From positions 124,001-188,000 of the forward strand of contig NZ_JYFC01000008.1 in NCBI RefSeq assembly GCF_000938265.1: a stretch of DNA of 64,000 bases, written 5' to 3'. The notes under the pieces are model-generated. The model was not told the origin of the DNA. It ran no database searches and worked only from the letters and a program-made list of their open reading frames with translations. This DNA is from Agreia bicolorata. GTDB taxonomy: Bacteria; Actinomycetota; Actinomycetes; Actinomycetales; Microbacteriaceae. Shown here one piece after another: positions 1-64,000 of the stretch (the stretch's first letter is position 1; each line of letters starts with the position of its first letter). Both the position numbers and the translations under genes were made by a program.

Positions 1-15
1 TAACGGATGCAACGG

Positions 16-2373
<2,358 letters not shown>

Positions 2374-2392
2374 GAATCCCCTTGTCGAACAG

Positions 2393-2860
2393 TCAGCAGG
2401 ACGCGATCTGGCCGCGCAGGAGCCGAGCGAGGTTCTCGGGTTCGACGGGATCTGTCGTTGTCTCGAGCTCGCGTAGGCTCCACCACCTCTGGTCGATGAT
2501 GTCGACCGTCTCCTCGGGCGTCCAATTCGCCCGATCGATCTCGAATCGGTTGGTGCGAACGGAGTACCAGACCTCGTGGTGCGCGGCCCAGACGCCGGGA
2601 GCCCGTTCGGCGACGAAATCGCGGGCCGAGAACGGCGCTCCCGGGTCGTCGATGACGAGACCTGTCTCTTCGAAGAGCTCGCGCACGGCGGCGGTGCGAT
2701 GGTCTTCGCCTGGCTCCAGGTGTCCGCCTGTCGTCAGCCATCGTGCCGGGTACCCGTCGACATCGTGGCGGGTCAGCATCAGCAGCACATGATCGTACTG
2801 ATCGACGAGGAGCACGCGCGACTTCGCGTAGACGACGTCGGTGGTGGTGTGCTCGCTCAT
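2393..2860 (-). CDS. NUDIX hydrolase
   Basis: 155-residue NUDIX protein, likely cleaving a nucleoside-diphosphate-linked substrate with Mg2+. The Nudix box is complete: GGHLEPGED near residue 46, followed at family spacing by RELFEETGL, giving the G-x5-E-x7-RE-U-x-EE-x-G-U pattern. Substrate cannot be read from the sequence; the family includes MutT-like sanitising enzymes, and the neighbouring UvrA-like ATPase makes nucleotide or DNA damage handling possible but unproven. Spacing is 17 bp from the upstream SDR gene and 19 bp to the UvrA-like gene, so the three are probably one transcript. Confidence 0.88.
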   Translation of the reverse strand: MSEHTTTDVVYAKSRVLLVDQYDHVLLMLTRHDVDGYPARWLTTGGHLEPGEDHRTAAVRELFEETGLVIDDPGAPFSARDFVAERAPGVWAAHHEVWYSVRTNRFEIDRANWTPEETVDIIDQRWWSLRELETTTDPVEPENLARLLRGQIASC

Positions 2861-2877
2861 GCCGGCCGGTCAGGACG

Positions 2878-3648
2878 TCAGTCGACGGGAGCGAAGTCGC
2901 TGATGTCGCCGACGTACCGCGTGTGGTTCGCGGGAATCGGCTCAACGGCGGCGAGGGCGACCTCGGCAGCGAACTCCCCCACGTTGTAGAGGCGGCCGGC
3001 CGATTCCTTGCGTGAGCTGATCGCGCCCGGATTCGCTCGCTCGAGGAGGGTAGCGGTGATCGTTCCTTCGATCATGTCGCCCGAGACGACGACGAACTCG
3101 ATTCCCTTCTCGTCGAGCTGGGGAATGAGTGCGCGCAGCGCGTCCTCCCCCGCACGCTTCGACAGGGCCACCGGAACGTACTCCGGCATGGTCTCGGTCG
3201 TGTGGATGAAGTGCGCCTGGTGGCTGGTGACGAAGACGACTCGTGAACCGGGGGCCAGAAGAGGCGCGGCACTCGTGAGCACGTTCAGCTGGGCATCGCG
3301 ATTGAGTGTCATGGCGTAGTCGGCCGCCATGCCGCCCTCCATGCCGCCCGAAGCGTTCAGTACGAGAACGTCGAGTCCGCCGAACTCCGACTGGATGCGT
3401 TCGAACAGCTGGGCGACCGAGGCGGGGTCGGTGAGATCGGCTCCGACGGTGATGGCCTCTCCGCCGGACTCTGCGATCTTCGCGGCCAGCTTGAGGGCGC
3501 GCGCCTCTTTGTTACGGAAATTGATGGCGACCCGAGCGCCGGCTTCGGCGAAGTACGACACGGTGTCGGCGCCGATTCCGCGCGACGAGCCGGTGACGAG
3601 CACGCGTTTCGCGGCCATGGATTCGGGTTGCAGGGGGTTTGTTGACAC
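2878..3648 (-). CDS. SDR family oxidoreductase with displaced catalytic Tyr
   Basis: 256-residue short-chain dehydrogenase/reductase. The NAD(P)-binding motif TGSSRGIG lies near residue 17 and an NASGG motif replaces NNAG near 95. The active-site Lys sits in ALSKRAGE, but the residue four before it is Val rather than Tyr; a Tyr lies three positions further upstream, so the canonical YxxxK is not intact and catalysis may be altered or lost. GTG at 3648 is preferred over longer starts because AAAGGAG lies 8 nt before it. A TAGTCT box at 3683-3678 is a candidate -10. First gene of the SDR-NUDIX-UvrA-like operon; substrate unknown. Confidence 0.85.
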   Translation of the reverse strand: MSTNPLQPESMAAKRVLVTGSSRGIGADTVSYFAEAGARVAINFRNKEARALKLAAKIAESGGEAITVGADLTDPASVAQLFERIQSEFGGLDVLVLNASGGMEGGMAADYAMTLNRDAQLNVLTSAAPLLAPGSRVVFVTSHQAHFIHTTETMPEYVPVALSKRAGEDALRALIPQLDEKGIEFVVVSGDMIEGTITATLLERANPGAISSRKESAGRLYNVGEFAAEVALAAVEPIPANHTRYVGDISDFAPVD

Positions 3649-3756
3649 TCTCGGTGCTCCTTTGACTCTGGCTCCCGAGACTACCAAGTCGGGGTCATGC
3701 TCTCAGGCGTTGCTGGTAGTTTTGAGGAATACATCGACGAGAGGAGTCGTGTACAC

Positions 3757-4230
3757 ATGGTCGAATTCCTGGCGTCCTACGCATGGACGATCTGGCTGGC
3801 CCTGGTGCTGGTCTTTCTCATCGTCGAGATGTTCAGTCTCGAGTTCACGTTCCTCATGATCGCTCTCGGCAGCGTCGGCGGTCTCGTCTCCAGCCTCGTC
3901 GGGGTCCCCTGGTTCTTCCAGATCGTGATCGCTGCTGCGATCTCTCTTCTGCTCATCTTCACGATCCGCCCCCCGCTGCTCAGGGCTCTCAGGCGGGGCG
4001 GCGACCCCACGAAGAGCAACGTGGATGCGCTCATCGGTCTCGAGGGCATCGTCACGACGCGGCTCACCGGTGAGGGCGGTCACGTCAAGCTCTCCAACGG
4101 AGATATCTGGACGGCGCGGGTCTCCCCCATCACCGACTCGGCGGTCGTCGACCTCGGCGAGAGGGTGCTCGTGACCGCCATCGATGGGGCAACGGCATTC
4201 GTCGTCCCCGCAGAAAGGACAGCGCTGTGA
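3757..4230 (+). CDS. NfeD-like membrane protein
   Basis: 157-residue short NfeD-type protein: three hydrophobic segments in the first 80 residues and then a C-terminal OB-fold-like domain (about 95-155) beginning around DALIGLEGIV. NfeD proteins partner with SPFH/stomatin proteins in membrane microdomains and are often encoded with them, as here: the next gene overlaps by four bases. ATG at 3757 has GAGGAG 10 nt upstream; a longer start at 3697 lacks such support. TAGTTT at 3717-3722 is a candidate -10 for the pair. The role is inferred from family and context. Confidence 0.85.
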   Translation: MVEFLASYAWTIWLALVLVFLIVEMFSLEFTFLMIALGSVGGLVSSLVGVPWFFQIVIAAAISLLLIFTIRPPLLRALRRGGDPTKSNVDALIGLEGIVTTRLTGEGGHVKLSNGDIWTARVSPITDSAVVDLGERVLVTAIDGATAFVVPAERTAL

Positions 4231-5147
4231 CCGGTTCGGACTCCTCCCTCGTCGGACAGATCGTGGTGGTCGCGATCATCGTGGTCATCGTCATCTTCGT
4301 GCTCGTGATTCTCGCCCGCTCGATCCGAATAATTCCTCAGGCAACTGCGGGCGTCGTGGAGCGACTCGGCGCATATCACAAGACGCTCGAGCCTGGACTC
4401 CGGGTGCTGGTGCCCTTCATCGACCGACTCCGCCCCCTCATCGACCTTCGTGAGCAGGTTGTCTCGTTCCCCCCGCAGCCGGTGATCACGGAAGACAACC
4501 TGGTTGTATCGATCGACACGGTGGTCTTCTTCCAGGTCACCGATGCCCGCGCTGCGACCTACGAGATCGCCAACTATCTCGGCGCGGTCGAGCAACTTGC
4601 AACTACTACGTTGCGCAATGTTGTCGGTGGACTCAACCTCGAACAGGCGCTGACCAGCCGTGACGAGATCAACGGCCAACTGCGGATCGTCCTCGACGAA
4701 GCCACCGGCAAATGGGGCATCCGGGTCGGACGAGTCGAACTGAAAGCCATTGATCCTCCCTTGTCGATCCAGGATTCGATGGAGAAGCAGATGCGGGCAG
4801 AGCGGGAGCGTCGCGCGGTGATTCTCACGGCGGAGGGCACCAAGCAGTCGGCGATCCTTGAGGCAGAGGGTCATCGGCAGGGCGAGATCCTGAGGGCGGA
4901 GGGTGATGCCCAGGCCGCGGTGCTGCGAGCCAAGGGCGAGGCAGAAGCCATCACGACCGTTTTCGGCGCCATCCATCAAGGCGAGCCTGATCAGCTTCTC
5001 CTTGCGTACCAGTACCTGCAGACTCTGCCTAAGCTCGCCGAGGGGTCGGCCAACAAACTATGGATCATTCCCAGCGAGCTCACCGAGGCGCTCAAGGGGA
5101 TCGGTCAGGCATTCGGCGACCGTGGTCCGACACCACCAACGACGTAG
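4227..5147 (+). CDS. SPFH/Band 7 (stomatin/QmcA-like) protein
   Basis: 306-residue stomatin-like protein with one N-terminal membrane segment (about residues 10-31), an SPFH/PHB domain (about 33-190; IRIIPQATAGVVERLGAY, then GLRVLVPFIDRL) and an Ala/Glu-rich helical region with AEG repeats near 200-245 that should form a coiled coil. Proteins of this type oligomerise in the membrane and tune FtsH-like proteases or membrane domains. GTG start overlaps the NfeD stop (GTGA), implying translational coupling. No protease gene is adjacent. Confidence 0.9.
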   Translation: MTGSDSSLVGQIVVVAIIVVIVIFVLVILARSIRIIPQATAGVVERLGAYHKTLEPGLRVLVPFIDRLRPLIDLREQVVSFPPQPVITEDNLVVSIDTVVFFQVTDARAATYEIANYLGAVEQLATTTLRNVVGGLNLEQALTSRDEINGQLRIVLDEATGKWGIRVGRVELKAIDPPLSIQDSMEKQMRAERERRAVILTAEGTKQSAILEAEGHRQGEILRAEGDAQAAVLRAKGEAEAITTVFGAIHQGEPDQLLLAYQYLQTLPKLAEGSANKLWIIPSELTEALKGIGQAFGDRGPTPPTT

Positions 5148-5175
5148 AGGCGTCGGCGAGTGGTTCTCCCCCGCC

Positions 5176-5931
5176 GTGCCCCGAATTCTGGCCCATCGCG
5201 GCTTCGCCCTCGATGCTCCCGAGAACACGCTCGCCTCGTTCGATGCGGCTGTGCGCCTCGGCGTTCTCTACATCGAGACCGATGTTCACGCCTCCAGCGA
5301 CGGTGTGGCGATGATCGCGCATGACCCCCGTCTGAATCGGGTCGCAGGCGTCGATGTCGAGGTGTCCAATTTGACAACCGAGGAGTTGCAGAAGATCGAT
5401 CTCGGCGAGGGACATCGTATGCCGACCCTGCTCGAAGCTCTTCTCGCTTTTCCTCAAGCGCGTTTCAATATCGACATCAAGTCGCCGAGAGCGGGAGCCG
5501 CCGTCGCCCGTGCGGTACTCGAGTCCGAGGCGACCGATCGCGTGTTGATCACGTCGTTCTCGTCGAGACGGCGTGCGGAGGCAGTGAATCTCCTTCCCCG
5601 CGTGGCCAGTTCGGCCAGCGCTTCGCGCTTCGTCCTCATTCTCGCCCTGGCGAAGTTGGGACTCCTCGGGCTTGTTCCTGGGCTCGTGGGCGGGGTCGAC
5701 GCGGTGCAGGTCCCTTCGCGGCACGGGCGCCTCACGATCGCAACAGACCGCGTGGTCAGGGCCCTTCATCGCCGTGGCGTGGAGATGCACATTTGGACGG
5801 TGAACGACCCCGTCGAGATGCGTCGACTGCTCGAGCTCGGCGTCGATGGAATTGTGACGGATCGGCCGGATCTGGCCCTCGAACTCGTGCGTCGTATCCG
5901 ATCGCCAGACGAGGCACAGCCACGGGCGTGA
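5176..5931 (+). CDS. Glycerophosphodiester phosphodiesterase (GDPD family)
   Basis: 251-residue GDPD-family TIM barrel. Motifs: ILAHRGFALDAPENTLASF at the N-terminus with the catalytic HRG and metal-binding E-N-T, HDPRLNRV near 57 with the second catalytic His, and NIDIK near 104. It should hydrolyse glycerophosphodiesters to glycerol-3-phosphate and an alcohol. No signal peptide, so cytoplasmic. GTG at 5176 puts HRG at the family's usual N-terminal position; the frame is open upstream but overlaps the SPFH gene. It lies 28 bp after the SPFH stop and is probably cotranscribed. Confidence 0.88.
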   Translation: MPRILAHRGFALDAPENTLASFDAAVRLGVLYIETDVHASSDGVAMIAHDPRLNRVAGVDVEVSNLTTEELQKIDLGEGHRMPTLLEALLAFPQARFNIDIKSPRAGAAVARAVLESEATDRVLITSFSSRRRAEAVNLLPRVASSASASRFVLILALAKLGLLGLVPGLVGGVDAVQVPSRHGRLTIATDRVVRALHRRGVEMHIWTVNDPVEMRRLLELGVDGIVTDRPDLALELVRRIRSPDEAQPRA

Positions 5932-5973
5932 GCCTGCTTACTCTCTGGGAGAGTTCTGGTAAAGCTCCGGCCG

Positions 5974-5999
5974 GGAAGAATTGCCCCCTTTCTGGGGTT
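5974..5999 (+). promoter_or_regulatory. Candidate SigR/SigH-type promoter of rbpA
   Basis: GGAAG at 5974-5978 and GTT at 5997-5999 are separated by exactly 18 bases, one mismatch from the GGAAT-N18-GTT pattern of SigR/SigH thiol-stress promoters in actinobacteria. TATAAC at 6000-6005 could also act as a housekeeping -10. rbpA belongs to the SigR regulon in Streptomyces, which supports the call; it is a sequence match only. Confidence 0.5.
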
Positions 6000-6035
6000 T
6001 ATAACGGTGTAAGCAACGCGAGAAAGGACCACACA

Positions 6036-6398
6036 ATGGCGGATCGCAGCTTGCGCGGAATGAGACTCGGAGGCCAAAGCCTTCAGACCGAAGAAGGCGT
6101 CGTCTTCTCCCCGCGCTTGACCCACACGTATCACTGTCCCTCCTGCGGAAAAGACACCGACATGGTGTTCTCCGCAGAGGCCGAAGCTCCCGACACCTGG
6201 GAGTGCAAGTACTGCAGCATGGAAGCGACTCGGATGGTCGGGTCGGAACCCGTCGTCGTCGAGCACGCGGAGTCGAAGACGCCGCGAAGCCACTGGGACA
6301 TGCTGCTCGAGCGCCGCACTCGGGCAGAGTTGGAGGAGCTCCTCGAGGAGCGCCTCACCTACCTCCGAGCCCGTCGAGGCCAGAAGGTCAACGCCTAG
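6036..6398 (+). CDS. rbpA: RNA polymerase-binding protein RbpA
   Basis: 120-residue RbpA, the actinobacterial RNA polymerase accessory factor that stabilises promoter complexes of the principal sigma factor and affects rifampicin tolerance. Visible order: N-terminal tail MADRSLRGMRLG, core zinc-ribbon-like domain with CPSC near 35 and CKYC near 57, basic linker, then a C-terminal sigma-interaction helix (MLLERRTRAELEELLEE). AGAAAGGA sits 7 nt before the ATG. Monocistronic: its own promoter upstream and a hairpin terminator right after. Length and motifs are typical. Confidence 0.96.
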   Translation: MADRSLRGMRLGGQSLQTEEGVVFSPRLTHTYHCPSCGKDTDMVFSAEAEAPDTWECKYCSMEATRMVGSEPVVVEHAESKTPRSHWDMLLERRTRAELEELLEERLTYLRARRGQKVNA

Positions 6399-6418
6399 TT
6401 AGAAACCCAGCACGGTTC

Positions 6419-6456
6419 AGCGCCCCGGTCAGCATCAGCTGGCGCGGGGCGCTTTT
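6419..6456 (+). terminator. Intrinsic terminator of rbpA
   Basis: Perfect 9-bp stem (AGCGCCCCG at 6419-6427 with CGGGGCGCT at 6445-6453) followed by TTTT. It overlaps the last codons of the convergent lnt gene, so it may also slow transcription coming from the minus strand. Confidence 0.8.
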
Positions 6457-8006
6457 CGTTGTGCCCGACGGGGGCTCCGGCCGGCGAACAGGCTGAGAGC
6501 AAAACCGGCGAGACCAAGACCAGACACGAGAAGCTCTATGCCGCTCCCCAGGAGCATCGCTGGAGTCTCCTGCGTCGCGAGCGGTACATCGGAGATCATC
6601 GATCCGGCCTCGTAGGGGGGAATGGATGCGATGGTCGAGCCGTCGGGGGCGATAATCGCCGATGTGCCGACGGTGGAGATGTTCACGACGCTGCGGCCCG
6701 TCTCCACCGCTCGCAGCCGGGCGATGGCGAGCTGCTGCAGGTTCTCGTCTGTCTTGCCGAAGTCGGCGTTGTTCGTCTGGGCGAGAATCACCTGCGCACC
6801 GTCATGGACCATGTCTCGCGCCACCGCATCGTCGGTGATGTCGAAGCAGATCGAAATGCCCGCGATCACGCCGTTGACATCGAAGACGGTGTCGGTTGTT
6901 CCCTTGCTGTAGTCACGGGTGACCAGATCGACGAGATCCGGAACGATGGCGCGGAAGAAAGCACGGGCCGGCATGTACTCGGCGAACGGCACGGGATGCC
7001 GCTTGTCGTAGTGATCGATCGAGCCGCGACCGGCCGCCCAGAGCAGCGACGTGTTGTAGTAGGTGTTCTGCGAGGGATTCGTGATCGTTCCCACGATGAA
7101 TGGCGCATTCATCTTGCCGCTCAGATAATCGAGTTGCTTCGAAGCCTGCGCCGATCGTGCCGGGTCGAGATCCGATCCGTTCTCGGGCCACACGACCATG
7201 TCGACCTTCTGATCGATGATCTTCAGGGTCTCAGCCGTCTGATCGCTCAGCACGTCACCGGCCGCACGCTGAGAGAACAGCGACGCGTCGGTGTTTCCCT
7301 GCACGGCTGCGATGCGCGACGACCCTTCGGTCGGCGCATACCAGGCCGGCATGGCAAGAGTTGCGACGATGGCCGTGGCAGCCCAGACGGCACGAGTCGT
7401 CGAAGCAACGGCGGACACGCGCGCGAGTTCGATGAGAAAAGCGACAAGCCAGACCATGACGAACGAGACCCCAGAGAAGCCGATCCAGGCCACGAGCGAC
7501 GCGTAGGGGCTCTCGGACTGCGAGAAGACGACCCGTCCCCACGAGAAGCCACCCTCGGGCCACACGGCTGTGATGGCCTCCCGAGCGGTCCACAGCCCCG
7601 CGATGACGATCGGCAGCATCACCAGCCGGATGCGCGTGCCTGGCCAGACGCGCCGGGCGCGAGCGTAGACCACGGCTATCAAGGACGCTCCCAAAGCGAA
7701 GAAGAGCGCCTGGAGGATCGCCAGCGCGAGCCAGGGAATAGGTCCGAGATAGAGCGTGAGCCAGATGATGTGCACACCCCAGAACGAGAATCCGCCCACC
7801 AGGCCGATCAGAAAAGCGCCGGGCGCGCGTCGGCCGATGACGGAGACAAGAACGAGTGCGATGCCCAGGAAGGTGACCGGCCAGATGCTCTTATCGGGGA
7901 AGCCAGTATCGAGGGCTACTCCCCCGGCGGCTGCCGTGAGGAGGGCCAGCCAGAACGGCATAAGCGGGCGCACAGATGCGCTGGTCTCGGGCAGCACTGG
8001 TCTCAC
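6435..8006 (-). CDS. lnt: Apolipoprotein N-acyltransferase
   Basis: 523-residue Lnt: about six to seven membrane segments in the first 200 residues, then a carbon-nitrogen hydrolase domain. The expected triad is present: Glu in VVWPENGSD near 272, Lys in HYDKRHPVPF near 337, Cys in SICFDITD near 391. It adds the third acyl chain to lipoproteins on the outer face of the membrane. GTG start overlaps the helY stop by four bases (GTGA), so it is translationally coupled to the helicase and is the last gene of the tat-helY operon. In mycobacteria lnt (ppm1) also lies next to rbpA. Confidence 0.93.
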   Translation of the reverse strand: MRPVLPETSASVRPLMPFWLALLTAAAGGVALDTGFPDKSIWPVTFLGIALVLVSVIGRRAPGAFLIGLVGGFSFWGVHIIWLTLYLGPIPWLALAILQALFFALGASLIAVVYARARRVWPGTRIRLVMLPIVIAGLWTAREAITAVWPEGGFSWGRVVFSQSESPYASLVAWIGFSGVSFVMVWLVAFLIELARVSAVASTTRAVWAATAIVATLAMPAWYAPTEGSSRIAAVQGNTDASLFSQRAAGDVLSDQTAETLKIIDQKVDMVVWPENGSDLDPARSAQASKQLDYLSGKMNAPFIVGTITNPSQNTYYNTSLLWAAGRGSIDHYDKRHPVPFAEYMPARAFFRAIVPDLVDLVTRDYSKGTTDTVFDVNGVIAGISICFDITDDAVARDMVHDGAQVILAQTNNADFGKTDENLQQLAIARLRAVETGRSVVNISTVGTSAIIAPDGSTIASIPPYEAGSMISDVPLATQETPAMLLGSGIELLVSGLGLAGFALSLFAGRSPRRAQRKAPRAS

Positions 8007-10456
8007 GCCACCGACGAGTAGGCCACGATGCCTCGACGAATCAGGTCGAGAGCGTCACGCGCCGTGCGCGCGACACGCGCGTCGGGCTGCCCCTGCAGCT
8101 GGTCGAGCAGGTCGATGGTCTGCTTCGTCCAGCGAACGAAGTCGCCCGCTTGCATATCGGCGTCGGTCAGAACGTCGTCGAGACGGGCGCCTCGCGCCCA
8201 CTGATACATAGCGAGGCTGAGACCGGTGGAGATGGGCGAGCCCTCGGGAAGACGGTGCCGAGCTTCGAGCTGCTGGATCGAGTCGAGGATGTGCCGAGTC
8301 GCCTCGAGAGCAGCTCTGAACGCTCCACGCGGCAGGAACCGATCGGCCAGATCGTTCTCTTCGCGTCGAGGTTCGTAGACCAGAGAGCAGGCCATGGCGG
8401 CGAGTCCGGCGGCATCCAGGTCTTTCCACGCCTGGCGGCGCAGGCATTCGGCAACCAGCAGATCGCGCTCACCGTAGATGCGTTTGAGCGTTCGCCCTGT
8501 CTGGGTGAGCGTCATCTCGCCATCCGTCTGAGCCGTGAGATAGCCGAGCTCGACGAGTACATCGGTGACCCGGTCGAAGACCTTGGATATCGCGCCGGTA
8601 CGCGTGTTGATCTGCAGGGACAGGCGGTCTGTGTCTTTCTTCAGTCGCCACCACCGTTCTGCCCACCGCGCGTGCTGCTCTCGGTCGGGGCACGAGTGCA
8701 CAGGATGCACCTTGAGCCGACGACGGAGGTCGTTGATCTTCTTCGCCCGAGAATCACGATCGGCGCGGGACTGGCTGTCTGCCTTTCCCGCCCCCGAGCG
8801 CTCGAGGTCGGTGATCTCCCGCCGCAGTGCAGCGTACTCGGCGAAATCGCCCCGGTCGCAGGTCATGGATCGTGCGTAGCCGGCGAGCGACTCCTCGTGC
8901 GAGCGAAGTTTGCGGGCGAGGTCGACAACGGCCCTGTCGGCCTGGAATTGTGCGAAAGACGACTCGAGGCTGTCTCTGGTGCGAGCTCGACCGAATTGCT
9001 CGATCAGATTGACCGCCATGTTGTAGGTGGGTCTGAAGCTCGAGTTGAGAGGGTAACTTCGTCTGGATGCAAGCGACGCGATCGCTTGCGGGTCGAGACC
9101 GTCTCGCCACTGAATGACAGAGTGCCCCTCGACATCGATCCCGCGTCGACCGGCGCGTCCCGTGAGCTGGGTGTACTCCCCCGGCGTGATCGGTACTCGG
9201 GCTTCTCCGTTGAATTTCTCGAGTTTCTCGAGAACGACCGTGCGCGCCGGCATATTGATGCCGAGCGCCAGCGTCTCGGTGGCGAAGACGACCTTGACGA
9301 GCTTCTTCTGAAAAAGTTCTTCGACGACTTCTTTGAAGGCGGGCAGGAGCCCGGCATGGTGCGCCGCCACTCCGCGCTGAAGGCCCTCCAGCCATTCCCA
9401 GTATCCGAGCACGGCCAGATCCTCGTCGAGGATCGTGCGGCATCTCTCTTCGACGATGTCGCGGATCTCATCTCGCTCGTCTGCGGTGGTGAGCCGGATG
9501 CCGGCTCGCAGCACCTGCTTGACGGCCTGATCGCATCCGATTCTGCTGAAGACGAAAAAGATCGCCGGCAGAAGATTCTGCCGGTCGAGCATGTCGATGA
9601 CCTCGGGCCTGTCGGCTCGCTCCTGTGCGCCACCACCACGGTGGTAGGAGCCACCACCTCGTCGGTCACGTGAGCCTCGTCGATTCGAGCTCTGTGACAT
9701 CGAGTTGCGGGCGATCCGCATGAGTTCGGGATTCACCCGATTGGTCGCGGCCTTTCCTGTCGCGTCGAACAGATCGATGAGCTTGCTGCGCACCATTACA
9801 TGCTGGTCGAGGGGAACCGGGCGTTCTTCGGAGACGATCACTGACGTCTGGCCCCGAACCGCCTGCAGCCAGTCGCCGAACTCCTCGGCGTTCGAGACCG
9901 TGGCACTGAGCGAGACCAGTCGCACCTCGGACGAGAGGTGGATTATGACCTCTTCCCAGACGGCCCCGCGGAACCGGTCTGCAAGGTAGTGCACCTCGTC
10001 CATCACGACGTAGGCCAGGTCGGTGAGCAGATCGGAGTCGGCGTAGATCATGTTGCGGAGCACCTCGGTCGTCATGACCACGATGCGCGCCGACGCGTTG
10101 ATGTTCGTGTCGCCCGTCAGGAGCCCCACGTTCTCGGCGCCGTATTCGGCCGTGAACTCGTGGAACTTCTGATTGCTCAGCGCCTTGATCGGCGCCGTGT
10201 AGAAGACCTTGGCTCTCTTCTGCTGCATCGCGAGGAACAGGGCGAACTCGGCGACGACCGTCTTTCCGGCGCCTGTCGGTGCTGCGACCAGCACGCTGTC
10301 GCCGCCCTCCAGGGCGCCGCACGCCTCGATCTGGAACGGGTCGAGGCCGAAGTCGACTCGCTCCGCGAACGCGTCGAGCAGAGGCTTGCCGCCCCGAGCC
10401 CGGCTGCGCGCATAGCGTTCGGCCGGCGAGAGTGCGGCAGGGTCGGATGCGCGCAT
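8003..10456 (-). CDS. helY: Ski2-like DEAD/DEAH RNA helicase HelY
   Basis: 817-residue superfamily 2 helicase of the Ski2/HelY type. Motif I APTGAGKT near residue 60, DEVH near 150, SLSATVSN near 183, and the C-terminal helicase motifs including INMPARTVV and TGRAGRRG near 410-440; the remainder is the helical DSHCT-type region. An Arg/Gly-rich insert with RRGSRDRRGGGS lies near 260. Probable RNA remodelling or decay role. Start codon shares its A with the tatC stop (TGATG). Gene order pafB-pafC-tatA-tatC-helY matches mycobacteria. Confidence 0.92.
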   Translation of the reverse strand: MRASDPAALSPAERYARSRARGGKPLLDAFAERVDFGLDPFQIEACGALEGGDSVLVAAPTGAGKTVVAEFALFLAMQQKRAKVFYTAPIKALSNQKFHEFTAEYGAENVGLLTGDTNINASARIVVMTTEVLRNMIYADSDLLTDLAYVVMDEVHYLADRFRGAVWEEVIIHLSSEVRLVSLSATVSNAEEFGDWLQAVRGQTSVIVSEERPVPLDQHVMVRSKLIDLFDATGKAATNRVNPELMRIARNSMSQSSNRRGSRDRRGGGSYHRGGGAQERADRPEVIDMLDRQNLLPAIFFVFSRIGCDQAVKQVLRAGIRLTTADERDEIRDIVEERCRTILDEDLAVLGYWEWLEGLQRGVAAHHAGLLPAFKEVVEELFQKKLVKVVFATETLALGINMPARTVVLEKLEKFNGEARVPITPGEYTQLTGRAGRRGIDVEGHSVIQWRDGLDPQAIASLASRRSYPLNSSFRPTYNMAVNLIEQFGRARTRDSLESSFAQFQADRAVVDLARKLRSHEESLAGYARSMTCDRGDFAEYAALRREITDLERSGAGKADSQSRADRDSRAKKINDLRRRLKVHPVHSCPDREQHARWAERWWRLKKDTDRLSLQINTRTGAISKVFDRVTDVLVELGYLTAQTDGEMTLTQTGRTLKRIYGERDLLVAECLRRQAWKDLDAAGLAAMACSLVYEPRREENDLADRFLPRGAFRAALEATRHILDSIQQLEARHRLPEGSPISTGLSLAMYQWARGARLDDVLTDADMQAGDFVRWTKQTIDLLDQLQGQPDARVARTARDALDLIRRGIVAYSSVA

Positions 10457-11250
10457 CAGGCGGCCAATTCGCTGTCGAGGCGATCAGACGCGCGGGCAAC
10501 GCGCCAGTCGTGGATCCACGCGACCCCGTAGGCCGCGAAGTAGAGGATGATCATAGGGATCGCGAGGAGGATCATCGCCGTCGGGTCTGCGGCCGGTGTC
10601 GCAATTGCCGTGAAGAGAACGATCACCAGGATGGCCACGCGCCACGACTTGATGATCGATGATGCGCTGAGAACGCCGACGAAGTTGAGCAGAACGAGGA
10701 AGACGGGGAGGACGAAGGCAATGCCGACGGCGAGAACCAGCTTGAGGACGAAGTCGTAGTAGCCGCGCGCCGTGATGAGGTTCGTATCTTCCGAGGGAGC
10801 GAAGCCTGCCAGAAGGATCACGATGTGGGGCAGCACATACCAGCCGGCCACGCAGCCCGCGAGGAAGAGAGGAATGGATGCGCCGAGGAACCCGACGCTG
10901 TATGCCTTCTCGCGGCGGGTCAGTCCCGGTACCAGGAATGCCCAGATCTGGTAGAGCCACACCGGTGATGACACCACGAAGCCGATCGTGAGCGCGATCT
11001 GCACCTTCAGATCGAAGGCGCCGCCGATGTTGTCCCAGTTGATGCTGGCGACACGCCCCTGCTGCTGACCGATCTCGGTGATGGGCCCCCGGATCGCATC
11101 GAGCACGAAGTCGGAGAGGAACCATCCGGCGATTGCGCCGAGAACGATGCCGATCGCCGCAATGAAGAGTCTCCTGCGTAGCTCGAGGAGATGCGCGCCG
11201 AGAGACATGCGTCCCTCGCGGTTGGCACGCCGCTTGGTTCGGGCGGCCAC
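10456..11250 (-). CDS. tatC: Sec-independent translocase subunit TatC
   Basis: 264-residue TatC with six predicted membrane segments. The cytoplasmic N-terminal motif MSLGAHLLELRRRL, which recognises twin-arginine signal peptides, begins near residue 15; the FLVPGLTRREK loop lies near 111. It is the receptor of the Tat pathway for folded proteins. The annotated start is GTG; the Met at residue 15 is an alternative. The gene follows tatA by five bases and overlaps helY. Confidence 0.95.
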   Translation of the reverse strand: MAARTKRRANREGRMSLGAHLLELRRRLFIAAIGIVLGAIAGWFLSDFVLDAIRGPITEIGQQQGRVASINWDNIGGAFDLKVQIALTIGFVVSSPVWLYQIWAFLVPGLTRREKAYSVGFLGASIPLFLAGCVAGWYVLPHIVILLAGFAPSEDTNLITARGYYDFVLKLVLAVGIAFVLPVFLVLLNFVGVLSASSIIKSWRVAILVIVLFTAIATPAADPTAMILLAIPMIILYFAAYGVAWIHDWRVARASDRLDSELAA

Positions 11251-11255
11251 CGTGC

Positions 11256-11519
11256 CTATGGCTTTGGCTTGAACTCAGGCGAAACGACGCTCGGTGCCTG
11301 GTCGGCGACTGACGCGGCCTGTGCAGAGGTGTCGGTCGTGCCCGTCGTGTTTGACGGCGACGCGTTCTCGTCTTTCATCGTCTTGACTTCGCTGCGGAAG
11401 ATGCGCATCGACTGGCCGAGGCTGCGCGCGAGACCCGGGAGCTTCGGAGCGCCGAAGAGCAGAACGACGACGACGAGAATGATGAGTAGGTGAGGCCACC
11501 CAAATGCGTTACCGAGCAT
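11256..11519 (-). CDS. tatA: Sec-independent translocase subunit TatA
   Basis: 87-residue TatA: one N-terminal membrane helix (about residues 8-23), the hinge FGAPKLP, then an amphipathic helix LARSLGQSMRIF and an acidic/Pro-rich disordered tail. It forms the protein-conducting assembly with TatC. AAGGA lies about 9 nt before the ATG, inside the preceding gene, which it overlaps by 11 bases. No tatB is adjacent, as usual in actinobacteria. Confidence 0.94.
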   Translation of the reverse strand: MLGNAFGWPHLLIILVVVVLLFGAPKLPGLARSLGQSMRIFRSEVKTMKDENASPSNTTGTTDTSAQAASVADQAPSVVSPEFKPKP

Positions 11520-11853
11520 CGGTCCGTCCTTCCCAGGCGTGTGGTGCGGTGATCAGTCTACCCCGCGCCAGACGCGTGTCCCTGCGAAGCTGCCGCATCG
11601 TGGCACGACGATCCTTCTCACGGTCGCGACGGTTCGCGACCGCCGCATAGCCGTCGAGGATCGCGTTCGGCGGCGTTTCGACCCGGAGCTCATCGACGTT
11701 CCGCTGCAGAAGCTCGACCTTGTCGGTCAGCAACTCCAACTCCTCGACGACGGCGACGCCTTTCTTGAAGAGGCGCCAGCCGAAGAACACGAGTGTGCCG
11801 ATCAGGAGGATCGCCAGCGCAAGCCAGACGAGGATCCACGACCACCAGTACAT
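11509..11853 (-). CDS. Small membrane protein with coiled coil, unknown function
   Basis: 114-residue protein: N-terminal membrane helix (about 3-28, Trp/Leu-rich), then a heptad-like segment about 32-58 (VVEELELLTDKVELLQRNVDEL) best seen as a coiled coil, and a basic C-terminus. I do not recognise the family. It heads the tatA-tatC-helY-lnt operon: TAGGCT at 11865-11860 stands six bases before the ATG with no Shine-Dalgarno, so transcription probably begins at the start codon, overlapping the pafC stop. A link to Tat function is only positional. Confidence 0.72.
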   Translation of the reverse strand: MYWWSWILVWLALAILLIGTLVFFGWRLFKKGVAVVEELELLTDKVELLQRNVDELRVETPPNAILDGYAAVANRRDREKDRRATMRQLRRDTRLARGRLITAPHAWEGRTDAR

Positions 11854-11862
11854 CGTGCCAGC

Positions 11863-12882
11863 CTACGCGTTCGTGATCGTCGTCTCGGAGGACGGCGAAT
11901 CGGGATACGCAGCCAGCGCATCGAGCGCCCAACGACGTGCTGCCTGACGGGCCTCGGGCGGATCCACGACTCGGGCCACCCCTGCAAGGCCGGCGACGAG
12001 GCGAGTGAGACCGTTGAAGTGCGCGACGCGAACGGATGCCCGACTCATATCTCCGGAACGGGTCACTCGTGTGCCCTCCGGCACGAACTCGCCGAGCAGG
12101 CTCAGTGCCTCGGGGCGGAATTCGAGAACGACGCTCGTGTGCTCCCCCGACGTGTCGAAGAGGGAATCGGAGAGGGGTACGTCGGCGGGTCGGTGATCGA
12201 TGGCCAGGTCGGTGACCCGCAGCGCATCGATGCGATCGAGGCGGAACGTGCGCACAGAGTGCCGCGAGTGGCACCAGGCTCGCAGATACCAGTCGTCGTC
12301 ATCCGAATCCAGACGCAGCGGATCGACGCGTCGGTGCTCTGTCTGCCCACGCGAGTCTCTGTAGTCGAACTCGAGTTGCACGCCCTGAGACAGGGCATCG
12401 CCGATGCGGGCGAACGTCTCGTTCGTCGCCGCCGGGGACACGATGACCTGACTCGGCGTCTCGGATGCACCGCGCGCAAGTTTGGTTGCGAGGCTCGAGT
12501 ACGCCGCCGAATCGACGTTTTCGGGCAGCGATTGAATGTATTGAAGTCCAGCGATGAGGGCAGATGCTTCGCGGGCCGAGAAGCGGGGCGAGTCATCGAT
12601 GGCGACGAGCTGGGTGATGATGATCTCGTTCTCGTCGAACGCATCCCAGTCGATATCGAAGAGGTCACCGTGCTGATAGTTGCTGTCGCTTCCTGGCACG
12701 CCCGACACCGCGATCAGAAGCACGGCCTCACGGATGGTCTCGTCCGACACTCCGAAGTGCCGGGCCGCGTCGTGCACGCTCACCTGGGACTGCTGAATCA
12801 AATAGGGAACGAGCGAGAGAAGGAACGTCAGCTTGTCTTGCGCGTGGTGAAACCCGCCGGATGTCGTCTGCTCGGCGCTCAT
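11863..12882 (-). CDS. pafC: WYL-domain transcriptional regulator PafC
   Basis: 339-residue regulator: N-terminal winged-helix region (about 10-75), then a WYL domain (about 145-240; segment HRRVDPLRLDSDDDDWYLRAWC carries the W-Y-L-like core) and a C-terminal WCX extension. PafB and PafC together activate LexA-independent DNA-damage genes in mycobacteria. It overlaps pafB by four bases (ATGA), consistent with a stoichiometric PafBC pair. No pupylation genes are adjacent despite the name. Confidence 0.9.
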   Translation of the reverse strand: MSAEQTTSGGFHHAQDKLTFLLSLVPYLIQQSQVSVHDAARHFGVSDETIREAVLLIAVSGVPGSDSNYQHGDLFDIDWDAFDENEIIITQLVAIDDSPRFSAREASALIAGLQYIQSLPENVDSAAYSSLATKLARGASETPSQVIVSPAATNETFARIGDALSQGVQLEFDYRDSRGQTEHRRVDPLRLDSDDDDWYLRAWCHSRHSVRTFRLDRIDALRVTDLAIDHRPADVPLSDSLFDTSGEHTSVVLEFRPEALSLLGEFVPEGTRVTRSGDMSRASVRVAHFNGLTRLVAGLAGVARVVDPPEARQAARRWALDALAAYPDSPSSETTITNA

Positions 12883-13919
12883 GCGGCATCCACCGTGTCT
12901 GAGTGGCTCGCGACGATCGCCCGGAGCCGATCGCGAACCGCGTTCAGGAGCGCCGGCGGTGAAATCACGACGACCTCGGGTCCGAAGGCGGCCAGATCGT
13001 CGGCGAGAAGCGCCAGGTCGGTGTAGTGCAACGCGATGGTCCCGTCGGTGTGCCGGATGCTCCCCCGCCGCTTTCCGAGGCGCGATTCGGCATCGGTACC
13101 GGGCCGCACCGAGACGCGCGCGATCTGCGTGCTCCAGATCTCGTCGAGCTCTGCCAGCGCATCGTCACCGGCCGTCGCTGATGCCGGACGAGGTGCGGGC
13201 GTGCGGGTGACCACGACGGGGCCCACGATCCTCGACAGGAGGAAGGTGCGCGGGGCGTCGGCCTGTTGATCCTCAGCCTGCAGGTACCAGCGGCCCTGGT
13301 GCTGCACAACGGCGGTCGGGGCTACCGTTCTCTCTCGGGCATTCTGCTCCCCCGGCTTGAGGTAGCTGAAACGCACGAGAACCGCCTTGTCCAGGGCGTC
13401 GGTGAGTGGTCCGAAGGCGGCGTCTCGTGTGCGGATGCGCGGGGCGTAGCCGACGAGCTGCTTGCTTCCCTCGGTTCCCAGTGAGCGCAGCTTGAGAAGC
13501 GCCCGGCGGGACTCGCCGGAGAGCGATCCCTCTCGCCAGACCATGGCCGCCAGGTTGAGCAGAGTGGTCTCTTCTGGGGTGAACGTGATGTCGGCGGGAA
13601 GATCGTAATCACCCTTGGCTATGCGGTAGCGCAACGCCTGGTTGTTGCCCGGGTCGGTCGGTGACTCGAGCGTCTCGAGCGGCACGCCCAGCTCGCGGAT
13701 GTCGTCTTTGTCGCGCTCGAACTGGCGCTCGAGGCTCGAATTGTCTCCGCCCGGAACGAACTTCTGCCGGTAGCCCTGAACGGCGCCCAAGATCTCGGCC
13801 TTGGTGAGGCCGATCTCTGTGGAAACGAGAGCCAGAACGAGGCTGAAGAGTCGCTCTTCGACGGCAACAGCGGGAGCTGATGCTTCGGTCGAGGACGTGG
13901 TTCGGGACTGGTCTGGCAC
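12879..13919 (-). CDS. pafB: WYL-domain transcriptional regulator PafB
   Basis: 346-residue partner of PafC with the same order: winged helix near residues 20-90, WYL domain near 180-245 (APTAVVQHQGRWYLQAED) and a C-terminal WCX domain. Two tandem GTG codons exist (13925 and 13919). I prefer 13919 because TAAAAT at 13932-13927 ends seven bases before it and no ribosome-binding site is visible, which suggests a leaderless message. It is separated from the upstream FKBP gene by about 50 bp and probably has this promoter of its own. Confidence 0.9.
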   Translation of the reverse strand: MPDQSRTTSSTEASAPAVAVEERLFSLVLALVSTEIGLTKAEILGAVQGYRQKFVPGGDNSSLERQFERDKDDIRELGVPLETLESPTDPGNNQALRYRIAKGDYDLPADITFTPEETTLLNLAAMVWREGSLSGESRRALLKLRSLGTEGSKQLVGYAPRIRTRDAAFGPLTDALDKAVLVRFSYLKPGEQNARERTVAPTAVVQHQGRWYLQAEDQQADAPRTFLLSRIVGPVVVTRTPAPRPASATAGDDALAELDEIWSTQIARVSVRPGTDAESRLGKRRGSIRHTDGTIALHYTDLALLADDLAAFGPEVVVISPPALLNAVRDRLRAIVASHSDTVDAA

Positions 13920-13969
13920 GGGCACTATTTTAGTGCGCCGCAGTAGCTCGGTGACCTGAGCCGCCCTTG

Positions 13970-14920
13970 TCAGGACGCCGGGTTGGAACCGAGGATGTCG
14001 ACGACATAGACGAGCGTGGAACCCGGGGGGACGCCTGTCGTTCCCGTGTCACCGAAACCGTCGCTCGGAGGAACGACAACGAGAACCTGGGAGCCGACGG
14101 TCTGGCCGACGAGCCCCTTGAGGAGTCCAGGCACGACGCCGCCCTTCGTGGTCGTTCCGTCGGCGGCGAGAATCTGAACGGCAGCGCCCTTGTCCCAGGT
14201 GGATTCGAAGACGGACTTGTCACCCCAGACGACACCGAGTTCCTGAACGACGAGAACATCGTTCTCGGCGACCACTGCTCCGGATCCCTTCTTGAGGGTG
14301 GTGTAGCGCAGATCGCTTGGCACGGGGCCGGAGGGGATGGTGACGCCGGGCCGGCCATCTGGTGCGGTGACGACGCTGGGGAATCCTGCTTCTGCGGGCT
14401 CGGCGGAACCGTTCGCGGCGCCGGGGTACACCGAGGTGATGTCGAAGACATAGGCGTCAGCGGTGCCGTCTGCCGGTGCCGTCGACTGGTCGACCGTCGT
14501 CTGAGCGGTGGGGATGACGGCTGCGATCCGGTCTCCTGCACGTGCGCAATCAAGGGCGTCGATGAACCCGGCCGGCGTCACCTTCTGATCGAGCGTGATC
14601 ATAAAGGGTGCCTGCTGAGACTGCGACGAGTCGGTGCCGCTCGCGATAACTGCCTTGCCCCAGATCACATCCCCCACCTGCGCGGCAGGGCCGGAGCCAG
14701 CCGTGAGTACGGAGCGTTCGGTGCTCTTCGACTTCAGCGGAGTGGCGAAGTCGAGGGTTGCCTGCCCGGGATCACCGGCGGCCGTGACGGTCTCGGATGC
14801 CGCTCCCGGCTGAGCCAAGGGTGTGCAGTTTCCGTCGGCGAGGCCCGATCCTGGGGACGCGCACGCAGACAGGGTGGCGAGAAGACCCGCAGACAGAATG
14901 AGCGCGATCGACTTGCGCAC
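13970..14920 (-). CDS. FKBP-type peptidyl-prolyl isomerase, lipoprotein
   Basis: 316-residue exported isomerase. A lipoprotein signal is evident: basic start, hydrophobic stretch, lipobox LSAC with Cys near residue 21. A degenerate FKBP-like module lies at about 60-165, followed by a better-preserved FKBP module at about 205-315 (VVPGLLKGLVGQTVGSQVLVVVPP, then GVPPGSTLVYVVDIL). It should catalyse prolyl isomerisation at the membrane surface. GTG at 14920 has AGAGGA at suitable spacing. In related genomes an FKBP gene precedes pafB; here it directly follows trmI. Confidence 0.87.
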   Translation of the reverse strand: MRKSIALILSAGLLATLSACASPGSGLADGNCTPLAQPGAASETVTAAGDPGQATLDFATPLKSKSTERSVLTAGSGPAAQVGDVIWGKAVIASGTDSSQSQQAPFMITLDQKVTPAGFIDALDCARAGDRIAAVIPTAQTTVDQSTAPADGTADAYVFDITSVYPGAANGSAEPAEAGFPSVVTAPDGRPGVTIPSGPVPSDLRYTTLKKGSGAVVAENDVLVVQELGVVWGDKSVFESTWDKGAAVQILAADGTTTKGGVVPGLLKGLVGQTVGSQVLVVVPPSDGFGDTGTTGVPPGSTLVYVVDILGSNPAS

Positions 14921-14962
14921 GGATCCTCTTTTCAGTGGTGGTTGAGCGGACAACAGCTTAGT

Positions 14963-15977
14963 TTATTCCGGGTCGGCGTCGTCGCCGGGCACCGGGTGCT
15001 CGGCGTCGCCGGCGGTGCGTGCTGTGGCGGTTGCCGTCGCCATTCGCACTCGCTTGCGGAGGCTCTTGGGGCTGATACCGCGTTCGCCGAGTGCGCCCGG
15101 GGTCCACGTCTCAACGTCGTCGTCGGAGTATTCCGATTTGGATGCCCGGCGCTTCAGTTCAGGTAGCTGGGCGCCCGGCGCGAGCCGGCGCGCGGTGACG
15201 AGGAAGCCCGTGTGGCCGATCATGCGATGATCCGGTCTCACGGCCAGGCCCTCGACGTGCCACGACCTGATCATGGTCTCCGAGGGCTGCGGATCGGTGA
15301 AAGCCCCTGTGCTGCGGATTGTCTCGACGACGCGGGATAGCTGGGTGACGGTGGCCACGTAGCAGAGCACGACTCCCCCCGGTTTGAGCGCGTCGGTCAC
15401 CGCGGGGATGCACTCCCATGGCGCGAGCATGTCGAGCACCACGCGATCCACCGAGTGATCCGGATGCTGTTCGGGCAGAGCCTCGCTCAGGTCGCCCAGG
15501 GTGATGCTCCAGTTGCCGGGAGTCGAGCCGGAGAACGCGGTCACGTTGGCCATGGCCACATCGGCGAACTCTTCGCGTCGTTCGAACGACGACAGGCGCC
15601 CCTCAGGACCGATCGCTCGCAGCAGCCAGAGCGACAGGGCGCCGCTGCCGACGCCGGCCTCGACGACCGTGGCACCCGGGAAGATGTCGGCCTGGCCGAG
15701 GATCTGCGCCGCGTCCTTCGGGTAGATGATCGCGGCGCCGCGCGGCATCGACATCACAAAGTCGGTGAGAAGGGGGGCGCAGCACGAGGTACTCGACACC
15801 GACCGTGTTCGTGACGACGGATCCGTCGGGCTGCCCGATGATCGCGTCGTGGTCGATCGCTCCGCGGTGGGTGTGGAACTCCGCCCCGGTCGCCAGTGTG
15901 ATGGAGTTGAGCTTGCCCTTGGGGCCGGTGAGCTGCACGCGTTCGCCGACGCGGAACGGCCCGGAGAATGAATTCAC
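14963..15977 (-). pseudogene. trmI: tRNA (adenine-58-N1)-methyltransferase TrmI, split by a +1 frameshift
   Basis: Together the two frames encode a full TrmI of about 336 residues that would make m1A58 in tRNA. The N-terminal part, from GTG 15977, reads FSGPFRVGERVQLTGPKG and on to GVEYLVLRP; the rest (LLTDFVMSMPRGAAIIYPKDA, AdoMet motif VVEAGVGSGALS, DRVVLDML) is one frame over. The switch falls in a run of six C (minus strand; 15772-15777). Removing one C restores LRPLLTD, the usual family sequence. So there is one extra base: a sequencing error or a genuine mutation. It starts three bases after the HAD stop. Confidence 0.85.
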
Positions 15978-15979
15978 AG

Positions 15980-16684
15980 TTATGGGTGTCGACTTCCGGT
16001 TGTGGGGTGGATGGCGCCCGGGCGCCTGTGGGCCTGCAGAGCTGCACCGACGTCGTCGACGGTGCGGCCCGCGAGCGTCGGCCACAATACACTCGCCGGG
16101 CTGTTCTCGAGCGGGAGTAGGTGGGGTACGCCGATCGTGACGGCGCCCGACGCCGCAGCGCTGGTGACACCAGGAACGGAGTCCTCGAAAGCGACGCAGT
16201 CTTCGATGGGAACTCCCAGGAGACGCGCGGCTTCGAGATAGGCCTCGGGATGAGGCTTGCTGTTCTCGACGCTGTCGCCTGAGACGACGGCATCGAAGGC
16301 ATCGAAGGGAATGAAAGATCTGACGTGCTCAGCCATGACGCCGAATGACATGGTCACGAGAGCACAGGGCACGGAAGACTCCCGCAGGGCGGAGAGCAGC
16401 TCGCGGGCACCGGGTCGCCATGGCACACTCACGCTGATGAGCGTCATCACCTCGTGCGTCAGGTGATCGATGATCTCGTCGGCCTGCATGTCGACGCCAC
16501 GCTCCTGAAGGAGACGGGCCGTACGGTCGAGCCCGGAACCCACCAGGGTCATCGCGTCGTCGTGGGTCCAGACGCCGCCGAATCGGGAGACGAGCGCCTC
16601 CTGCGACCGCATCCAATAGGGCTCGGTATCGACGATTGTTCCGTCCATGTCCCACAGGACGGCGGCGGGCATGGGTGTCATCAC
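15980..16684 (-). CDS. HAD-superfamily phosphatase (beta-phosphoglucomutase-like)
   Basis: 234-residue HAD hydrolase, subclass I cap. Motif I WDMDGTIVDTEPYW near residue 11 supplies the Asp nucleophile and acid; motif II VTMSFG near 113; Lys in NSKPHPEAYLEAA near 146; motif IV VAFEDSVPGVTSA near 167. Substrate is not defined. Start is GTG 16684 or the adjacent ATG; TAGACT at 16698-16693 is 8 nt upstream, so the message is probably nearly leaderless. Downstream trmI follows after three bases. Confidence 0.88.
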   Translation of the reverse strand: MMTPMPAAVLWDMDGTIVDTEPYWMRSQEALVSRFGGVWTHDDAMTLVGSGLDRTARLLQERGVDMQADEIIDHLTHEVMTLISVSVPWRPGARELLSALRESSVPCALVTMSFGVMAEHVRSFIPFDAFDAVVSGDSVENSKPHPEAYLEAARLLGVPIEDCVAFEDSVPGVTSAAASGAVTIGVPHLLPLENSPASVLWPTLAGRTVDDVGAALQAHRRPGAIHPTTGSRHP

Positions 16685-16778
16685 GTGGAACGAGTCTACG
16701 GGGCCGGGCGCCTGGTCTGGATCGACGGCCTATCCTTGTCAGAACGATCACGCGACGACGAAAAGGGTTCTCCACACG

Positions 16779-17699
16779 GTGACACAGGGCAACGAATTCC
16801 TCAGAGGGCGGCTTCTTGTCGTCGCATTCGAGGGCTGGAACGATGCGGGCGAAGCGGCGACGGGAGCTGTGCAGCTGCTGCGCGAGCAGCTCGACCTGGT
16901 CACGATCGCCGGTGTCGATGCCGAGGAGTACTTCGACTTTCAGTTCAACAGGCCGGTGGTGTCTCAAGACGACGAGGGCAATCGAGCCCTGATCTGGCCG
17001 AGCGCGACGATCTACGGTCCGGCGAGCACGGAGGTCGACAACATTCCTCTCGCAGCCGACGCAGAACTTCGCGTGGGATCGGACAACACCGGCAATGTCT
17101 TCCTGCTCGTGGGTGCTGAGCCGTCTCGCAACTGGAAGAAGTTCACGGTCGAGGTGCTCGACGCGGCCATGACCGCCGGTGTCTCGGGAATCGTTCTGCT
17201 CGGGGCTCTGCTGGCCGACGTGCCGCACACCCGGCCGATCTCCGTGACCGCGACGAGCGAGAACGCATCCGTGCGCAGCCAGCTCGGCATCGAGAGATCC
17301 ACATACGAAGGCCCTGTCGGCATCCTGAGCGTTATCGCCGATGCGGCCGAGGCTCTGGGAATCGCGACGGTCTCCATCTGGGCATCCGTTCCGCACTACG
17401 TGCACAACGCCCCGTCTCCCAAGGCGACGTTGGCGCTGATCGACAAGCTCGAGGAACTCGTCGACGTCGTGATCCCCCGCGGCGATCTCGTCGACGAGGC
17501 ATCCGCCTGGGAGTCTGGAATCGACGCGCTTGCCGGAGAAGATGACGAGATGGCCTCCTACATTCAGCAGCTCGAGCAGGCGCGCGACACGGTCGACTCG
17601 CCCGAGGCGAGCGGCGAGGCGATCGCGCAGGAGTTCGAGAAGTATCTGCGCAAGCGCGGCGACGGCCGACCAGACGAGCCGTGGCGCCCCGGCGCTTGA
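16779..17699 (+). CDS. PAC2 family (proteasome assembly chaperone-like) protein
   Basis: 306-residue PAC2-family protein: VVAFEGWNDAGEAATGAV near residue 14, TATSENASVRSQ and PHYVHNAPSPKATLALI near 209 are typical of the actinobacterial family. Eukaryotic PAC2 aids proteasome assembly; the bacterial function is unproven. It is relevant that no proteasome genes are at their usual position nearby. GTG start with AAAAGG about 12 nt upstream; TATCCT at 16731-16736 is a candidate -10. It converges with mshC, leaving 9 bp between stops. Confidence 0.87.
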   Translation: MTQGNEFLRGRLLVVAFEGWNDAGEAATGAVQLLREQLDLVTIAGVDAEEYFDFQFNRPVVSQDDEGNRALIWPSATIYGPASTEVDNIPLAADAELRVGSDNTGNVFLLVGAEPSRNWKKFTVEVLDAAMTAGVSGIVLLGALLADVPHTRPISVTATSENASVRSQLGIERSTYEGPVGILSVIADAAEALGIATVSIWASVPHYVHNAPSPKATLALIDKLEELVDVVIPRGDLVDEASAWESGIDALAGEDDEMASYIQQLEQARDTVDSPEASGEAIAQEFEKYLRKRGDGRPDEPWRPGA

Positions 17700-17708
17700 C
17701 GGTCTGCT

Positions 17709-18968
17709 CTAGAGCTGCACTCCCAGCAGTGCGTCGACGGCGCGTGCCACGAGGCCTCCCGTCGGATGCGCGCCTGCGACCCATTCATCGATCACCTTGA
17801 GGGCGGCGGGAGTGTCGAGGTCTGACGAAAGCACACCGCGAAGCTCCGCGAGCAGCGTGACCTCGTGGTCGAAGGCATCGGATGCCTGTGGGCGCGCGAC
17901 CGCATCGCGCCAGCGCTCGAGGCGGGCAACGGCTTCTGCCAGGCCGGCGTCGGTCCACTCCCAGTCGTCGCGGTAATGGTGCGCGAGAACGGCGAGTCGC
18001 ACGGCCGACGGGTCGACACCGGATGCGCGAAGACCCGAGACCAGTACGAGGTTGCCCAGCGACTTGCTCATCTTCTCGCCCTGGTAGGCGACCATGCCCG
18101 CGTGTGCGTGCACGTCGGCGAAGCGCTTACCCGTGAGGGCCGTTGCGTGCGCCGCAGAGAACTCGTGGTGAGGGAAGACGAGATCGCTGCCGCCGCCTTG
18201 CACGCAGAAGTGTGGACCGAGGGCATCGAGTGCGATGACCGAGCATTCGATGTGCCATCCCGGGCGTCCTTCGCCGACGGCGCTGGGCCACGACGGTTCG
18301 CCCTCGCGGGCAGCGCGCCACAGCAGCGGATCGAGCCGATTGCGCTTGCCTTCGCGGTCGGGGTCTCCCCCGCGCTCCGCGAAGAACGCAGCCATCGTCG
18401 CCGCGTCGAGACGGCTTTCGAGCCCGAGGTGCCAGTCGGTGTGCTCGGCGGCCGCGTCGATGTCGAAGTAGATGTCCTGGCCGTCGGCATCCCTCGCGTC
18501 CGGCGTGTCGACCGGGTAGCCGAATCCGGCGTCGACGAGCCGGCGTACGGCATCCGCTATCGGGTCGACGACCTCGGTGACGGCGACGTAGTCGCGGGGC
18601 GGAAGGACGCGCAACGCCGCCATGTCTGTTCGGAACAGCTCGACCTGGCTCGCGGCGAGTTCGCGCCAGTCGACGCCGGTCGCGTTCGCTCTCTCGAGCA
18701 GCGGGTCGTCGACATCGGTGACGTTCTGCACATAGTCGACCTCGAGGCCCGCGTCGATCCACAGACGCTGGATGCCGTCGAAGGCCAGGTAGGTCGACGC
18801 ATGACCCAGGTGGGTGGCGTCGTAGGGGGTGATCCCGCACACGTAGATGCCGATCCGGCCGTCGACGCCCGCCGTCTCGACCAGTGACTCTGTCGAGTCG
18901 TCGAAGACCCGGGGAACGGGACCCCGTCCGGGAAGTGAGGGGACGGTGGGTCTGCTCCAGGAATGCAC
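17709..18968 (-). CDS. mshC: Cysteine:GlcN-Ins ligase MshC (mycothiol synthesis)
   Basis: 419-residue class I CysRS-like ligase that joins L-cysteine to GlcN-Ins in mycothiol biosynthesis. HIGH-type motif in YVCGITPYDATHLGHAS near residue 44 with the zinc-binding Cys, zinc ligands in GWHIECSVIAL and HHEF near 235-265, and KMSKSLGN near 302. Length matches MshC rather than CysRS, which carries a longer anticodon-binding region. GTG 18968 lies six bases after TAGTCT (18980-18975) and lacks a Shine-Dalgarno, suggesting a leaderless mRNA. It implies mycothiol as the organism's low-molecular-weight thiol. Confidence 0.95.
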   Translation of the reverse strand: MHSWSRPTVPSLPGRGPVPRVFDDSTESLVETAGVDGRIGIYVCGITPYDATHLGHASTYLAFDGIQRLWIDAGLEVDYVQNVTDVDDPLLERANATGVDWRELAASQVELFRTDMAALRVLPPRDYVAVTEVVDPIADAVRRLVDAGFGYPVDTPDARDADGQDIYFDIDAAAEHTDWHLGLESRLDAATMAAFFAERGGDPDREGKRNRLDPLLWRAAREGEPSWPSAVGEGRPGWHIECSVIALDALGPHFCVQGGGSDLVFPHHEFSAAHATALTGKRFADVHAHAGMVAYQGEKMSKSLGNLVLVSGLRASGVDPSAVRLAVLAHHYRDDWEWTDAGLAEAVARLERWRDAVARPQASDAFDHEVTLLAELRGVLSSDLDTPAALKVIDEWVAGAHPTGGLVARAVDALLGVQL

Positions 18969-18995
18969 TGCAAAAGACTACCGTCGCCCGAGGGG

Positions 18996-19850
18996 TCAGG
19001 CCTGCATGGCGCCTGTGCTGAGCAGAACAACGAGGACGAGTCCCAAAGCGATGCGGTACACGACGAAGGGCAGGAAGCTTCGCTTCGAGATGTAACTCAT
19101 GAAGAAGGCGATCACGACGAGGCCGACGACGAAGGCGATGACCGTGGCGACCAGCGTCTCGAGTGGGCCGAAGACCTCGGGGGTGCAGGTGGCCGTGGCT
19201 ACGGTGCAGGTCTCTTTGACGGACTTGAAGACCTGGTAGAGGCCGCTGCCGAAGACGGCGGGGATCGCGAGCAGGAAGGAGTATCGCGCTGCGGCGGCGC
19301 GTTCGTACCCCATGAACAGCCCGGCCGTGATGGTGCCGCCCGAGCGGGATACGCCGGGGATCAGTGCGAGAGCCTGGGCGAAGCCGAACACCGTCGCGTG
19401 AGGAACCGTGAGCTGATCGAGGCGCCTCTTCTTTGCTCCGATGTAGTCGGCGACGCCGAGGAGGATTCCGAAGACGATGAGGGTTCCGGCGACGATCCAG
19501 AGCGAGCGCAGTGTGCTCTCGATCGCGTCTTGGAAGATCAGCCCGAGCACAACGATGGGCACGCTGCCGAGAATGATGAACCAGCCGAGCTTTGCGTCGG
19601 GATCGGTGCGGGGAATTCTGCCGATGATCGAGAGGAACCACTGCGAGACGATGCGCGAGATGTCGCGCCAGAAGTAGATGACGACGGCCGTCTCGGTGCC
19701 GAGCTGCGTGATCGCGGTGAATGCGGCTCCCGGATCGTCGCCCGTGCCCAGGAGACGGCCGACGATCAGCAGGTGTGCGCTCGAGGAGATAGGCAGGAAC
19801 TCGGTGAGTCCTTGGACGAGGCCGAGGATGACGGCGTTGAGGAAGTCCAC
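18996..19850 (-). CDS. uppP: Undecaprenyl-diphosphatase UppP
   Basis: 284-residue membrane phosphatase that recycles undecaprenyl diphosphate to the monophosphate for wall synthesis. Family motifs: [15 protein letters not shown] near residue 12 and [15 protein letters not shown] near 165, with seven to eight membrane segments. GTG 19850 is preferred: AGGAG lies five bases upstream and the protein then begins [14 protein letters not shown] as in relatives. It sits 58 bp after the M20 peptidase and 27 bp before mshC. Bacitracin sensitivity often depends on this enzyme. Confidence 0.94.
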
Positions 19851-19908
19851 GAACTCTCCTTGGGAAATGATGCGACGTAGTCGGTCGGGCGTGCGGTGGT
19901 GCGGCCGG

Positions 19909-21234
19909 TCAGTAGCGGAGCAGGAGGTCGGTGAGAACCTGTCTGCCAAACACTAACGCGTCGAGCGGCACCCTCTCGTCGACGCCGTGGAACAGGGCGG
20001 GGAAGTCGAGCGCCGGTGGCAGTTGCAGAGGAGCGAATCCGTAGCCCTTGATGCCGATGGTACTGAGGGCTTTATTGTCGGTTCCGGCCGACAGCAGATA
20101 GGGAAGTACTTCGGCCTCGGGGTCGAATCGGTGGAGGCTGGAGATCATCTGGTCGACGAGCGGGCCTGAGAAGTCGGTTTCGAGTCCGATGTCCTGATGT
20201 GAGATCTCGACGTCGACGCCGGGGCCGGCGAGTTCGCGGAGTCGCGTGATGACCATCTCCTCCTGGCCGGGCAATACGCGTATGTCGAGTAGCGCCTCGG
20301 CCCGGTCGGGGATCACGTTGTGCTTGTAGCCGGCCGTCAAGCCTGTGGGGTTGGCGGTGTTGCGCAGTGACGCCGAGATGAACCGCGACGCCGTTCCCGT
20401 CGCGATGGCGAGTTCGTCGGGGGTGGTTCTCTGCGGGTCCCTGCCCAGAATTGTGGCGACTCGCCCCAGGAGTTCCGTGGTCGTCTTGGTGAGGTGTACC
20501 GGCCACTCCTGGCTGCCGATCCTCGCGACGGCGCCGGCGAGCCTGGTGATCGCGTTGTCGGAGTTGATCTGGGATCCGTGTCCGGCTGTTCCCCTGGCCA
20601 CGAGCTTCGCCCAGATCAGGGCCTTCTCGCCTGTCTGAACCAGATAGGCCCTCGTTCCGTCGAGGTCGATGGAGTAACCGCCGACCTCGCTGATCGCCTC
20701 GGTCGCCCCGGCGAAAAGGTCCGGGCGATTTTTGACAAGGTAGTGGGAGCCGAGGACTCCCCCGGCCTCCTCGTCGGCGAAGAACGCCACCACGAGATCT
20801 CGGGCGGGCCTCCGGCCGGACGACAGGATGTCGTCGAGCGAGGTCAGGATCATCGCATCCATGTTCTTCATATCGACGGCACCACGACCCCACAGCATGC
20901 CGTCGGCGATCACGCCATCGAATGGATCGACCGACCAGTCGTCGGCTATTGCCGGCACCACGTCGGTGTGACCGTGCACGACGAGCGCGCCTCGGCTCGA
21001 ATCCTCGCCCTCGACGCGGGCCACAACACTCGTTCGGCCAGGCTCAGAATCGATGAGTTCGGCAACCAGTCCGAGCCTCTCAAGATGCGCTGCGACATAT
21101 TCCGCTGCGTCCGTCTCGCCATTGGATCGGCCTTCTCCGAAGTTCGATGTGTCGAAGCGGATCAGGTCACGGGCGATCGCGGCTGTGGCGTCGAGACCCG
21201 CTTCGGGGATGGGGTTCGCGGGAGTCGAAGTCAT
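19909..21234 (-). CDS. M20 family metallopeptidase (ArgE/DapE/ACY1-like)
   Basis: 441-residue zinc amidohydrolase. Metal ligands: [11 protein letters not shown] near residue 83, [10 protein letters not shown] near 114, FADEEAGG near 147, and the dimerisation domain at about 190-320. Members cleave N-acyl amino acids or short peptides; the exact substrate cannot be assigned. Start ATG 21234: TACCGT (21246-21241) ends six bases before it, with no ribosome-binding site, so probably leaderless; a longer frame to 21288 would begin upstream of that promoter. Confidence 0.9.
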
Positions 21235-21340
21235 GGTTTCACGGTACCGCAGGGCCTCGATGAGCTCGTGGCGTCGAGTGCGTTTCAAACCGTGCTATCG
21301 TCTTACCTTGGCTGCACCGGGAACGGAAGCGGCTCATCCA

Positions 21341-21425
21341 GTCCGGATGGCGGAAATGGCAGACGCGCTAGCTTGAGGTGCTAGTGCCCGTATAGGGCGT
21401 GGGGGTTCAAGTCCCCCTTCGGACA
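21341..21425 (+). tRNA. tRNA-Leu(GAG)
   Basis: 85-nt class II tRNA. Acceptor arms GTCCGGA and TTCGGAC pair over seven positions; anticodon loop TTGAGGT gives GAG; the long variable arm follows; T arm GGGGG-TTCAAGT-CCCCC is intact. 3' CCA is not encoded (ends A, then CAG). A TATCGT box at 21296-21301 is a possible -10. No integrase or flanking repeat indicates use as an attachment site. Confidence 0.96.
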
Positions 21426-21439
21426 CAGAAGCAAGAATC

Positions 21440-21480
21440 ACCCCCGATCATCTCTATTCACCGGAGATGTCGGGGGTTTT
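21440..21480 (+). terminator. Intrinsic terminator after tRNA-Leu
   Basis: Stem ACCCCCGA/TCGGGGGT continued by CATCTC/GAGATG, about 14 paired bases, followed by TTTTT and a second T-rich stretch at 21481-21489. Strong intrinsic terminator separating the tRNA from the cold-shock gene. Confidence 0.88.
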
Positions 21481-21530
21481 TCTCTTTTTCGAGGCTGTTT
21501 TCACGGGAGTGTGATCAAGGCGTGATGATT

Positions 21531-21560
21531 TTGGTCGCACGCTGAAGCCGAGAGCATAGT
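21531..21560 (+). promoter_or_regulatory. Candidate promoter of the cold-shock gene
   Basis: TTGGTC (21531-21536) and CATAGT (21555-21560) are 18 bases apart. A start near 21567 would give a leader of about 145 nt before the csp ATG, in line with the long structured leaders of cold-shock mRNAs. Weak match to consensus. Confidence 0.35.
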
Positions 21561-21713
21561 AGGCTGTTCACAGAAGTTGATGTGCCTCGCACGTCCGGGG
21601 TGCCTGCGGTGCCCTGCCCGACACTGTTCGGGCCCAATCCTGGGAGACGACGAACACCCCGACGAGTGGCCCCGACAATCGGGACCGAATTATCACTCCA
21701 GGAGGAGTTTGCA

Positions 21714-21917
21714 ATGGCTACAGGCACAGTGAAATGGTTCAACGCTGAAAAGGGATTCGGCTTCATCGCCCCCGAAGACGGCAGCCCCGACGTGTTCGCG
21801 CACTACTCGGCTATCGCGTCCAGCGGATACCGCTCGCTCGATGAGAACCAGAAGGTCGAATTCGACGTCGCGCAGGGCCCCAAGGGTCCTCAGGCTGAGA
21901 ACATCCGCCCCCTCTAA
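21714..21917 (+). CDS. Cold-shock protein, CspA family
   Basis: 67-residue single cold-shock domain binding single-stranded nucleic acid and acting as an RNA chaperone. RNP1 motif KGFGFIAPE near residue 13 and RNP2-type VFAHYSAI near 26 are present. Very strong ribosome-binding site (AGGAGG about 8 nt before ATG). It stands alone after a long leader and is followed by a hairpin at 21986. Confidence 0.96.
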
Positions 21918-21985
21918 GTCTTTCCTTACCCGGTCGAGGTTGCGCGAAAGCGATGACTGAGACGGCGTGAAGCGAAGCTTGACAA

Positions 21986-22021
21986 CGAAGGCCCTCCATC
22001 CATTCGGATGGGGGGCCTTCG
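21986..22021 (+). terminator. Hairpin after the cold-shock gene
   Basis: 16-bp stem with one T:G wobble (CGAAGGCCCTCCATCC paired with GGATGGGGGGCCTTCG) and an ATTC loop. No T tract follows, so termination is likely but less certain than for classical sites. The rest of 21918-22187 holds no gene that I can see. Confidence 0.6.
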
Positions 22022-22187
22022 TCGCGTGTTCTGAAAAATATGCGACACGCCGAATTCGCTCCGGTTGATTGATTCTTTACCGTGTATAGAGCGGCACCCC
22101 AATCGTTGCTAGTGTGAGCGATGTTGTTGTTGTGACGAATGTGACTCACGACATCGTTGCGGCCATATCTGCGAATTCGGGGAACCC

Positions 22188-23504
22188 ATGCTTGTCACCA
22201 CCACCGCACCGCTCGGTCGGTCTTCGACTCGTCGCTCTCCATGGCGTAGCTTTCTTGCGGCAACCGCCGTGGTGGGCATGCTGGCGGCCGGGGCGATCTC
22301 GTCGTCGCCGGTATCAGCCGACAACTACCCATCGTGGGACGACGTGGTCGCCGCGCGGTCGTCGGAGGCCGGCAAAGAGGCGGAGATCGCCCGCATCACA
22401 GGCCTGATCGACGGTCTGCAGACGCAGGTCGGTCAAGCGCAGGCTGCGGCCGACGCGCGCTGGCAAGAGAATCAGGCGGCGCAGAACGCCTACAACACAG
22501 CATCTTTCGAGGCCGATCAGCTGGCGTCGAAGGCGGCCGCGGCCAAGTCCAAGGCTGCCGAATCCCGCGCTCAGGCGGCGATCCTTGCCGCTCAGTTCGC
22601 CCGCTCGGGCGGCAATGACCTCTCATCGCGTCTCTTCGTCGAGGGCGACAAGGCGAGCGATCTTCTTTATCAGCTCGGCGCCATGTCGAAGCTCAGCGAA
22701 TCAACGACCGGCATCTATCAACAGGCCGAGGTCGACCAGAACACGGCGGACTCGCTCAGTGATCAGGCTGATGTGGCACGCAATGCTTTGGGTGCGCTGG
22801 CTGCGACAGCACAGAGCGCGCTCGACGACGCCGTAGCGGCCCAGCAGTCGGTCGGCGCCGCCCTGATCGAGCAGCAGAACCACGAAGCCGAACTCTCGGT
22901 GCAGCTTCAGGCCCTCACAACCAACCTCGAGCTGACAGAAGATCAGTACAACGCCGGCGTGCAGGCGGCAGCCCAGGCCAAGCAGGCGGCCGATGAGGCG
23001 GCGGCGAGGGCTGCGGGGAGCGGTGACTCCGAGACTCCCGGGTCGGCGCCGTCCTCCGGCGGCGATGGATCCTCGGGTGAAACGGGCGGATCGGGCGGAT
23101 CGTCGGGCGGCAACGAGCCGAGCGCGCCGACTCCGACGGCCCCTGTCGTCAACCCGCCCCAGAGCTACGACGGAGACGCTGTGGTCGCTTATGCCGAGCA
23201 GTTCGTCGGAGTCGTGCCCTACGGCTGGGGCGCAGACCCCGGCGACAGCTTCGGATGCGATGGGTTGACCCAGTATGTCTACAAGCAATTCGGAATCGAT
23301 CTCCCCCGATACGTTCCCACGCAGGCAGCGCAGGGCGTTCGCATCTCATCGTCCGACGCCCGGGCCGGCGACGCGGTCGTGTGGAGCGGTCATATCGGCA
23401 TCTACGACGGACAGGGTGGAGTCATCCACTCCCCCGACTGGGGTCGCTACGTGACTCATGCCCACTCGCTCTGGGGCAGCTACTACTTCGTGCGATTCCT
23501 TTAG
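22188..23504 (+). CDS. Secreted NlpC/P60 peptidoglycan endopeptidase with coiled coil
   Basis: 438-residue RipA-like cell-wall hydrolase. Signal peptide about 1-45 with hydrophobic stretch FLAATAVVGMLAAGAI and a cleavage-like SADN; long Ala/Gln/Glu coiled coil about 55-270; Gly/Ser/Pro linker about 275-320; C-terminal NlpC/P60 domain with catalytic Cys in GCDGLTQYVY near 363, His in SGHIGIYDG near 403 and a third polar residue, His, in GGVIHSP. It likely cleaves stem-peptide bonds at division sites, with the coiled coil controlling access. GGGGAA precedes the ATG. Confidence 0.92.
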   Translation: MLVTTTAPLGRSSTRRSPWRSFLAATAVVGMLAAGAISSSPVSADNYPSWDDVVAARSSEAGKEAEIARITGLIDGLQTQVGQAQAAADARWQENQAAQNAYNTASFEADQLASKAAAAKSKAAESRAQAAILAAQFARSGGNDLSSRLFVEGDKASDLLYQLGAMSKLSESTTGIYQQAEVDQNTADSLSDQADVARNALGALAATAQSALDDAVAAQQSVGAALIEQQNHEAELSVQLQALTTNLELTEDQYNAGVQAAAQAKQAADEAAARAAGSGDSETPGSAPSSGGDGSSGETGGSGGSSGGNEPSAPTPTAPVVNPPQSYDGDAVVAYAEQFVGVVPYGWGADPGDSFGCDGLTQYVYKQFGIDLPRYVPTQAAQGVRISSSDARAGDAVVWSGHIGIYDGQGGVIHSPDWGRYVTHAHSLWGSYYFVRFL

Positions 23505-23535
23505 GGGCAGCTGAGTCCGCCTGGTGAGGCCGGCG

Positions 23536-25401
23536 TCAGGAGTGGTGGGCGCCCATCCATTTGCGCACCGTGGCTATGCGCGACTGCAACTGGGTGACGC
23601 TCGCTTGGGGAACGGCCGGACCACCGCAGACTCGACGCAGTTCGGCGTGAACCAGGCCGTGCGGCTGGTCTGACGTCTTGGCCCAGATGCCGACAAGGCT
23701 GTTGAGGAGCTTCCGCTGCTCTGCCAGCGTGCGGTAGAGAGGTGCTGCCGGCTCGTCTTCCGGGGGGCCGGGGGGAGCGTTCTTGCGCCGGTCGGCCGCG
23801 TGGCGCTGCTGTCTGGCCTGCCGGTGTTGAAGAAGCTCGCGCACCTGATCGGGTTCGAGCAGGCCAGGAATGCCGATGAAGTCGAGTTCTTCGTCGCTGT
23901 CGACCGGAGCCTCGGCGCCGAACTCGCTGCCCTCGAAGAGCACTCTGTCGAAGGTCGCGTGCGAGCCGAGTGCCTGGAAGGCGAAGTCGTCCTGCAGTGC
24001 ATCAGAGGCTTTGTCTTGAACGTTGGCCTCGGCGACCATGGCGTCCTCGGGATTCCACATGTCGCCCTCGGGGTCGCCGGAGTCGCGCCGGTCGAGAGCG
24101 TGGTCTCGCTCGAGTTCCATCGTTCCGGCCAGGGCCATCAGGCCGGGAACGTTCGGAAGGAAGATCGAGGCGGTCTCACCCCGGCGCCGGGCGCGAACGA
24201 AGCGGCCGATGGCCTGAGCGAAGAAGAGCGGGGTTGACGCGCTCGTGGCATACACGCCCACCGCGAGCCGGGGAATATCGACGCCCTCCGACACCATGCG
24301 CACGGCGACCATCCACCGCCTCGACGACTTCGAGTACTCTTCGATGCGGCCCGACGCCTCCTTCTCGTCAGAGAGAACGACGGTGACCGGCTCGCCCGAG
24401 ATGTTCTCGAGGATCGCCGCATACGCGCGCGCCGTGAACTGATCGGTCGCGATCACCAAGCCGCCGGCATCCGGAATGCCCTGTCGCACCTCGGCGAGCC
24501 GACGATTGGCAGCGGCGAGGACCGACGGGATCCAGTCGCCGGCCGGATCGAGCGCGGTGCGCCACGCCTGCGACGTGATGTCTTTGGTGTTTCCTTCGCC
24601 GAGCCGCGCCTCCATCTCGTCGCCGACCTTGCTGCGCCAGCGCATGTGGCCGGCATAGACCATAAAGAGCACGGGGCGCACGACGCCGTCTTGGAGGGCA
24701 CGCCCGTAGCCGTAGTTGTAGTCGGTCTGCGAGAGCCGAATGCCGTGTTCGTCTTGGAGGTAGCTGACGAAGGGGATCGGCGAGGTGTCTGATCGGAACG
24801 GGGTACCAGTGAGTGACAACCGTCTGGTTGCAGGAGCGAAGGCTTCGCGGATGGCCTCGCCCCAGCTGAGCGCATCGCCGCCGTGATGAACCTCGTCGAG
24901 GATGATGAGACTGCGTGCCGACTCGGTGAGTTCGCGGTGCAGGGCGGGACGCGCCGCGACCTGTGCATACGTGACCGCGACGCCGTGGAAATGACTGCCG
25001 TAGCGGCGGTCGCTGTTCTTGAATCCGGGGGTGAGGCGGATGTGCACGCGGTCGGCCGCGTCGGCCCACTGCTTCTTGAGGTGCTCGGTCGGTGCCACGA
25101 CGGTGACACGGTCGATGATGCCCCTGTGCAGAAGTTCGCTGGCCAGGCGAAGCGCGAAGGTGGTTTTGCCGGCGCCCGGTGTTGCGGCGGCGAGAAAATC
25201 GCGAGGCTGGTGGGTGAAGTAGGCCTCGAGCGCCTCGGACTGCCAGGCGCGGAGCTTGGACGCGGTGCCCCAGGCGGCGCGTTCGGGAAAGGACGGAGAG
25301 AGGTGCTCGGCGGCGCCTCCGCCCACCACAGGCGTGCCATCGGTGCCCGAAGGATCGACCCGGAGCTCGGGCAGGGGAAGAGGATCGGGCAGGCTGTTCA
25401 C
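23536..25401 (-). CDS. DEAD/DEAH-box helicase (type III restriction res-like fold)
   Basis: About 621-residue superfamily 2 helicase. Motif I ATPGAGKTTFALRL near residue 76, motif II LDEVHHGG near 170, motif III SLTGTPF near 196, motif VI AQAIGRFVRARRRGE near 400. The C-terminal 200 residues match nothing I know. No methyltransferase or specificity gene is adjacent, so a restriction role is unlikely; such stand-alone helicases are widespread in actinobacteria with unknown duty. The start is uncertain: GTG 25413 and ATG 25407 are upstream options, but TAGTGT at 25415-25410 as a -10 would favour GTG 25401. Confidence 0.85.
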   Translation of the reverse strand: MNSLPDPLPLPELRVDPSGTDGTPVVGGGAAEHLSPSFPERAAWGTASKLRAWQSEALEAYFTHQPRDFLAAATPGAGKTTFALRLASELLHRGIIDRVTVVAPTEHLKKQWADAADRVHIRLTPGFKNSDRRYGSHFHGVAVTYAQVAARPALHRELTESARSLIILDEVHHGGDALSWGEAIREAFAPATRRLSLTGTPFRSDTSPIPFVSYLQDEHGIRLSQTDYNYGYGRALQDGVVRPVLFMVYAGHMRWRSKVGDEMEARLGEGNTKDITSQAWRTALDPAGDWIPSVLAAANRRLAEVRQGIPDAGGLVIATDQFTARAYAAILENISGEPVTVVLSDEKEASGRIEEYSKSSRRWMVAVRMVSEGVDIPRLAVGVYATSASTPLFFAQAIGRFVRARRRGETASIFLPNVPGLMALAGTMELERDHALDRRDSGDPEGDMWNPEDAMVAEANVQDKASDALQDDFAFQALGSHATFDRVLFEGSEFGAEAPVDSDEELDFIGIPGLLEPDQVRELLQHRQARQQRHAADRRKNAPPGPPEDEPAAPLYRTLAEQRKLLNSLVGIWAKTSDQPHGLVHAELRRVCGGPAVPQASVTQLQSRIATVRKWMGAHHS

Positions 25402-25508
25402 GTGCATCCACACTACCCGCAGCCGCCGACGCCAGGAACGAAACGAGATGCTTCGGCGTCGTTACGAGAGGAGTACATTGACGAGTGGATTTCTTCGAAG
25501 GAGCGCAT

Positions 25509-26324
25509 ATGACCGAGCGGCATCCATGGCGGCGATACGTGGCGATCGGGGACTCGTTCACCGAGGGCATCGGAGACCCGGAGCCTGCGAGCCCCGGCGG
25601 GTACCGCGGATGGGCCGATCGTGTGGCCGAGGTTCTGAGCGCCGAGGCGGGCGACGATTTCGCATACGCGAATCTCGCCATCCGGGGCCGTCTGATGCAG
25701 GGCATCCTCGACGAGCAGGTGGAGCCTGCCTTGGCGTTGCAACCCGACCTCGTCACGATTTCGGCGGGAGGCAACGACATCATCCGCCCCGGGACCGATC
25801 CCGACGACATCGCGCGCCGGATGGATGCCGGCATCGAACGTCTGAGGCGCGACAACGCCACCGTGGTGATCTTCACGGGAACGGATGTGGCCTTCTCCCC
25901 CGTCTTCAGAGGCATCCGCGGCAAGGTCGCTATCTACAACGAGAACCTCCGCACGATCGCGGCACGTCATGACTGCATCGTCGCCGACCAGTGGGGTCTG
26001 TCGTCCATTCAGGACTCGCGCATGTGGAGCCCGGATCGGCTTCACCTCAACGCTCTCGGCCACCACGAGGTGGCTCGCCTGGTGCTCCAGGCGCTGAATG
26101 TCGAGAACGACCTGCAACCGGGCGTGCCGGAGCCGCTCCCCGCGGCGACGTGGCGTCAGGCTCGAACGGAGGACCTTGTGTGGGCGCGTACGCATTTCGT
26201 GCCGTGGGTCATCCGGCGCGTGACCCACCGATCGAGCGGCGATGGGATCTCGCCGAAGCGGCCTGACGCGGTGCCCATGAATCTGCCGGCGCCAAAGCTG
26301 GACGAGTCGGAACAGGTGGACTAG
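25509..26324 (+). CDS. SGNH/GDSL hydrolase
   Basis: 271-residue GDSL-type esterase/lipase fold. Block I AIGDSFTEG near residue 12 (Ser nucleophile), block III SAGGNDI near 90 (Asn oxyanion hole), block V SPDRLHLNALGHH near 175 (Asp/His). No signal peptide; cytoplasmic. Substrate unknown; family members deacetylate or de-esterify many compounds. ATG 25509 has AAGGAG six bases before it. The 3' end overlaps the convergent carboxypeptidase by four bases. Confidence 0.9.
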   Translation: MTERHPWRRYVAIGDSFTEGIGDPEPASPGGYRGWADRVAEVLSAEAGDDFAYANLAIRGRLMQGILDEQVEPALALQPDLVTISAGGNDIIRPGTDPDDIARRMDAGIERLRRDNATVVIFTGTDVAFSPVFRGIRGKVAIYNENLRTIAARHDCIVADQWGLSSIQDSRMWSPDRLHLNALGHHEVARLVLQALNVENDLQPGVPEPLPAATWRQARTEDLVWARTHFVPWVIRRVTHRSSGDGISPKRPDAVPMNLPAPKLDESEQVD

Positions 26325-27565
26325 CCGAAAACCAGTTCGGGGTGGCCGATGCGCCACCAGAACCCCGGATCCTCCAGAGTTCCGTCGAGCTCGAGGGCGA
26401 CCTGTTCAGTCGTGTTGTCGACGGTGTAGCGAATGGTGCCTACATTGACGCCCGCCTGTGCAGTCACCATGTCTGCAGCACTGGCGTCGACCTCGACGGC
26501 GTCGTTCGACCACACGATGGCATCGCTGTCGGATGTTGCGACGATCCGGGCGGTCTCACCCCAGGCCGTCGTGTATGTGCCGACTTCGGTATCCGCGCGA
26601 ATGAGCGGAAGCGTGGTGAACGACGCCTTCGTGCTTGCGAGGAGGGCTTGAACGGCGTCGCGCGCGGCCTGGGAGCTCTCTGCCCCGAGGATTACGCCGA
26701 CCACGGACTTCGTCTCATCTCCGACGGTGAATTCGGCTGAGAACAGCAGGCACGATCCCGCCTCGTCTGTCGTTCCGGTCTTGATGCCATCGATGCCGTC
26801 GATTCCGAGGAGCTTGTTGCTGTTGTCGATCTCTCCGATGACCGGCACCTGATCGATCGCTGTTGACACGATTTTCGCGAGGACCGGATCCGCGAGGGCG
26901 AGCGACGCGATTCTCATCAGATCCTTCGTCGAGCTGCGGCTCCCGGGATCGAGTCCGGAGGCATCCACGAGCGTCGTGTCCGTGAGGCCATGCTCGGCCG
27001 TGAACGACCGGGCCGCCTCGAGATAGGCGGCGAGCGATCCGAACGCCCAGTTCGTGACCGTCTCGGCGTAGTTGTTCGCCGACTTCAGCAGCATGATCTC
27101 GAGCACCTGTCGCTCGCTCAGAACCTGTCCCTCGTTGACGAGCTCGTAGGAACCGTCGACCGCGCGGGTCTGCTCGAGGATCTGCACGTCGGCCGCCGTC
27201 ATTGTGATCCCCGGCCCGTCATCGCCTTCGACGAGAGGATGTGCCTTGAGAACCACCAGGGCCGTGATGACCTTCGTGACGCTGGCTATCGGCACGGGTC
27301 CTGTCTGACCGCTCTCACCGAGCAGCTCGTCCGACCCCTCCAAGGCGATCGCCCCTGTGCCCACGCCCGGCAGCGCGAGAGTGGCTGGTTCGGCTGGCGC
27401 GGGTGTCGGAACGTCGAGCTGAAGCTGGGCTGTCGGTAGCGGGGCGGCCAAGGCGGCCGGCACGTACAGGCCGAGGGCGACCGCTACGACGACAAGGATG
27501 CCTGTGGCCGAGATCGCGACGATTCGGCGGCGGCGGCGGCGGGCAGGTGCTGACGTCGGGGACAC
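26321..27565 (-). CDS. D-alanyl-D-alanine carboxypeptidase (S11, DacA-like)
   Basis: 414-residue penicillin-binding protein of the S11 family. N-terminal Arg-rich cytoplasmic stretch and membrane anchor about 14-40, then the transpeptidase-fold domain with SVTK (SxxK) near 97, SANN (SxN) near 162 and KTGT near 255. It trims the terminal D-Ala from stem peptides on the outer face. GTG 27565 stands six bases after TAGGAT (27577-27572) and lacks a Shine-Dalgarno: probably leaderless. It lies 47 bp after the APC permease. Confidence 0.93.
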   Translation of the reverse strand: MSPTSAPARRRRRRIVAISATGILVVVAVALGLYVPAALAAPLPTAQLQLDVPTPAPAEPATLALPGVGTGAIALEGSDELLGESGQTGPVPIASVTKVITALVVLKAHPLVEGDDGPGITMTAADVQILEQTRAVDGSYELVNEGQVLSERQVLEIMLLKSANNYAETVTNWAFGSLAAYLEAARSFTAEHGLTDTTLVDASGLDPGSRSSTKDLMRIASLALADPVLAKIVSTAIDQVPVIGEIDNSNKLLGIDGIDGIKTGTTDEAGSCLLFSAEFTVGDETKSVVGVILGAESSQAARDAVQALLASTKASFTTLPLIRADTEVGTYTTAWGETARIVATSDSDAIVWSNDAVEVDASAADMVTAQAGVNVGTIRYTVDNTTEQVALELDGTLEDPGFWWRIGHPELVFG

Positions 27566-27612
27566 CCGCCAATCCTAGGAGACTTGTTGCTTGAAGAATG
27601 CCGCCAAGAGCA

Positions 27613-29172
27613 TCACATCCGTCCGCCGTCGACCGACCTCGGGATGCGGGTCTCCCCTTCGGGAACGAGGACCGGTGTCTCGCGATTGAGGCTCTCGCCC
27701 CGGAAGAACGGCTTCGCCGAGGGGAAGAAGTACCACACGACCATGACCACCGCACCGACGAGCAAGGAGCCGACGCCGATCACGAACACCCCTCCGATGC
27801 CGAAGAGCACGGTGTACCCGTAGTCGGGATCGAGCATGTCGATGGCGGATTGCACGAACGCGGCTGTGAGCATAAGGCCGCCGAGCAGGGGGAAGAGTCC
27901 TTTGGTCGCAAAGTTGCGAACCGAAGTGAAGAGCTCCCGGCGGAAGTACCAGACGCAGGCGAAGCTCGTGATCGCGTAGTAGAACGCGATCGCCAGGCCG
28001 AGCGACAGGATCGTGTCGGAGAGGAACGCGTCGCTGATGATGGTCATGCCCACGTAGAAGACGCTGGCCACGATGCTCATGACGATCGTGGAGAACGCCG
28101 GTGTGCGGAATCGCGGGTGAACCCGGCCGAACCGCTCGGGGAGCGCCCGGTACGTGGCCATCGAGAGCGTTCCGCGGGCTGTCGGCAGGATCGTGGTCTG
28201 TGTCGACGAGATCGCCGAGACCATCACGGCGACGACGAGAAGCCACGCCCACGGGCCGAAGAGCGCATCCTTGAGCGCGAAGAACACGTCTTCGGCGTTC
28301 TTGTCGTTGGCGAGCCCCAGTCCCGCCTCGCCGAGACCGGCGTAGGCCATCGCGGCCACCGCCACCGCGACGTAGGTGATCACGAGAATGACGGTCGAGA
28401 GCAGGGCCGCGCGCCCGGGAATGTGCTCCGGATCCTTCGTCTCCTCGTTGAGGGCGAGGCAGGTGTCCCAGCCCCAGTAGATGAACAGGCACAAGAGGAT
28501 CGCCTCGGTGAAGCCGGGCAGCGAGTCGAACGCGAACGGGTTGAACCAGTCGGCCTGGGGCACCATCGACCCCTCGGGCGCCGTGCCGGCGAAGACGCTC
28601 CCCAGCGCGAAGACCACGAAGAGGATGAGTGCCAGGTACTGGATGCCGAGCAGGATGTTCTGCAGGATCTCGCCGATTTCCAGGCCGCGCACGCTGACGA
28701 ACGTCATCGCCGCGATGAACACGACGCCCGTCGCGGTGACCAGGGGTGTGCTGTTGTAGAGGTCGGGATTGCCGATGAGTAGCCAGAAGTACTTGCTGCC
28801 GATCTGCGCGAGATTCGCGAGCACGATGGTTCCGGCGACGATGACGCCCCACCCGCTCATCCATCCCACCCACGGGCCGAAGGCCTTCGTGCTCCATGTG
28901 AAGGAGGTGCCGCAGTCGGGAACGGCCTCGTTGAGCTCCCGGTAGGCGTAGGCCGTGAGGAACATCGGGATGAACGCGAGGACGATGGCGATAGGCGCCT
29001 GTGCTCCGACGGCGAGCACTACGAAGCCCACCGTGGCCGCGAGGGAGTAGACGGGAGCCGTGGACGCGAGGCCGATCACCACGGATCCCACGAGCCCAAG
29101 GGAACCCGTGGCGAGTCCCTTGCCGTCTGACGTGCCGGCGCCCGGCGTGGACCTCGTGGACTGCTGCGACAT
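27613..29172 (-). CDS. APC family amino acid permease
   Basis: 519-residue transporter with about 12 to 14 membrane segments, of the amino acid-polyamine-organocation superfamily. The substrate loop of TM1 (GLASTAPVYSLAATVG near residue 37) resembles the unwound helix of APC carriers, and PDCGTSFTW near 89 is typical of the family. The exact substrate is not readable. GAGGAGG lies five bases before the ATG 29172. It follows the SpoU methyltransferase by 44 bp on the same strand; a functional link is not evident. Confidence 0.9.
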   Translation of the reverse strand: MSQQSTRSTPGAGTSDGKGLATGSLGLVGSVVIGLASTAPVYSLAATVGFVVLAVGAQAPIAIVLAFIPMFLTAYAYRELNEAVPDCGTSFTWSTKAFGPWVGWMSGWGVIVAGTIVLANLAQIGSKYFWLLIGNPDLYNSTPLVTATGVVFIAAMTFVSVRGLEIGEILQNILLGIQYLALILFVVFALGSVFAGTAPEGSMVPQADWFNPFAFDSLPGFTEAILLCLFIYWGWDTCLALNEETKDPEHIPGRAALLSTVILVITYVAVAVAAMAYAGLGEAGLGLANDKNAEDVFFALKDALFGPWAWLLVVAVMVSAISSTQTTILPTARGTLSMATYRALPERFGRVHPRFRTPAFSTIVMSIVASVFYVGMTIISDAFLSDTILSLGLAIAFYYAITSFACVWYFRRELFTSVRNFATKGLFPLLGGLMLTAAFVQSAIDMLDPDYGYTVLFGIGGVFVIGVGSLLVGAVVMVVWYFFPSAKPFFRGESLNRETPVLVPEGETRIPRSVDGGRM

Positions 29173-29216
29173 TGCATCCTCCTCGTTGCGTGGTAGCGGG
29201 ATACTACCGCTGAAGG

Positions 29217-30017
29217 TCAGCGGAGTGTGTAGAGCGCCACGGCGCTCGCAGAGGCCACGTTGAGGGAATCCACTCCGTGGCTCATCGGAATCGTCACCAC
29301 GGTGTCCGCGGCGGACAGCGCCTGTCGCGAGAGCCCGTCCCCTTCCGAGCCCAGCACGAGCGCGAGCTTGGACGGCACCTCGGCCGCGAACTCGTCGAGC
29401 GTGACCGCCTCGTCGGAGAGGGCGAGGGCGGCGATGTGGAATCCGGCGGCATGCAGAAGCGGAGCAGCCTCCGACCATTCGGGCAGCCGGGTCCACGGAA
29501 CCTGGAGCACCGTGCCCATGCTCACCCGTACGCTCCGCCGGTACAGCGGATCCGCGCACCGGGGGGAGATCAACACGGCGTCGGCACCGATGCCCGCGAC
29601 GGCACGGAAGATCGCGCCCACATTCGTGTGGTCGGTGATGTCCTCGAGTACGACGATCCGTCGCGCGCCCTCGATGACCTCGGCGACCGGTCGGAGCTCA
29701 GGCCTATGCATCGCGGCCAGTGCGCCCCGATGCAGGTTGTACCCCGTGAGCGACTCGAGAGTCGCTGCATCTCCGACGAAGACCGTCACATCGTCCCATT
29801 CCGCGAGCAGGGGCTCGATATCGTCGAGCCATTGTTCCTGCACGAGCACGGAGCGCGGTCGATGCCCCGCCGCGAGGGCGCGCGCGATGACCTTCGACGA
29901 CTCTGCGATGTACAGGCCTCCCGCGGGTTCGCTGAGACGCCTCAGAACCACATCGGTCAGCCGTGCGTAGTCGTCGAGTCCGGGGAGATCGAGACTGTCG
30001 ATCCGCACTGTCTTCAC
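29217..30017 (-). CDS. SpoU/TrmH family RNA 2'-O-methyltransferase
   Basis: 266-residue SPOUT methyltransferase, probably acting on tRNA or rRNA ribose. N-terminal substrate-binding part about 1-100; knot domain with VVLEDITDHTNVGAIFRA near 143 (motif 1 Asn and Arg), LVLGSEGDGLS near 220 (motif 2) and PMSHGVDSLNVASASAV near 240 (motif 3). GTG 30017 is chosen because GAGGAG stands 9 nt upstream. Which RNA position it modifies cannot be deduced. Confidence 0.9.
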   Translation of the reverse strand: MKTVRIDSLDLPGLDDYARLTDVVLRRLSEPAGGLYIAESSKVIARALAAGHRPRSVLVQEQWLDDIEPLLAEWDDVTVFVGDAATLESLTGYNLHRGALAAMHRPELRPVAEVIEGARRIVVLEDITDHTNVGAIFRAVAGIGADAVLISPRCADPLYRRSVRVSMGTVLQVPWTRLPEWSEAAPLLHAAGFHIAALALSDEAVTLDEFAAEVPSKLALVLGSEGDGLSRQALSAADTVVTIPMSHGVDSLNVASASAVALYTLR

Positions 30018-30164
30018 GTTCGGGCACTCCTCGTTCTTCCGTGTGCGGCTGATGACGCGATCGCGAGCGACCGGTCGGAAACAAAACCGCCCTCGGGACT
30101 GTTTAGACTTCGAAGAGTAACGCGAAGCGCCGGAGTCCACAGACTCGGGCGGCAGGAGGTGCAG

Positions 30165-31031
30165 ATGGTCCCGCTCGTCGAATCGAGCCCGAGAGCAGCA
30201 TCACCCGTCGAGATAGATGAGGCCGTGGCGGCCCTCGCAGGGCGAAGAATCGTCGTTCTGACGGGCGCAGGAATGAGCACGGACTCGGGCATCCCCGACT
30301 ATCGCGGCGAAGGCGCTCCGAAGCGCAACCCGATGACGTTCGATCAGTTTCTCGAGAGCCATGACTACCGCCGCAGGTACTGGGCAGGCAGCCACCTCGG
30401 CTGGAAGATGTTTCATGCGGCCCGCCCCAACGCCGGTCATCGCATCCTCGCCGAGCTCGAAGACGCGGGCGTGGTGTCCGGAGTCATCACCCAGAACGTC
30501 GATGGGCTGCACGCACGAGCCGGATCCACGCACCTCGTCGACCTGCACGGCTCGATGGATCGCGTGCTCTGCCTCAACTGCGGCCAGGCATTCGCACGGG
30601 CGAGCATTGCAGAGCGGATCTCCGCCGACAACCCCTGGCTCGACAGGCCGGATGCCATCACCCTGGCGCCCGACGGCGACGCTGACGTCACCGACTACTC
30701 GTCGTTCGTGGTGCCCGACTGCTCCGTCTGCCAGGGAATGCTGAAACCCGACGTCGTCTTCTTCGGCGAATTCATTCCGAACGAGCGATTCCAAGAGGCG
30801 TCCGCGCTTGTCGCCGGAGCTGAGGCGATGCTCATTGCGGGCTCATCGCTCGTGGTCAACTCAGGCATCAGGCTTCTGGAGCAGGCTCGTCGCCGTCGCC
30901 TGCCGATCGTCATCGTCAATCGAGGTGCGACGAAGGGCGATTCTCGTGCGACGGTCAAACTGGATGCCGGGGCCGCTGAGACCCTTGCCGAGCTGAGCCG
31001 GCATCTCCTCCCCGAGAAGAAGAACGCATGA
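30165..31031 (+). CDS. Sir2-family NAD-dependent protein deacetylase
   Basis: 288-residue sirtuin. Motifs: VVLTGAGMSTDSGIPDYRG near residue 29 (NAD binding), TQNVDGLHARAG near 110 and LHGS near 127 (catalytic His), CLNC and CSVC zinc pairs near 134 and 185, VVFFGEFIP near 195. It should remove lysine acyl groups using NAD. ATG 30165 is preceded by AGGAGG at six bases. The start of the next gene overlaps its stop (ATGA), so the pair is translationally coupled. Confidence 0.93.
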   Translation: MVPLVESSPRAASPVEIDEAVAALAGRRIVVLTGAGMSTDSGIPDYRGEGAPKRNPMTFDQFLESHDYRRRYWAGSHLGWKMFHAARPNAGHRILAELEDAGVVSGVITQNVDGLHARAGSTHLVDLHGSMDRVLCLNCGQAFARASIAERISADNPWLDRPDAITLAPDGDADVTDYSSFVVPDCSVCQGMLKPDVVFFGEFIPNERFQEASALVAGAEAMLIAGSSLVVNSGIRLLEQARRRRLPIVIVNRGATKGDSRATVKLDAGAAETLAELSRHLLPEKKNA

Positions 31032-31651
31032 CCGAGCTCGTTCTCGTGCGTCACGGTGAGACCGATTGGAACCTCGGGCGGCGTATCCAAGGCGGGACCG
31101 ACATCCCGATGAACGACACGGGTCGTGCGCAGGCGGAGGCCGCGGCCGAGCGGCTGGCCGACGAGGAGTGGCACGCGATCGTGACGAGCCCACTCGATCG
31201 AGCCCGGGAGACGGCCCGCATCATCGCCGAACGGCTCGGTCTCGGCGAGCTCCAGGTCGATGATCGTCTCGTCGAGCGCGCCTACGGTGAGGCAGAGGGC
31301 ATGGATGACGCGGCACTCGCGATACGGTTTCCCTCGATGGCGGGCGTACCGGGCATCGAGCGGCGCAGTGACGTGACCCGGCGGGTGCTTCCCTCGCTCG
31401 AGTCGATCGCCCTCGAGCATCCCGGGCAGCGGGTTCTCGTCGTGACCCACGGTGGCGTCATCAGTTCGCTTGTGCGCTATGTGACCGAGAAGGCCCTTCC
31501 CCCGGCCGAGGTGCGCATTCCGAACGGGTCAGATCACCGATTCCGTCACGTCGACGGAACGCTGGTTCTCGAGAGGTTCAACGGCCTCGCGGTCGAGCCG
31601 CCAGTTCGTCGAGAAGCTCCCATAACGTCGTCGCTGACGCCTTCCAGCTGA
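31028..31651 (+). CDS. Histidine phosphatase family protein (phosphoglycerate mutase-like)
   Basis: 207-residue member of the histidine phosphatase superfamily. LVRHGETDWN at the N-terminus carries the phospho-accepting His and Arg; SPLDRARETA near 58 and VTHGGVISS near 139 hold the second Arg/Glu and His. The broad-specificity phosphatase sense is likelier than true phosphoglycerate mutase. Coupled to the sirtuin by ATGA. Its last 74 bases overlap the 3' end of the convergent glycosyltransferase gene. Confidence 0.9.
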   Translation: MTELVLVRHGETDWNLGRRIQGGTDIPMNDTGRAQAEAAAERLADEEWHAIVTSPLDRARETARIIAERLGLGELQVDDRLVERAYGEAEGMDDAALAIRFPSMAGVPGIERRSDVTRRVLPSLESIALEHPGQRVLVVTHGGVISSLVRYVTEKALPPAEVRIPNGSDHRFRHVDGTLVLERFNGLAVEPPVRREAPITSSLTPSS

Positions 31652-32654
31652 ACTCCGCGGCCTGCACGACGCCGGCCTCCGACCGGCGCGTGAATTCGGC
31701 CGGGTCCTCGAGCGAGCGCACGCGCTCGGCCAGGCCCGCCGGGTCGTGAGCATCGAAGTAGAGACCCGCTTCGCCGCCGATCTCCGAGAATACGGGGATG
31801 TCGCTGACGACGATCGGTGTTCCCTGCGCCATCGATTCGACGAGAGGAATGCCGAAGCCCTCTTCCAAGGAGGCCGTCACGAGCGCCGTGGCGCTCCGCA
31901 GCACCGAGGTGTACTCGTCGTCGCTCGCTCCGTTGTGGAACACCAGCCGCGCGTTCGGTGCGATCGCCTCGAGTCGCCGCCTGTCGGCATCCGATACCCG
32001 GCTCATGAGGTGCAGCTCGTAGCCGTCGAGCAGGCCTGCTGCCGCCACGAGCGTCTCGACGTTCTTGTAGGGCATAAAGGAACCCATGTAGACCAGGTGT
32101 CGGTTGCGGCTCGAGGCTGGTACGGGCGACGAGACGGCACCATCCGCCGCGTTTCTGACGACGGTGACCGGCTTGCGGGTGAGCTTGTTGCGGGCGATGA
32201 GATCGCGCGTGGTCTTCGACACGGTGACCACCGCATCTGCACGTGAGAGCAGGTAGCGCTGCGGCCACCAGGAGAGGTGATAAGCGCGCCACAGGAGCCG
32301 AATGGGCCAGGCGAGATCGCGGGGCGGCGTGGGATTCGAGTAATAGATGAGATCGTGCACCGTGAGGGCGAGCGCATAGCGGCGGCCGAACGATCCCATC
32401 GTCTGCATCGGAGAAAAGACGACGTCGGGCTTCAGGGTGTTTACCTGCAGCGCCACCAGCGGCTCGCGCACGCTGGTGGGAGAACTCGCGAGGTGCCACG
32501 GCAGATCAGGGAGCATCTCGAGTTGGCGGACGTCGCTGATCAGCATCACGAGCTCGTGTTCTTCGGCCAGCGCGCTGACGAGCCCCGCGGTGTAGCGGCT
32601 GATTCCGTCGTGTCGACCGATGCGGGTGTAGCGGCAGTCGACGACGACCCTCAT
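31578..32654 (-). CDS. GT4-family glycosyltransferase
   Basis: 358-residue retaining glycosyltransferase, GT-B fold. N-terminal Rossmann half begins MRVVVDCRYTRIGRHDGISRY; donor-binding C-terminal half shows VYMGSFMPYKNVE near 191 and the EX7E-type segment EEGFGIPLVESMAQGTPIVVSD near 275. It likely adds a sugar to a lipid or polysaccharide precursor; sugar and acceptor are unknown. Its start overlaps the stop of the upstream alpha/beta hydrolase by four bases. Convergent overlap of 74 bp with the histidine phosphatase. Confidence 0.88.
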   Translation of the reverse strand: MRVVVDCRYTRIGRHDGISRYTAGLVSALAEEHELVMLISDVRQLEMLPDLPWHLASSPTSVREPLVALQVNTLKPDVVFSPMQTMGSFGRRYALALTVHDLIYYSNPTPPRDLAWPIRLLWRAYHLSWWPQRYLLSRADAVVTVSKTTRDLIARNKLTRKPVTVVRNAADGAVSSPVPASSRNRHLVYMGSFMPYKNVETLVAAAGLLDGYELHLMSRVSDADRRRLEAIAPNARLVFHNGASDDEYTSVLRSATALVTASLEEGFGIPLVESMAQGTPIVVSDIPVFSEIGGEAGLYFDAHDPAGLAERVRSLEDPAEFTRRSEAGVVQAAEFSWKASATTLWELLDELAARPRGR

Positions 32655-33550
32655 TCGCCGCTCGATTCGTCGCGCAGAAATTCGTCGATCGCTTCAGCCG
32701 CCTGCTTGGGCATCTCGTAGTGCACCAGGTGGCCGACGTCGCCCAGGACCACGAGCCGCGAATCAGCGATTTTCTCGGTCAGTCGATGCTGGGCCTCGAC
32801 GGGGGTGATGTCATCGCGGTCGGCGGCGATGAGCAGCGTGCGTGTCGTGTTCTCGGCCGCGTATTCGGAGACGTCGTGAGAGATCGAGGCCTTGAAGGCG
32901 TCGAGAACGACCTGCCGGTTAGAGAAGGCGCCGAAGTAGAGATCGTGCTGATTGTGGATCCATCGGCGCAGAGACCGTGACCGGGTCTTCGCCATCGTGA
33001 CACTCATGATGCGGGTGACGATCGGTGCTTTGAGCACGGCGAATCCGAGACGCTCCGGCATCTTCGCGGGTGCCCAGTAGTAGAACACGGCCAGGCGGGT
33101 GAGGATGCCGCGGGGGCCGGACAGCGCCGGTGCGGCGATGGGATTGACAAGAACGATGTCGTCGACCTCGAGACCCCGTGCCAGCGCGGCGGACACGATG
33201 ATCGAGCCGAAGGAATGGCCGAGCACGACCGTTCGCCCCGGTCCGCGCACACGATCGACGAGTTCGAGAAGCCAGGCCGAATAGCCGTCGATGTCGTGGT
33301 CGGCATCGAGGGGCGTAGACACGCCGAATCCCGGAAGATCGGCCAGAACTGTGCGGTACTGGGGCAGGTGGGCGACAACCGGCTCGAGGCCGTGATGGTC
33401 TCCGCGGAAGCCGTGAACCAACACGATCGTGGTGTCGGCGTCGCGGGGGCCGTAGACCCAGAGTTCCGTCGTACTTCCGGCGAGTTCTTCGGTGCGTCGC
33501 TCGAGCGGGATGGCGTCGAGTCGAGCTGCGTAGGGCGAGGGAACAATCAT
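32651..33550 (-). CDS. Alpha/beta hydrolase
   Basis: 299-residue alpha/beta-hydrolase fold protein. HGFRGDHHG near residue 44 forms the oxyanion loop, GHSFGS near 101 is the nucleophile elbow with Ser, the acid lies in IAADRDDITPVEAQ near 240, and the His in GDVGHLVHYE near 272. Substrate unknown; it is coupled to the GT4 glycosyltransferase downstream, so a role in processing a lipid or glycoconjugate is possible. Start ATG 33550; divergent from treS. Confidence 0.87.
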   Translation of the reverse strand: MIVPSPYAARLDAIPLERRTEELAGSTTELWVYGPRDADTTIVLVHGFRGDHHGLEPVVAHLPQYRTVLADLPGFGVSTPLDADHDIDGYSAWLLELVDRVRGPGRTVVLGHSFGSIIVSAALARGLEVDDIVLVNPIAAPALSGPRGILTRLAVFYYWAPAKMPERLGFAVLKAPIVTRIMSVTMAKTRSRSLRRWIHNQHDLYFGAFSNRQVVLDAFKASISHDVSEYAAENTTRTLLIAADRDDITPVEAQHRLTEKIADSRLVVLGDVGHLVHYEMPKQAAEAIDEFLRDESSGE

Positions 33551-33586
33551 CGTGATCCAGTGTAAGTGCACGCCTAGACTGGGCTG

Positions 33587-33631
33587 ATGCAGCGCGGCGA
33601 TACGCCCGATACGCGCCCTCGGAAGGACTAG
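33587..33631 (+). CDS. Possible leaderless 14-aa leader peptide upstream of treS
   Basis: ATG 33587 begins six bases after TAGACT (33575-33580), the same spacing seen before leaderless genes in this window. The frame runs 14 codons (MQRGDTPDTRPRKD) and stops at TAG 33629-33631, three bases before the treS GTG. The treS ribosome-binding site GGAAGGA lies within the final codons, so ribosomes translating the peptide would cover it, giving coupling. Purely sequence-based; no family is known. Confidence 0.45.
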   Translation: MQRGDTPDTRPRKD

Positions 33632-33634
33632 TAC

Positions 33635-35353
<1,719 letters not shown>

Positions 35354-35404
35354 TCCCCAGGTGGCGCCAGGGTAGCGTCCGAGGTGGCCGGTAGAGTTCG
35401 GGTT

Positions 35405-36178
35405 GTGACAGATTCAGTGCAGCCCGAATTGTTCAGCCTCTCAGACGATGCTGTCCTCATCGCAGATCCGGCCGAGGTCGAGGCAGCGGTGCCGGCACCG
35501 TGGTGGCACCGCCTCGCCGTCTTCGATCTCGAGACCACCGGCATCGACGTGCAGACGAGCCGTATCGTCACGGCGAACGTGAGCGTCATCGGCGTCGACG
35601 GGCATCCAGTGTCTCGTCTCGATTGGCTCGCGAACCCCGGCGTCGAGATTCCCGAGCAGGCCACGGCCGTGCACGGTGTCACCACCGAGAAGGCCATCGC
35701 CGACGGTCGACCCGCCGCGCTGGTAGTGTTCGAGATCGTCGAAGCGCTCCGGGCACTCCTCACCGATGGTGTGCCTCTTGTCATCTATAACGCGCCCTAC
35801 GACCTCACCCTGCTGCACCACGAAGCGATGCGTTACGGCATCGACCCACTCGAGCTTCCGGGCCCCATCGTCGATCCCCTTGTCATCGACAAGGCCGTCG
35901 ATCGCTATCGCAAGGGCAAGCGCACCCTCGAAGCCGCGGCAGTGGTCTACGGCGTCGAGCTGCTCGACGCTCACGATGCCGGTGCCGACGCCATCGCAGC
36001 AGGTCGGGTCGCTCAGGCTCTCGCTCAGAAGCACGATGCGGTGTCGGCTCTCGCCGTACACGAACTGCACAACAAGCAGGTGGACTGGTTCCGAGAGCAG
36101 GCCGAGAGCTTCCAGGAGTACATGCGGCGAACGCGCGACCCCGAGTTCACCGCCAGAACAGCCTGGCCGGTCGGCTGA
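35405..36178 (+). CDS. DEDDh 3'-5' exonuclease (DnaQ/epsilon-like)
   Basis: 257-residue exonuclease. Exo I FDLETTGIDV near residue 40, HGVTTEKAI near 92, Exo II NAPYDLTLLHHEA near 127, Exo III HDAGADA near 190 (His and Asp). No polymerase, BRCT or UvrC domain. It could proofread or trim RNA/DNA; the exact role is not defined. GTG 35405 is favoured because TAGAGT (35392-35397) precedes it by seven bases, as in other leaderless genes here. A strong terminator follows. Confidence 0.88.
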   Translation: MTDSVQPELFSLSDDAVLIADPAEVEAAVPAPWWHRLAVFDLETTGIDVQTSRIVTANVSVIGVDGHPVSRLDWLANPGVEIPEQATAVHGVTTEKAIADGRPAALVVFEIVEALRALLTDGVPLVIYNAPYDLTLLHHEAMRYGIDPLELPGPIVDPLVIDKAVDRYRKGKRTLEAAAVVYGVELLDAHDAGADAIAAGRVAQALAQKHDAVSALAVHELHNKQVDWFREQAESFQEYMRRTRDPEFTARTAWPVG

Positions 36179-36190
36179 TCGCGCACTGCT

Positions 36191-36213
36191 TTCGTCTCGA
36201 CAAGCTCGACGAA
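36191..36213. repeat. REP-like intergenic element with TTCGTC/GACGAA arms
   Basis: TTCGTC at 36191 and GACGAA ending at 36213 flank a TCGACAAGCTC core. Short repeats with a CGACAAGCTC-type core are recalled from intergenic regions of many actinobacteria and other genomes; only one intergenic copy is visible here. Confidence 0.35.
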
Positions 36214-36221
36214 CGGGAGCG

Positions 36222-36272
36222 AGCACAGAAGAAGGGCCGGAAGCGAATCGCTTCCGGCCCTTCTTCTGTGCT
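36222..36272. terminator. Bidirectional terminator hairpin between exonuclease and rpmE2
   Basis: A 51-nt nearly perfect palindrome: 25-base arms starting AGCACAGAAGAAGG and ending CCTTCTTCTGTGCT around one central base. It separates the convergent stops at 36178 and 36283, with T-rich 3' arms in both orientations, so it can serve both genes. Confidence 0.8.
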
Positions 36273-36282
36273 GAGCGGAGTA

Positions 36283-36534
36283 CTACGCGCCGAAGCCCTT
36301 GTAGCGGCTGTTGAACTTCTCGACGCGTCCGGCGGAGTCCATGATGCGCTGCTTGCCCGTGTAGAACGGGTGCGACTCGGACGAGATCTCGACGTCGATG
36401 ACCGGGTAGGTGTTTCCGTCTTCCCACTCGATGGTCTTCGAGCTGCCGACCGTGGAACGGGTCAGGAAGGTCGCGCCGGAGGCGAGATCGCGGAAGACAA
36501 CCGGAGCGTAGTTCGGGTGGATGTCTGTCTTCAT
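36283..36534 (-). CDS. rpmE2: 50S ribosomal protein L31 type B (zinc-free form)
   Basis: 83-residue L31. The starting [14 protein letters not shown] and HPFYTGKQR near 54 are diagnostic. There is no cysteine, so the CxxC zinc pair of type A is missing: this is the C-minus paralogue, in many bacteria used under zinc limitation to release zinc from ribosomes. AAAGGA stands six bases before ATG 36534. I looked for a Zur-like palindrome upstream (36535-36658) and saw no convincing one. Confidence 0.95.
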
Positions 36535-36658
36535 GGGGTTTCCTTTGGATACGAGTGATGCGAAAAAGTCTGTTCGGCCTGGCACGCACGCGGCATACAG
36601 CAGCGTCGACCGGACCAGCGGTCAACTCTATCAGAAAAGTGCCGTGTTCGACGGAGCG

Positions 36659-37441
36659 TCAGGCAGCGCGGGCCGAGTAGCGGCCGTCGGTCTCCGTCAG
36701 CGTGATAGGGAGACCGAAGGTGGCCTCCAGGTTCTCTGCCGTGAGCACCTCGGCGAGGGGGCCTGCGGCCACGATGCGGCCGTCCGAAACGAGCAGCGCG
36801 TTGGTGAACCCTCGGGGAATCTCCTCGACGTGGTGCGTGACCATGACGATGGCCGGTGACTCGGAGGAACTGGCGTATCCCCCGAGCAACTGCAGCAGTT
36901 CTTCGCGCGCACCCAGGTCGAGGCTCGCCGCCGGCTCGTCGAGGAGAAGAAGTTCTGGATCGGTCATGACTGAACGCGCAATCTGCACGCGCTTCTGCTC
37001 GCCATCGCTCAACGAACCGAAGAGTCGGTTCTCGAGGTGATCGAGCTTCCACTCCGCGAGAACACGGTGCGCACGTCGGAGGTCGACGTCTTCGTAGTCC
37101 TCGTTCCACCGGCCCGTCACCGAGTAGGCCGCCGTCAGAACGACGTTGAGCACGGTCTCATCTGCCGGAAACCGCCGTGCCATCGCGCTCGACGCGAACC
37201 CGACCCGGGGGCGCAGCTCGAACACGTCGACCTGGCCCAGCTTTCCGTCGAGCACCGTGGCGACGCCGCTCGACGGATGGCTCATTGCCGCCGCGATCTG
37301 GAGGAGGGTCGTCTTGCCCGCCCCGTTCGGTCCGAGGATGACCCACCGTTCGTCGCCCTCGACCGTCCAGTCGAGGTTCGAGAGAATGGGATTCGCGTCT
37401 CGCACTACGGACACGTCGGACAGCTGGAGTACCACGGGCAT
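36659..37441 (-). CDS. ABC transporter ATP-binding protein
   Basis: 260-residue single ABC ATPase domain. Walker A LGPNGAGKTTLL near residue 36, Q-loop region near 80, signature LSDGEQKR near 145 and Walker B LLLLDEPAASLD near 165, HH switch near 203. No permease gene is adjacent, so the partner is unknown or absent; the ModF/YhaQ-like group includes such orphans. Start ATG 37441 is six bases after TAAGCT (37453-37448) with no ribosome-binding site, so likely leaderless. Confidence 0.88.
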   Translation of the reverse strand: MPVVLQLSDVSVVRDANPILSNLDWTVEGDERWVILGPNGAGKTTLLQIAAAMSHPSSGVATVLDGKLGQVDVFELRPRVGFASSAMARRFPADETVLNVVLTAAYSVTGRWNEDYEDVDLRRAHRVLAEWKLDHLENRLFGSLSDGEQKRVQIARSVMTDPELLLLDEPAASLDLGAREELLQLLGGYASSSESPAIVMVTHHVEEIPRGFTNALLVSDGRIVAAGPLAEVLTAENLEATFGLPITLTETDGRYSARAA

Positions 37442-37461
37442 GGCTCTAGCTTAACCGGTGA

Positions 37462-38643
37462 TCAGAGCAGGGAGCGGTAGATCCGCTCCGTCTCGACGGC
37501 GATTTGGGCCCAGCTGAACGTGCTCTCCGCCCGCAGCCTGCCGGCGCGCCCCATCGAGCGCGCCCGTTCGGGGTCGTCGAGCACTCGGGTGAGAGCTGCG
37601 GCGAGATCTGCCACGAATCGATCGGGATCGACGGGCGTTCCTGTGCCGTCCTGCAACTGATCGATCGGCACGAGGATGCCCGTGACGCCGTCATCGACGA
37701 CCTCGGGAATTCCTCCCGTGGCCGTTCCCACGACCGGTAGGCCGCACGCCATGGCTTCGAGATTGACGATGCCGAGAGGCTCGTACACGGAGGGGCATAC
37801 GAAGACCGTCGCGCTCGACAGCACAACAGACAGAGTGCGCGTGTCGAGCAGCCGGTCGATCCACACGATGCCGGATCGCGTCTTCTGCAACTCCCGCACG
37901 CCGGCGGAGACCTCTTCGAGGATCTCGGGAGTGTCCGGGGCCCCGGCACACAGTACGACCTGCACGTCCGGCGACAGCTTCTCGATCGCACGAAGCAGGT
38001 AGGGCAGACCCTTCTGGCGGGTGATGCGCCCGACGAAGACCACGGTGGGTCGGGTCGGGTCGATGCCCAACTCCGCGAGCACATCGTCATCGCTCTCGGG
38101 GTGCCACTTCTCGAGATCGATGCCGTTGTAGACCACGCTGACGCGCTCCGGGTCAAGAGAGGGATAGCTACGCAGGATGTCGCGGCGCATGCCGTGGCTG
38201 ACGGCGATGACGGCGTCCGCGCTCTCGAACGACGTCTTCTCGATCCAGCTTGAGAGGCGGTATCCCCCGCCGAGCTGCTCGGCCTTCCACGGCCGCAGCG
38301 GCTCGAGGGAATGAGCCGTCACGACGTGCGGGATGCCATGAAGTCGCGCCGCGATCTGACCGGCGGCGTTCGCGTACCAGGTGTGCGAATGCACCACGTC
38401 GGCCCCGGCGACATCGTTGGCGATCTCGAGGTCGGTGCCGAGCGTCTTGAGGGCGGGATTCGCGTCGGCGAGCTCGACCGGAGTCGAATACGAGAACACG
38501 CCTGCCTCGTTCCTCGGCTCGCCGAAAGCCCTGACGACCACGTCGATGCTGCCGCGCAGCGCCTTGACGAGTTCGGCGACATGCACCCCCGCTCCGCCAT
38601 AGACCTCGGGTGGATACTCTCGGGATATCACGTCTACTCGCAC
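37462..38643 (-). CDS. glgA: Glycogen synthase GlgA / maltose-1-phosphate synthase GlgM
   Basis: 393-residue GT4 glucosyltransferase using ADP-glucose. VDVISREYPPEVYGGAGVHV opens the N-terminal half (the KxGG-like donor site is EVYGGAG); VGRITRQKGLPYLL near 207 and PLGIVNLEAMACGLPVVGT near 300 belong to the donor-binding half. The length and divergent pairing with glgC mirror Rv1212c/Rv1213 of Mycobacterium, whose enzyme forms maltose-1-phosphate (GlgM). GTG 38643 lies seven bases after TACGTT. The two activities cannot be separated by motifs alone. Confidence 0.9.
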   Translation of the reverse strand: MRVDVISREYPPEVYGGAGVHVAELVKALRGSIDVVVRAFGEPRNEAGVFSYSTPVELADANPALKTLGTDLEIANDVAGADVVHSHTWYANAAGQIAARLHGIPHVVTAHSLEPLRPWKAEQLGGGYRLSSWIEKTSFESADAVIAVSHGMRRDILRSYPSLDPERVSVVYNGIDLEKWHPESDDDVLAELGIDPTRPTVVFVGRITRQKGLPYLLRAIEKLSPDVQVVLCAGAPDTPEILEEVSAGVRELQKTRSGIVWIDRLLDTRTLSVVLSSATVFVCPSVYEPLGIVNLEAMACGLPVVGTATGGIPEVVDDGVTGILVPIDQLQDGTGTPVDPDRFVADLAAALTRVLDDPERARSMGRAGRLRAESTFSWAQIAVETERIYRSLL

Positions 38644-38690
38644 AGCTATGAACGTAGTACAGTCCTCCGCCGAGGCTCTACTGTTAGTGC
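38644..38690. promoter_or_regulatory. Divergent leaderless promoters for glgA and glgC
   Basis: The two start codons are only 47 bp apart. TACGTT (minus, 38656-38651) stands seven bases before glgA GTG and TACTGT (plus, 38679-38684) six bases before glgC ATG. Neither gene has a Shine-Dalgarno. Their -35 regions must overlap, so a single regulator or RNA polymerase could exclude the other. Confidence 0.5.
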
Positions 38691-39935
38691 ATGGCAGCAT
38701 CGAAGAAGATTTTTGGCATCGTCCTCGCCGGCGGAGAGGGTAAGCGACTCATGCCGCTTACCGCAGACCGGGCAAAGCCCGGCGTTCCGTTCGGCGGCAG
38801 CTATCGGCTCATCGATTTCGCTCTTTCGAACCTGGTCAACTCGGGCCTCCGGCAGATCGTGGTGCTCACCCAGTACAAGTCGCACAGCCTCGACCGGCAT
38901 GTGTCGCAGACCTGGCGACTGCCCATGATGCTCGACTCGTATGTCGCCTCCGTTCCGGCTCAGCAGCGACTGGGAAAGCGCTGGTTCGCCGGATCTGCGG
39001 ACGCGATCCTGCAGAGCCTCAACCTCATCGGCGACGAGCGACCCGACATCGTCGTTGTCGTCGGCGCCGACCACGTGTACCGCATGGACTTCGAGCAGAT
39101 GGTCGCCGCACACATCGAATCTGGACTGGGTGCCACGGTCGCCGCTATCCGCCAGCCCATCGAACTCTCCGACCAGTTCGGTGTCATCCAGACATCCGAC
39201 GACGACCCCACGAAGATCTCCGAGTTCCTCGAGAAGCCCGTGAACGCGAAGGGTCTGCTCGACTCCCCCGGCGAGGTTCTCGCGTCGATGGGCAACTACG
39301 TCTTCGACGCGGACATGCTCATCGAAGCCGTCATCCGTGACGGCGAGAAGCCCGACTCCAGCCACGACATGGGTGGCGACATCATCCCCGACTTCGTCGA
39401 ACGCGGATTGGCCGGCGTGTACGACCTTCAGCGCAACGAGGTTCCGGGAGCGACAGACCGTGACCGCTACTACTGGCGCGACGTGGGAACGATCGACTCG
39501 TTCTACGACGCCCACCAGGATCTGATCTCGGCGCTGCCGATCTTCAATCTCTACAACCGCGAGTGGCCGATCTTCACCCAGCAGCTCAACTCGCCGCCGG
39601 CCAAGTTCGTGCGGGATGCGAAGGGCAACACGGGCACCACGCTCGGGTCGCTCGTCTCGCTCGGCTGTCTCATCTCCGGTGCACGGGTCGAGGGCAGCGT
39701 CGTCGGCCCATGGTCGACGATCGAATCCGAGGCGCTCGTTCAGGACTCCGTGCTGTTCGACCGTGTGCACGTCGAGCCGGGCGCTATCGTCAAGCGGGCT
39801 ATTCTTGACAAGAACGTGGTGGTTGCAGCCGGGGCCCAGGTGGGAACGGATGCAGTGCGGGATCGAGAGCGCGGATTCACCGTGACCGACTCGGGCATCA
39901 CGGTCGTGGGAAAGGGAATTCGCGTAGAGCCATGA
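38691..39935 (+). CDS. glgC: Glucose-1-phosphate adenylyltransferase
   Basis: 414-residue ADP-glucose pyrophosphorylase, the committed step to glycogen and to the GlgM/GlgE route. Nucleotide-binding signature [19 protein letters not shown] near residue 12, FSGT-like substrate loop [10 protein letters not shown] near 101, EKPVNAKG near 181, and a C-terminal left-handed beta-helix with repeated small-residue turns from about 300. Start ATG appears leaderless. The serB start overlaps its stop (ATGA), so they are coupled. Confidence 0.95.
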
Positions 39936-40641
39936 GTCTGACCTCGGAGGCAGTTCAGCACAGCCCGGGCCGCCAACCGATAGATTCACGGATCTCTTCG
40001 CAGGATGCTTCTCGGTTTCTTGTCGTGCTCGACGTCGACTCGACACTCATCGAGAACGAGGTCATCGAGATGCTCGCGCAGGCTGCGGGCAGTTTCGCCG
40101 AGGTCGCTGAGATCACCGAGCGGGCGATGAGCGGCGAACTCGACTTCGAGCAGAGCCTGCGTTCGCGCGTGGCCACCCTCGAGGGTCTCCCCGTCGCACA
40201 GCTGCCCGACATCGCCGCGCAGATCAGACTCACGGCCGGTGCGCAGCAGATGATCGACACCCTGCATGCGAACAACAGCGTGGTGGGCGTCGTCTCCGGC
40301 GGGTTCCACGAGCTGCTCGACGAACTCGCTGGCGAGGTAGGGCTCGACTTCTGGAGAGCGAACAGGCTCGATGTGCGGGATGGAAAGCTGACCGGTGCTG
40401 TGCTCGGCCCGGTGATCGACGCCGAAGCCAAGGCCTCCGCTCTTACCGAGTGGGCGTCCGTCTACAAAGTTCCTCGCTCGCGCACCGTGGCCGTCGGAGA
40501 CGGCGCAAACGATCTTCAGATGATGAAGGCCGCGGGGCTCTCCATCGCCTTCGACGCACGACCTGTTGTTCGCCGTTCGGCGAACGTCGCCATCAGTGAA
40601 CGCGACCTCAGTCAGGTGCTTCCGGCCCTCGGACTACGCGG

Positions 40642-40645
<4 letters not shown>
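39932..40645 (+). CDS. serB: Phosphoserine phosphatase
   Basis: 237-residue HAD phosphatase completing serine synthesis. [16 protein letters not shown] near residue 34 supplies the nucleophile, SGGFHELLD near 112 the Ser/Thr, and [19 protein letters not shown] near 190 the metal-binding Asp; DARPVVR is typical. No ACT domain. Coupled to glgC by ATGA, an unexpected partnership. A hairpin after it also serves the convergent fabG. Confidence 0.93.
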
Positions 40646-41446
<801 letters not shown>

Positions 41447-41488
41447 TTAGTGCAGCCTTCCGGCCATCGAACCCGAGCAGACGAGCGC

Positions 41489-41782
41489 ATGAAACAGCAG
41501 TCGATCACCGATCTCCCGCCTTCGCCGGGCGATGAGCGCCGAACGCGCATGATCAAGTACAGCATTGCCATGTCTATTCGTCTCGTCTGCATCGTCCTGA
41601 TGCTCTTTCTGCACGGGTGGTGGCTGATCCTTCCCGCGATCGGCGCCGTCGTGCTCCCTTACTTCGCCGTTGTACTGGCCAACGTCGGCTCCCCCACGAA
41701 GTCCGTCGTGAACCGTCCGGGCGGTGTCGTCGCCGTTCCGGGAGCCCGACCTCCCCGCGATTTCGGCGGTCGCCCGGAATGA
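41489..41782 (+). CDS. DUF3099 membrane protein
   Basis: 97-residue protein with two adjacent membrane helices (about 24-45 and 47-68) and a polar C-terminal tail rich in Pro/Arg/Gly. Sequence and neighbourhood fit the actinobacterial DUF3099 family, of unknown function. ATG 41489 has only a weak GAG upstream. It is coupled to the next small gene by ATGA, and that gene to SURF1, suggesting a link to the respiratory membrane. Confidence 0.82.
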   Translation: MKQQSITDLPPSPGDERRTRMIKYSIAMSIRLVCIVLMLFLHGWWLILPAIGAVVLPYFAVVLANVGSPTKSVVNRPGGVVAVPGARPPRDFGGRPE

Positions 41783-42021
41783 TCGGTCTCGGACTCGAGC
41801 CGGAGGGCTCGGAGTGTTCCCGTGCGGGCTGCCGCGCGGCATCCGCTTGGCGAATCGAGTGGCGAAACCCCAAGATCCACGCTGAGACGCGGCGCAAGAT
41901 CTGGCTCGCCTGCGACGAGCACGTCTCGTTCCTGCGCGAATTCCTTGCCGCCCGCGAGTTTCCGCTCGAGGTGATCGCCGATGCAGGCGATGGATCTCAG
42001 AAGAAGGACGGTCTCGGATGA
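41779..42021 (+). CDS. Small Cys-containing protein, unknown function
   Basis: 80-residue protein starting MIGLGLEPEGSECSRAGC. Cys at 13, 18 and 45 with His at 47 (LACDEHVSFLREFL) could bind a metal; this is inference. No membrane segment. I do not recognise the family; similar short ORFs next to SURF1 in relatives have been labelled acetone carboxylase, which I think is unsupported. It overlaps both neighbours by four bases (ATGA on each side). Confidence 0.78.
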   Translation: MIGLGLEPEGSECSRAGCRAASAWRIEWRNPKIHAETRRKIWLACDEHVSFLREFLAAREFPLEVIADAGDGSQKKDGLG

Positions 42022-42866
42022 GCGCGGGCTGGCAATTTCTGATCAGTAGGCGCTGGGGAGGCTACCTGGCTCTCACCATCGTGTTCGCCCTCGTCTGCGT
42101 GCTGCTCGGGTTCTGGCAACTGGCACGGAGAGCCGATGCAGTCGCCGAGAACAATCGCGTCGCCGCGAACTACGATGCTGTTCCCCGGCCTGTCGCCGAT
42201 GTGCTCGATGGCCTGGATTCCTTCGATGAGTCGCAGAAGTGGATGACCGTCTCCCTGACGGGCTCGTATCTCGAGTCCGAGCAATTGCTCGTGCGCAACC
42301 GCCCATCGGGAGGGCAGCCCGGATTCGAGCTTCTTGTGCCGTTCCGGCTCGACGACGGCTCCGTCTTCATCGTCGACAGGGGGTGGCTTCCCACCGGTCA
42401 GGAGCAGGACAAACCAGACGTCGTTCCCTCATCGCCCTCGGGCGAGGTCACCGTCGTGGCGCGATTGAAGGCCAGCGAGCCCAAACTGGAGGGGCGATCG
42501 GCTGCCGCCGGCGAGATCCCCTCCATCGATCTGCCGACGATCGCCGAGCAGGTCGGCGAGCCGACCTACACGGGAGCGTACGGCGACCTGGCCAGCGAGT
42601 CCCCGTCCGCCGACACAGGGCAGCTCGACACGCGTCCCCCGGAGGACGAAGGCCCCCACCTCTCCTACGCCTTCCAGTGGTTCGTTTTCGCTCTGCTCGG
42701 ATTCCTCGGCCTCGGCTACGCGGCCCGTCAGGAATACCGGGCGCTGAACGCCGACGATCCCGAGGAGAAGGAACGTGCGGCCGATCGCGAACGGCGTCGT
42801 AAGGCGAAGGCTAAGAGCGATAACGAAGTCGAGGACGAGCTGATCGATCGATCTGCCTCGCGCTGA
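42018..42866 (+). CDS. SURF1 family cytochrome oxidase assembly protein
   Basis: 282-residue SURF1/Shy1-type protein with membrane helices near residues 12-34 and 213-233 and a large periplasmic-side domain between them; GFWQLARR near 31 and VDRGWLP near 115 are diagnostic. It assists cytochrome c oxidase maturation, probably heme a insertion. The Lys/Arg/Glu-rich C-terminus (about 245-282) is longer than usual. Linked genes ctaA and ctaB for heme a synthesis lie 11 kb away in this window. Confidence 0.92.
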   Translation: MSAGWQFLISRRWGGYLALTIVFALVCVLLGFWQLARRADAVAENNRVAANYDAVPRPVADVLDGLDSFDESQKWMTVSLTGSYLESEQLLVRNRPSGGQPGFELLVPFRLDDGSVFIVDRGWLPTGQEQDKPDVVPSSPSGEVTVVARLKASEPKLEGRSAAAGEIPSIDLPTIAEQVGEPTYTGAYGDLASESPSADTGQLDTRPPEDEGPHLSYAFQWFVFALLGFLGLGYAARQEYRALNADDPEEKERAADRERRRKAKAKSDNEVEDELIDRSASR

Positions 42867-42878
42867 ATTTTCTCGCCC

Positions 42879-43190
42879 CTACATCTCGAAGTAGAGGTGC
42901 GCGTGCAAGCTGCAGCGTTCATTGAAGGGTGCACAGCAGTGGAGGCACCGATCTGTCTTCAGGTACTCGTCTATGGTGAGCTCGCTCGAGCACGCCCCGC
43001 AGAGAATGGCTTTGGTGCGTCGCTCTCCGATCGGCCATTGCGTGGCCTGATGGGATTCTGCTTCTTCGTGACATAGGTGACACGGATAGTATCGGCCGCA
43101 GCACGCGAACTTGATGGCGATGATGTCTTTCGGCGTTCGGTAATGCACGCACCGCGTCTCGTCGTCTACCGTCTGGCCCCAGACCTTCAT
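42879..43190 (-). CDS. CHY zinc-finger protein
   Basis: 103-residue CHY-type zinc finger. RCVHYRTPKDIIAIKFACC, PCHLCHEE, CGACSSELTIDEYL and CLHCCAPFNERCSLH supply three clusters of Cys/His ligands as in the eukaryotic CHY/Pirh2 and Hot13 proteins; bacterial homologues have no settled role. GAGAGGA before ATG 43190. It overlaps bioN by four bases, so it is part of the bioY operon; its bases look somewhat poorer in GC than the surroundings. Function there is unknown. Confidence 0.88.
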   Translation of the reverse strand: MKVWGQTVDDETRCVHYRTPKDIIAIKFACCGRYYPCHLCHEEAESHQATQWPIGERRTKAILCGACSSELTIDEYLKTDRCLHCCAPFNERCSLHAHLYFEM

Positions 43191-43786
43191 GGCTCGATTC
43201 CTCTCGCACTCACCGCATCGGCGAGATCGTCGGCGTGCTTCAGCGACATGATGAGGAGAGGAACAGCGAAACTCAGCCGGTGGGGTGGAATGCCACGGGC
43301 TCGCTGTGCGTCGCGAATCGTTGCAGCGAAGCCTGCGATCACGGGAATGGAGGTGATGGTCAAGGCGAGGACAAGTGCCACGGCTTCGGGGCGTATACCG
43401 AAGCGGCGGAACGGTGCACAGGCGCGTTCGGTGGCGTCGAGAAGATCCGGTATGCGCGTCGTCAACGTGAACAGGGCCGCAAGAATCACTATCAGCGCCA
43501 CTCGCGCGGTGTTGGTCACGGCATCGATAGCGGGGAGAAAGAGCAATTGGGGCGCGAGCATGAACAGGATGATCCACCTGGCCGCGACAACCTGGCTCGC
43601 CAGCACCCGCGCGCTCAGTCCAGCACACGCGTATCCCGTCATAACGAAGGTCAACGCGGAAATGACCTGCCACAGGCTTGTGGTCGTTGTAGCGATAGCG
43701 AGAGACGCCCCGATGAAGCAGACGAGCTTGAGGCCCGTCGGCATTCGGTGAAGGACACTCGTTCCTGGCCTGTACAGGCCTATCAT
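43187..43786 (-). CDS. bioN: Biotin ECF transporter transmembrane subunit BioN
   Basis: 199-residue EcfT-type protein with about five membrane segments and the coupling motif region RDAQRARGI near 165 plus a second Ala-Arg-Gly motif SARGIEP at the end. It couples ATP hydrolysis by BioM to substrate-binding BioY. Start ATG 43786 overlaps the bioM stop (ATGA). Size and placement fit the BioMNY type; specificity rests on BioY and the regulator. Confidence 0.9.
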   Translation of the reverse strand: MIGLYRPGTSVLHRMPTGLKLVCFIGASLAIATTTTSLWQVISALTFVMTGYACAGLSARVLASQVVAARWIILFMLAPQLLFLPAIDAVTNTARVALIVILAALFTLTTRIPDLLDATERACAPFRRFGIRPEAVALVLALTITSIPVIAGFAATIRDAQRARGIPPHRLSFAVPLLIMSLKHADDLADAVSARGIEP

Positions 43787-44475
43787 GGGTGGCTTCTCTC
43801 GTATTCCGCGATGACCGCTCGGGGCTCTCCACATCGGCGCAGACGGCCCTGGTCGAACCACAACGCCGTGTCGCAGCGTTCTGCGAGGCGAAGGTCATGC
43901 GTTACCAGGACAAGTTGTTGGGGCATTTCGTCGAGCAGGTGATTGCTGATCCGCCGAGTGTTCGCGGCATCGAGGAGCGCGGTCGGCTCGTCGGCGACGA
44001 TGAGTTGCGGCTCGCTCACGAGAACGGAGCTCAGTGCGAGGAGCTGCTTCTGCCCACCCGACAAGCTGTGCGCCGCAGAGTTCTCGTGGTGTGAGAGGCC
44101 GTGGGTCTGGATCATGCGCGACACTCGTTCGTCGACTTCCGTTCGAGACAGCCCTCGTCCGCGAAGTGAGAAGGCGATGTCTTCGGCAACTGTCGGCATC
44201 ACGATCTGACTGTCGGGATTGCTGAAGATGAAGCCCACGCGGCGCCGTAGCAGCCGGGCCTGTCTGATGGGGTCGATTCCGTGCACTCTCACTTCGCCGC
44301 GGCTTGCGGAGGCCAATCCGTTGAGCAGTCGAGCGAAGGTCGACTTGCCGGATCCGTTGGATCCTATGACGGCGATACGTTTCTGATCGAGTAGAACGGA
44401 GACGTTGTCGAGTGCGGTCCTCTCGCCGAAGTCGACGGAAACCTGCCGAAACGAGATGAGCCGCTCAGAGTTCAT
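43783..44475 (-). CDS. bioM: Biotin ECF transporter ATPase BioM
   Basis: 230-residue ABC ATPase of the energy-coupling factor type. Walker A IGSNGSGKST near residue 36, Q-loop FSNPDSQIVMPTVAEDIAF near 80, signature LSGGQKQLLAL near 133 and Walker B LIVADEPTALLD near 153. It powers biotin import by BioY through BioN. ATG 44475 overlaps the thiolase stop by four bases. Confidence 0.92.
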   Translation of the reverse strand: MNSERLISFRQVSVDFGERTALDNVSVLLDQKRIAVIGSNGSGKSTFARLLNGLASASRGEVRVHGIDPIRQARLLRRRVGFIFSNPDSQIVMPTVAEDIAFSLRGRGLSRTEVDERVSRMIQTHGLSHHENSAAHSLSGGQKQLLALSSVLVSEPQLIVADEPTALLDAANTRRISNHLLDEMPQQLVLVTHDLRLAERCDTALWFDQGRLRRCGEPRAVIAEYERSHP

Positions 44476-45635
44476 CGGACGACCTCGAAGACTGCCGCGA
44501 CGCCCATTCCCCCGCCGATGGCAGCCGTCGCGAGGCCCAGCGCGCCGGCGGGTGCATCCTGTCGGACGAGCCGGGAGAAGAGACGGACGACGCCGACCGC
44601 CCCGGAGGCGCCCCACGGATGCCCGAGTGCCAAGGCTCCCCCGTCTGCGCACACACGCGGGTCGACCCGATGGCGATCCGCAAGGTCCAGCGATTGAAGT
44701 ACGGCGAGCGTCTGGGCCGAGAATGCCTCGACGATCTCGATGGCGGAGATCTGGGACAGGCTGACATTCGCGTCATGAAGCGCTCGGCGCACGGCGGCGA
44801 CAGGCCCTATGCCGGGGAGAGCCGGATCGCATCCGATCGTCGACGCGGCAACCAAGGCCAGACCGGGCGCGCCCTGTCGCGCGGAGCGCGGCACCATCGC
44901 GACGGCGGCGGCTCCGTCACAGATTCGGCAGGAGTTGCCGGCGGTGACGGTGCCGTCGGCGTGACCGGAAGCGTCAGCAAAGAGCGGAACGAATCGTGAG
45001 AGCAGACGCGACACGTTCTCGCGCGGTCCGTCGTCGTTCGCCACGCCGTCGACGGAGACGATCTCAGCATCGAATATCTGTCGCCTCTGCGCAGCAAGCG
45101 CACGTTGGTGGCTTCGTCTCGCGTAGTCGTCCTGGTGTGCCCTGCTGATGCCGAACATCTGAGCTAGAGCCTCAGCCGCTGGGCCCATCTCCGGGTCGGG
45201 GAATCCGGTCGGAGCGAACGGTGCCCTCGTGTACGGCGCACCCGCGATCAGCCGAAGCGGCGCTGTCGAGGCGCTTTCGACGCCGCCAGCGATGCGCATC
45301 CGGTGATCGCCGGCCCTGATGGCCTCCCCCGCCGTGATGATGGCTGAGAGGCCGCTGCCGCATTGACGATCGATCGACATTCCGGGAACTGACGAGTCGA
45401 GCCCCGCTGCCAGCGCGGAGATACGACCGATATTGCCTCCTGGACCCATGCAGTTGCCCAGGACGACGTCGGCGACCTGCGCCCGCTGCCCCGTCGCCGA
45501 CTCTGCATCGGTGACGCACTCGCGCACGACCGGGCCCGCCAGCTGTTCTGCGCCGAGGTGGGAGAGGCCGCCTCCTCTCACCGTGATGGGAGTGCGCCGG
45601 GCGGCGACGATGACAGCGGGTCCGTTGTCAGTCAA
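44472..45635 (-). CDS. Thiolase-family protein lacking two catalytic residues
   Basis: 387-residue thiolase fold. The nucleophilic Cys is present (DRQCGSGLSAI near 87), as is GHPWGASG near 346. The usual NEAFA is VEAFS (Asn to Val near 312) and the usual CIGGG is AAIGGG (Cys to Ala near 376), so both the oxyanion Asn and the base/acid Cys are missing. It can probably be acylated, but Claisen chemistry is doubtful. TTG 45635 is the best start: it overlaps the ligase stop and begins the family sequence VIVAARRTPI a few codons later. Not recognised beyond the fold; possibly an acyltransferase. Confidence 0.85.
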   Translation of the reverse strand: MTDNGPAVIVAARRTPITVRGGGLSHLGAEQLAGPVVRECVTDAESATGQRAQVADVVLGNCMGPGGNIGRISALAAGLDSSVPGMSIDRQCGSGLSAIITAGEAIRAGDHRMRIAGGVESASTAPLRLIAGAPYTRAPFAPTGFPDPEMGPAAEALAQMFGISRAHQDDYARRSHQRALAAQRRQIFDAEIVSVDGVANDDGPRENVSRLLSRFVPLFADASGHADGTVTAGNSCRICDGAAAVAMVPRSARQGAPGLALVAASTIGCDPALPGIGPVAAVRRALHDANVSLSQISAIEIVEAFSAQTLAVLQSLDLADRHRVDPRVCADGGALALGHPWGASGAVGVVRLFSRLVRQDAPAGALGLATAAIGGGMGVAAVFEVVR

Positions 45636-46878
45636 GGCGCCGGGCTTTCTTCTCGAGAGCACAGAGTCGGATCTGCGATCGGGCTGCTTTGCCCGTGCTT
45701 GTGCGAGGCATGTCCTCGGTCCAGAACCACCGTCGCGGAATGTGAGTGAGCGGAAGCCGAGCAGCCGCCTGCTCGCGGAGCCGCGCTGTCGACGGGCGTG
45801 AACTGCCCGGCGAGAACTGAACGAGCGCGGCGACGAGGGCTCCCGTTCTCTCGTTGGGTAGCCCGAAGACCGCCGCATCGTCTATGCCGTCGATGCTGCG
45901 CAATGCGGCCTCGACTTCGTCTGGAATGACCGTTGCGGAGCTGGTGAGGATGGCTCCGTCGATACGACCTCGAAGCATCAGTCGTCCGGAGGCATCGTTC
46001 TCCGCGCGGTCCCCAACGGTTCCCCAGCCCTCCCCGTCGACGCGAAAGGGTCCTCCGCCGTCTTCCAGATACCCGGATGCCAGATAGGCGGATCGGGCCC
46101 ACAGCTCCCCGCCCACGATGCGAGTCTGAACTCCGGGGAACGGACGCAGACCGAGGCCGTCGTCATCGACCGCGACGAACGACAGTTCGGCCGCGCCGTA
46201 ATAGCCGATCACCCGGATGCCCAGGGCCGCGCATCGTCTCCTCAGCGCGTGATCGAGGTGGTCGCCGCCGACGAGCGCGACTCGCATGCTGTGCGGCGCA
46301 CCGCCCTCGATCACCTCCACGATGGCGCGCAAGGATTGCGGCGTCGTGTGCACGACGGTGGCGCGAGTGAGATGTTCGGCCGACGACGACGGCCGAGATG
46401 GAAGAAGGATGCTCGCGCCCACGGATCGTGAGTGGGCGACCGAGAAAAGTGTCAGCGACGAAGCCAGCGGTGCGGGGACGTAGACCACGTCGTCGGCAGT
46501 GAGTGCAAGCAGATCTGTGACGGCGGCGAAGGACACTTGCCATGACGACGCCGAACGAAGAATCACTCGGGGTGCGCCGCTGCTGCCCGAGCTGAAACTT
46601 GCCCATGCCTTGTCTCCCCCGACACACTCGGCTTTCGCGTGCGAGCTGACTGCCGACCAGTACTGCGTGCTCCAGCGGCTGTCTCCCACGAGCGGCACTC
46701 CGCCCGCTTCGCGCACAGCGAGCAGAGCGACGAGCGCATCGGCCGCGTTGTCGTCGAGTATGGGGTGGATGATCCCGATTCGCGGGTCGTTCTCGGCGAC
46801 GAATCTGCTCACTCGTTCGTTCAGCTCAGCAGGGCCGATCGTCTTCGATCCATGGAGGATCGAGCCGGGTTTCGTCAC
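45628..46878 (-). CDS. AMP-forming acyl-CoA/acid ligase of the bioY operon
   Basis: 416-residue ANL-superfamily adenylate-forming ligase, shorter than the usual 500-550. Motifs: FSSGSSGAPRV near 95 (A3, with Arg replacing Lys), YYGAAE near 225 (A5), GTVGDRAEND near 289 (A7), GRIDGAILTSSATVIPDEVE near 303 (A8) and PRTSTGKAARSQ near 396 (A10 Lys). It should activate a carboxylic acid to an acyl-AMP and then a thioester; the acid is unknown. GTG 46878 overlaps the bioY stop, so expression is coupled. MenE-like in size; substrate not deducible. Confidence 0.87.
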   Translation of the reverse strand: MTKPGSILHGSKTIGPAELNERVSRFVAENDPRIGIIHPILDDNAADALVALLAVREAGGVPLVGDSRWSTQYWSAVSSHAKAECVGGDKAWASFSSGSSGAPRVILRSASSWQVSFAAVTDLLALTADDVVYVPAPLASSLTLFSVAHSRSVGASILLPSRPSSSAEHLTRATVVHTTPQSLRAIVEVIEGGAPHSMRVALVGGDHLDHALRRRCAALGIRVIGYYGAAELSFVAVDDDGLGLRPFPGVQTRIVGGELWARSAYLASGYLEDGGGPFRVDGEGWGTVGDRAENDASGRLMLRGRIDGAILTSSATVIPDEVEAALRSIDGIDDAAVFGLPNERTGALVAALVQFSPGSSRPSTARLREQAAARLPLTHIPRRWFWTEDMPRTSTGKAARSQIRLCALEKKARRLD

Positions 46879-47480
46879 GCAGTCACATCCGTATCCACCG
46901 GATGCTTCGGGTTGGTTCCGCGACTGAACGCCCGGGGATACGCGCGCCAGAGCGTGAGGGTGATGACTGTGGCAAGCACGGCTTTGACGAGGTCGCCAGG
47001 CAGGAAGACGGTGCTTGTCAGGGCTGTTTCGACGAGAGGAAGCCGGGTGACCAGAGCCTGGATCGGAATTCCGAAAGCGTAGACGACAAGGATGCCGCCC
47101 GTGACACAGGCAACTGCCGTGCGCCACCAGCGGGGCCTCTCCGAACCGACGGAAGCGATGGCGCCGATGACGACAACTCCGAAAATCCACCCGAGCAGGT
47201 ATCCCGCCGACGGACCCACGAACATGCCTGCACCGCCCCGACCGCCGGACACGATTGGTAGTCCGAACAGCACCAGCGCCTCGAATGTGAGTATTGCGGC
47301 TGCCCCGCGCCACGGGCCGAGAATGGTTCCGGCCAGCATCACTCCCAACGTCTGCAGGGTGATTGGAACGGCTCCCCCGAAGACGGGAACTGCTCCGGGA
47401 AGACCGAGAACCGCAATAAGAGCGGCGAAAGCCGCTACTCGCGTCGTGTCACGCACGTCCCAAGCCGCTTGTTTGAACAT
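46875..47480 (-). CDS. bioY: Biotin transporter BioY
   Basis: 201-residue BioY, the substrate-binding S component. Six membrane segments; QTLGVMLAGTILGPWRGA near 42 and GPSAGYLLGWIFG near 88 are family motifs. AAGG lies about 9 nt before the ATG. First gene of a six-gene operon in which all downstream starts overlap; a TAACAT box (47527-47522, minus) could be the -10, which would place the transcript start inside the second operator. Regulation by the divergent TetR gene product is strongly suggested by two operators in between. Confidence 0.95.
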   Translation of the reverse strand: MFKQAAWDVRDTTRVAAFAALIAVLGLPGAVPVFGGAVPITLQTLGVMLAGTILGPWRGAAAILTFEALVLFGLPIVSGGRGGAGMFVGPSAGYLLGWIFGVVVIGAIASVGSERPRWWRTAVACVTGGILVVYAFGIPIQALVTRLPLVETALTSTVFLPGDLVKAVLATVITLTLWRAYPRAFSRGTNPKHPVDTDVTA

Positions 47481-47494
47481 CGTCTGCCTTCACT

Positions 47495-47507
47495 TGAACA
47501 CCGTTCA
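47495..47507. promoter_or_regulatory. BioQ operator 1
   Basis: Perfect palindrome TGAAC-ACC-GTTCA, 15 bp from the bioY ATG. It matches the TGAAC-N3-GTTAC-type motif described for BioQ repressors of corynebacteria, with full symmetry here. Binding was not tested. Confidence 0.8.
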
Positions 47508-47509
47508 CC

Positions 47510-47522
47510 TGAACACCGTTCA
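47510..47522. promoter_or_regulatory. BioQ operator 2
   Basis: Identical second copy of TGAAC-ACC-GTTCA, centre to centre 15 bp from operator 1. It overlaps the -35 region expected for bioQ and the likely transcript start of bioY, so both directions could be repressed. A partial third match (TGAACATCG) lies at 47474-47482 inside the bioY start region. Confidence 0.8.
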
Positions 47523-47532
47523 TGTTAGTTGT

Positions 47533-47538
47533 TATGAT
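47533..47538 (+). promoter_or_regulatory. -10 box of bioQ
   Basis: TATGAT, one mismatch from TATAAT, nine bases before the ATG. Transcription would begin three to four bases before the start codon, so the mRNA has almost no leader. Confidence 0.5.
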
Positions 47539-47547
47539 GAGCCTACG

Positions 47548-48180
47548 ATGACCACGAACGCTACCCCTTCGGCAAGACCACAGCGACATTCCCGGAGTGA
47601 CGTCGTCGATGCTGCGCTTGCGATTCTCGACGAATACGGTCTGCCTGATCTGACCATGCGTCGACTGGCGTTGACCTTGAACGTGCAGCCGAGCGCTCTG
47701 TATTGGCACTTCGAGAACAAGCAGACGTTGCTCGCGGCAGTGTCGGATCGAATCGTTCGTGGCACGCGCGTCGTGCACCATGGCGAAACCGACTGGGCGT
47801 CGGCCGTGCGCATCGAAGCCGAGGCGCTGCGGAACGCCCTGCTGTCGTTCAGAGACGGAGCCGAGGTCGTTCTGAGCTCCCAGGCTCTTGGTCTCGGGGC
47901 TGGTGAAGCCCTGGCACGACTCACTGCCGCAATTCACCTGGGCGACTTTGACGAACGCGTCGAACGAGCCGCCGCTGCAGCCTTTCTGCATTTCCTTCTC
48001 GGCCACGTCTCTCACGAACAGCAAAGGATCCAGGCGGACAGTCTGGGCGTCGTCATCTCTTCGCAGGGTGCGAAGCCGTCGGATGTCGACACCGAAGCAC
48101 GCCGTGAACGTGACTCGTTCGACTTCGGGGTGTCCCTGCTCATTGCAGGACTCGCTGTGCAGAGCGAGGTCGCCCGTTAG
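47548..48180 (+). CDS. bioQ: TetR-family regulator, BioQ-like
   Basis: 210-residue TetR-type repressor. The N-terminal helix-turn-helix (about 15-60) reads RSDVVDAALAILDEYG and then MRRLALTLNVQPSALYWHF; the C-terminal ligand half is helical. Divergent position to bioY and two palindromes matching the BioQ motif argue that it represses biotin uptake and itself. BioQ is thought to sense biotin status without binding biotin directly, so the effector here is open. Its 3' end converges with the ABC-F gene (18 bp between stops). Confidence 0.85.
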   Translation: MTTNATPSARPQRHSRSDVVDAALAILDEYGLPDLTMRRLALTLNVQPSALYWHFENKQTLLAAVSDRIVRGTRVVHHGETDWASAVRIEAEALRNALLSFRDGAEVVLSSQALGLGAGEALARLTAAIHLGDFDERVERAAAAAFLHFLLGHVSHEQQRIQADSLGVVISSQGAKPSDVDTEARRERDSFDFGVSLLIAGLAVQSEVAR

Positions 48181-48198
48181 GCACACCTCACGGGCGCG

Positions 48199-49803
48199 TC
48201 AGGCCAACGAGATCAGGTCGGCGTAGTCCTTGTTCCAGTGGTCCTCGACCCCGTCGGGCAGAATGAGCACGCGTTCGGGGTTGAGCGCTTCGACGGCGCC
48301 CTCATCGTGGCTGACGAGCACAACGGCACCCTCGTAGTGAGCCAGGGCGTCGAGAATCTCTTCGCGGCTCGCGGGGTCGAGGTTGTTCGTGGGCTCGTCG
48401 AGCAGCAGCACGTTGGCGCCCGATACGACGATCATGGCCAGGGCGAGGCGAGTCTTCTCTCCACCCGACAGAACGCCCGCGGGCTTGTGCGAGTCATCAC
48501 CGGTGAAGAGGAAGGATCCGAGCACTCGGCGAGCCTCCATCTCGGTGATGTTCGGCGACGACGACACCATGTTCTCGAGCACGCTGCGCTTCACGTCGAT
48601 GGTCTCGTGCTCCTGCGCGTAGTAGCCGATGCGCAGCCCGTGGCCGGGCTCTATCTGCCCGGTGTCGGGTTTGTCCGCTCCCCCGAGAATACGAAGGAGA
48701 GTCGTTTTGCCGGCACCGTTCAGCCCGAGGATGACCACCTTCGATCCCCGGTCGATAGCCAGATCGACTGCTGCGAAGATTTCAAGTGAGCCGTAGCTCT
48801 TTGAGAGGTTGGATGCCATGAGCGGGGTTCGGCCGCACGGCGCGGGGGTCGGGAAGCGCAGTTTGGCCACGCGGTCGACGGCGCGTACCTCCTCGAGGCC
48901 TGACAGCATCTTCTCTGCGCGGGCCACCATCTGGTGAGCCGCCGCGGCCTTCGACGCCTTCGCGCCGAACTTCGCTGCCTGCAACTGCAGAACCGATGCC
49001 TTCTTCTCGACGTTGACGCGCTCTTTCTTGCGGCGCTCTTCGTCGGCTGCGCGCTGGCGCAGGTAGTTCTTCCAATTCATGTTGTAGACGTCGATGACCT
49101 GGCGGTTGGCATCGAGGTAGAAGACCCTGTTCACTGTCTCGCCGACGAGTTCGATGTCGTGGCTGATCACGATGAATCCGCCGGAGTAGCTCTTGAGGAA
49201 CTCGCGCAGCCAGACGACGCTGTCGGCGTCGAGGTGGTTCGTCGGCTCGTCGAGGATCAGCGTACGCGCGTCGGAGAAGAGGATGCGGGCGAGCTCGATA
49301 CGCCGACGCTGTCCACCGGACAGAGTCGAGAGCGGCTGGTCGAGGATACGGTCGGGCAGGTTGAGGTTCGACGCGATCGACGCGGCCTCGGCCTCGGCCG
49401 CGTAGCCGCCGAGCGCGAGGAACCGATCGGTGAGGTTGCCGTACTTGGTCATGCCCTGAGCGCTGACCTTGGGGTCCGAGCTGCCCATGTCGGCCGTGGC
49501 CTGCTGCATGCCGAGCACGAGCTGTCCGAGCCCGCGGGCGTCGAGGATGCGGGTGCGGGCCAGATCCTCGGGGTTGCCCGACCTCGGGTCCTGAGGAAGA
49601 TAGCCGATCTCGCCGTTCCGCTCGACCTTGCCGCCGTTCGACAGCTGCTCCCCCGCCAGGACTTTCGTGAGTGTTGTCTTGCCTGCGCCGTTGCGGCCGA
49701 CGAGACCGATCTTGTCGCCATCGGCGACCCGGAACGAGACGTCTTGCATGAGCACCCGTGCACCGACCCGTAGTTCGAGGTCTTGAACATTCAGCACAGG
49801 CAC
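48199..49803 (-). CDS. ABC-F family ATPase (Uup/EttA-like translation factor)
   Basis: 534-residue protein with two ABC domains and no membrane part. First Walker A GRNGAGKTT near residue 36, first signature LSGGQRRRIELAR near 151, LILDEPTNHLDAD near 172; a charged linker (P-site tRNA interaction motif region) near 240-290; second Walker A LNGAGKTTLLRI near 350, signature LSGGEKTRLAL near 433 and LLLDEPTNNLDP near 452. Family members act on ribosomes; antibiotic protection is possible but not shown. GTG 49803 has a weak ribosome-binding site; TATACT at 49861-49856 is a good -10. Confidence 0.9.
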   Translation of the reverse strand: MPVLNVQDLELRVGARVLMQDVSFRVADGDKIGLVGRNGAGKTTLTKVLAGEQLSNGGKVERNGEIGYLPQDPRSGNPEDLARTRILDARGLGQLVLGMQQATADMGSSDPKVSAQGMTKYGNLTDRFLALGGYAAEAEAASIASNLNLPDRILDQPLSTLSGGQRRRIELARILFSDARTLILDEPTNHLDADSVVWLREFLKSYSGGFIVISHDIELVGETVNRVFYLDANRQVIDVYNMNWKNYLRQRAADEERRKKERVNVEKKASVLQLQAAKFGAKASKAAAAHQMVARAEKMLSGLEEVRAVDRVAKLRFPTPAPCGRTPLMASNLSKSYGSLEIFAAVDLAIDRGSKVVILGLNGAGKTTLLRILGGADKPDTGQIEPGHGLRIGYYAQEHETIDVKRSVLENMVSSSPNITEMEARRVLGSFLFTGDDSHKPAGVLSGGEKTRLALAMIVVSGANVLLLDEPTNNLDPASREEILDALAHYEGAVVLVSHDEGAVEALNPERVLILPDGVEDHWNKDYADLISLA

Positions 49804-49897
49804 AATCCATTTCTTCTCATACGCTCTCGCGCTGAGTGTTTGGGGGAAGAACTTCAGTATAAAACTCGGGACGCCGGACCTCCGTGACAACAGACGA

Positions 49898-49931
49898 AGG
49901 CCCCGATCCGATATCGATCCGGTCGGGGCCT
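49898..49931 (-). terminator. Terminator of the suf operon
   Basis: AGGCCCCGA/TCGGGGCCT nine-bp stem, lying 43 bp past the sufT stop on the minus strand and followed there by a T-rich stretch (TTCGTCTGTTGT). It also insulates the ABC-F promoter. Confidence 0.7.
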
Positions 49932-49973
49932 GGTCTGCTCACATCGTCGGGAGCTGCAGGATGTGAAGCACGA

Positions 49974-50303
49974 CTACATCGAGAAGCCGAGGGCCCGCAT
50001 CATCTCGCGGCCGTCATCGGTGATCTTCTCCGGACCCCACGGCGGCATCCAGACCCAGTTGATGCGGAACTGCTCGACCGTGCCGTCGAGCGCCTGCGCC
50101 GTCTCCTCCTCGATCACGTCGGTGAGGGGGCATCCGGCACTGGTCAGGGTCATGCTGATGAGAAGGGCGTCGTTCTCGTCGTCCCAGGCGAGATCGTAGA
50201 TCAGTCCGAGATCGACGATGTTGACCCCGAGCTCTGGGTCCATCACGTCTTTCAGCTTGTCTTCGATCTCATCGAAGCGCTGCGGGGAGAGTGTCGACGC
50301 CAT
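49974..50303 (-). CDS. sufT: SufT/MIP18 family Fe-S assembly factor (DUF59)
   Basis: 109-residue DUF59 protein. DPELGVNIVDLGLIYDL near 22 and TSAGCPLTDVIEEE near 63, with the conserved Cys, are the family hallmarks. SufT-type proteins help Fe-S cluster maturation or transfer. Last gene of the suf operon, two bases after sufC, and followed by a terminator. Confidence 0.92.
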   Translation of the reverse strand: MASTLSPQRFDEIEDKLKDVMDPELGVNIVDLGLIYDLAWDDENDALLISMTLTSAGCPLTDVIEEETAQALDGTVEQFRINWVWMPPWGPEKITDDGREMMRALGFSM

Positions 50304-50305
50304 GA

Positions 50306-51073
<768 letters not shown>

Positions 51074-51075
51074 GG

Positions 51076-51405
51076 CTACACAATCTCTTTCGTTTTGGTC
51101 GGGTCGATGTAGACATCTCCATCAACGATGGTGAGTTCATACACCGGAACCGGCTCGTAGGCCGGGAGGGTAAGGGGCTTTCCTGAGGTGACAGAGAACT
51201 TGGAGCCGTGGGCCCAGCACTCGAGCGTCTCGCCTTCTACGAAGCCTTCGGCGAGTGAGATATCGCCATGGGTGCAGGTGTCACCGATCGCGTGACATTC
51301 TCCGGCTGAGTCCATAACGAGGGCGATGGCCACGTTATCGATGACGACGCGCACCGCCTCGTTCGGCGTGAGGTCGGACACACTGCAGATGAGTTCGGCG
51401 GCCAT
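51076..51405 (-). CDS. Rieske-type [2Fe-2S] ferredoxin of the suf operon
   Basis: 109-residue Rieske ferredoxin. Cluster ligands are CTHGD near 44 and CWAHGSKF near 63 (Cys-x-His and Cys-x2-His). Often called a dioxygenase ferredoxin subunit, but its place between sufD and sufC in actinobacterial operons suggests a role as electron donor or client in Fe-S assembly. No oxygenase gene is nearby. Confidence 0.93.
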   Translation of the reverse strand: MAAELICSVSDLTPNEAVRVVIDNVAIALVMDSAGECHAIGDTCTHGDISLAEGFVEGETLECWAHGSKFSVTSGKPLTLPAYEPVPVYELTIVDGDVYIDPTKTKEIV

Positions 51406-51408
51406 GGC

Positions 51409-52611
51409 TCAGATCCCCTGTGCGCGCGTCAGCTCGGCCTCGATGGCTGCTGAGAGTTCCGACTCCACCTGCTCGGAGCCGATCTGAGCCACGATCTCGG
51501 CGAGGAAGCCGCGAACGACGAGACGGCGAGCCTCGTCTTCGGGGATGCCTCGGGACTGCAGATAGAACAGCTGTTCGTCGTCGAAGCGGCCGGTCGATGA
51601 CGCGTGGCCGGCACCCTGGATGTCTCCGGTCTCGATCTCGAGGTTCGGAATGGAGTCGGCGCGGGGGCCCTCGGAGAGCACGAGGTTGCGGTTCTCTTCG
51701 TAGCTGTCTGTGCCGGTCGCGTGCGGTCCGATCAGTACATCGCCCACCCAGACCGAGCGCGCGGTCGCACCCTGAAGGGCACCCTTGTACTTGACTCGGC
51801 TCTTTGTCTGGGCCGCGACGTGATCGATGTACACGCGCTGCTCGAGATGCTGGCCGGCGTCGGCGAAGTACGCGCCGAACGCGCTGCCGTCGGCGCCGGT
51901 CTCGACGAGGTGGATCGACGGGTTGACCCGCACGACTCCCCCACCGAGGCTGATGACGATGTGGCGCAGGCGCGCGTCACGTCCGACCCGGGCGAAGTGA
52001 CTGGCGAGGTGGTTGCTCTCGTCTGTCCACTCCTGCACCGTGACGACGGTGAGCTGTGCCTGCTCGCCGACCACGATCTCTACGTTCTCGGAGAGCTGTG
52101 CGTCGCCGGAGTTGCTGAGGATGACGAGACCCTGGCTGAAGGGGGCGGCGGTGATCACCGTGTGGGCTGCGCGATTCACGTGTCCGAGACCGGAGCGGAT
52201 GACGCGGTACTCGTGGAGTTCTTCGCCCGAAACATCGATGGCGAGGGCTTTCTCGAAAGACGACCACGCGTTCGCGCTGGCCCGCTCTTCGGGCGCGCCG
52301 GCGGTGCCGATTCGCGCATCCGATCGGTCGACCCAGCTCGCGGCAACACCGGGCACGCCCTCGGGAAGTGTTGTGGCCGGTGCCGAGCCGTCGAGCTCAC
52401 CCTCGGTGAGCGACGCGATGCGGGAGACCGGCGTGAGCTTCCACTCGAGCTCGAATCCGGTGACCTTCTCGAAGTCGTCGACAGAGGTCGACGTGAAGCG
52501 CTCCGCACGCGACTGCACGGGCACATAGGCGTCGCCCCCGTCGGAGTGGGCCTTCAGGCCGTGCTGTTCTGTCTCGATGAGACCGGTGTTCGCTGAGACT
52601 GCTGCGGACAT
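51409..52611 (-). CDS. sufD: Fe-S assembly protein SufD
   Basis: 400-residue SUF scaffold partner of SufB. The beta-helix core carries GVVRVNPSIHL near 227 and GHASSTGRFDDEQLFYLQSRGI near 330, the latter typical of SufD/SufB C-termini with the conserved His. It stabilises SufBC2D and recruits iron. Three bases separate it from the Rieske gene; its start abuts the sufB stop. Confidence 0.95.
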   Translation of the reverse strand: MSAAVSANTGLIETEQHGLKAHSDGGDAYVPVQSRAERFTSTSVDDFEKVTGFELEWKLTPVSRIASLTEGELDGSAPATTLPEGVPGVAASWVDRSDARIGTAGAPEERASANAWSSFEKALAIDVSGEELHEYRVIRSGLGHVNRAAHTVITAAPFSQGLVILSNSGDAQLSENVEIVVGEQAQLTVVTVQEWTDESNHLASHFARVGRDARLRHIVISLGGGVVRVNPSIHLVETGADGSAFGAYFADAGQHLEQRVYIDHVAAQTKSRVKYKGALQGATARSVWVGDVLIGPHATGTDSYEENRNLVLSEGPRADSIPNLEIETGDIQGAGHASSTGRFDDEQLFYLQSRGIPEDEARRLVVRGFLAEIVAQIGSEQVESELSAAIEAELTRAQGI

Positions 52612-54030
52612 CTAGCCGACACTGCCTTCCATGCCCATTTCGATGAGCTTGTTGAGTTCGAGTGCGTACTCCATCGGGAGTTCGCGGGCGATCGGTTCGA
52701 TGAAGCCGCGCACGATCATGGCCATGGCCTCGTCTTCGGGCAGACCGCGGCTCATGAGATAGAACAGCTGCTCTTCGCTGACGCGCGAGACGGTCGCCTC
52801 GTGTCCGAGTTGAACGTCGTCGACCCGGATGTCGATGGCCGGGTAGGTGTCGGAGCGCGACTGGGTGTCGACCAGCAGGGCATCACAGCGCACGGTGTTG
52901 GCCGAGTGGTGCGCGTTCTCGGCCATGCGGACCTCGCCGCGGTAGCCCGCGCGGCCGCCGCCTCGAGCGATGGACTTCGACACGATGGACGACTGTGTGT
53001 ATGGAGCCATGTGGATCATCTTGGCGCCGGCGTCCTGATGCTGGCCCGGGCCGGCGAATGCGACCGACAGCGTCTCGCCCTTGGCGTGCTCGCCGACCAG
53101 GTAGATCGACGGGTACTTCATGGTGACCTTGGAGCCGATGTTTCCGTCGATCCACTCCATGGTGGCGCCCTCGTGCGCGATTGCGCGCTTGGTCACCAGG
53201 TTGTAGACGTTGTTCGACCAGTTCTGGATCGTCGTGTAGCGAACGCGGGCGTTCTTCTTGACGATGATCTCGACCACGGCGGAGTGCAGCGAGTCGGACT
53301 TGTAGATCGGAGCCGTGCAGCCCTCGATGTAGTGCACGTAGCTGCCCTCATCGGCGATGATCAGCGTGCGCTCGAACTGGCCCATGTTCTCGGTGTTGAT
53401 GCGGAAGTAGGCCTGAAGCGGGATCTCGACGTGCACGTTCTTGGGAACATAGACGAACGATCCGCCCGACCACACGGCTGTGTTCAGCGCGGCGAACTTG
53501 TTGTCACCGGCGGGGATGACCGTGCCGAAGTACTCGGTGAAGAACTCGGGGTGCTCGCGAAGCGCCGTATCGGTGTCCATGAAGATGACGCCCTGGGCCT
53601 CGAGATCTTCGCGAATCGTGTGATAAACGACCTCGGACTCGTACTGGGCTGCGACGCCGGAGACGAGACGCTGACGCTCGGCCTCGGGGATGCCGAGACG
53701 CTCGTAGGTGTTCTTGATGTCGTCGGGCAGGTCATCCCAGGTGGTCGCCTGCTTCTCGGTCGACCGCACGAAGTATTTGATGTTGTCGAAGTCGATGCCG
53801 GAGAGATCTGCACCCCACGTGGGCATCGGCTTGCGCTCGAAGAGCTGAAGACCCTTGAGGCGGTTCTTCAGCATCCATTCGGGTTCGCTCTTGAGGGCGG
53901 AGATGCCCTTGACGACGTCGGCATCGACCCCGCGTTTCGCGACGGCACCCGCCGCATCGGAGTCGGACCAACCGAATTCGTAAACCCCCAGGTTTTCGAG
54001 TTCCGGACGGTCGATTAGTACGTCAGACAT
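52612..54030 (-). CDS. sufB: Fe-S assembly scaffold SufB
   Basis: 472-residue SUF scaffold. Diagnostic strings: [14 protein letters not shown]-like region near 193, EGCTAPIY near 237 with Cys, [17 protein letters not shown] near 267 and [21 protein letters not shown] near 415. It binds the nascent [4Fe-4S] cluster. Strong AGGAAGGGAGAAAG precedes the ATG. First gene of the operon; no sufR-like regulator and no sufS/sufU are adjacent, in contrast to many actinobacteria. Confidence 0.97.
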
Positions 54031-54223
54031 AACTTTCTCCCTTCCTCGTTGATCTCAACCCACGGTCAGCGGCAGGCATTCCAGACCGGGGTATTTATGT
54101 GATTCGGCGCAGATCACCGAAATGATTGCCTGATCACGTTCTCGTGGGGAGAACACCCGTACTTAGAATGTACTGAGGTCTGGGGGCGTGAGCCCCGCCC
54201 AACGCTGGGCGATATGCGCAAAA

Positions 54224-54237
54224 CGCGTTCGAACGCG
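54224..54237. repeat. Palindrome CGCGTTCGAACGCG
   Basis: 14-bp perfect inverted repeat about 100 bp before ctaA. It has GTTC-GAAC halves in the opposite order to the SOS box CGAAC-N4-GTTCG, so LexA is not indicated. Confidence 0.6.
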
Positions 54238-54260
54238 GATTTCTACAACTTTCAGATTCT

Positions 54261-54275
54261 ACAGGCAATGCCTGT
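54261..54275. repeat. Palindrome ACAGGCA-A-TGCCTGT, candidate operator
   Basis: Perfect 7-bp arms about a central A, 58 bp before ctaA. Size and symmetry are those of a dimeric repressor site; no known family match. Confidence 0.45.
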
Positions 54276-54333
54276 CGGAAAGTAGATCGCCGACCTTTTC
54301 ATCGACAAGTCTTGACAAGGAATTCTCCCGCTC

Positions 54334-55302
54334 GTGAAGCGACTCATTGCATATCTGCCCACCTCGGTCGGCCGTCCGGCACGGATACTGGCATGGTTCT
54401 CCCTCGCGTTCCAGGTGGTGCTCATCGGCACGGGCGGTGCTGTGCGATTGACCGGGTCGGGTCTCGGATGCCCCACCTGGCCGCGCTGCACCGAATCGTC
54501 GTTCGTCTCGACACCGGAGATGGGCATCCACGGAGTCATCGAATTCGCAAACCGCATGCTCACGTTCGTGCTGGCTCTGATCGTCATTGCCGTATTCCTT
54601 GCCGTCGTGCGCTTCTGGAGAGAACGCAGGGACCTCTTCGTGCTGACGCTGCTGCAGGGTCTGTCTATTCCTCTGCAGGCCGTCATCGGCGGCATCACCG
54701 TGCTCACCGGTCTCAACCCGTTCATCGTGGGTGTGCACTTCGTGATTTCGATCCTGCTCGTCGTGAATGCGACGATTCTCGTCTACCGCGTGTACCGCGG
54801 CCCGCGCGGTGCTCGACGCGAGGCGCCCCTCTGGTATCTGATCGTGGCTCACATTGCGTCGTTGTTCGTCGCCATCACGGTCGTCATCGGCATCCTGACC
54901 ACCGGCTCGGGCCCGCATGCCGGCGATGAGAAGACGCCGCGCAACGGCCTCGACGCCGAATTGCTGCAGCACTTCCACAGCTGGCCGGCCTACGTGCTGC
55001 TTGGCCTCACAGTGGTGCTCGTGGCCGGATCCTTTGTTCTGAGGCTGGGCGTGCGGCGCTGGGCGCTCGCGCTTCTGGCCGTCGAGGCGCTGCAGGTCAT
55101 CGTCGGGCTGACGCAGGCGCGACTGGGTCTGCCTCCCCTGCTCGTCGGGATCCACATGGTGCTTGCGGGACTGCTTGTAGCCGCGATGACAGTCGTCGTG
55201 CTGTCGCTGCGTTCGTCGGCGAACGCCCCCGAATCGGTAGACGACCCGTGGGAGCTCAGCTCCGCCGGTCGGACCCCGCGCCGATCGCCGAGTGTCGGCT
55301 AG
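54334..55302 (+). CDS. ctaA: Heme A synthase CtaA/COX15
   Basis: 322-residue membrane enzyme oxidising the C8 methyl of heme o to make heme a. Eight membrane segments; [19 protein letters not shown] near 30 carries the paired Cys seen in actinobacterial CtaA, and [11 protein letters not shown] near 67 and HFHSW near 214 hold heme-ligand His residues. GTG start with AAGGA about 12 nt upstream. It ends four bases inside the convergent ctaB. Confidence 0.94.
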
Positions 55303-56219
55303 AACCGAAGCAGCGGGTCGATGGCGACCGCGAGGAAGACGAGCGTCAGGTAGCTGATCGACGCGTGGAAGACACGCATCGGCTTGACCTCATATCCGTG
55401 GATGGCCCGGTTGTAGAGCCGGTGCGTCTCGTAGATGAACCAAGCGCCCGAAGCTACCGCGACCACGCTGTACACGAGTCCCATCGGCGCGACCGGGATA
55501 AGCAGCAACGAACACGCGACTGTGGCCCACGCATAGAGAATCGTCTGGAGTCCGACGACGGCGCGACCGCGCACCACGGCGAGCATCGGCACGTTCGCGG
55601 CCTTGTACTCGTCGCGGTACTTCATCGACAGCGGCCAGTAGTGCGGCGGCGTCCAGAGAAAGATGACGCCGAAGAGGACGAACGGGGTCCAGCTGAGCGA
55701 GTTCGTGACGGCGGCCCATCCGATGAGCACCGGCATGCACCCGGCGATGCCGCCCCACACGATGTTCTGCGAGGTACGGCGCTTCAGCCAGACCGTGTAG
55801 AGGAAGACGTAGAGCAGGATCGCGACAAGCGACAGTGCTGCGGCGAGGAGATTGGCGAAGACGGCCAGCCACACGATGGATGCAACGCCAATAATCCACG
55901 CGAAGACGAGGGCCTCACGATCGGTCAGCTCGCCGGTGACGAGCGGTCGCCCCTGGGTGCGTTTCATGACCCGGTCGATATCGCGGTCGATGTAGCAGTT
56001 GAACGCTCCCGCGCTTCCGGCGCTCAGGGCACCGCCGATCAGCGTGGCGACGACGAGCCAGAGGTTAGGAATGCCGTTCTGCGCCAGGATCATCACCGGC
56101 GCGGTCGTCACGAGAAGCAGCTCGATAACCCGGGGCTTCGTCAAGGCGACGTAGGCCTTGGCTTTCGCAGACAGGCTGATACGCCGCTCTTCTGTGCGGC
56201 CCTCTACAGCGACGTTCAT
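55299..56219 (-). CDS. ctaB: Protoheme IX farnesyltransferase
   Basis: 306-residue UbiA-type prenyltransferase making heme o. Asp-rich motif [15 protein letters not shown] near 74 and second motif [13 protein letters not shown] near 200; nine membrane segments. Required for aa3-type oxidase together with ctaA, which it faces with a four-base overlap of stops. GAGGAGCA precedes ATG 56219. In mycobacteria ctaB likewise lies beside tkt. Confidence 0.95.
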
Positions 56220-56323
56220 TGCTCCTCAAACTGTTGCCGGCCCCCACGCGAAGCGCGCGCGATCCCGAACCAGTCTAGGCGATCGGTACTCGTCGCTCGC
56301 CCGGAGCCGATACCGTGGCTCTC

Positions 56324-56819
56324 ATGACAGCTCGTGAGCCCAGCACTCCGGAGGAATTCGCGGCCCTGGCCGCGCGCATCGAAGACGAGGTGGCGGAGTT
56401 GTGGCTGGATGCCTTCGGCCCATCGGATGCGCTGCGACTGGGTCTCATTCTGGTGCGCAGGGCGACGGAAGGGTCGTTTCCGGTCGCCATCGACATCCGG
56501 CGCGGCAACCAGATTCTCTTTCATGTCGCCCTGGAGGGAGCCCAGGCAGACAACGACGTCTGGATCGCCCGCAAGGCCCGTGCTGTCGAGCGCTTCGGCA
56601 TTCCCTCGCTGCTTCTCGGCACGCGCCCGAAGATCGCGGGCAGGCTCATCGAGGACGAGGGTTGGTTCGACCAGATGACATACGCGGCTCACGGCGGCAG
56701 CTTTCCCCTGTCGGTGAGAGGAGTTGGGATCGGTGGCTGTGGCGACTGTCTCGGGATTGCCTCAGATCGACGATCACGACCTCGTCGTGACCGCGTTACG
56801 TGAGTTTGTCGAGGGGTAG
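56324..56819 (+). pseudogene. UPF0303 (heme-degrading-domain) protein, frameshifted near the C-terminus
   Basis: The frame from ATG 56324 runs 159 codons to 56803, but after GGSFPLSVRGVG near residue 133 the sequence no longer looks like the family. The next frame supplies the expected ending: VAVATVSGLPQIDDHDLVV, then TALREFVEG and TAG 56817. Removing one G from GGG at 56726-56728 restores a continuous UPF0303 protein of about 164 residues, so one base is extra. Such proteins belong to the HbpS-like/DUF336 group. The start follows TACCGT (56311-56316) by seven bases and may be leaderless. Confidence 0.75.
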
Positions 56820-56841
56820 TCACGCTGTGCGCCCGATTCCC

Positions 56842-56847
56842 TATACT
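56842..56847 (+). promoter_or_regulatory. -10 box for the small gene and tkt
   Basis: TATACT, five of six consensus bases, placing transcription start near 56854 and leaving a leader of about 50 nt before the small CxxC gene. The -35 is weak. Confidence 0.5.
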
Positions 56848-56902
56848 TGTAGCGGCGACACAGCAGTCGGTGTTTCCTGCGTGTCTTTCTAGCGGAGAAG
56901 CC

Positions 56903-57025
56903 ATGTCGCACAGTGCCGAAGACGTACCGTGCACTGGCTGTCATTCGCCGGTCTTTCACGCGGTTCTCCCTGCTGCCGATGGCAACACGGCGCCTGACGG
57001 GCAAATCTGCCCAGTCTGCAACTAA
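56903..57025 (+). CDS. 40-aa two-CxxC protein upstream of tkt
   Basis: ATG 56903 opens a 40-codon frame ending TAA 57023-57025. It reads MSHSAEDVPCTGCHSPVFHA at the start and ends QICPVCN. The CTGC and CPVC pairs, 26 residues apart, could make one zinc-ribbon-like site; a further His lies at 14 and 19. GGAGAAG about 5 nt before the ATG is a good ribosome-binding site, and TATACT lies upstream. The tkt GTG is 17 bases after the stop, so cotranscription is expected. I do not recognise the family. Confidence 0.6.
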   Translation: MSHSAEDVPCTGCHSPVFHAVLPAADGNTAPDGQICPVCN

Positions 57026-57042
57026 GAAGGGGCTTATTCCTC

Positions 57043-59136
57043 GTGGCATCATTCCAATGGACTCCCATTGACGACCAGGCCGTATCCACGGCGAAAGTTC
57101 TTGCGGCGGACGCCGTCGAGAAGGTAGGAAACGGGCATCCGGGAACGGCCATCAGCCTTGCCCCCGCCGCGTACCTCCTTTTCCAGAAGGTCATGCGACG
57201 CGATCCGAGTGACAACGAGTGGATCGGTCGCGACCGCTTCATTCTGTCGGTCGGACACAGCTCGCTCACGCAGTACATCCAGCTCTATCTCGGTGGCTAC
57301 GGCCTCGAACTCGACGACCTCAAGGCGCTGCGCACCTGGGGTTCGCTCACCCCGGGCCACCCCGAGTACGGCCACACCGATGGCGTCGAGATCACGACCG
57401 GTCCGCTCGGACAGGGTCTCTCCTCCGCCGTCGGCTTCGCCTATGCGTCGCGCTTCGAGCGTGGCCTGTTCGACCCCGAGGCAGAAGCGGGCACGAGCCC
57501 CTTCGATCACTTCATCTACACCATCGCCGGCGACGGCGACCTGCAGGAGGGCGTGACGAGCGAAGCATCGTCGCTCGCCGGACACCAGCAGCTCGGCAAC
57601 CTCATCGCGATCTACGACAGCAACCAGATCTCGATCGAAGACGACACGAACATCGCCTTCACCGAAGACGTGCACGCGCGGTACGAGGCCTACAACTGGC
57701 ACGTGCAGGTAGTCGACTGGAAGAAGACCGGCGAGTACGTCGAAGACGTCGAGGCTCTGTTCACCGCCATCGAGGCCGCCAAGGCCGAGACGAGCAAGCC
57801 GTCGCTCATCATTCTCAAGACCATCATCGGATGGCCGTCGCCGAAGAAGCAGAACACCGGCAAGATCCACGGCTCGGCTCTCGGCGCCGAAGAGCTGAAG
57901 GGCCTCAAGGAGGTTCTGGGGTTCGACCCCGAGCAGAGCTTCGAGGTCTCCGACGAGGTCATCGCTCACACCCGCGGTGCCGTCTCGCGCGGTCAGGCCG
58001 AGCACGCCGAATGGAACCAGGCGTTCGACGCCTGGGCCGCGGCGAACCCCGAGAAGAAGACCCTCCTCGACCGCGTGCTCTCGGGCGACGTGCCCGAAGG
58101 GCTCGAAGAGGCTCTGCCTGTCTTCGAAGCGGGCAAGGCCGTCTCGACCCGCGCCGCTTCCGGCAAGGTCATCAACGCGATCGCGCCGATCATGCCCGAG
58201 TTCTGGGGCGGATCCGCCGACCTGGCGGAGTCGAACAACACGACGATCGAGTCGGGTGCGTCGTTCATTCCGGCCGAGCACTCGACCCACGAGTGGACGG
58301 GAAACCCGTACGGCCGCGTTTTGCACTTCGGCATCCGTGAGCACGCCATGGGCGCGATCCTCAACGGAATCGTTCTGCACGGCAACACTCGCCCGTTCGG
58401 TGGCACCTTCCTCATCTTCAGCGACTACATGCGTCCGGCCGTTCGACTCGCTGCCCTCATGAAGTCCCCCGCGATCTACGTCTGGACCCACGACTCGGTC
58501 GCGCTCGGAGAAGACGGACCGACGCACCAGCCGATCGAGCAGCTCTCGACGCTTCGCGCCATTCCCGGCCTCGACATCGTGCGCCCCGGCGACGCCAACG
58601 AGGTCGCCTACGCATGGAAGACCATCCTCGAGCGCCGCAACGGGCCCGCGGGCATCGCGCTGACGCGCCAGAACATCCCGGTGTTCGAGCGTGGCGAGGG
58701 CGACGCCAGCGGCGAGACCTTCGCGTCGGCGAAGAATGTCGCCAAGGGCGCGTACGTGCTGGCCGAGGCTCCGAACGGCACGCCCGACGTGATCTTCATC
58801 GCCACCGGCTCGGAGGTGCAGATCGCCGTCGAGGCGCGCGAGCTCCTCAAGAACGAGGGCATCAACGCCCGCGTCGTGTCGGCACCGAGCCTCGAGTGGT
58901 TCGAGGAGCAGAGCGCCGAATACCGCGAGTCGGTTCTTCCCGCCGCGATCAAGGCCCGCGTCTCGATCGAGGCCGGCCTCGACCTGACCTGGCGCGCCTA
59001 CGTGGGAGACCACGGCAAGAGCGTGTCGATCGAGCACTTCGGCGCTTCCGCCGACTACCAGACACTGTTCCGCGAGTTCGGCATCACCACCGAGCACGCC
59101 ATCGAAGCCGCAAAGCTCTCGATCTCGTCGCTGTAG
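57043..59136 (+). CDS. tkt: Transketolase
   Basis: 697-residue thiamine diphosphate enzyme of the non-oxidative pentose phosphate pathway. [16 protein letters not shown] near residue 27, thiamine-binding [19 protein letters not shown] near 165 and [12 protein letters not shown] near 488 are conserved. GTG 57043 has AAGAAGG 12 nt upstream. First large gene of tkt-tal-zwf-opcA-pgl, the classical actinobacterial order. The string GDGDLQEG is nearly invariant. Confidence 0.97.
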
Positions 59137-59164
59137 ACCACACGAATCTTCAAGGAGTACTTAC

Positions 59165-60277
59165 ATGACCGACACAACACCCACCGCCCAGCTCTCTGCA
59201 GCCGGTGTCAGCATCTGGCTCGACGACCTGTCGCGTGAGCGCATCACCTCGGGCGGACTCGAGAAGCTGATCGCCGAGAAGAACGTCGTCGGGGTCACCA
59301 CGAACCCGTCGATCTTCGCCGCCGCCCTCACGAACGGCGAGTCCTACGCGGCGCAGGTCGCCGAGCTGGCCAAGGCCGGCAAGAACGTCACCGAGGCTGT
59401 CTTCGAGATCACCACGCAGGACGTCGCGAACGGCTGCGACATCTTCCGCCCCATCTACGACGCCACGAACGGCTTCGACGGACGCGTGTCGATCGAGGTC
59501 GAGCCGGGCCTGGCGAACGACGCCGCCGGCACGACGAAGCAGGCCAAGGAGCTCTTCGACAAGGTCGCGAAAGAGAACGTGCTGATCAAGATCCCCGCGA
59601 CGATCGCGGGCCTCGAGGCCATCACCGAGACCATCGCGGCCGGCATCAGCGTCAACGTCACGCTGATCTTCAGCCTCGCCCGCTACCGCGACGTCATCAA
59701 CGCCTACCTGGCCGGCCTCGAGCGCGCCAAGGCGGCAGGGCTCGACCTGTCGAAGATCCACAGTGTCGCATCGTTCTTCGTGTCGCGCGTCGACACCGAG
59801 ATCGACAAGCGTCTTGTCGCAATCGGCACCGACGAGGCCCTCGCCCTCAAGAGCAAGGCTGGCGTCGCCAATGCCCAGCTCGCGTACGAGGTCTACGAGC
59901 AGGCGTTCTCGACCGAGCGCGCAGCGGGACTCCTTGCCGCCGGAGCCAACAAGCAGCGCCCGCTGTGGGCATCCACCGGCGTCAAAGACCCGGCCGTGCC
60001 CGACACGACCTACGTCACCGAGCTCGTGGCTCCTGAGGTCGTCAACACGATGCCCGAGAAGACCCTCGACGCGACATTCGACCACGGCGTGATCACCGGC
60101 GATACCATCACCGGTTCCTACGCTGCGGCCAACAAGGTCCTCGATGAGATCGCGGCGCAGGGCATCTCCTACGCCGAGGTCACCGAGCTGCTCGAGACCG
60201 AGGGTGTCGATAAGTTCATCGTCTCGTGGAATGAACTCCTTGAGACGGTCACGACGGCGCTCGAGTCCTCGAAATGA
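59165..60277 (+). CDS. tal: Transaldolase
   Basis: 370-residue transaldolase, class II-length type typical of actinobacteria. Asp in [12 protein letters not shown] near 18, NPSIFAAAL near 47, Lys Schiff base in [15 protein letters not shown] near 142, and [14 protein letters not shown] near 201. It transfers dihydroxyacetone units between sugar phosphates. AAGGAG lies about 8 nt before the ATG; 28 bp after tkt. A stem-loop follows within the next 60 bp. Confidence 0.96.
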
Positions 60278-60581
60278 GTGTCCGGATCCACCTTCCCGGC
60301 GCGGCGAATGCCGCGGCCGGGAAGGTCGATCCGGCCTCCGCCTCATCCGGCCCCCCGCATTCTCACAGTCGGCTTGCCCAATGATCCCCCGCGTTTCATT
60401 TCGTCGACAGGGCCGCACAGACCGAAGCTGCGCGAGTCATTCTGTGGCCGATGTTCCTCGGCACTTCCACCCCGAGTCACGGCCGGTTCTGACCGACCTG
60501 TCCCGTACCGCATCTAGCCCGTTCTCGCCGCTGTCCTAGCGCCGAAATAACCCGTCGACCCAGAAGGTCTCAAGGAGTTTC
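60278..60581 (+). other. tal-zwf intergenic region with stem-loop
   Basis: 304 bp with no gene. The first part (60283-60333) is a long imperfect hairpin, core CCTTCCCGGC/GCCGGGAAGG, with outer GGATC/GATCC pairs, which may attenuate or end tkt-tal transcripts. No T tract. Beyond it I see no strong promoter, yet the length suggests zwf has one; AAGGAG sits just before the zwf ATG. Confidence 0.55.
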
Positions 60582-62123
60582 ATGCCACCGGTAGAAATCA
60601 CTCCGGAATACAATCCGCTCAGAATCCCTTCGGATCGGCGGCTCAATCGAATCGCAGGCCCGAGCGGTCTCGTCATCTTCGGCGTGACAGGCGACCTGTC
60701 ACGCAAGAAGCTGATGCCGGCTGTGTACGACCTCGCGAACCGCGGTCTGCTGCCCCCCGGCTTCTCACTCATCGGATTCGCGCGTCGTGATTGGGAGGAC
60801 CAAGACTTCGAGCGGGTCGTTCACGACGCCGTCAAGGAGTACGCGCGCACCCCGTTCGACGAGGACGTGTGGCGTCAGCTCTCCGAGGGAATCCGATTCG
60901 TCTCGGGCGAGTTCAGTGACGACGAGGCATTCGACCACCTCAAAGAGACCATCGACGCCCTCGATGCCGAGCGAGGAACCATGGGCAACTATGCGTTCTA
61001 TCTCTCGGTACCGCCGAAGGCGTTCCCGTTGGTCACCGAGCAGCTGCGTCGTTCGGGACTCGCTCATCCCGAGGATGGCCAGTGGCGCCGAGTCGTCATC
61101 GAGAAGCCCTTCGGCAGCGACCTGAAGACGGCTCGCGAACTCAATGATGTCGTCGAGTCGGTCTTCGCGCCCGACTCTGTATTCCGTATCGACCACTACC
61201 TCGGCAAGGAGACCGTTCAGAACATTCTGGCGCTCCGCTTCGCCAATCAGCTGTACGAGCCCATTTGGAACTCGAACTACGTCGACCACGTGCAGATCAC
61301 CATGGCCGAAGACATCGGTGTGGGTGGACGCGCCGGGTATTACGACGGCATCGGCGCTGCACGCGACGTCATTCAGAACCACCTGCTGCAGCTTCTCGCT
61401 CTCACGGCGATGGAAGAGCCCATCTCGTTCAACGCTGCTGATCTTCGCGCGGAGAAGGAGAAGGTTCTCGCCGCCATCCGGCTGCCGAAGGATCTGGCCA
61501 AGCACACCGCACGTGGGCAGTACGCGGGCGGATGGCAGGGTGGAGAGAAGGTGACCGGCTTCCTCGAGGAAGACGGAATGAACCCCGAATCCCTCACGGA
61601 GACCTATGCGGCCATGCGGCTCGACATCGGCACACGTCGTTGGTCTGGTGTTCCCTTCTACCTGCGTGCGGGCAAGAGGCTCGGCCGACGTGTCACCGAG
61701 ATCGCGGTCGTCTTCAAGCGCGCGCCGCAGTATCTGTTCGCAGAGAGCCAGACATCGGCACTCGGCCAGAACGCGCTCGTGATCCGCGTGCAGCCCGATG
61801 AGGGTGTCACCATCCGCTTCGGTTCCAAGGTTCCCGGCGCCGGTATGCAGGTGCGCGACGTGACCATGGACTTCGGCTACGGCCACGCCTTCACCGAGGC
61901 GAGCCCCGAGGCCTACGAGCGGCTCATCCTGGACGTGCTCCTCGGAGACCCGCCGCTGTTCCCCCGCCAGGAAGAGGTCGAACTCTCCTGGAAGATCCTC
62001 GACCCGATCGAGGAGTTCTGGACCACCCAGGGACAGCCCGATCAGTACCGCCCCGGAACCTGGGGCCCCGACTCCGCGGACGAGATGCTCGCCCGCGACG
62101 GAAGAACCTGGAGGCGTCCATGA
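60582..62123 (+). CDS. zwf: Glucose-6-phosphate 1-dehydrogenase
   Basis: 513-residue NADP-dependent enzyme of the oxidative pentose phosphate branch. Coenzyme motif GVTGDLSRKKLMPAVYDLA near 34, substrate site RIDHYLGKETVQN near 204, EKPFGSDL near 174. It forms 6-phosphogluconolactone and NADPH. AAGGAG five bases before the ATG. opcA overlaps its stop by four bases (ATGA). Confidence 0.97.
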   Translation: MPPVEITPEYNPLRIPSDRRLNRIAGPSGLVIFGVTGDLSRKKLMPAVYDLANRGLLPPGFSLIGFARRDWEDQDFERVVHDAVKEYARTPFDEDVWRQLSEGIRFVSGEFSDDEAFDHLKETIDALDAERGTMGNYAFYLSVPPKAFPLVTEQLRRSGLAHPEDGQWRRVVIEKPFGSDLKTARELNDVVESVFAPDSVFRIDHYLGKETVQNILALRFANQLYEPIWNSNYVDHVQITMAEDIGVGGRAGYYDGIGAARDVIQNHLLQLLALTAMEEPISFNAADLRAEKEKVLAAIRLPKDLAKHTARGQYAGGWQGGEKVTGFLEEDGMNPESLTETYAAMRLDIGTRRWSGVPFYLRAGKRLGRRVTEIAVVFKRAPQYLFAESQTSALGQNALVIRVQPDEGVTIRFGSKVPGAGMQVRDVTMDFGYGHAFTEASPEAYERLILDVLLGDPPLFPRQEEVELSWKILDPIEEFWTTQGQPDQYRPGTWGPDSADEMLARDGRTWRRP

Positions 62124-63112
62124 TCGTCGATCTGCCCGATACCAACACAAGCAAGGTCTCGAAGGCCCTCGTCAAGATTCGCGAGGAGGGCGGCGCCGTC
62201 GCACTCGGTCGCGTTCTGACCCTGGTCATCCGCACTGCCCTCGGCCAGGAGGAAGACGCGATCGAGGCGGCCAACGATGCCTCGCGCGAACACCCCATGC
62301 GCGTGATCGTCGTGTCGACCGATGTCGACGACGGCGTGAAGTCGGGTCGCGGTGCGCGACTGGATGCGCAGATCCGTGTGGGTGGCGACGCCGGCGCGAG
62401 CGAGGTCATCCTGCTCAAGGCTTACGGTGCGGCGGCAAGCGACGAAGAGGGACTCGTGACCGGTCTGCTTCTGCCCGACGCACCCGTCGTCGTGTGGTGG
62501 CCGGGCGATGCACCTGAATCGCCGTCGACATCCGACCTCGGCCGAATCGCCCAGCGTCGTATCACCGACTCGTCGAACAGCAGCAACCCGAACGAGACTC
62601 TTCGCACGCTGTCGAAGAACTACTCCCCCGGCGACACCGATTTCGCTTGGACTCGACTCACGCTCTGGCGTGCGCAGTTGGCTGCGGTGCTCGACCAGCC
62701 GCCATTCGAGCCCGTCGAGGCTATCGAGGTGTCAGGCGCGTCCGATTCTCCGTCGACCCTTCTGCTCGCGGCCTGGCTCCGCCACCAGCTCCGGGTGTCT
62801 GTCGACTACGGAATCTCCTCCCGTGCCAACGGCTCCAGCGGCATTCACGGGGTGAAGCTCTCTCGTTCATCCGGCGTCATCGAACTCGAGCGTTCGGTGC
62901 CCAACGTGGCGACCCTGGTCCAGCCCAACCAGCCGCTGCACGATCTGGCTCTCCCCCGTCGGTCGCTCCGCGACTGCCTGGCTGAAGAGCTGCGCCGGCT
63001 CGACCCCGACGACCTGTACGGCGAGGTGCTCACCCGCGGAGTGCTCGAACTGGGTGAACCGGATTCCGACACGGTGGCCGGCGCCGCGAAGACGACAGCA
63101 GAGGTGCGTTAA
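62120..63112 (+). CDS. opcA: Glucose-6-phosphate dehydrogenase assembly protein OpcA
   Basis: 330-residue OpcA, a G6PDH-associated protein needed for full activity in cyanobacteria and actinobacteria. PDTNTSKVSKALVKIREEGG at the N-terminus, DAPVVVWWPGDAP near 128 and DTDFAWTRLTLWRAQLAAVL near 174 are conserved in the family. Start ATG overlaps the zwf stop. No catalytic motif of its own; acts with Zwf. Confidence 0.95.
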   Translation: MIVDLPDTNTSKVSKALVKIREEGGAVALGRVLTLVIRTALGQEEDAIEAANDASREHPMRVIVVSTDVDDGVKSGRGARLDAQIRVGGDAGASEVILLKAYGAAASDEEGLVTGLLLPDAPVVVWWPGDAPESPSTSDLGRIAQRRITDSSNSSNPNETLRTLSKNYSPGDTDFAWTRLTLWRAQLAAVLDQPPFEPVEAIEVSGASDSPSTLLLAAWLRHQLRVSVDYGISSRANGSSGIHGVKLSRSSGVIELERSVPNVATLVQPNQPLHDLALPRRSLRDCLAEELRRLDPDDLYGEVLTRGVLELGEPDSDTVAGAAKTTAEVR

Positions 63113-63115
63113 GCG

Positions 63116-63886
63116 ATGACGAACGAACGCCGTGTGCTGATCCATCCCGACAAGGCATCCCTGTCGGGATCTGTGGCGGCGCGATTCATCACGAAGACCA
63201 TCGATCTGCTCGAAGATCGTGACGCTGTGAACGTGGTTCTGACGGGCGGATCAGTCGGAACGGCGGTTCTCGCGGCGATCAACGCCTCGCCTGCCCGAGA
63301 CAGCGTCGACTGGAACAGGGTCAGTTTCTGGTGGGGCGATGAGCGTTTCGTCCCCCGAAACGATCCTGACCGCAATGAGCTGCAGGCACGCGAGGCGCTG
63401 CTCGATCACATCGACGTGCCAGCCGCCCAGGTCCACCCGTTCCCGTCTAGCGACGAGATCGCCGATATCGACGAGGCTGCAGCGACCTATGCGCTCGAGC
63501 TGCTCGAGGCGGGCGATGGCAACGACTACCCCAAGTTCGACATCACCTTTCTGGGCGTAGGTCCCGACGGGCACATCGCCTCGCTCTTCCCTGGGCAGGA
63601 AGCCGTTCGTGTGACCGATGCGACCGTCGTAGCCGTGAGGGAATCCCCCAAGCCGCCGCCGCAGCGTCTGAGCCTCACCCTGCCCGTCATCCGATCTTCG
63701 GATCGCATCTGGCTGGTTCTCGCGGGCTCGGACAAGGCATCGGCGCTCGGCCTCGCTCTTGCCGGAGCCAGCACCGACGAGGTACCCGTCGCCGGAGCCG
63801 AAGGACGTCGACGCACGGTCTTCTTCGTCGATAAGGATGCGGCATCGGAAGTGCCGGAGTATTTGATCACCCCGACCTACTACTGA
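63116..63886 (+). CDS. pgl: 6-phosphogluconolactonase (DevB type)
   Basis: 256-residue lactonase of the NagB/DevB fold, hydrolysing 6-phosphoglucono-lactone. LTGGSVGTAVL near 42, FWWGDERFVPRNDPDRN near 71 and FLGVGPDGHIASLFPG near 144 are diagnostic. ATG 63116 follows the opcA stop by three bases. It ends the pentose phosphate operon; a strong terminator begins 15 bp later. Confidence 0.96.
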   Translation: MTNERRVLIHPDKASLSGSVAARFITKTIDLLEDRDAVNVVLTGGSVGTAVLAAINASPARDSVDWNRVSFWWGDERFVPRNDPDRNELQAREALLDHIDVPAAQVHPFPSSDEIADIDEAAATYALELLEAGDGNDYPKFDITFLGVGPDGHIASLFPGQEAVRVTDATVVAVRESPKPPPQRLSLTLPVIRSSDRIWLVLAGSDKASALGLALAGASTDEVPVAGAEGRRRTVFFVDKDAASEVPEYLITPTYY

Positions 63887-63900
63887 TCGGCGTCCACATA

Positions 63901-63937
63901 CGAAGAAGCCCCCTGGCACTGCCAGGGGGCTTCTTCG
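63901..63937. terminator. Bidirectional terminator after pgl
   Basis: Perfect 18-bp stem (CGAAGAAGCCCCCTGGCA with its complement) around one base, U-rich arms on both strands. It lies between pgl and an opposing stop at 63963. Confidence 0.85.
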
Positions 63938-63962
63938 TTGTCTATGCTCGGGCGAACGCCGA

Positions 63963-64000
63963 TCAGGCGGTCGTCGTGCCGCGCCTCGCACGAAGTTGCG
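63963..64000 (-). CDS. C-terminal fragment of an opposing gene, possibly secG
   Basis: TGA at 63965-63963 closes an open minus-strand frame reaching the window edge; its last residues would be QLRARRGTTTA. The terminator just beyond the stop supports a real convergent gene. In mycobacteria gap-pgk-tpi-secG runs towards opcA-pgl from the far side, which suggests SecG. Eleven residues cannot identify it. Confidence 0.3.
   Translation of the reverse strand, partial: QLRARRGTTTA

Follow-up and report, generated by a model that had tools for sequence, protein, structure and literature searches.

A biotin-transporter operon of Agreia bicolorata with a CoA-type ligase and a thiolase-like protein: a candidate biotin-salvage unit

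Organization of the Operon

The window is the whole 64,000-nucleotide stretch of Agreia bicolorata contig NZ_JYFC01000008.1 that was analyzed. Six genes on the minus strand span 42879-47480, and the locus is completed by two palindromes and a divergent regulator gene.

46875..47480, minus strand: bioY, biotin S-component, 201 amino acids (Pfam PF02632, 122.5 bits, E 1.6e-35, above cut-off)
45628..46878, minus strand: AMP-forming acid:CoA-type ligase, 416 amino acids, with a short N terminus (PF00501 and PF13193)
44472..45635, minus strand: thiolase-like protein, 387 amino acids (PF00108 and PF02803, Thiolase_N/C)
43783..44475, minus strand: bioM, ECF ATPase (PF00005, ABC_tran; best NCBIfam model ECF_ATPase_1, below cut-off)
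43187..43786, minus strand: bioN, ECF T-component (PF02361, CbiQ, 49.9 bits)
42879..43190, minus strand: CHY zinc-finger protein, 103 amino acids (PF05495, zf-CHY, 42.9 bits)
47495..47507: BioQ-type palindrome TGAACACCGTTCA, site 1, exact TGAAC-N3-GTTCA (PMC3398298)
47510..47522: BioQ-type palindrome TGAACACCGTTCA, site 2, 15 bp from site 1
47548..48180, plus strand: divergent TetR-family regulator, BioQ-like (PF00440 and PF02909)

The Pfam assignments of all six operon proteins exceed the gathering score. From bioY through the ligase, thiolase-like, bioM and bioN genes to the CHY gene all five junctions overlap, by 4, 8, 4, 4 and 4 nt, confirming the six overlapping genes read in an earlier note on this DNA; the ligase gene starts with GTG across the bioY stop, and the thiolase-like gene starts with TTG within the ligase gene. 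BioY is the only match to its family in the window genome, and with the adjoining ABC ATPase and CbiQ-type T-component all parts of a predicted ECF biotin transporter are present.

Distribution of the Ligase-Thiolase Pair

The pair was found in 16 of 120 family genomes compared with BioY in 109; apart from the window genome there are 15 such carriers, and 13 of them keep bioY, ligase, thiolase and bioM as a group. A public scan with the patterns GHPWGASG and [VI]DRQCGSGL supplied 80 loci, the best 80 of 576 confirmed, two of which, L126 and L063, apparently come from one genome. Among these best 80 the ligase gene is present and adjacent to the thiolase gene in 78 (the other two being cut by contig ends), bioY is present in 72, the order bioY-ligase-thiolase-bioM/N is found in 68 and the CHY gene in 17. 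The order and content shared by the 13 family carriers and by these 68 loci mean that the arrangement is not a matter of chance. Conservation of the pair beside bioY, which the earlier note had made a test of its proposal, therefore holds for most carriers but not for the family, where the pair itself is uncommon. Across the phylum, profile matches occur in at least 5 of 396 genomes, the window genome included, a lower bound obtained with a strict threshold and four candidates scored per genome.

G077, a genome of the same genus, shows this locus without the ligase-thiolase pair: bioY directly adjoins bioM and the CHY gene lies beside bioYMN, indicating that the pair is a removable cassette. 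Antibiotic biotin analogues of the actithiazic acid, α-dehydrobiotin and stravidin types are produced by other actinobacteria, and a cassette-like, patchily spread pair, predicted to be co-expressed with the importer and independent of biosynthesis genes, might serve to activate and destroy such compounds as BioY admits them during uptake. Detoxification of this kind is nevertheless improbable, as it should involve hydrolysis or oxidation at some step, and it fits less well with the BirA-regulated pair of Staphylococcus aureus and Bacillus subtilis.

The same pair occurs with bioY in alphaproteobacteria: among 11 plasmid loci from the clade, seven include bioY within the stretches examined, and bioY is missing from the 13 kb examined around the pair on four Rhizobium plasmids. 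In rhizobia a thioesterase-like gene was observed beside the pair and a zinc-dependent dehydrogenase-type gene near it. Seven Rhodococcus/Nocardia operons carry a second acyl-CoA-type ligase after bioN, and apart from this no further operon gene recurred in the best 80 loci of 576 when neighbors were clustered from a crude gene call, which failed to pick up the thiolase gene in 19 of the 80.

BioQ-type Sites and Predicted Biotin Control

Both palindromes lie in the intergenic region shared by bioY and the divergent TetR gene, and the 3.92-Mb window genome has no other exact BioQ-type site; the reversed control has none, and none of 100 shuffled windows reaches two. By sequence, the TetR gene and the two palindromes are of the BioQ type (TetR-type biotin repressor), with a TetR fold and TGAAC-N3-GTTCA at the targets. 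An exact site is present in the window and in 36 of the best 80 loci of 576 confirmed, and absent from the other 44. Where the pair stands apart from bioYMN, five of six genomes have an exact site in the roughly 200 bp that precede the ligase gene; in the sixth, with the unlinked pair L137, no site of this type appears even when one mismatch is tolerated. Alphaproteobacterial stretches scanned for a BioR-like box showed none. As the sole two exact sites of the genome are located here and bioY stands beside the pair in most related loci, the pair is, by its genetic setting, genuinely linked to biotin, and the view that ligase and thiolase belong with bioY is upheld by one overlapping unit under BioQ-type sites.

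Corynebacterium glutamicum shares a bioY-bioM-bioN operon with a predicted BioQ site, TGAAC-N3-GTTCA, and this operon is induced under biotin limitation; it is described there as bioYMN, without a ligase, thiolase or CHY gene (PMC3398298). A closer counterpart is the biotin-repressed yhfT-yhfS pair of B. subtilis and S. aureus (PMC6391492, PMC7235819, PMC11089781), which consists of BirA-regulated ligase and thiolase homologues of the same pair type tied to BioY. In an Escherichia coli reporter, repression of the S. aureus yhfS-yhfT promoter is half-complete at close to 10 nM biotin (PMC6391492). In contrast to YhfT-YhfS, the window pair is placed inside the bioYMN operon, under BioQ-type sites and in a probable auxotroph, and it falls below both curated cut-offs, the likeness being drawn from published descriptions and family models.

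Features of the Ligase

The best NCBIfam model for the ligase is PRK07638, with 128.7 bits against a cut-off of 518, and the protein is only the fourth-best match to this model in its own genome; PRK07638, and PRK06690 for the thiolase-like protein, are presumably the YhfT and YhfS models. The P-loop SG and the A10 lysine (GK) are invariant in 16 of 16 sequences, and the A10 lysine is kept in 85 of 86 rows, the remaining one being a gap. Judged from its two domains, P-loop, A10 lysine and intact catalytic motifs, the protein is a predicted ANL acyl-CoA ligase. The AlphaFold2 model (pLDDT 88.9) has MenE-type ANL ligases as its nearest solved folds, from which the window ligase differs in having about 20% identity and a place in a biotin operon. 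A menaquinone ligase identity was set aside because of this biotin context.

Generic acyl-CoA synthetases resemble the window ligase in the NCBIfam comparison, which favors a biotin-sparing salvage of lipids, whereby, once a shortage of biotin makes acetyl-CoA carboxylase falter, the ligase would activate fatty acids taken from outside or from recycling and the thiolase-like protein would handle their acyl-CoA, lowering the demand for malonyl-CoA. The increased membrane fluidity of an S. aureus bioA mutant under biotin limitation (PMC12642757) agrees with this, as does the second ligase of the seven Rhodococcus/Nocardia loci. However, 68 of the best 80 loci of 576 have the pair inside the transporter operon, with bioY on one side and bioM/N on the other, few family genomes carry it (16 of 120), and besides the second ligase no fatty-acid gene recurs in actinobacterial neighborhoods, subject to the crude gene call with its 19 missed thiolases in 80. 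Lipid salvage is thus considered unlikely, though ahead of detoxification.

Catalytic Residues of the Thiolase-like Protein

The thiolase-like protein matches NCBIfam PRK06690 best, with 312 bits, below the 498 cut-off, and is the best match to this model in its own genome. The AlphaFold2 model (pLDDT 83.5) has the thiolase fold and superposes on MSM-13 and 8gqj with a TM score of ~0.84 at 35-37% identity. The nucleophilic Cys89 (residue 92 of the window protein) and His-348 of the GHP motif are kept in all 16 rows that were not pattern-selected and in 88 of 88 rows overall, 80 of the latter having been picked by patterns that include one or other residue; the Trp following GHP and, in part, Cys89 and His-348 are consequently conserved by construction. 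Neither pattern contains Cys378 or Asn316. The acid/base Cys378 is absent from all 87 readable rows of the 88 (Ala in 55, Ser in 26, Gly in 6, with a gap in L076) and from 4 of 4 added relatives, making 91 of 91 readable rows, whereas 11 of 11 control ordinary thiolases retain it. Asn316 of the oxyanion-hole NEAF motif is a valine in the window protein and is absent from 82 of 88 rows; the six with Asn (L148, L168, L169, L171, L172 and L174) and three of the four added rows, nine in all, fall on one branch of the tree.

The fold, nucleophilic Cys and GHP His are thus shared with the type-1 biosynthetic and degradative thiolases (Zoogloea ramigera, FadA and MSM-13), whereas the window relatives are without Cys378 and mostly without the Asn316 equivalent. 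MsTLP1 of Mycobacterium smegmatis likewise combines a thiolase fold with altered catalytic motifs, but it has also lost the nucleophilic Cys that is kept here (PMC3406046). The thiolases of Peribacillus (in an aromatic-type cluster) and Limosilactobacillus that emerged from the plasmid search are ordinary by residue check. A relocated catalytic cysteine, Cys62, was considered and rejected as a general feature, being present in 79 of 88 rows and replaced by Ala in eight and by Thr in one. Condensation need not have disappeared together with Cys378, as another residue, for example Cys62, could serve as the base.

Absence of the Claisen/thiolysis base from every readable member makes the acyl shortening by thiolysis envisaged by the earlier note unlikely, and it bears equally on a catabolic role in which biotinyl-CoA formed by the ligase would have its valeryl side chain degraded by β-oxidation, with the thiolase contributing. 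Ligase and thiolase are the classical start and end of β-oxidation, and the rhizobial dehydrogenase-type gene would suit such a route, but expression would be expected under biotin shortage (from the BioQ-type sites and from S. aureus data, PMC6391492), and no dehydrogenase or hydratase recurs beside the pair in actinobacterial loci by the crude gene call. Biotin catabolism is accordingly very improbable. The missing base is also a warning against annotating the gene as an acetyl-CoA acetyltransferase.

Biotin Synthesis Genes in Carriers

The best bioB match in the window genome scores 31.6 bits against a cut-off of 225, bioD has no match, and the best bioA match reaches 309.7 of 405 bits, which makes the bioA absence weaker evidence. 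No bioB above cut-off was found in the window genome, nor in 14 of the family's 15 further carriers, and bioD and bioA above cut-off were found in none of 17 genomes, with bioA-model matches of up to 316.6 bits below it. The source bacterium is therefore, on gene content, a probable biotin auxotroph. When 50 carriers from the best 80 of 576 were searched, including six MAGs and with genome completeness unstated, no bioB was seen in 35 and 15 had it, and a biosynthetic role is conceivable in those 15.

Supply of a pimelate-type acid for BioF, built or activated by ligase and thiolase as the earlier note had suggested, would also accord with the Firmicutes pair, which occurs in prototrophs, B. 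subtilis being one. Biotin biosynthesis is present in S. aureus too (PMC12642757). For the window genome pimelate supply is rejected, because bioB, bioD and bioA all lie below their curated cut-offs there, as they do in nearly all family carriers for bioB and throughout the 17 genomes for the other two, and with the Claisen base missing as well it has very little probability as an explanation of the pair.

A Candidate Salvage Unit

The reading preferred here, held tentatively and at somewhat less than even probability, is that the operon is a biotin-shortage scavenging unit of a probable auxotroph, with the pair activating a biotin-type acid imported by BioY for a non-Claisen acyl transfer. 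When biotin is short, BioQ repression would be lifted and BioMNY would import biotin or a related carboxylic acid, which the ligase would adenylate and trap as a CoA thioester. The acyl group would then be accepted by the Cys of the thiolase-like protein and passed on by acyl transfer or hydrolytic release, with no C-C bond made or broken, since this protein has no Claisen base; the thioesterase-like gene of rhizobia would free the product acid. The role of the module would be salvage or retention and not de novo synthesis. Acyl activation and transfer, proposed at the outset, fit the catalytic motifs as predicted.

This salvage reading draws on the five overlaps, the BioQ-type sites, the bioY linkage, the missing bio genes, the intact ligase motifs and the lost Cys378, together with biotin repression of S. 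aureus yhfS-yhfT (PMC6391492) and induction of C. glutamicum bioYMN (PMC3398298). Counting against it are the scarcity of the pair (16 of 120 family genomes, against 109 with BioY), the 15 of 50 carriers with bioB, the four Rhizobium pairs without bioY in 13 kb, the site-less L137, the 44 of the best 80 loci of 576 without an exact site, the lack of a BioR-like box in the alphaproteobacterial stretches and the second ligase of seven Rhodococcus/Nocardia operons, which a simple model leaves unexplained. A fatty acid is also conceivable as the substrate.

By gene context the pair is tied to biotin import in both Actinobacteria and Alphaproteobacteria, and it was noted earlier as biotin-repressed in Firmicutes; it is present in genomes that probably do not support biotin synthesis, and its "thiolase" is without the base needed for thiolase chemistry, which together narrow the question of its role to a few direct enzyme assays. 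As to the novelty claimed for the system, biotin-repressed yhfT-yhfS means that it is not wholly undescribed, and the open-licence PMC literature, as far as it was seen, gave no account of a ligase-thiolase bioYMN operon in Actinobacteria. A more specific and more doubtful proposal is a two-enzyme salvage or retention of biotin vitamers in organisms that do not make biotin, in which the ligase would form the CoA thioester of biotin or a relative imported by BioY and a thiolase-fold enzyme, having abandoned C-C chemistry, would act as a dedicated acyltransferase. To our knowledge such a step is on no pathway map; if real, it would also explain the BirA-regulated yhfTS genes of Firmicutes.

Operon Architecture and Predicted Regulation

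The ligase and thiolase-like genes lie inside the operon of the predicted ECF biotin transporter BioMNY, with a TetR gene diverging from bioY.

42879-47480, minus strand: operon of six genes (bioY, ligase, thiolase-like, bioM, bioN, CHY zinc finger)
44472-45635, minus strand: thiolase-like gene
42879-43190, minus strand: CHY zinc-finger gene
47548-48180, divergent from bioY: TetR gene

All five junctions overlap (by 4, 8, 4, 4 and 4 nt) and all six products match their Pfam families over the gathering score (BioY, both domains of the AMP-forming ligase, the thiolase fold, the ABC ATPase, CbiQ and the CHY zinc finger), bearing out the overlapping arrangement described in the earlier note. The bioY-TetR intergenic region contains two exact palindromes, TGAACACCGTTCA, spaced 15 bp apart and matching the predicted site of the TetR-type biotin repressor BioQ, TGAAC-N3-GTTCA (available text of PMC3398298). 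These are the only exact occurrences in the 3.92-Mb genome, where the reversed pattern has none, and shuffled windows (n = 100) held a mean of 0.05 sites with two reached in 0/100. Biotin limitation induces bioYMN in Corynebacterium glutamicum (same source), and in an Escherichia coli reporter BirA represses the Staphylococcus aureus yhfS-yhfT promoter, the half-effect falling at about 10 nM biotin (available text of PMC6391492). Taken with the sites, this literature suggests that the pair may be regulated by biotin shortage via BioQ.

Distribution of the Ligase-Thiolase Pair

Sixteen of 120 sampled Microbacteriaceae genomes, the window genome counted, carry a close thiolase relative (E <= 1e-70), and BioY is present in 109. 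The ligase adjoins the thiolase in all 16 carriers, and conservation beside bioY, the check proposed earlier, is found in 13 of the 15 other carriers: as in the window, the two genes occur together with bioY and bioM. In the remaining two (G017 and G098) the pair is away from bioYMN, with two BioQ-type sites (one exact, the other with a single mismatch; spacing 15 bp) at the ligase start or shortly before it. A genome of the same genus (G077, locus L066) has tetR, bioY, bioM, bioN, CHY and SURF1 genes in the window's order at 76-90% identity, with an ATGA overlap joining bioY to bioM and no ligase or thiolase between. Because this locus keeps the order with bioY and bioM joined directly, the pair is, judged from gene order, a two-gene cassette gained or lost (in either direction) at a translationally coupled junction. 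The CHY gene stays with bioYMN in G077 despite the missing pair, and accompanies the pair in Mycetocola (L063, L099, L126).

A public-genome scan confirmed 576 loci, and the best 80 of them come from several actinobacterial families plus a single Rhodospirillaceae MAG. Ligase and thiolase are neighbors in 78 (both misses begin at a contig end), bioY is nearby in 72, and the order bioY-ligase-thiolase-bioM/N occurs in 68. An exact BioQ-type site is present in 36 of the 80 (53 sites in total vs ~0.2 expected from base composition) and absent in 44. Three of the eight loci lacking a nearby bioY are at contig edges (L082, L103, L142) and five are real (L095, L099, L120, L126, L137), four of these having an exact site shortly before the ligase and L137 having none. 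With G098 and L126, the same genome, counted once, such a site precedes the ligase in 5/6 unlinked pairs, G017 included. Two Micromonospora genomes (L073, L074) have the full tetR-bioY-ligase-thiolase-bioM-bioN unit, and since L073 clusters with the window and Lacisediminihabitans (support 95/92) in the thiolase tree, inside a Microbacteriaceae branch, its position suggests transfer of the whole operon between orders. Seven Rhodococcus/Nocardia loci (L138, L140, L143, L145, L146, L147, L150) have a second AMP-ligase gene after bioN; a search with one of them, L145:8225-9700, gave 217.5 bits for PRK07638, above the window ligase.

Among alphaproteobacteria, the order is bioM-bioN-bioY-ligase-thiolase in Azospirillum, bioM-bioN-bioY, a ligase match at a spot with no annotated gene, then thiolase in Sinorhizobium meliloti, and bioY-ligase-thiolase in Paracoccus yeei. 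The Pseudosulfitobacter pair adjoins nitroreductase-bioY-T-ATPase on the opposite strand, and Rhizobium plasmids have thioesterase-ligase-thiolase with a divergent zinc-dependent dehydrogenase. Profile search finds bioY in the fetched stretch of 7/11 plasmid loci of the clade (L169-L173, L189, L191) and in none of the other four, from Rhizobium (L168, L174, L190, L192). In rhizobia the genes adjoining the pair, in two arrangements, resemble a YbgC/FadM-like acyl-CoA thioesterase and a quinone/acrylyl-CoA-reductase-like zinc-dependent dehydrogenase (L172:8176-9559; L168:3026-4464; L192:3026-4464), both below family cut-offs (thioesterase, 68.1 vs 68.7 bits in L168 and 38.3 in L172). Paracoccus and Pseudosulfitobacter have a weakly BluB-like nitroreductase-family gene convergent with the pair (L170:8024-8695 and L173:8041-8724), and the Pseudosulfitobacter locus also adjoins nadA/nadC and panB genes.

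Catalytic Residues

The ligase is short (416 amino acids), its Pfam match starting at model position 87 of 384, and its AF2 model (pLDDT 88.9) has MenE as the top solved fold. The P-loop SG and A10 lysine are kept in 16/16 family members, and the lysine in 85 of the 86 wider-set rows, the other being a gap. The thiolase-like protein is modeled with a thiolase fold (AF2, pLDDT 83.5), nearest to MSM-13 and 8gqj. Cys378 of the Zoogloea thiolase removes the proton from the substrate, and the oxyanion hole consists of Asn316 and His348 (available text of PMC3406046). The window protein keeps Cys92 and His339, equivalent to Zoogloea Cys89 and His348, and has alanine at the Cys378 position. Over 88 rows this position is Ala in 55, Ser in 26, Gly in 6 and a gap in 1 (L076), and four more alphaproteobacterial rows likewise lack the cysteine; the Asn316 position is Val in 71, Thr in 9, Asn in 6 and Met in 2. 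A Cys378 to Ser change reportedly altered partitioning of the acetyl-enzyme, in a 1992 paper cited by PMC3406046. Whereas the BioY-type clade lacks Cys378 and mostly Asn316, Cys, Asn, His and Cys are all present in 11/11 control thiolases (both other full-length ones of the window genome and nine from plasmids), which split from the clade at 100/100 support in a 38-row tree. Because the nucleophile is kept and the base lost, the expected reaction of the clade would be formation of an acyl-enzyme and onward transfer of the acyl group, with no carbon-chain condensation or cleavage. The activation and transfer put forward in the earlier note agree with this and with the kept ligase motifs; acyl shortening, its alternative, does not, chain cleavage being unexpected with Cys378 missing. 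Residue 62 is the cysteine of GNCMGPGG in 79/88 clade members and alanine in the six that keep Asn316.

Biotin Synthesis and Proposed Role

No bioB, bioD or bioA is found over curated cut-offs in the window genome (bioB best match 31.6 vs 225 bits; bioD no match; bioA up to 309.7 vs 405 bits); the bioB model finds C. glutamicum over cut-off. The absence of bioA is the least certain, and sub-cut-off bioA-model matches, found in 17/17 genomes searched, look like related aminotransferases. In the family sample bioB occurs in 2/120 genomes (carrier G070 and non-carrier G078), and among 50 of the 80 wider carriers, six of them MAGs and completeness not stated, it is present in 15 with none shown in 35. 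With none of these genes over cut-off here and no bioB shown in 35/50 carriers, the pair is independent of de novo biotin synthesis and very probably cannot feed it in the window genome, so that the suggested supply of a pimelate-type precursor is not borne out there.

The best models of the window ligase and thiolase are PRK07638 and PRK06690, the models for YhfT and YhfS. Within its genome the thiolase is clearly the top PRK06690 match. Because both scores are below cut-off and the ligase is only the fourth-best PRK07638 match, the pair is classed as similar to these curated families and not as a member. The yhfT-yhfS pair is biotin-regulated with bioY in S. aureus and Bacillus subtilis, and the S. 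aureus papers call its products putative fatty-acid ligase and acetyl-CoA acetyltransferase homologues (available text of PMC6391492, PMC7235819, PMC11089781). The system, a candidate for an undescribed one in the earlier note, is thus not wholly undescribed; the window pair lies inside the bioYMN operon of a probable auxotroph with BioQ-type sites, and neither this form nor the clade-wide loss of Cys378 was found in a limited search of open-licence literature.

The most likely role is a salvage route, in which biotin shortage would lift BioQ repression, BioMNY would bring in biotin or a closely related compound, the ligase would convert an acid, biotin itself or a biotin vitamer, to its CoA thioester, and the thiolase-like protein would transfer or release the acyl group. 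In the main rival the acid would be a fatty acid, salvaged to spare biotin. Expression is expected when biotin is scarce, which favors biotin salvage over biotin catabolism, and the missing downstream genes favor it over precursor supply. The second ligase of the seven Rhodococcus/Nocardia loci has no place in this scheme. Release of a free acid would fit the thioesterase-like genes next to the rhizobial pairs.
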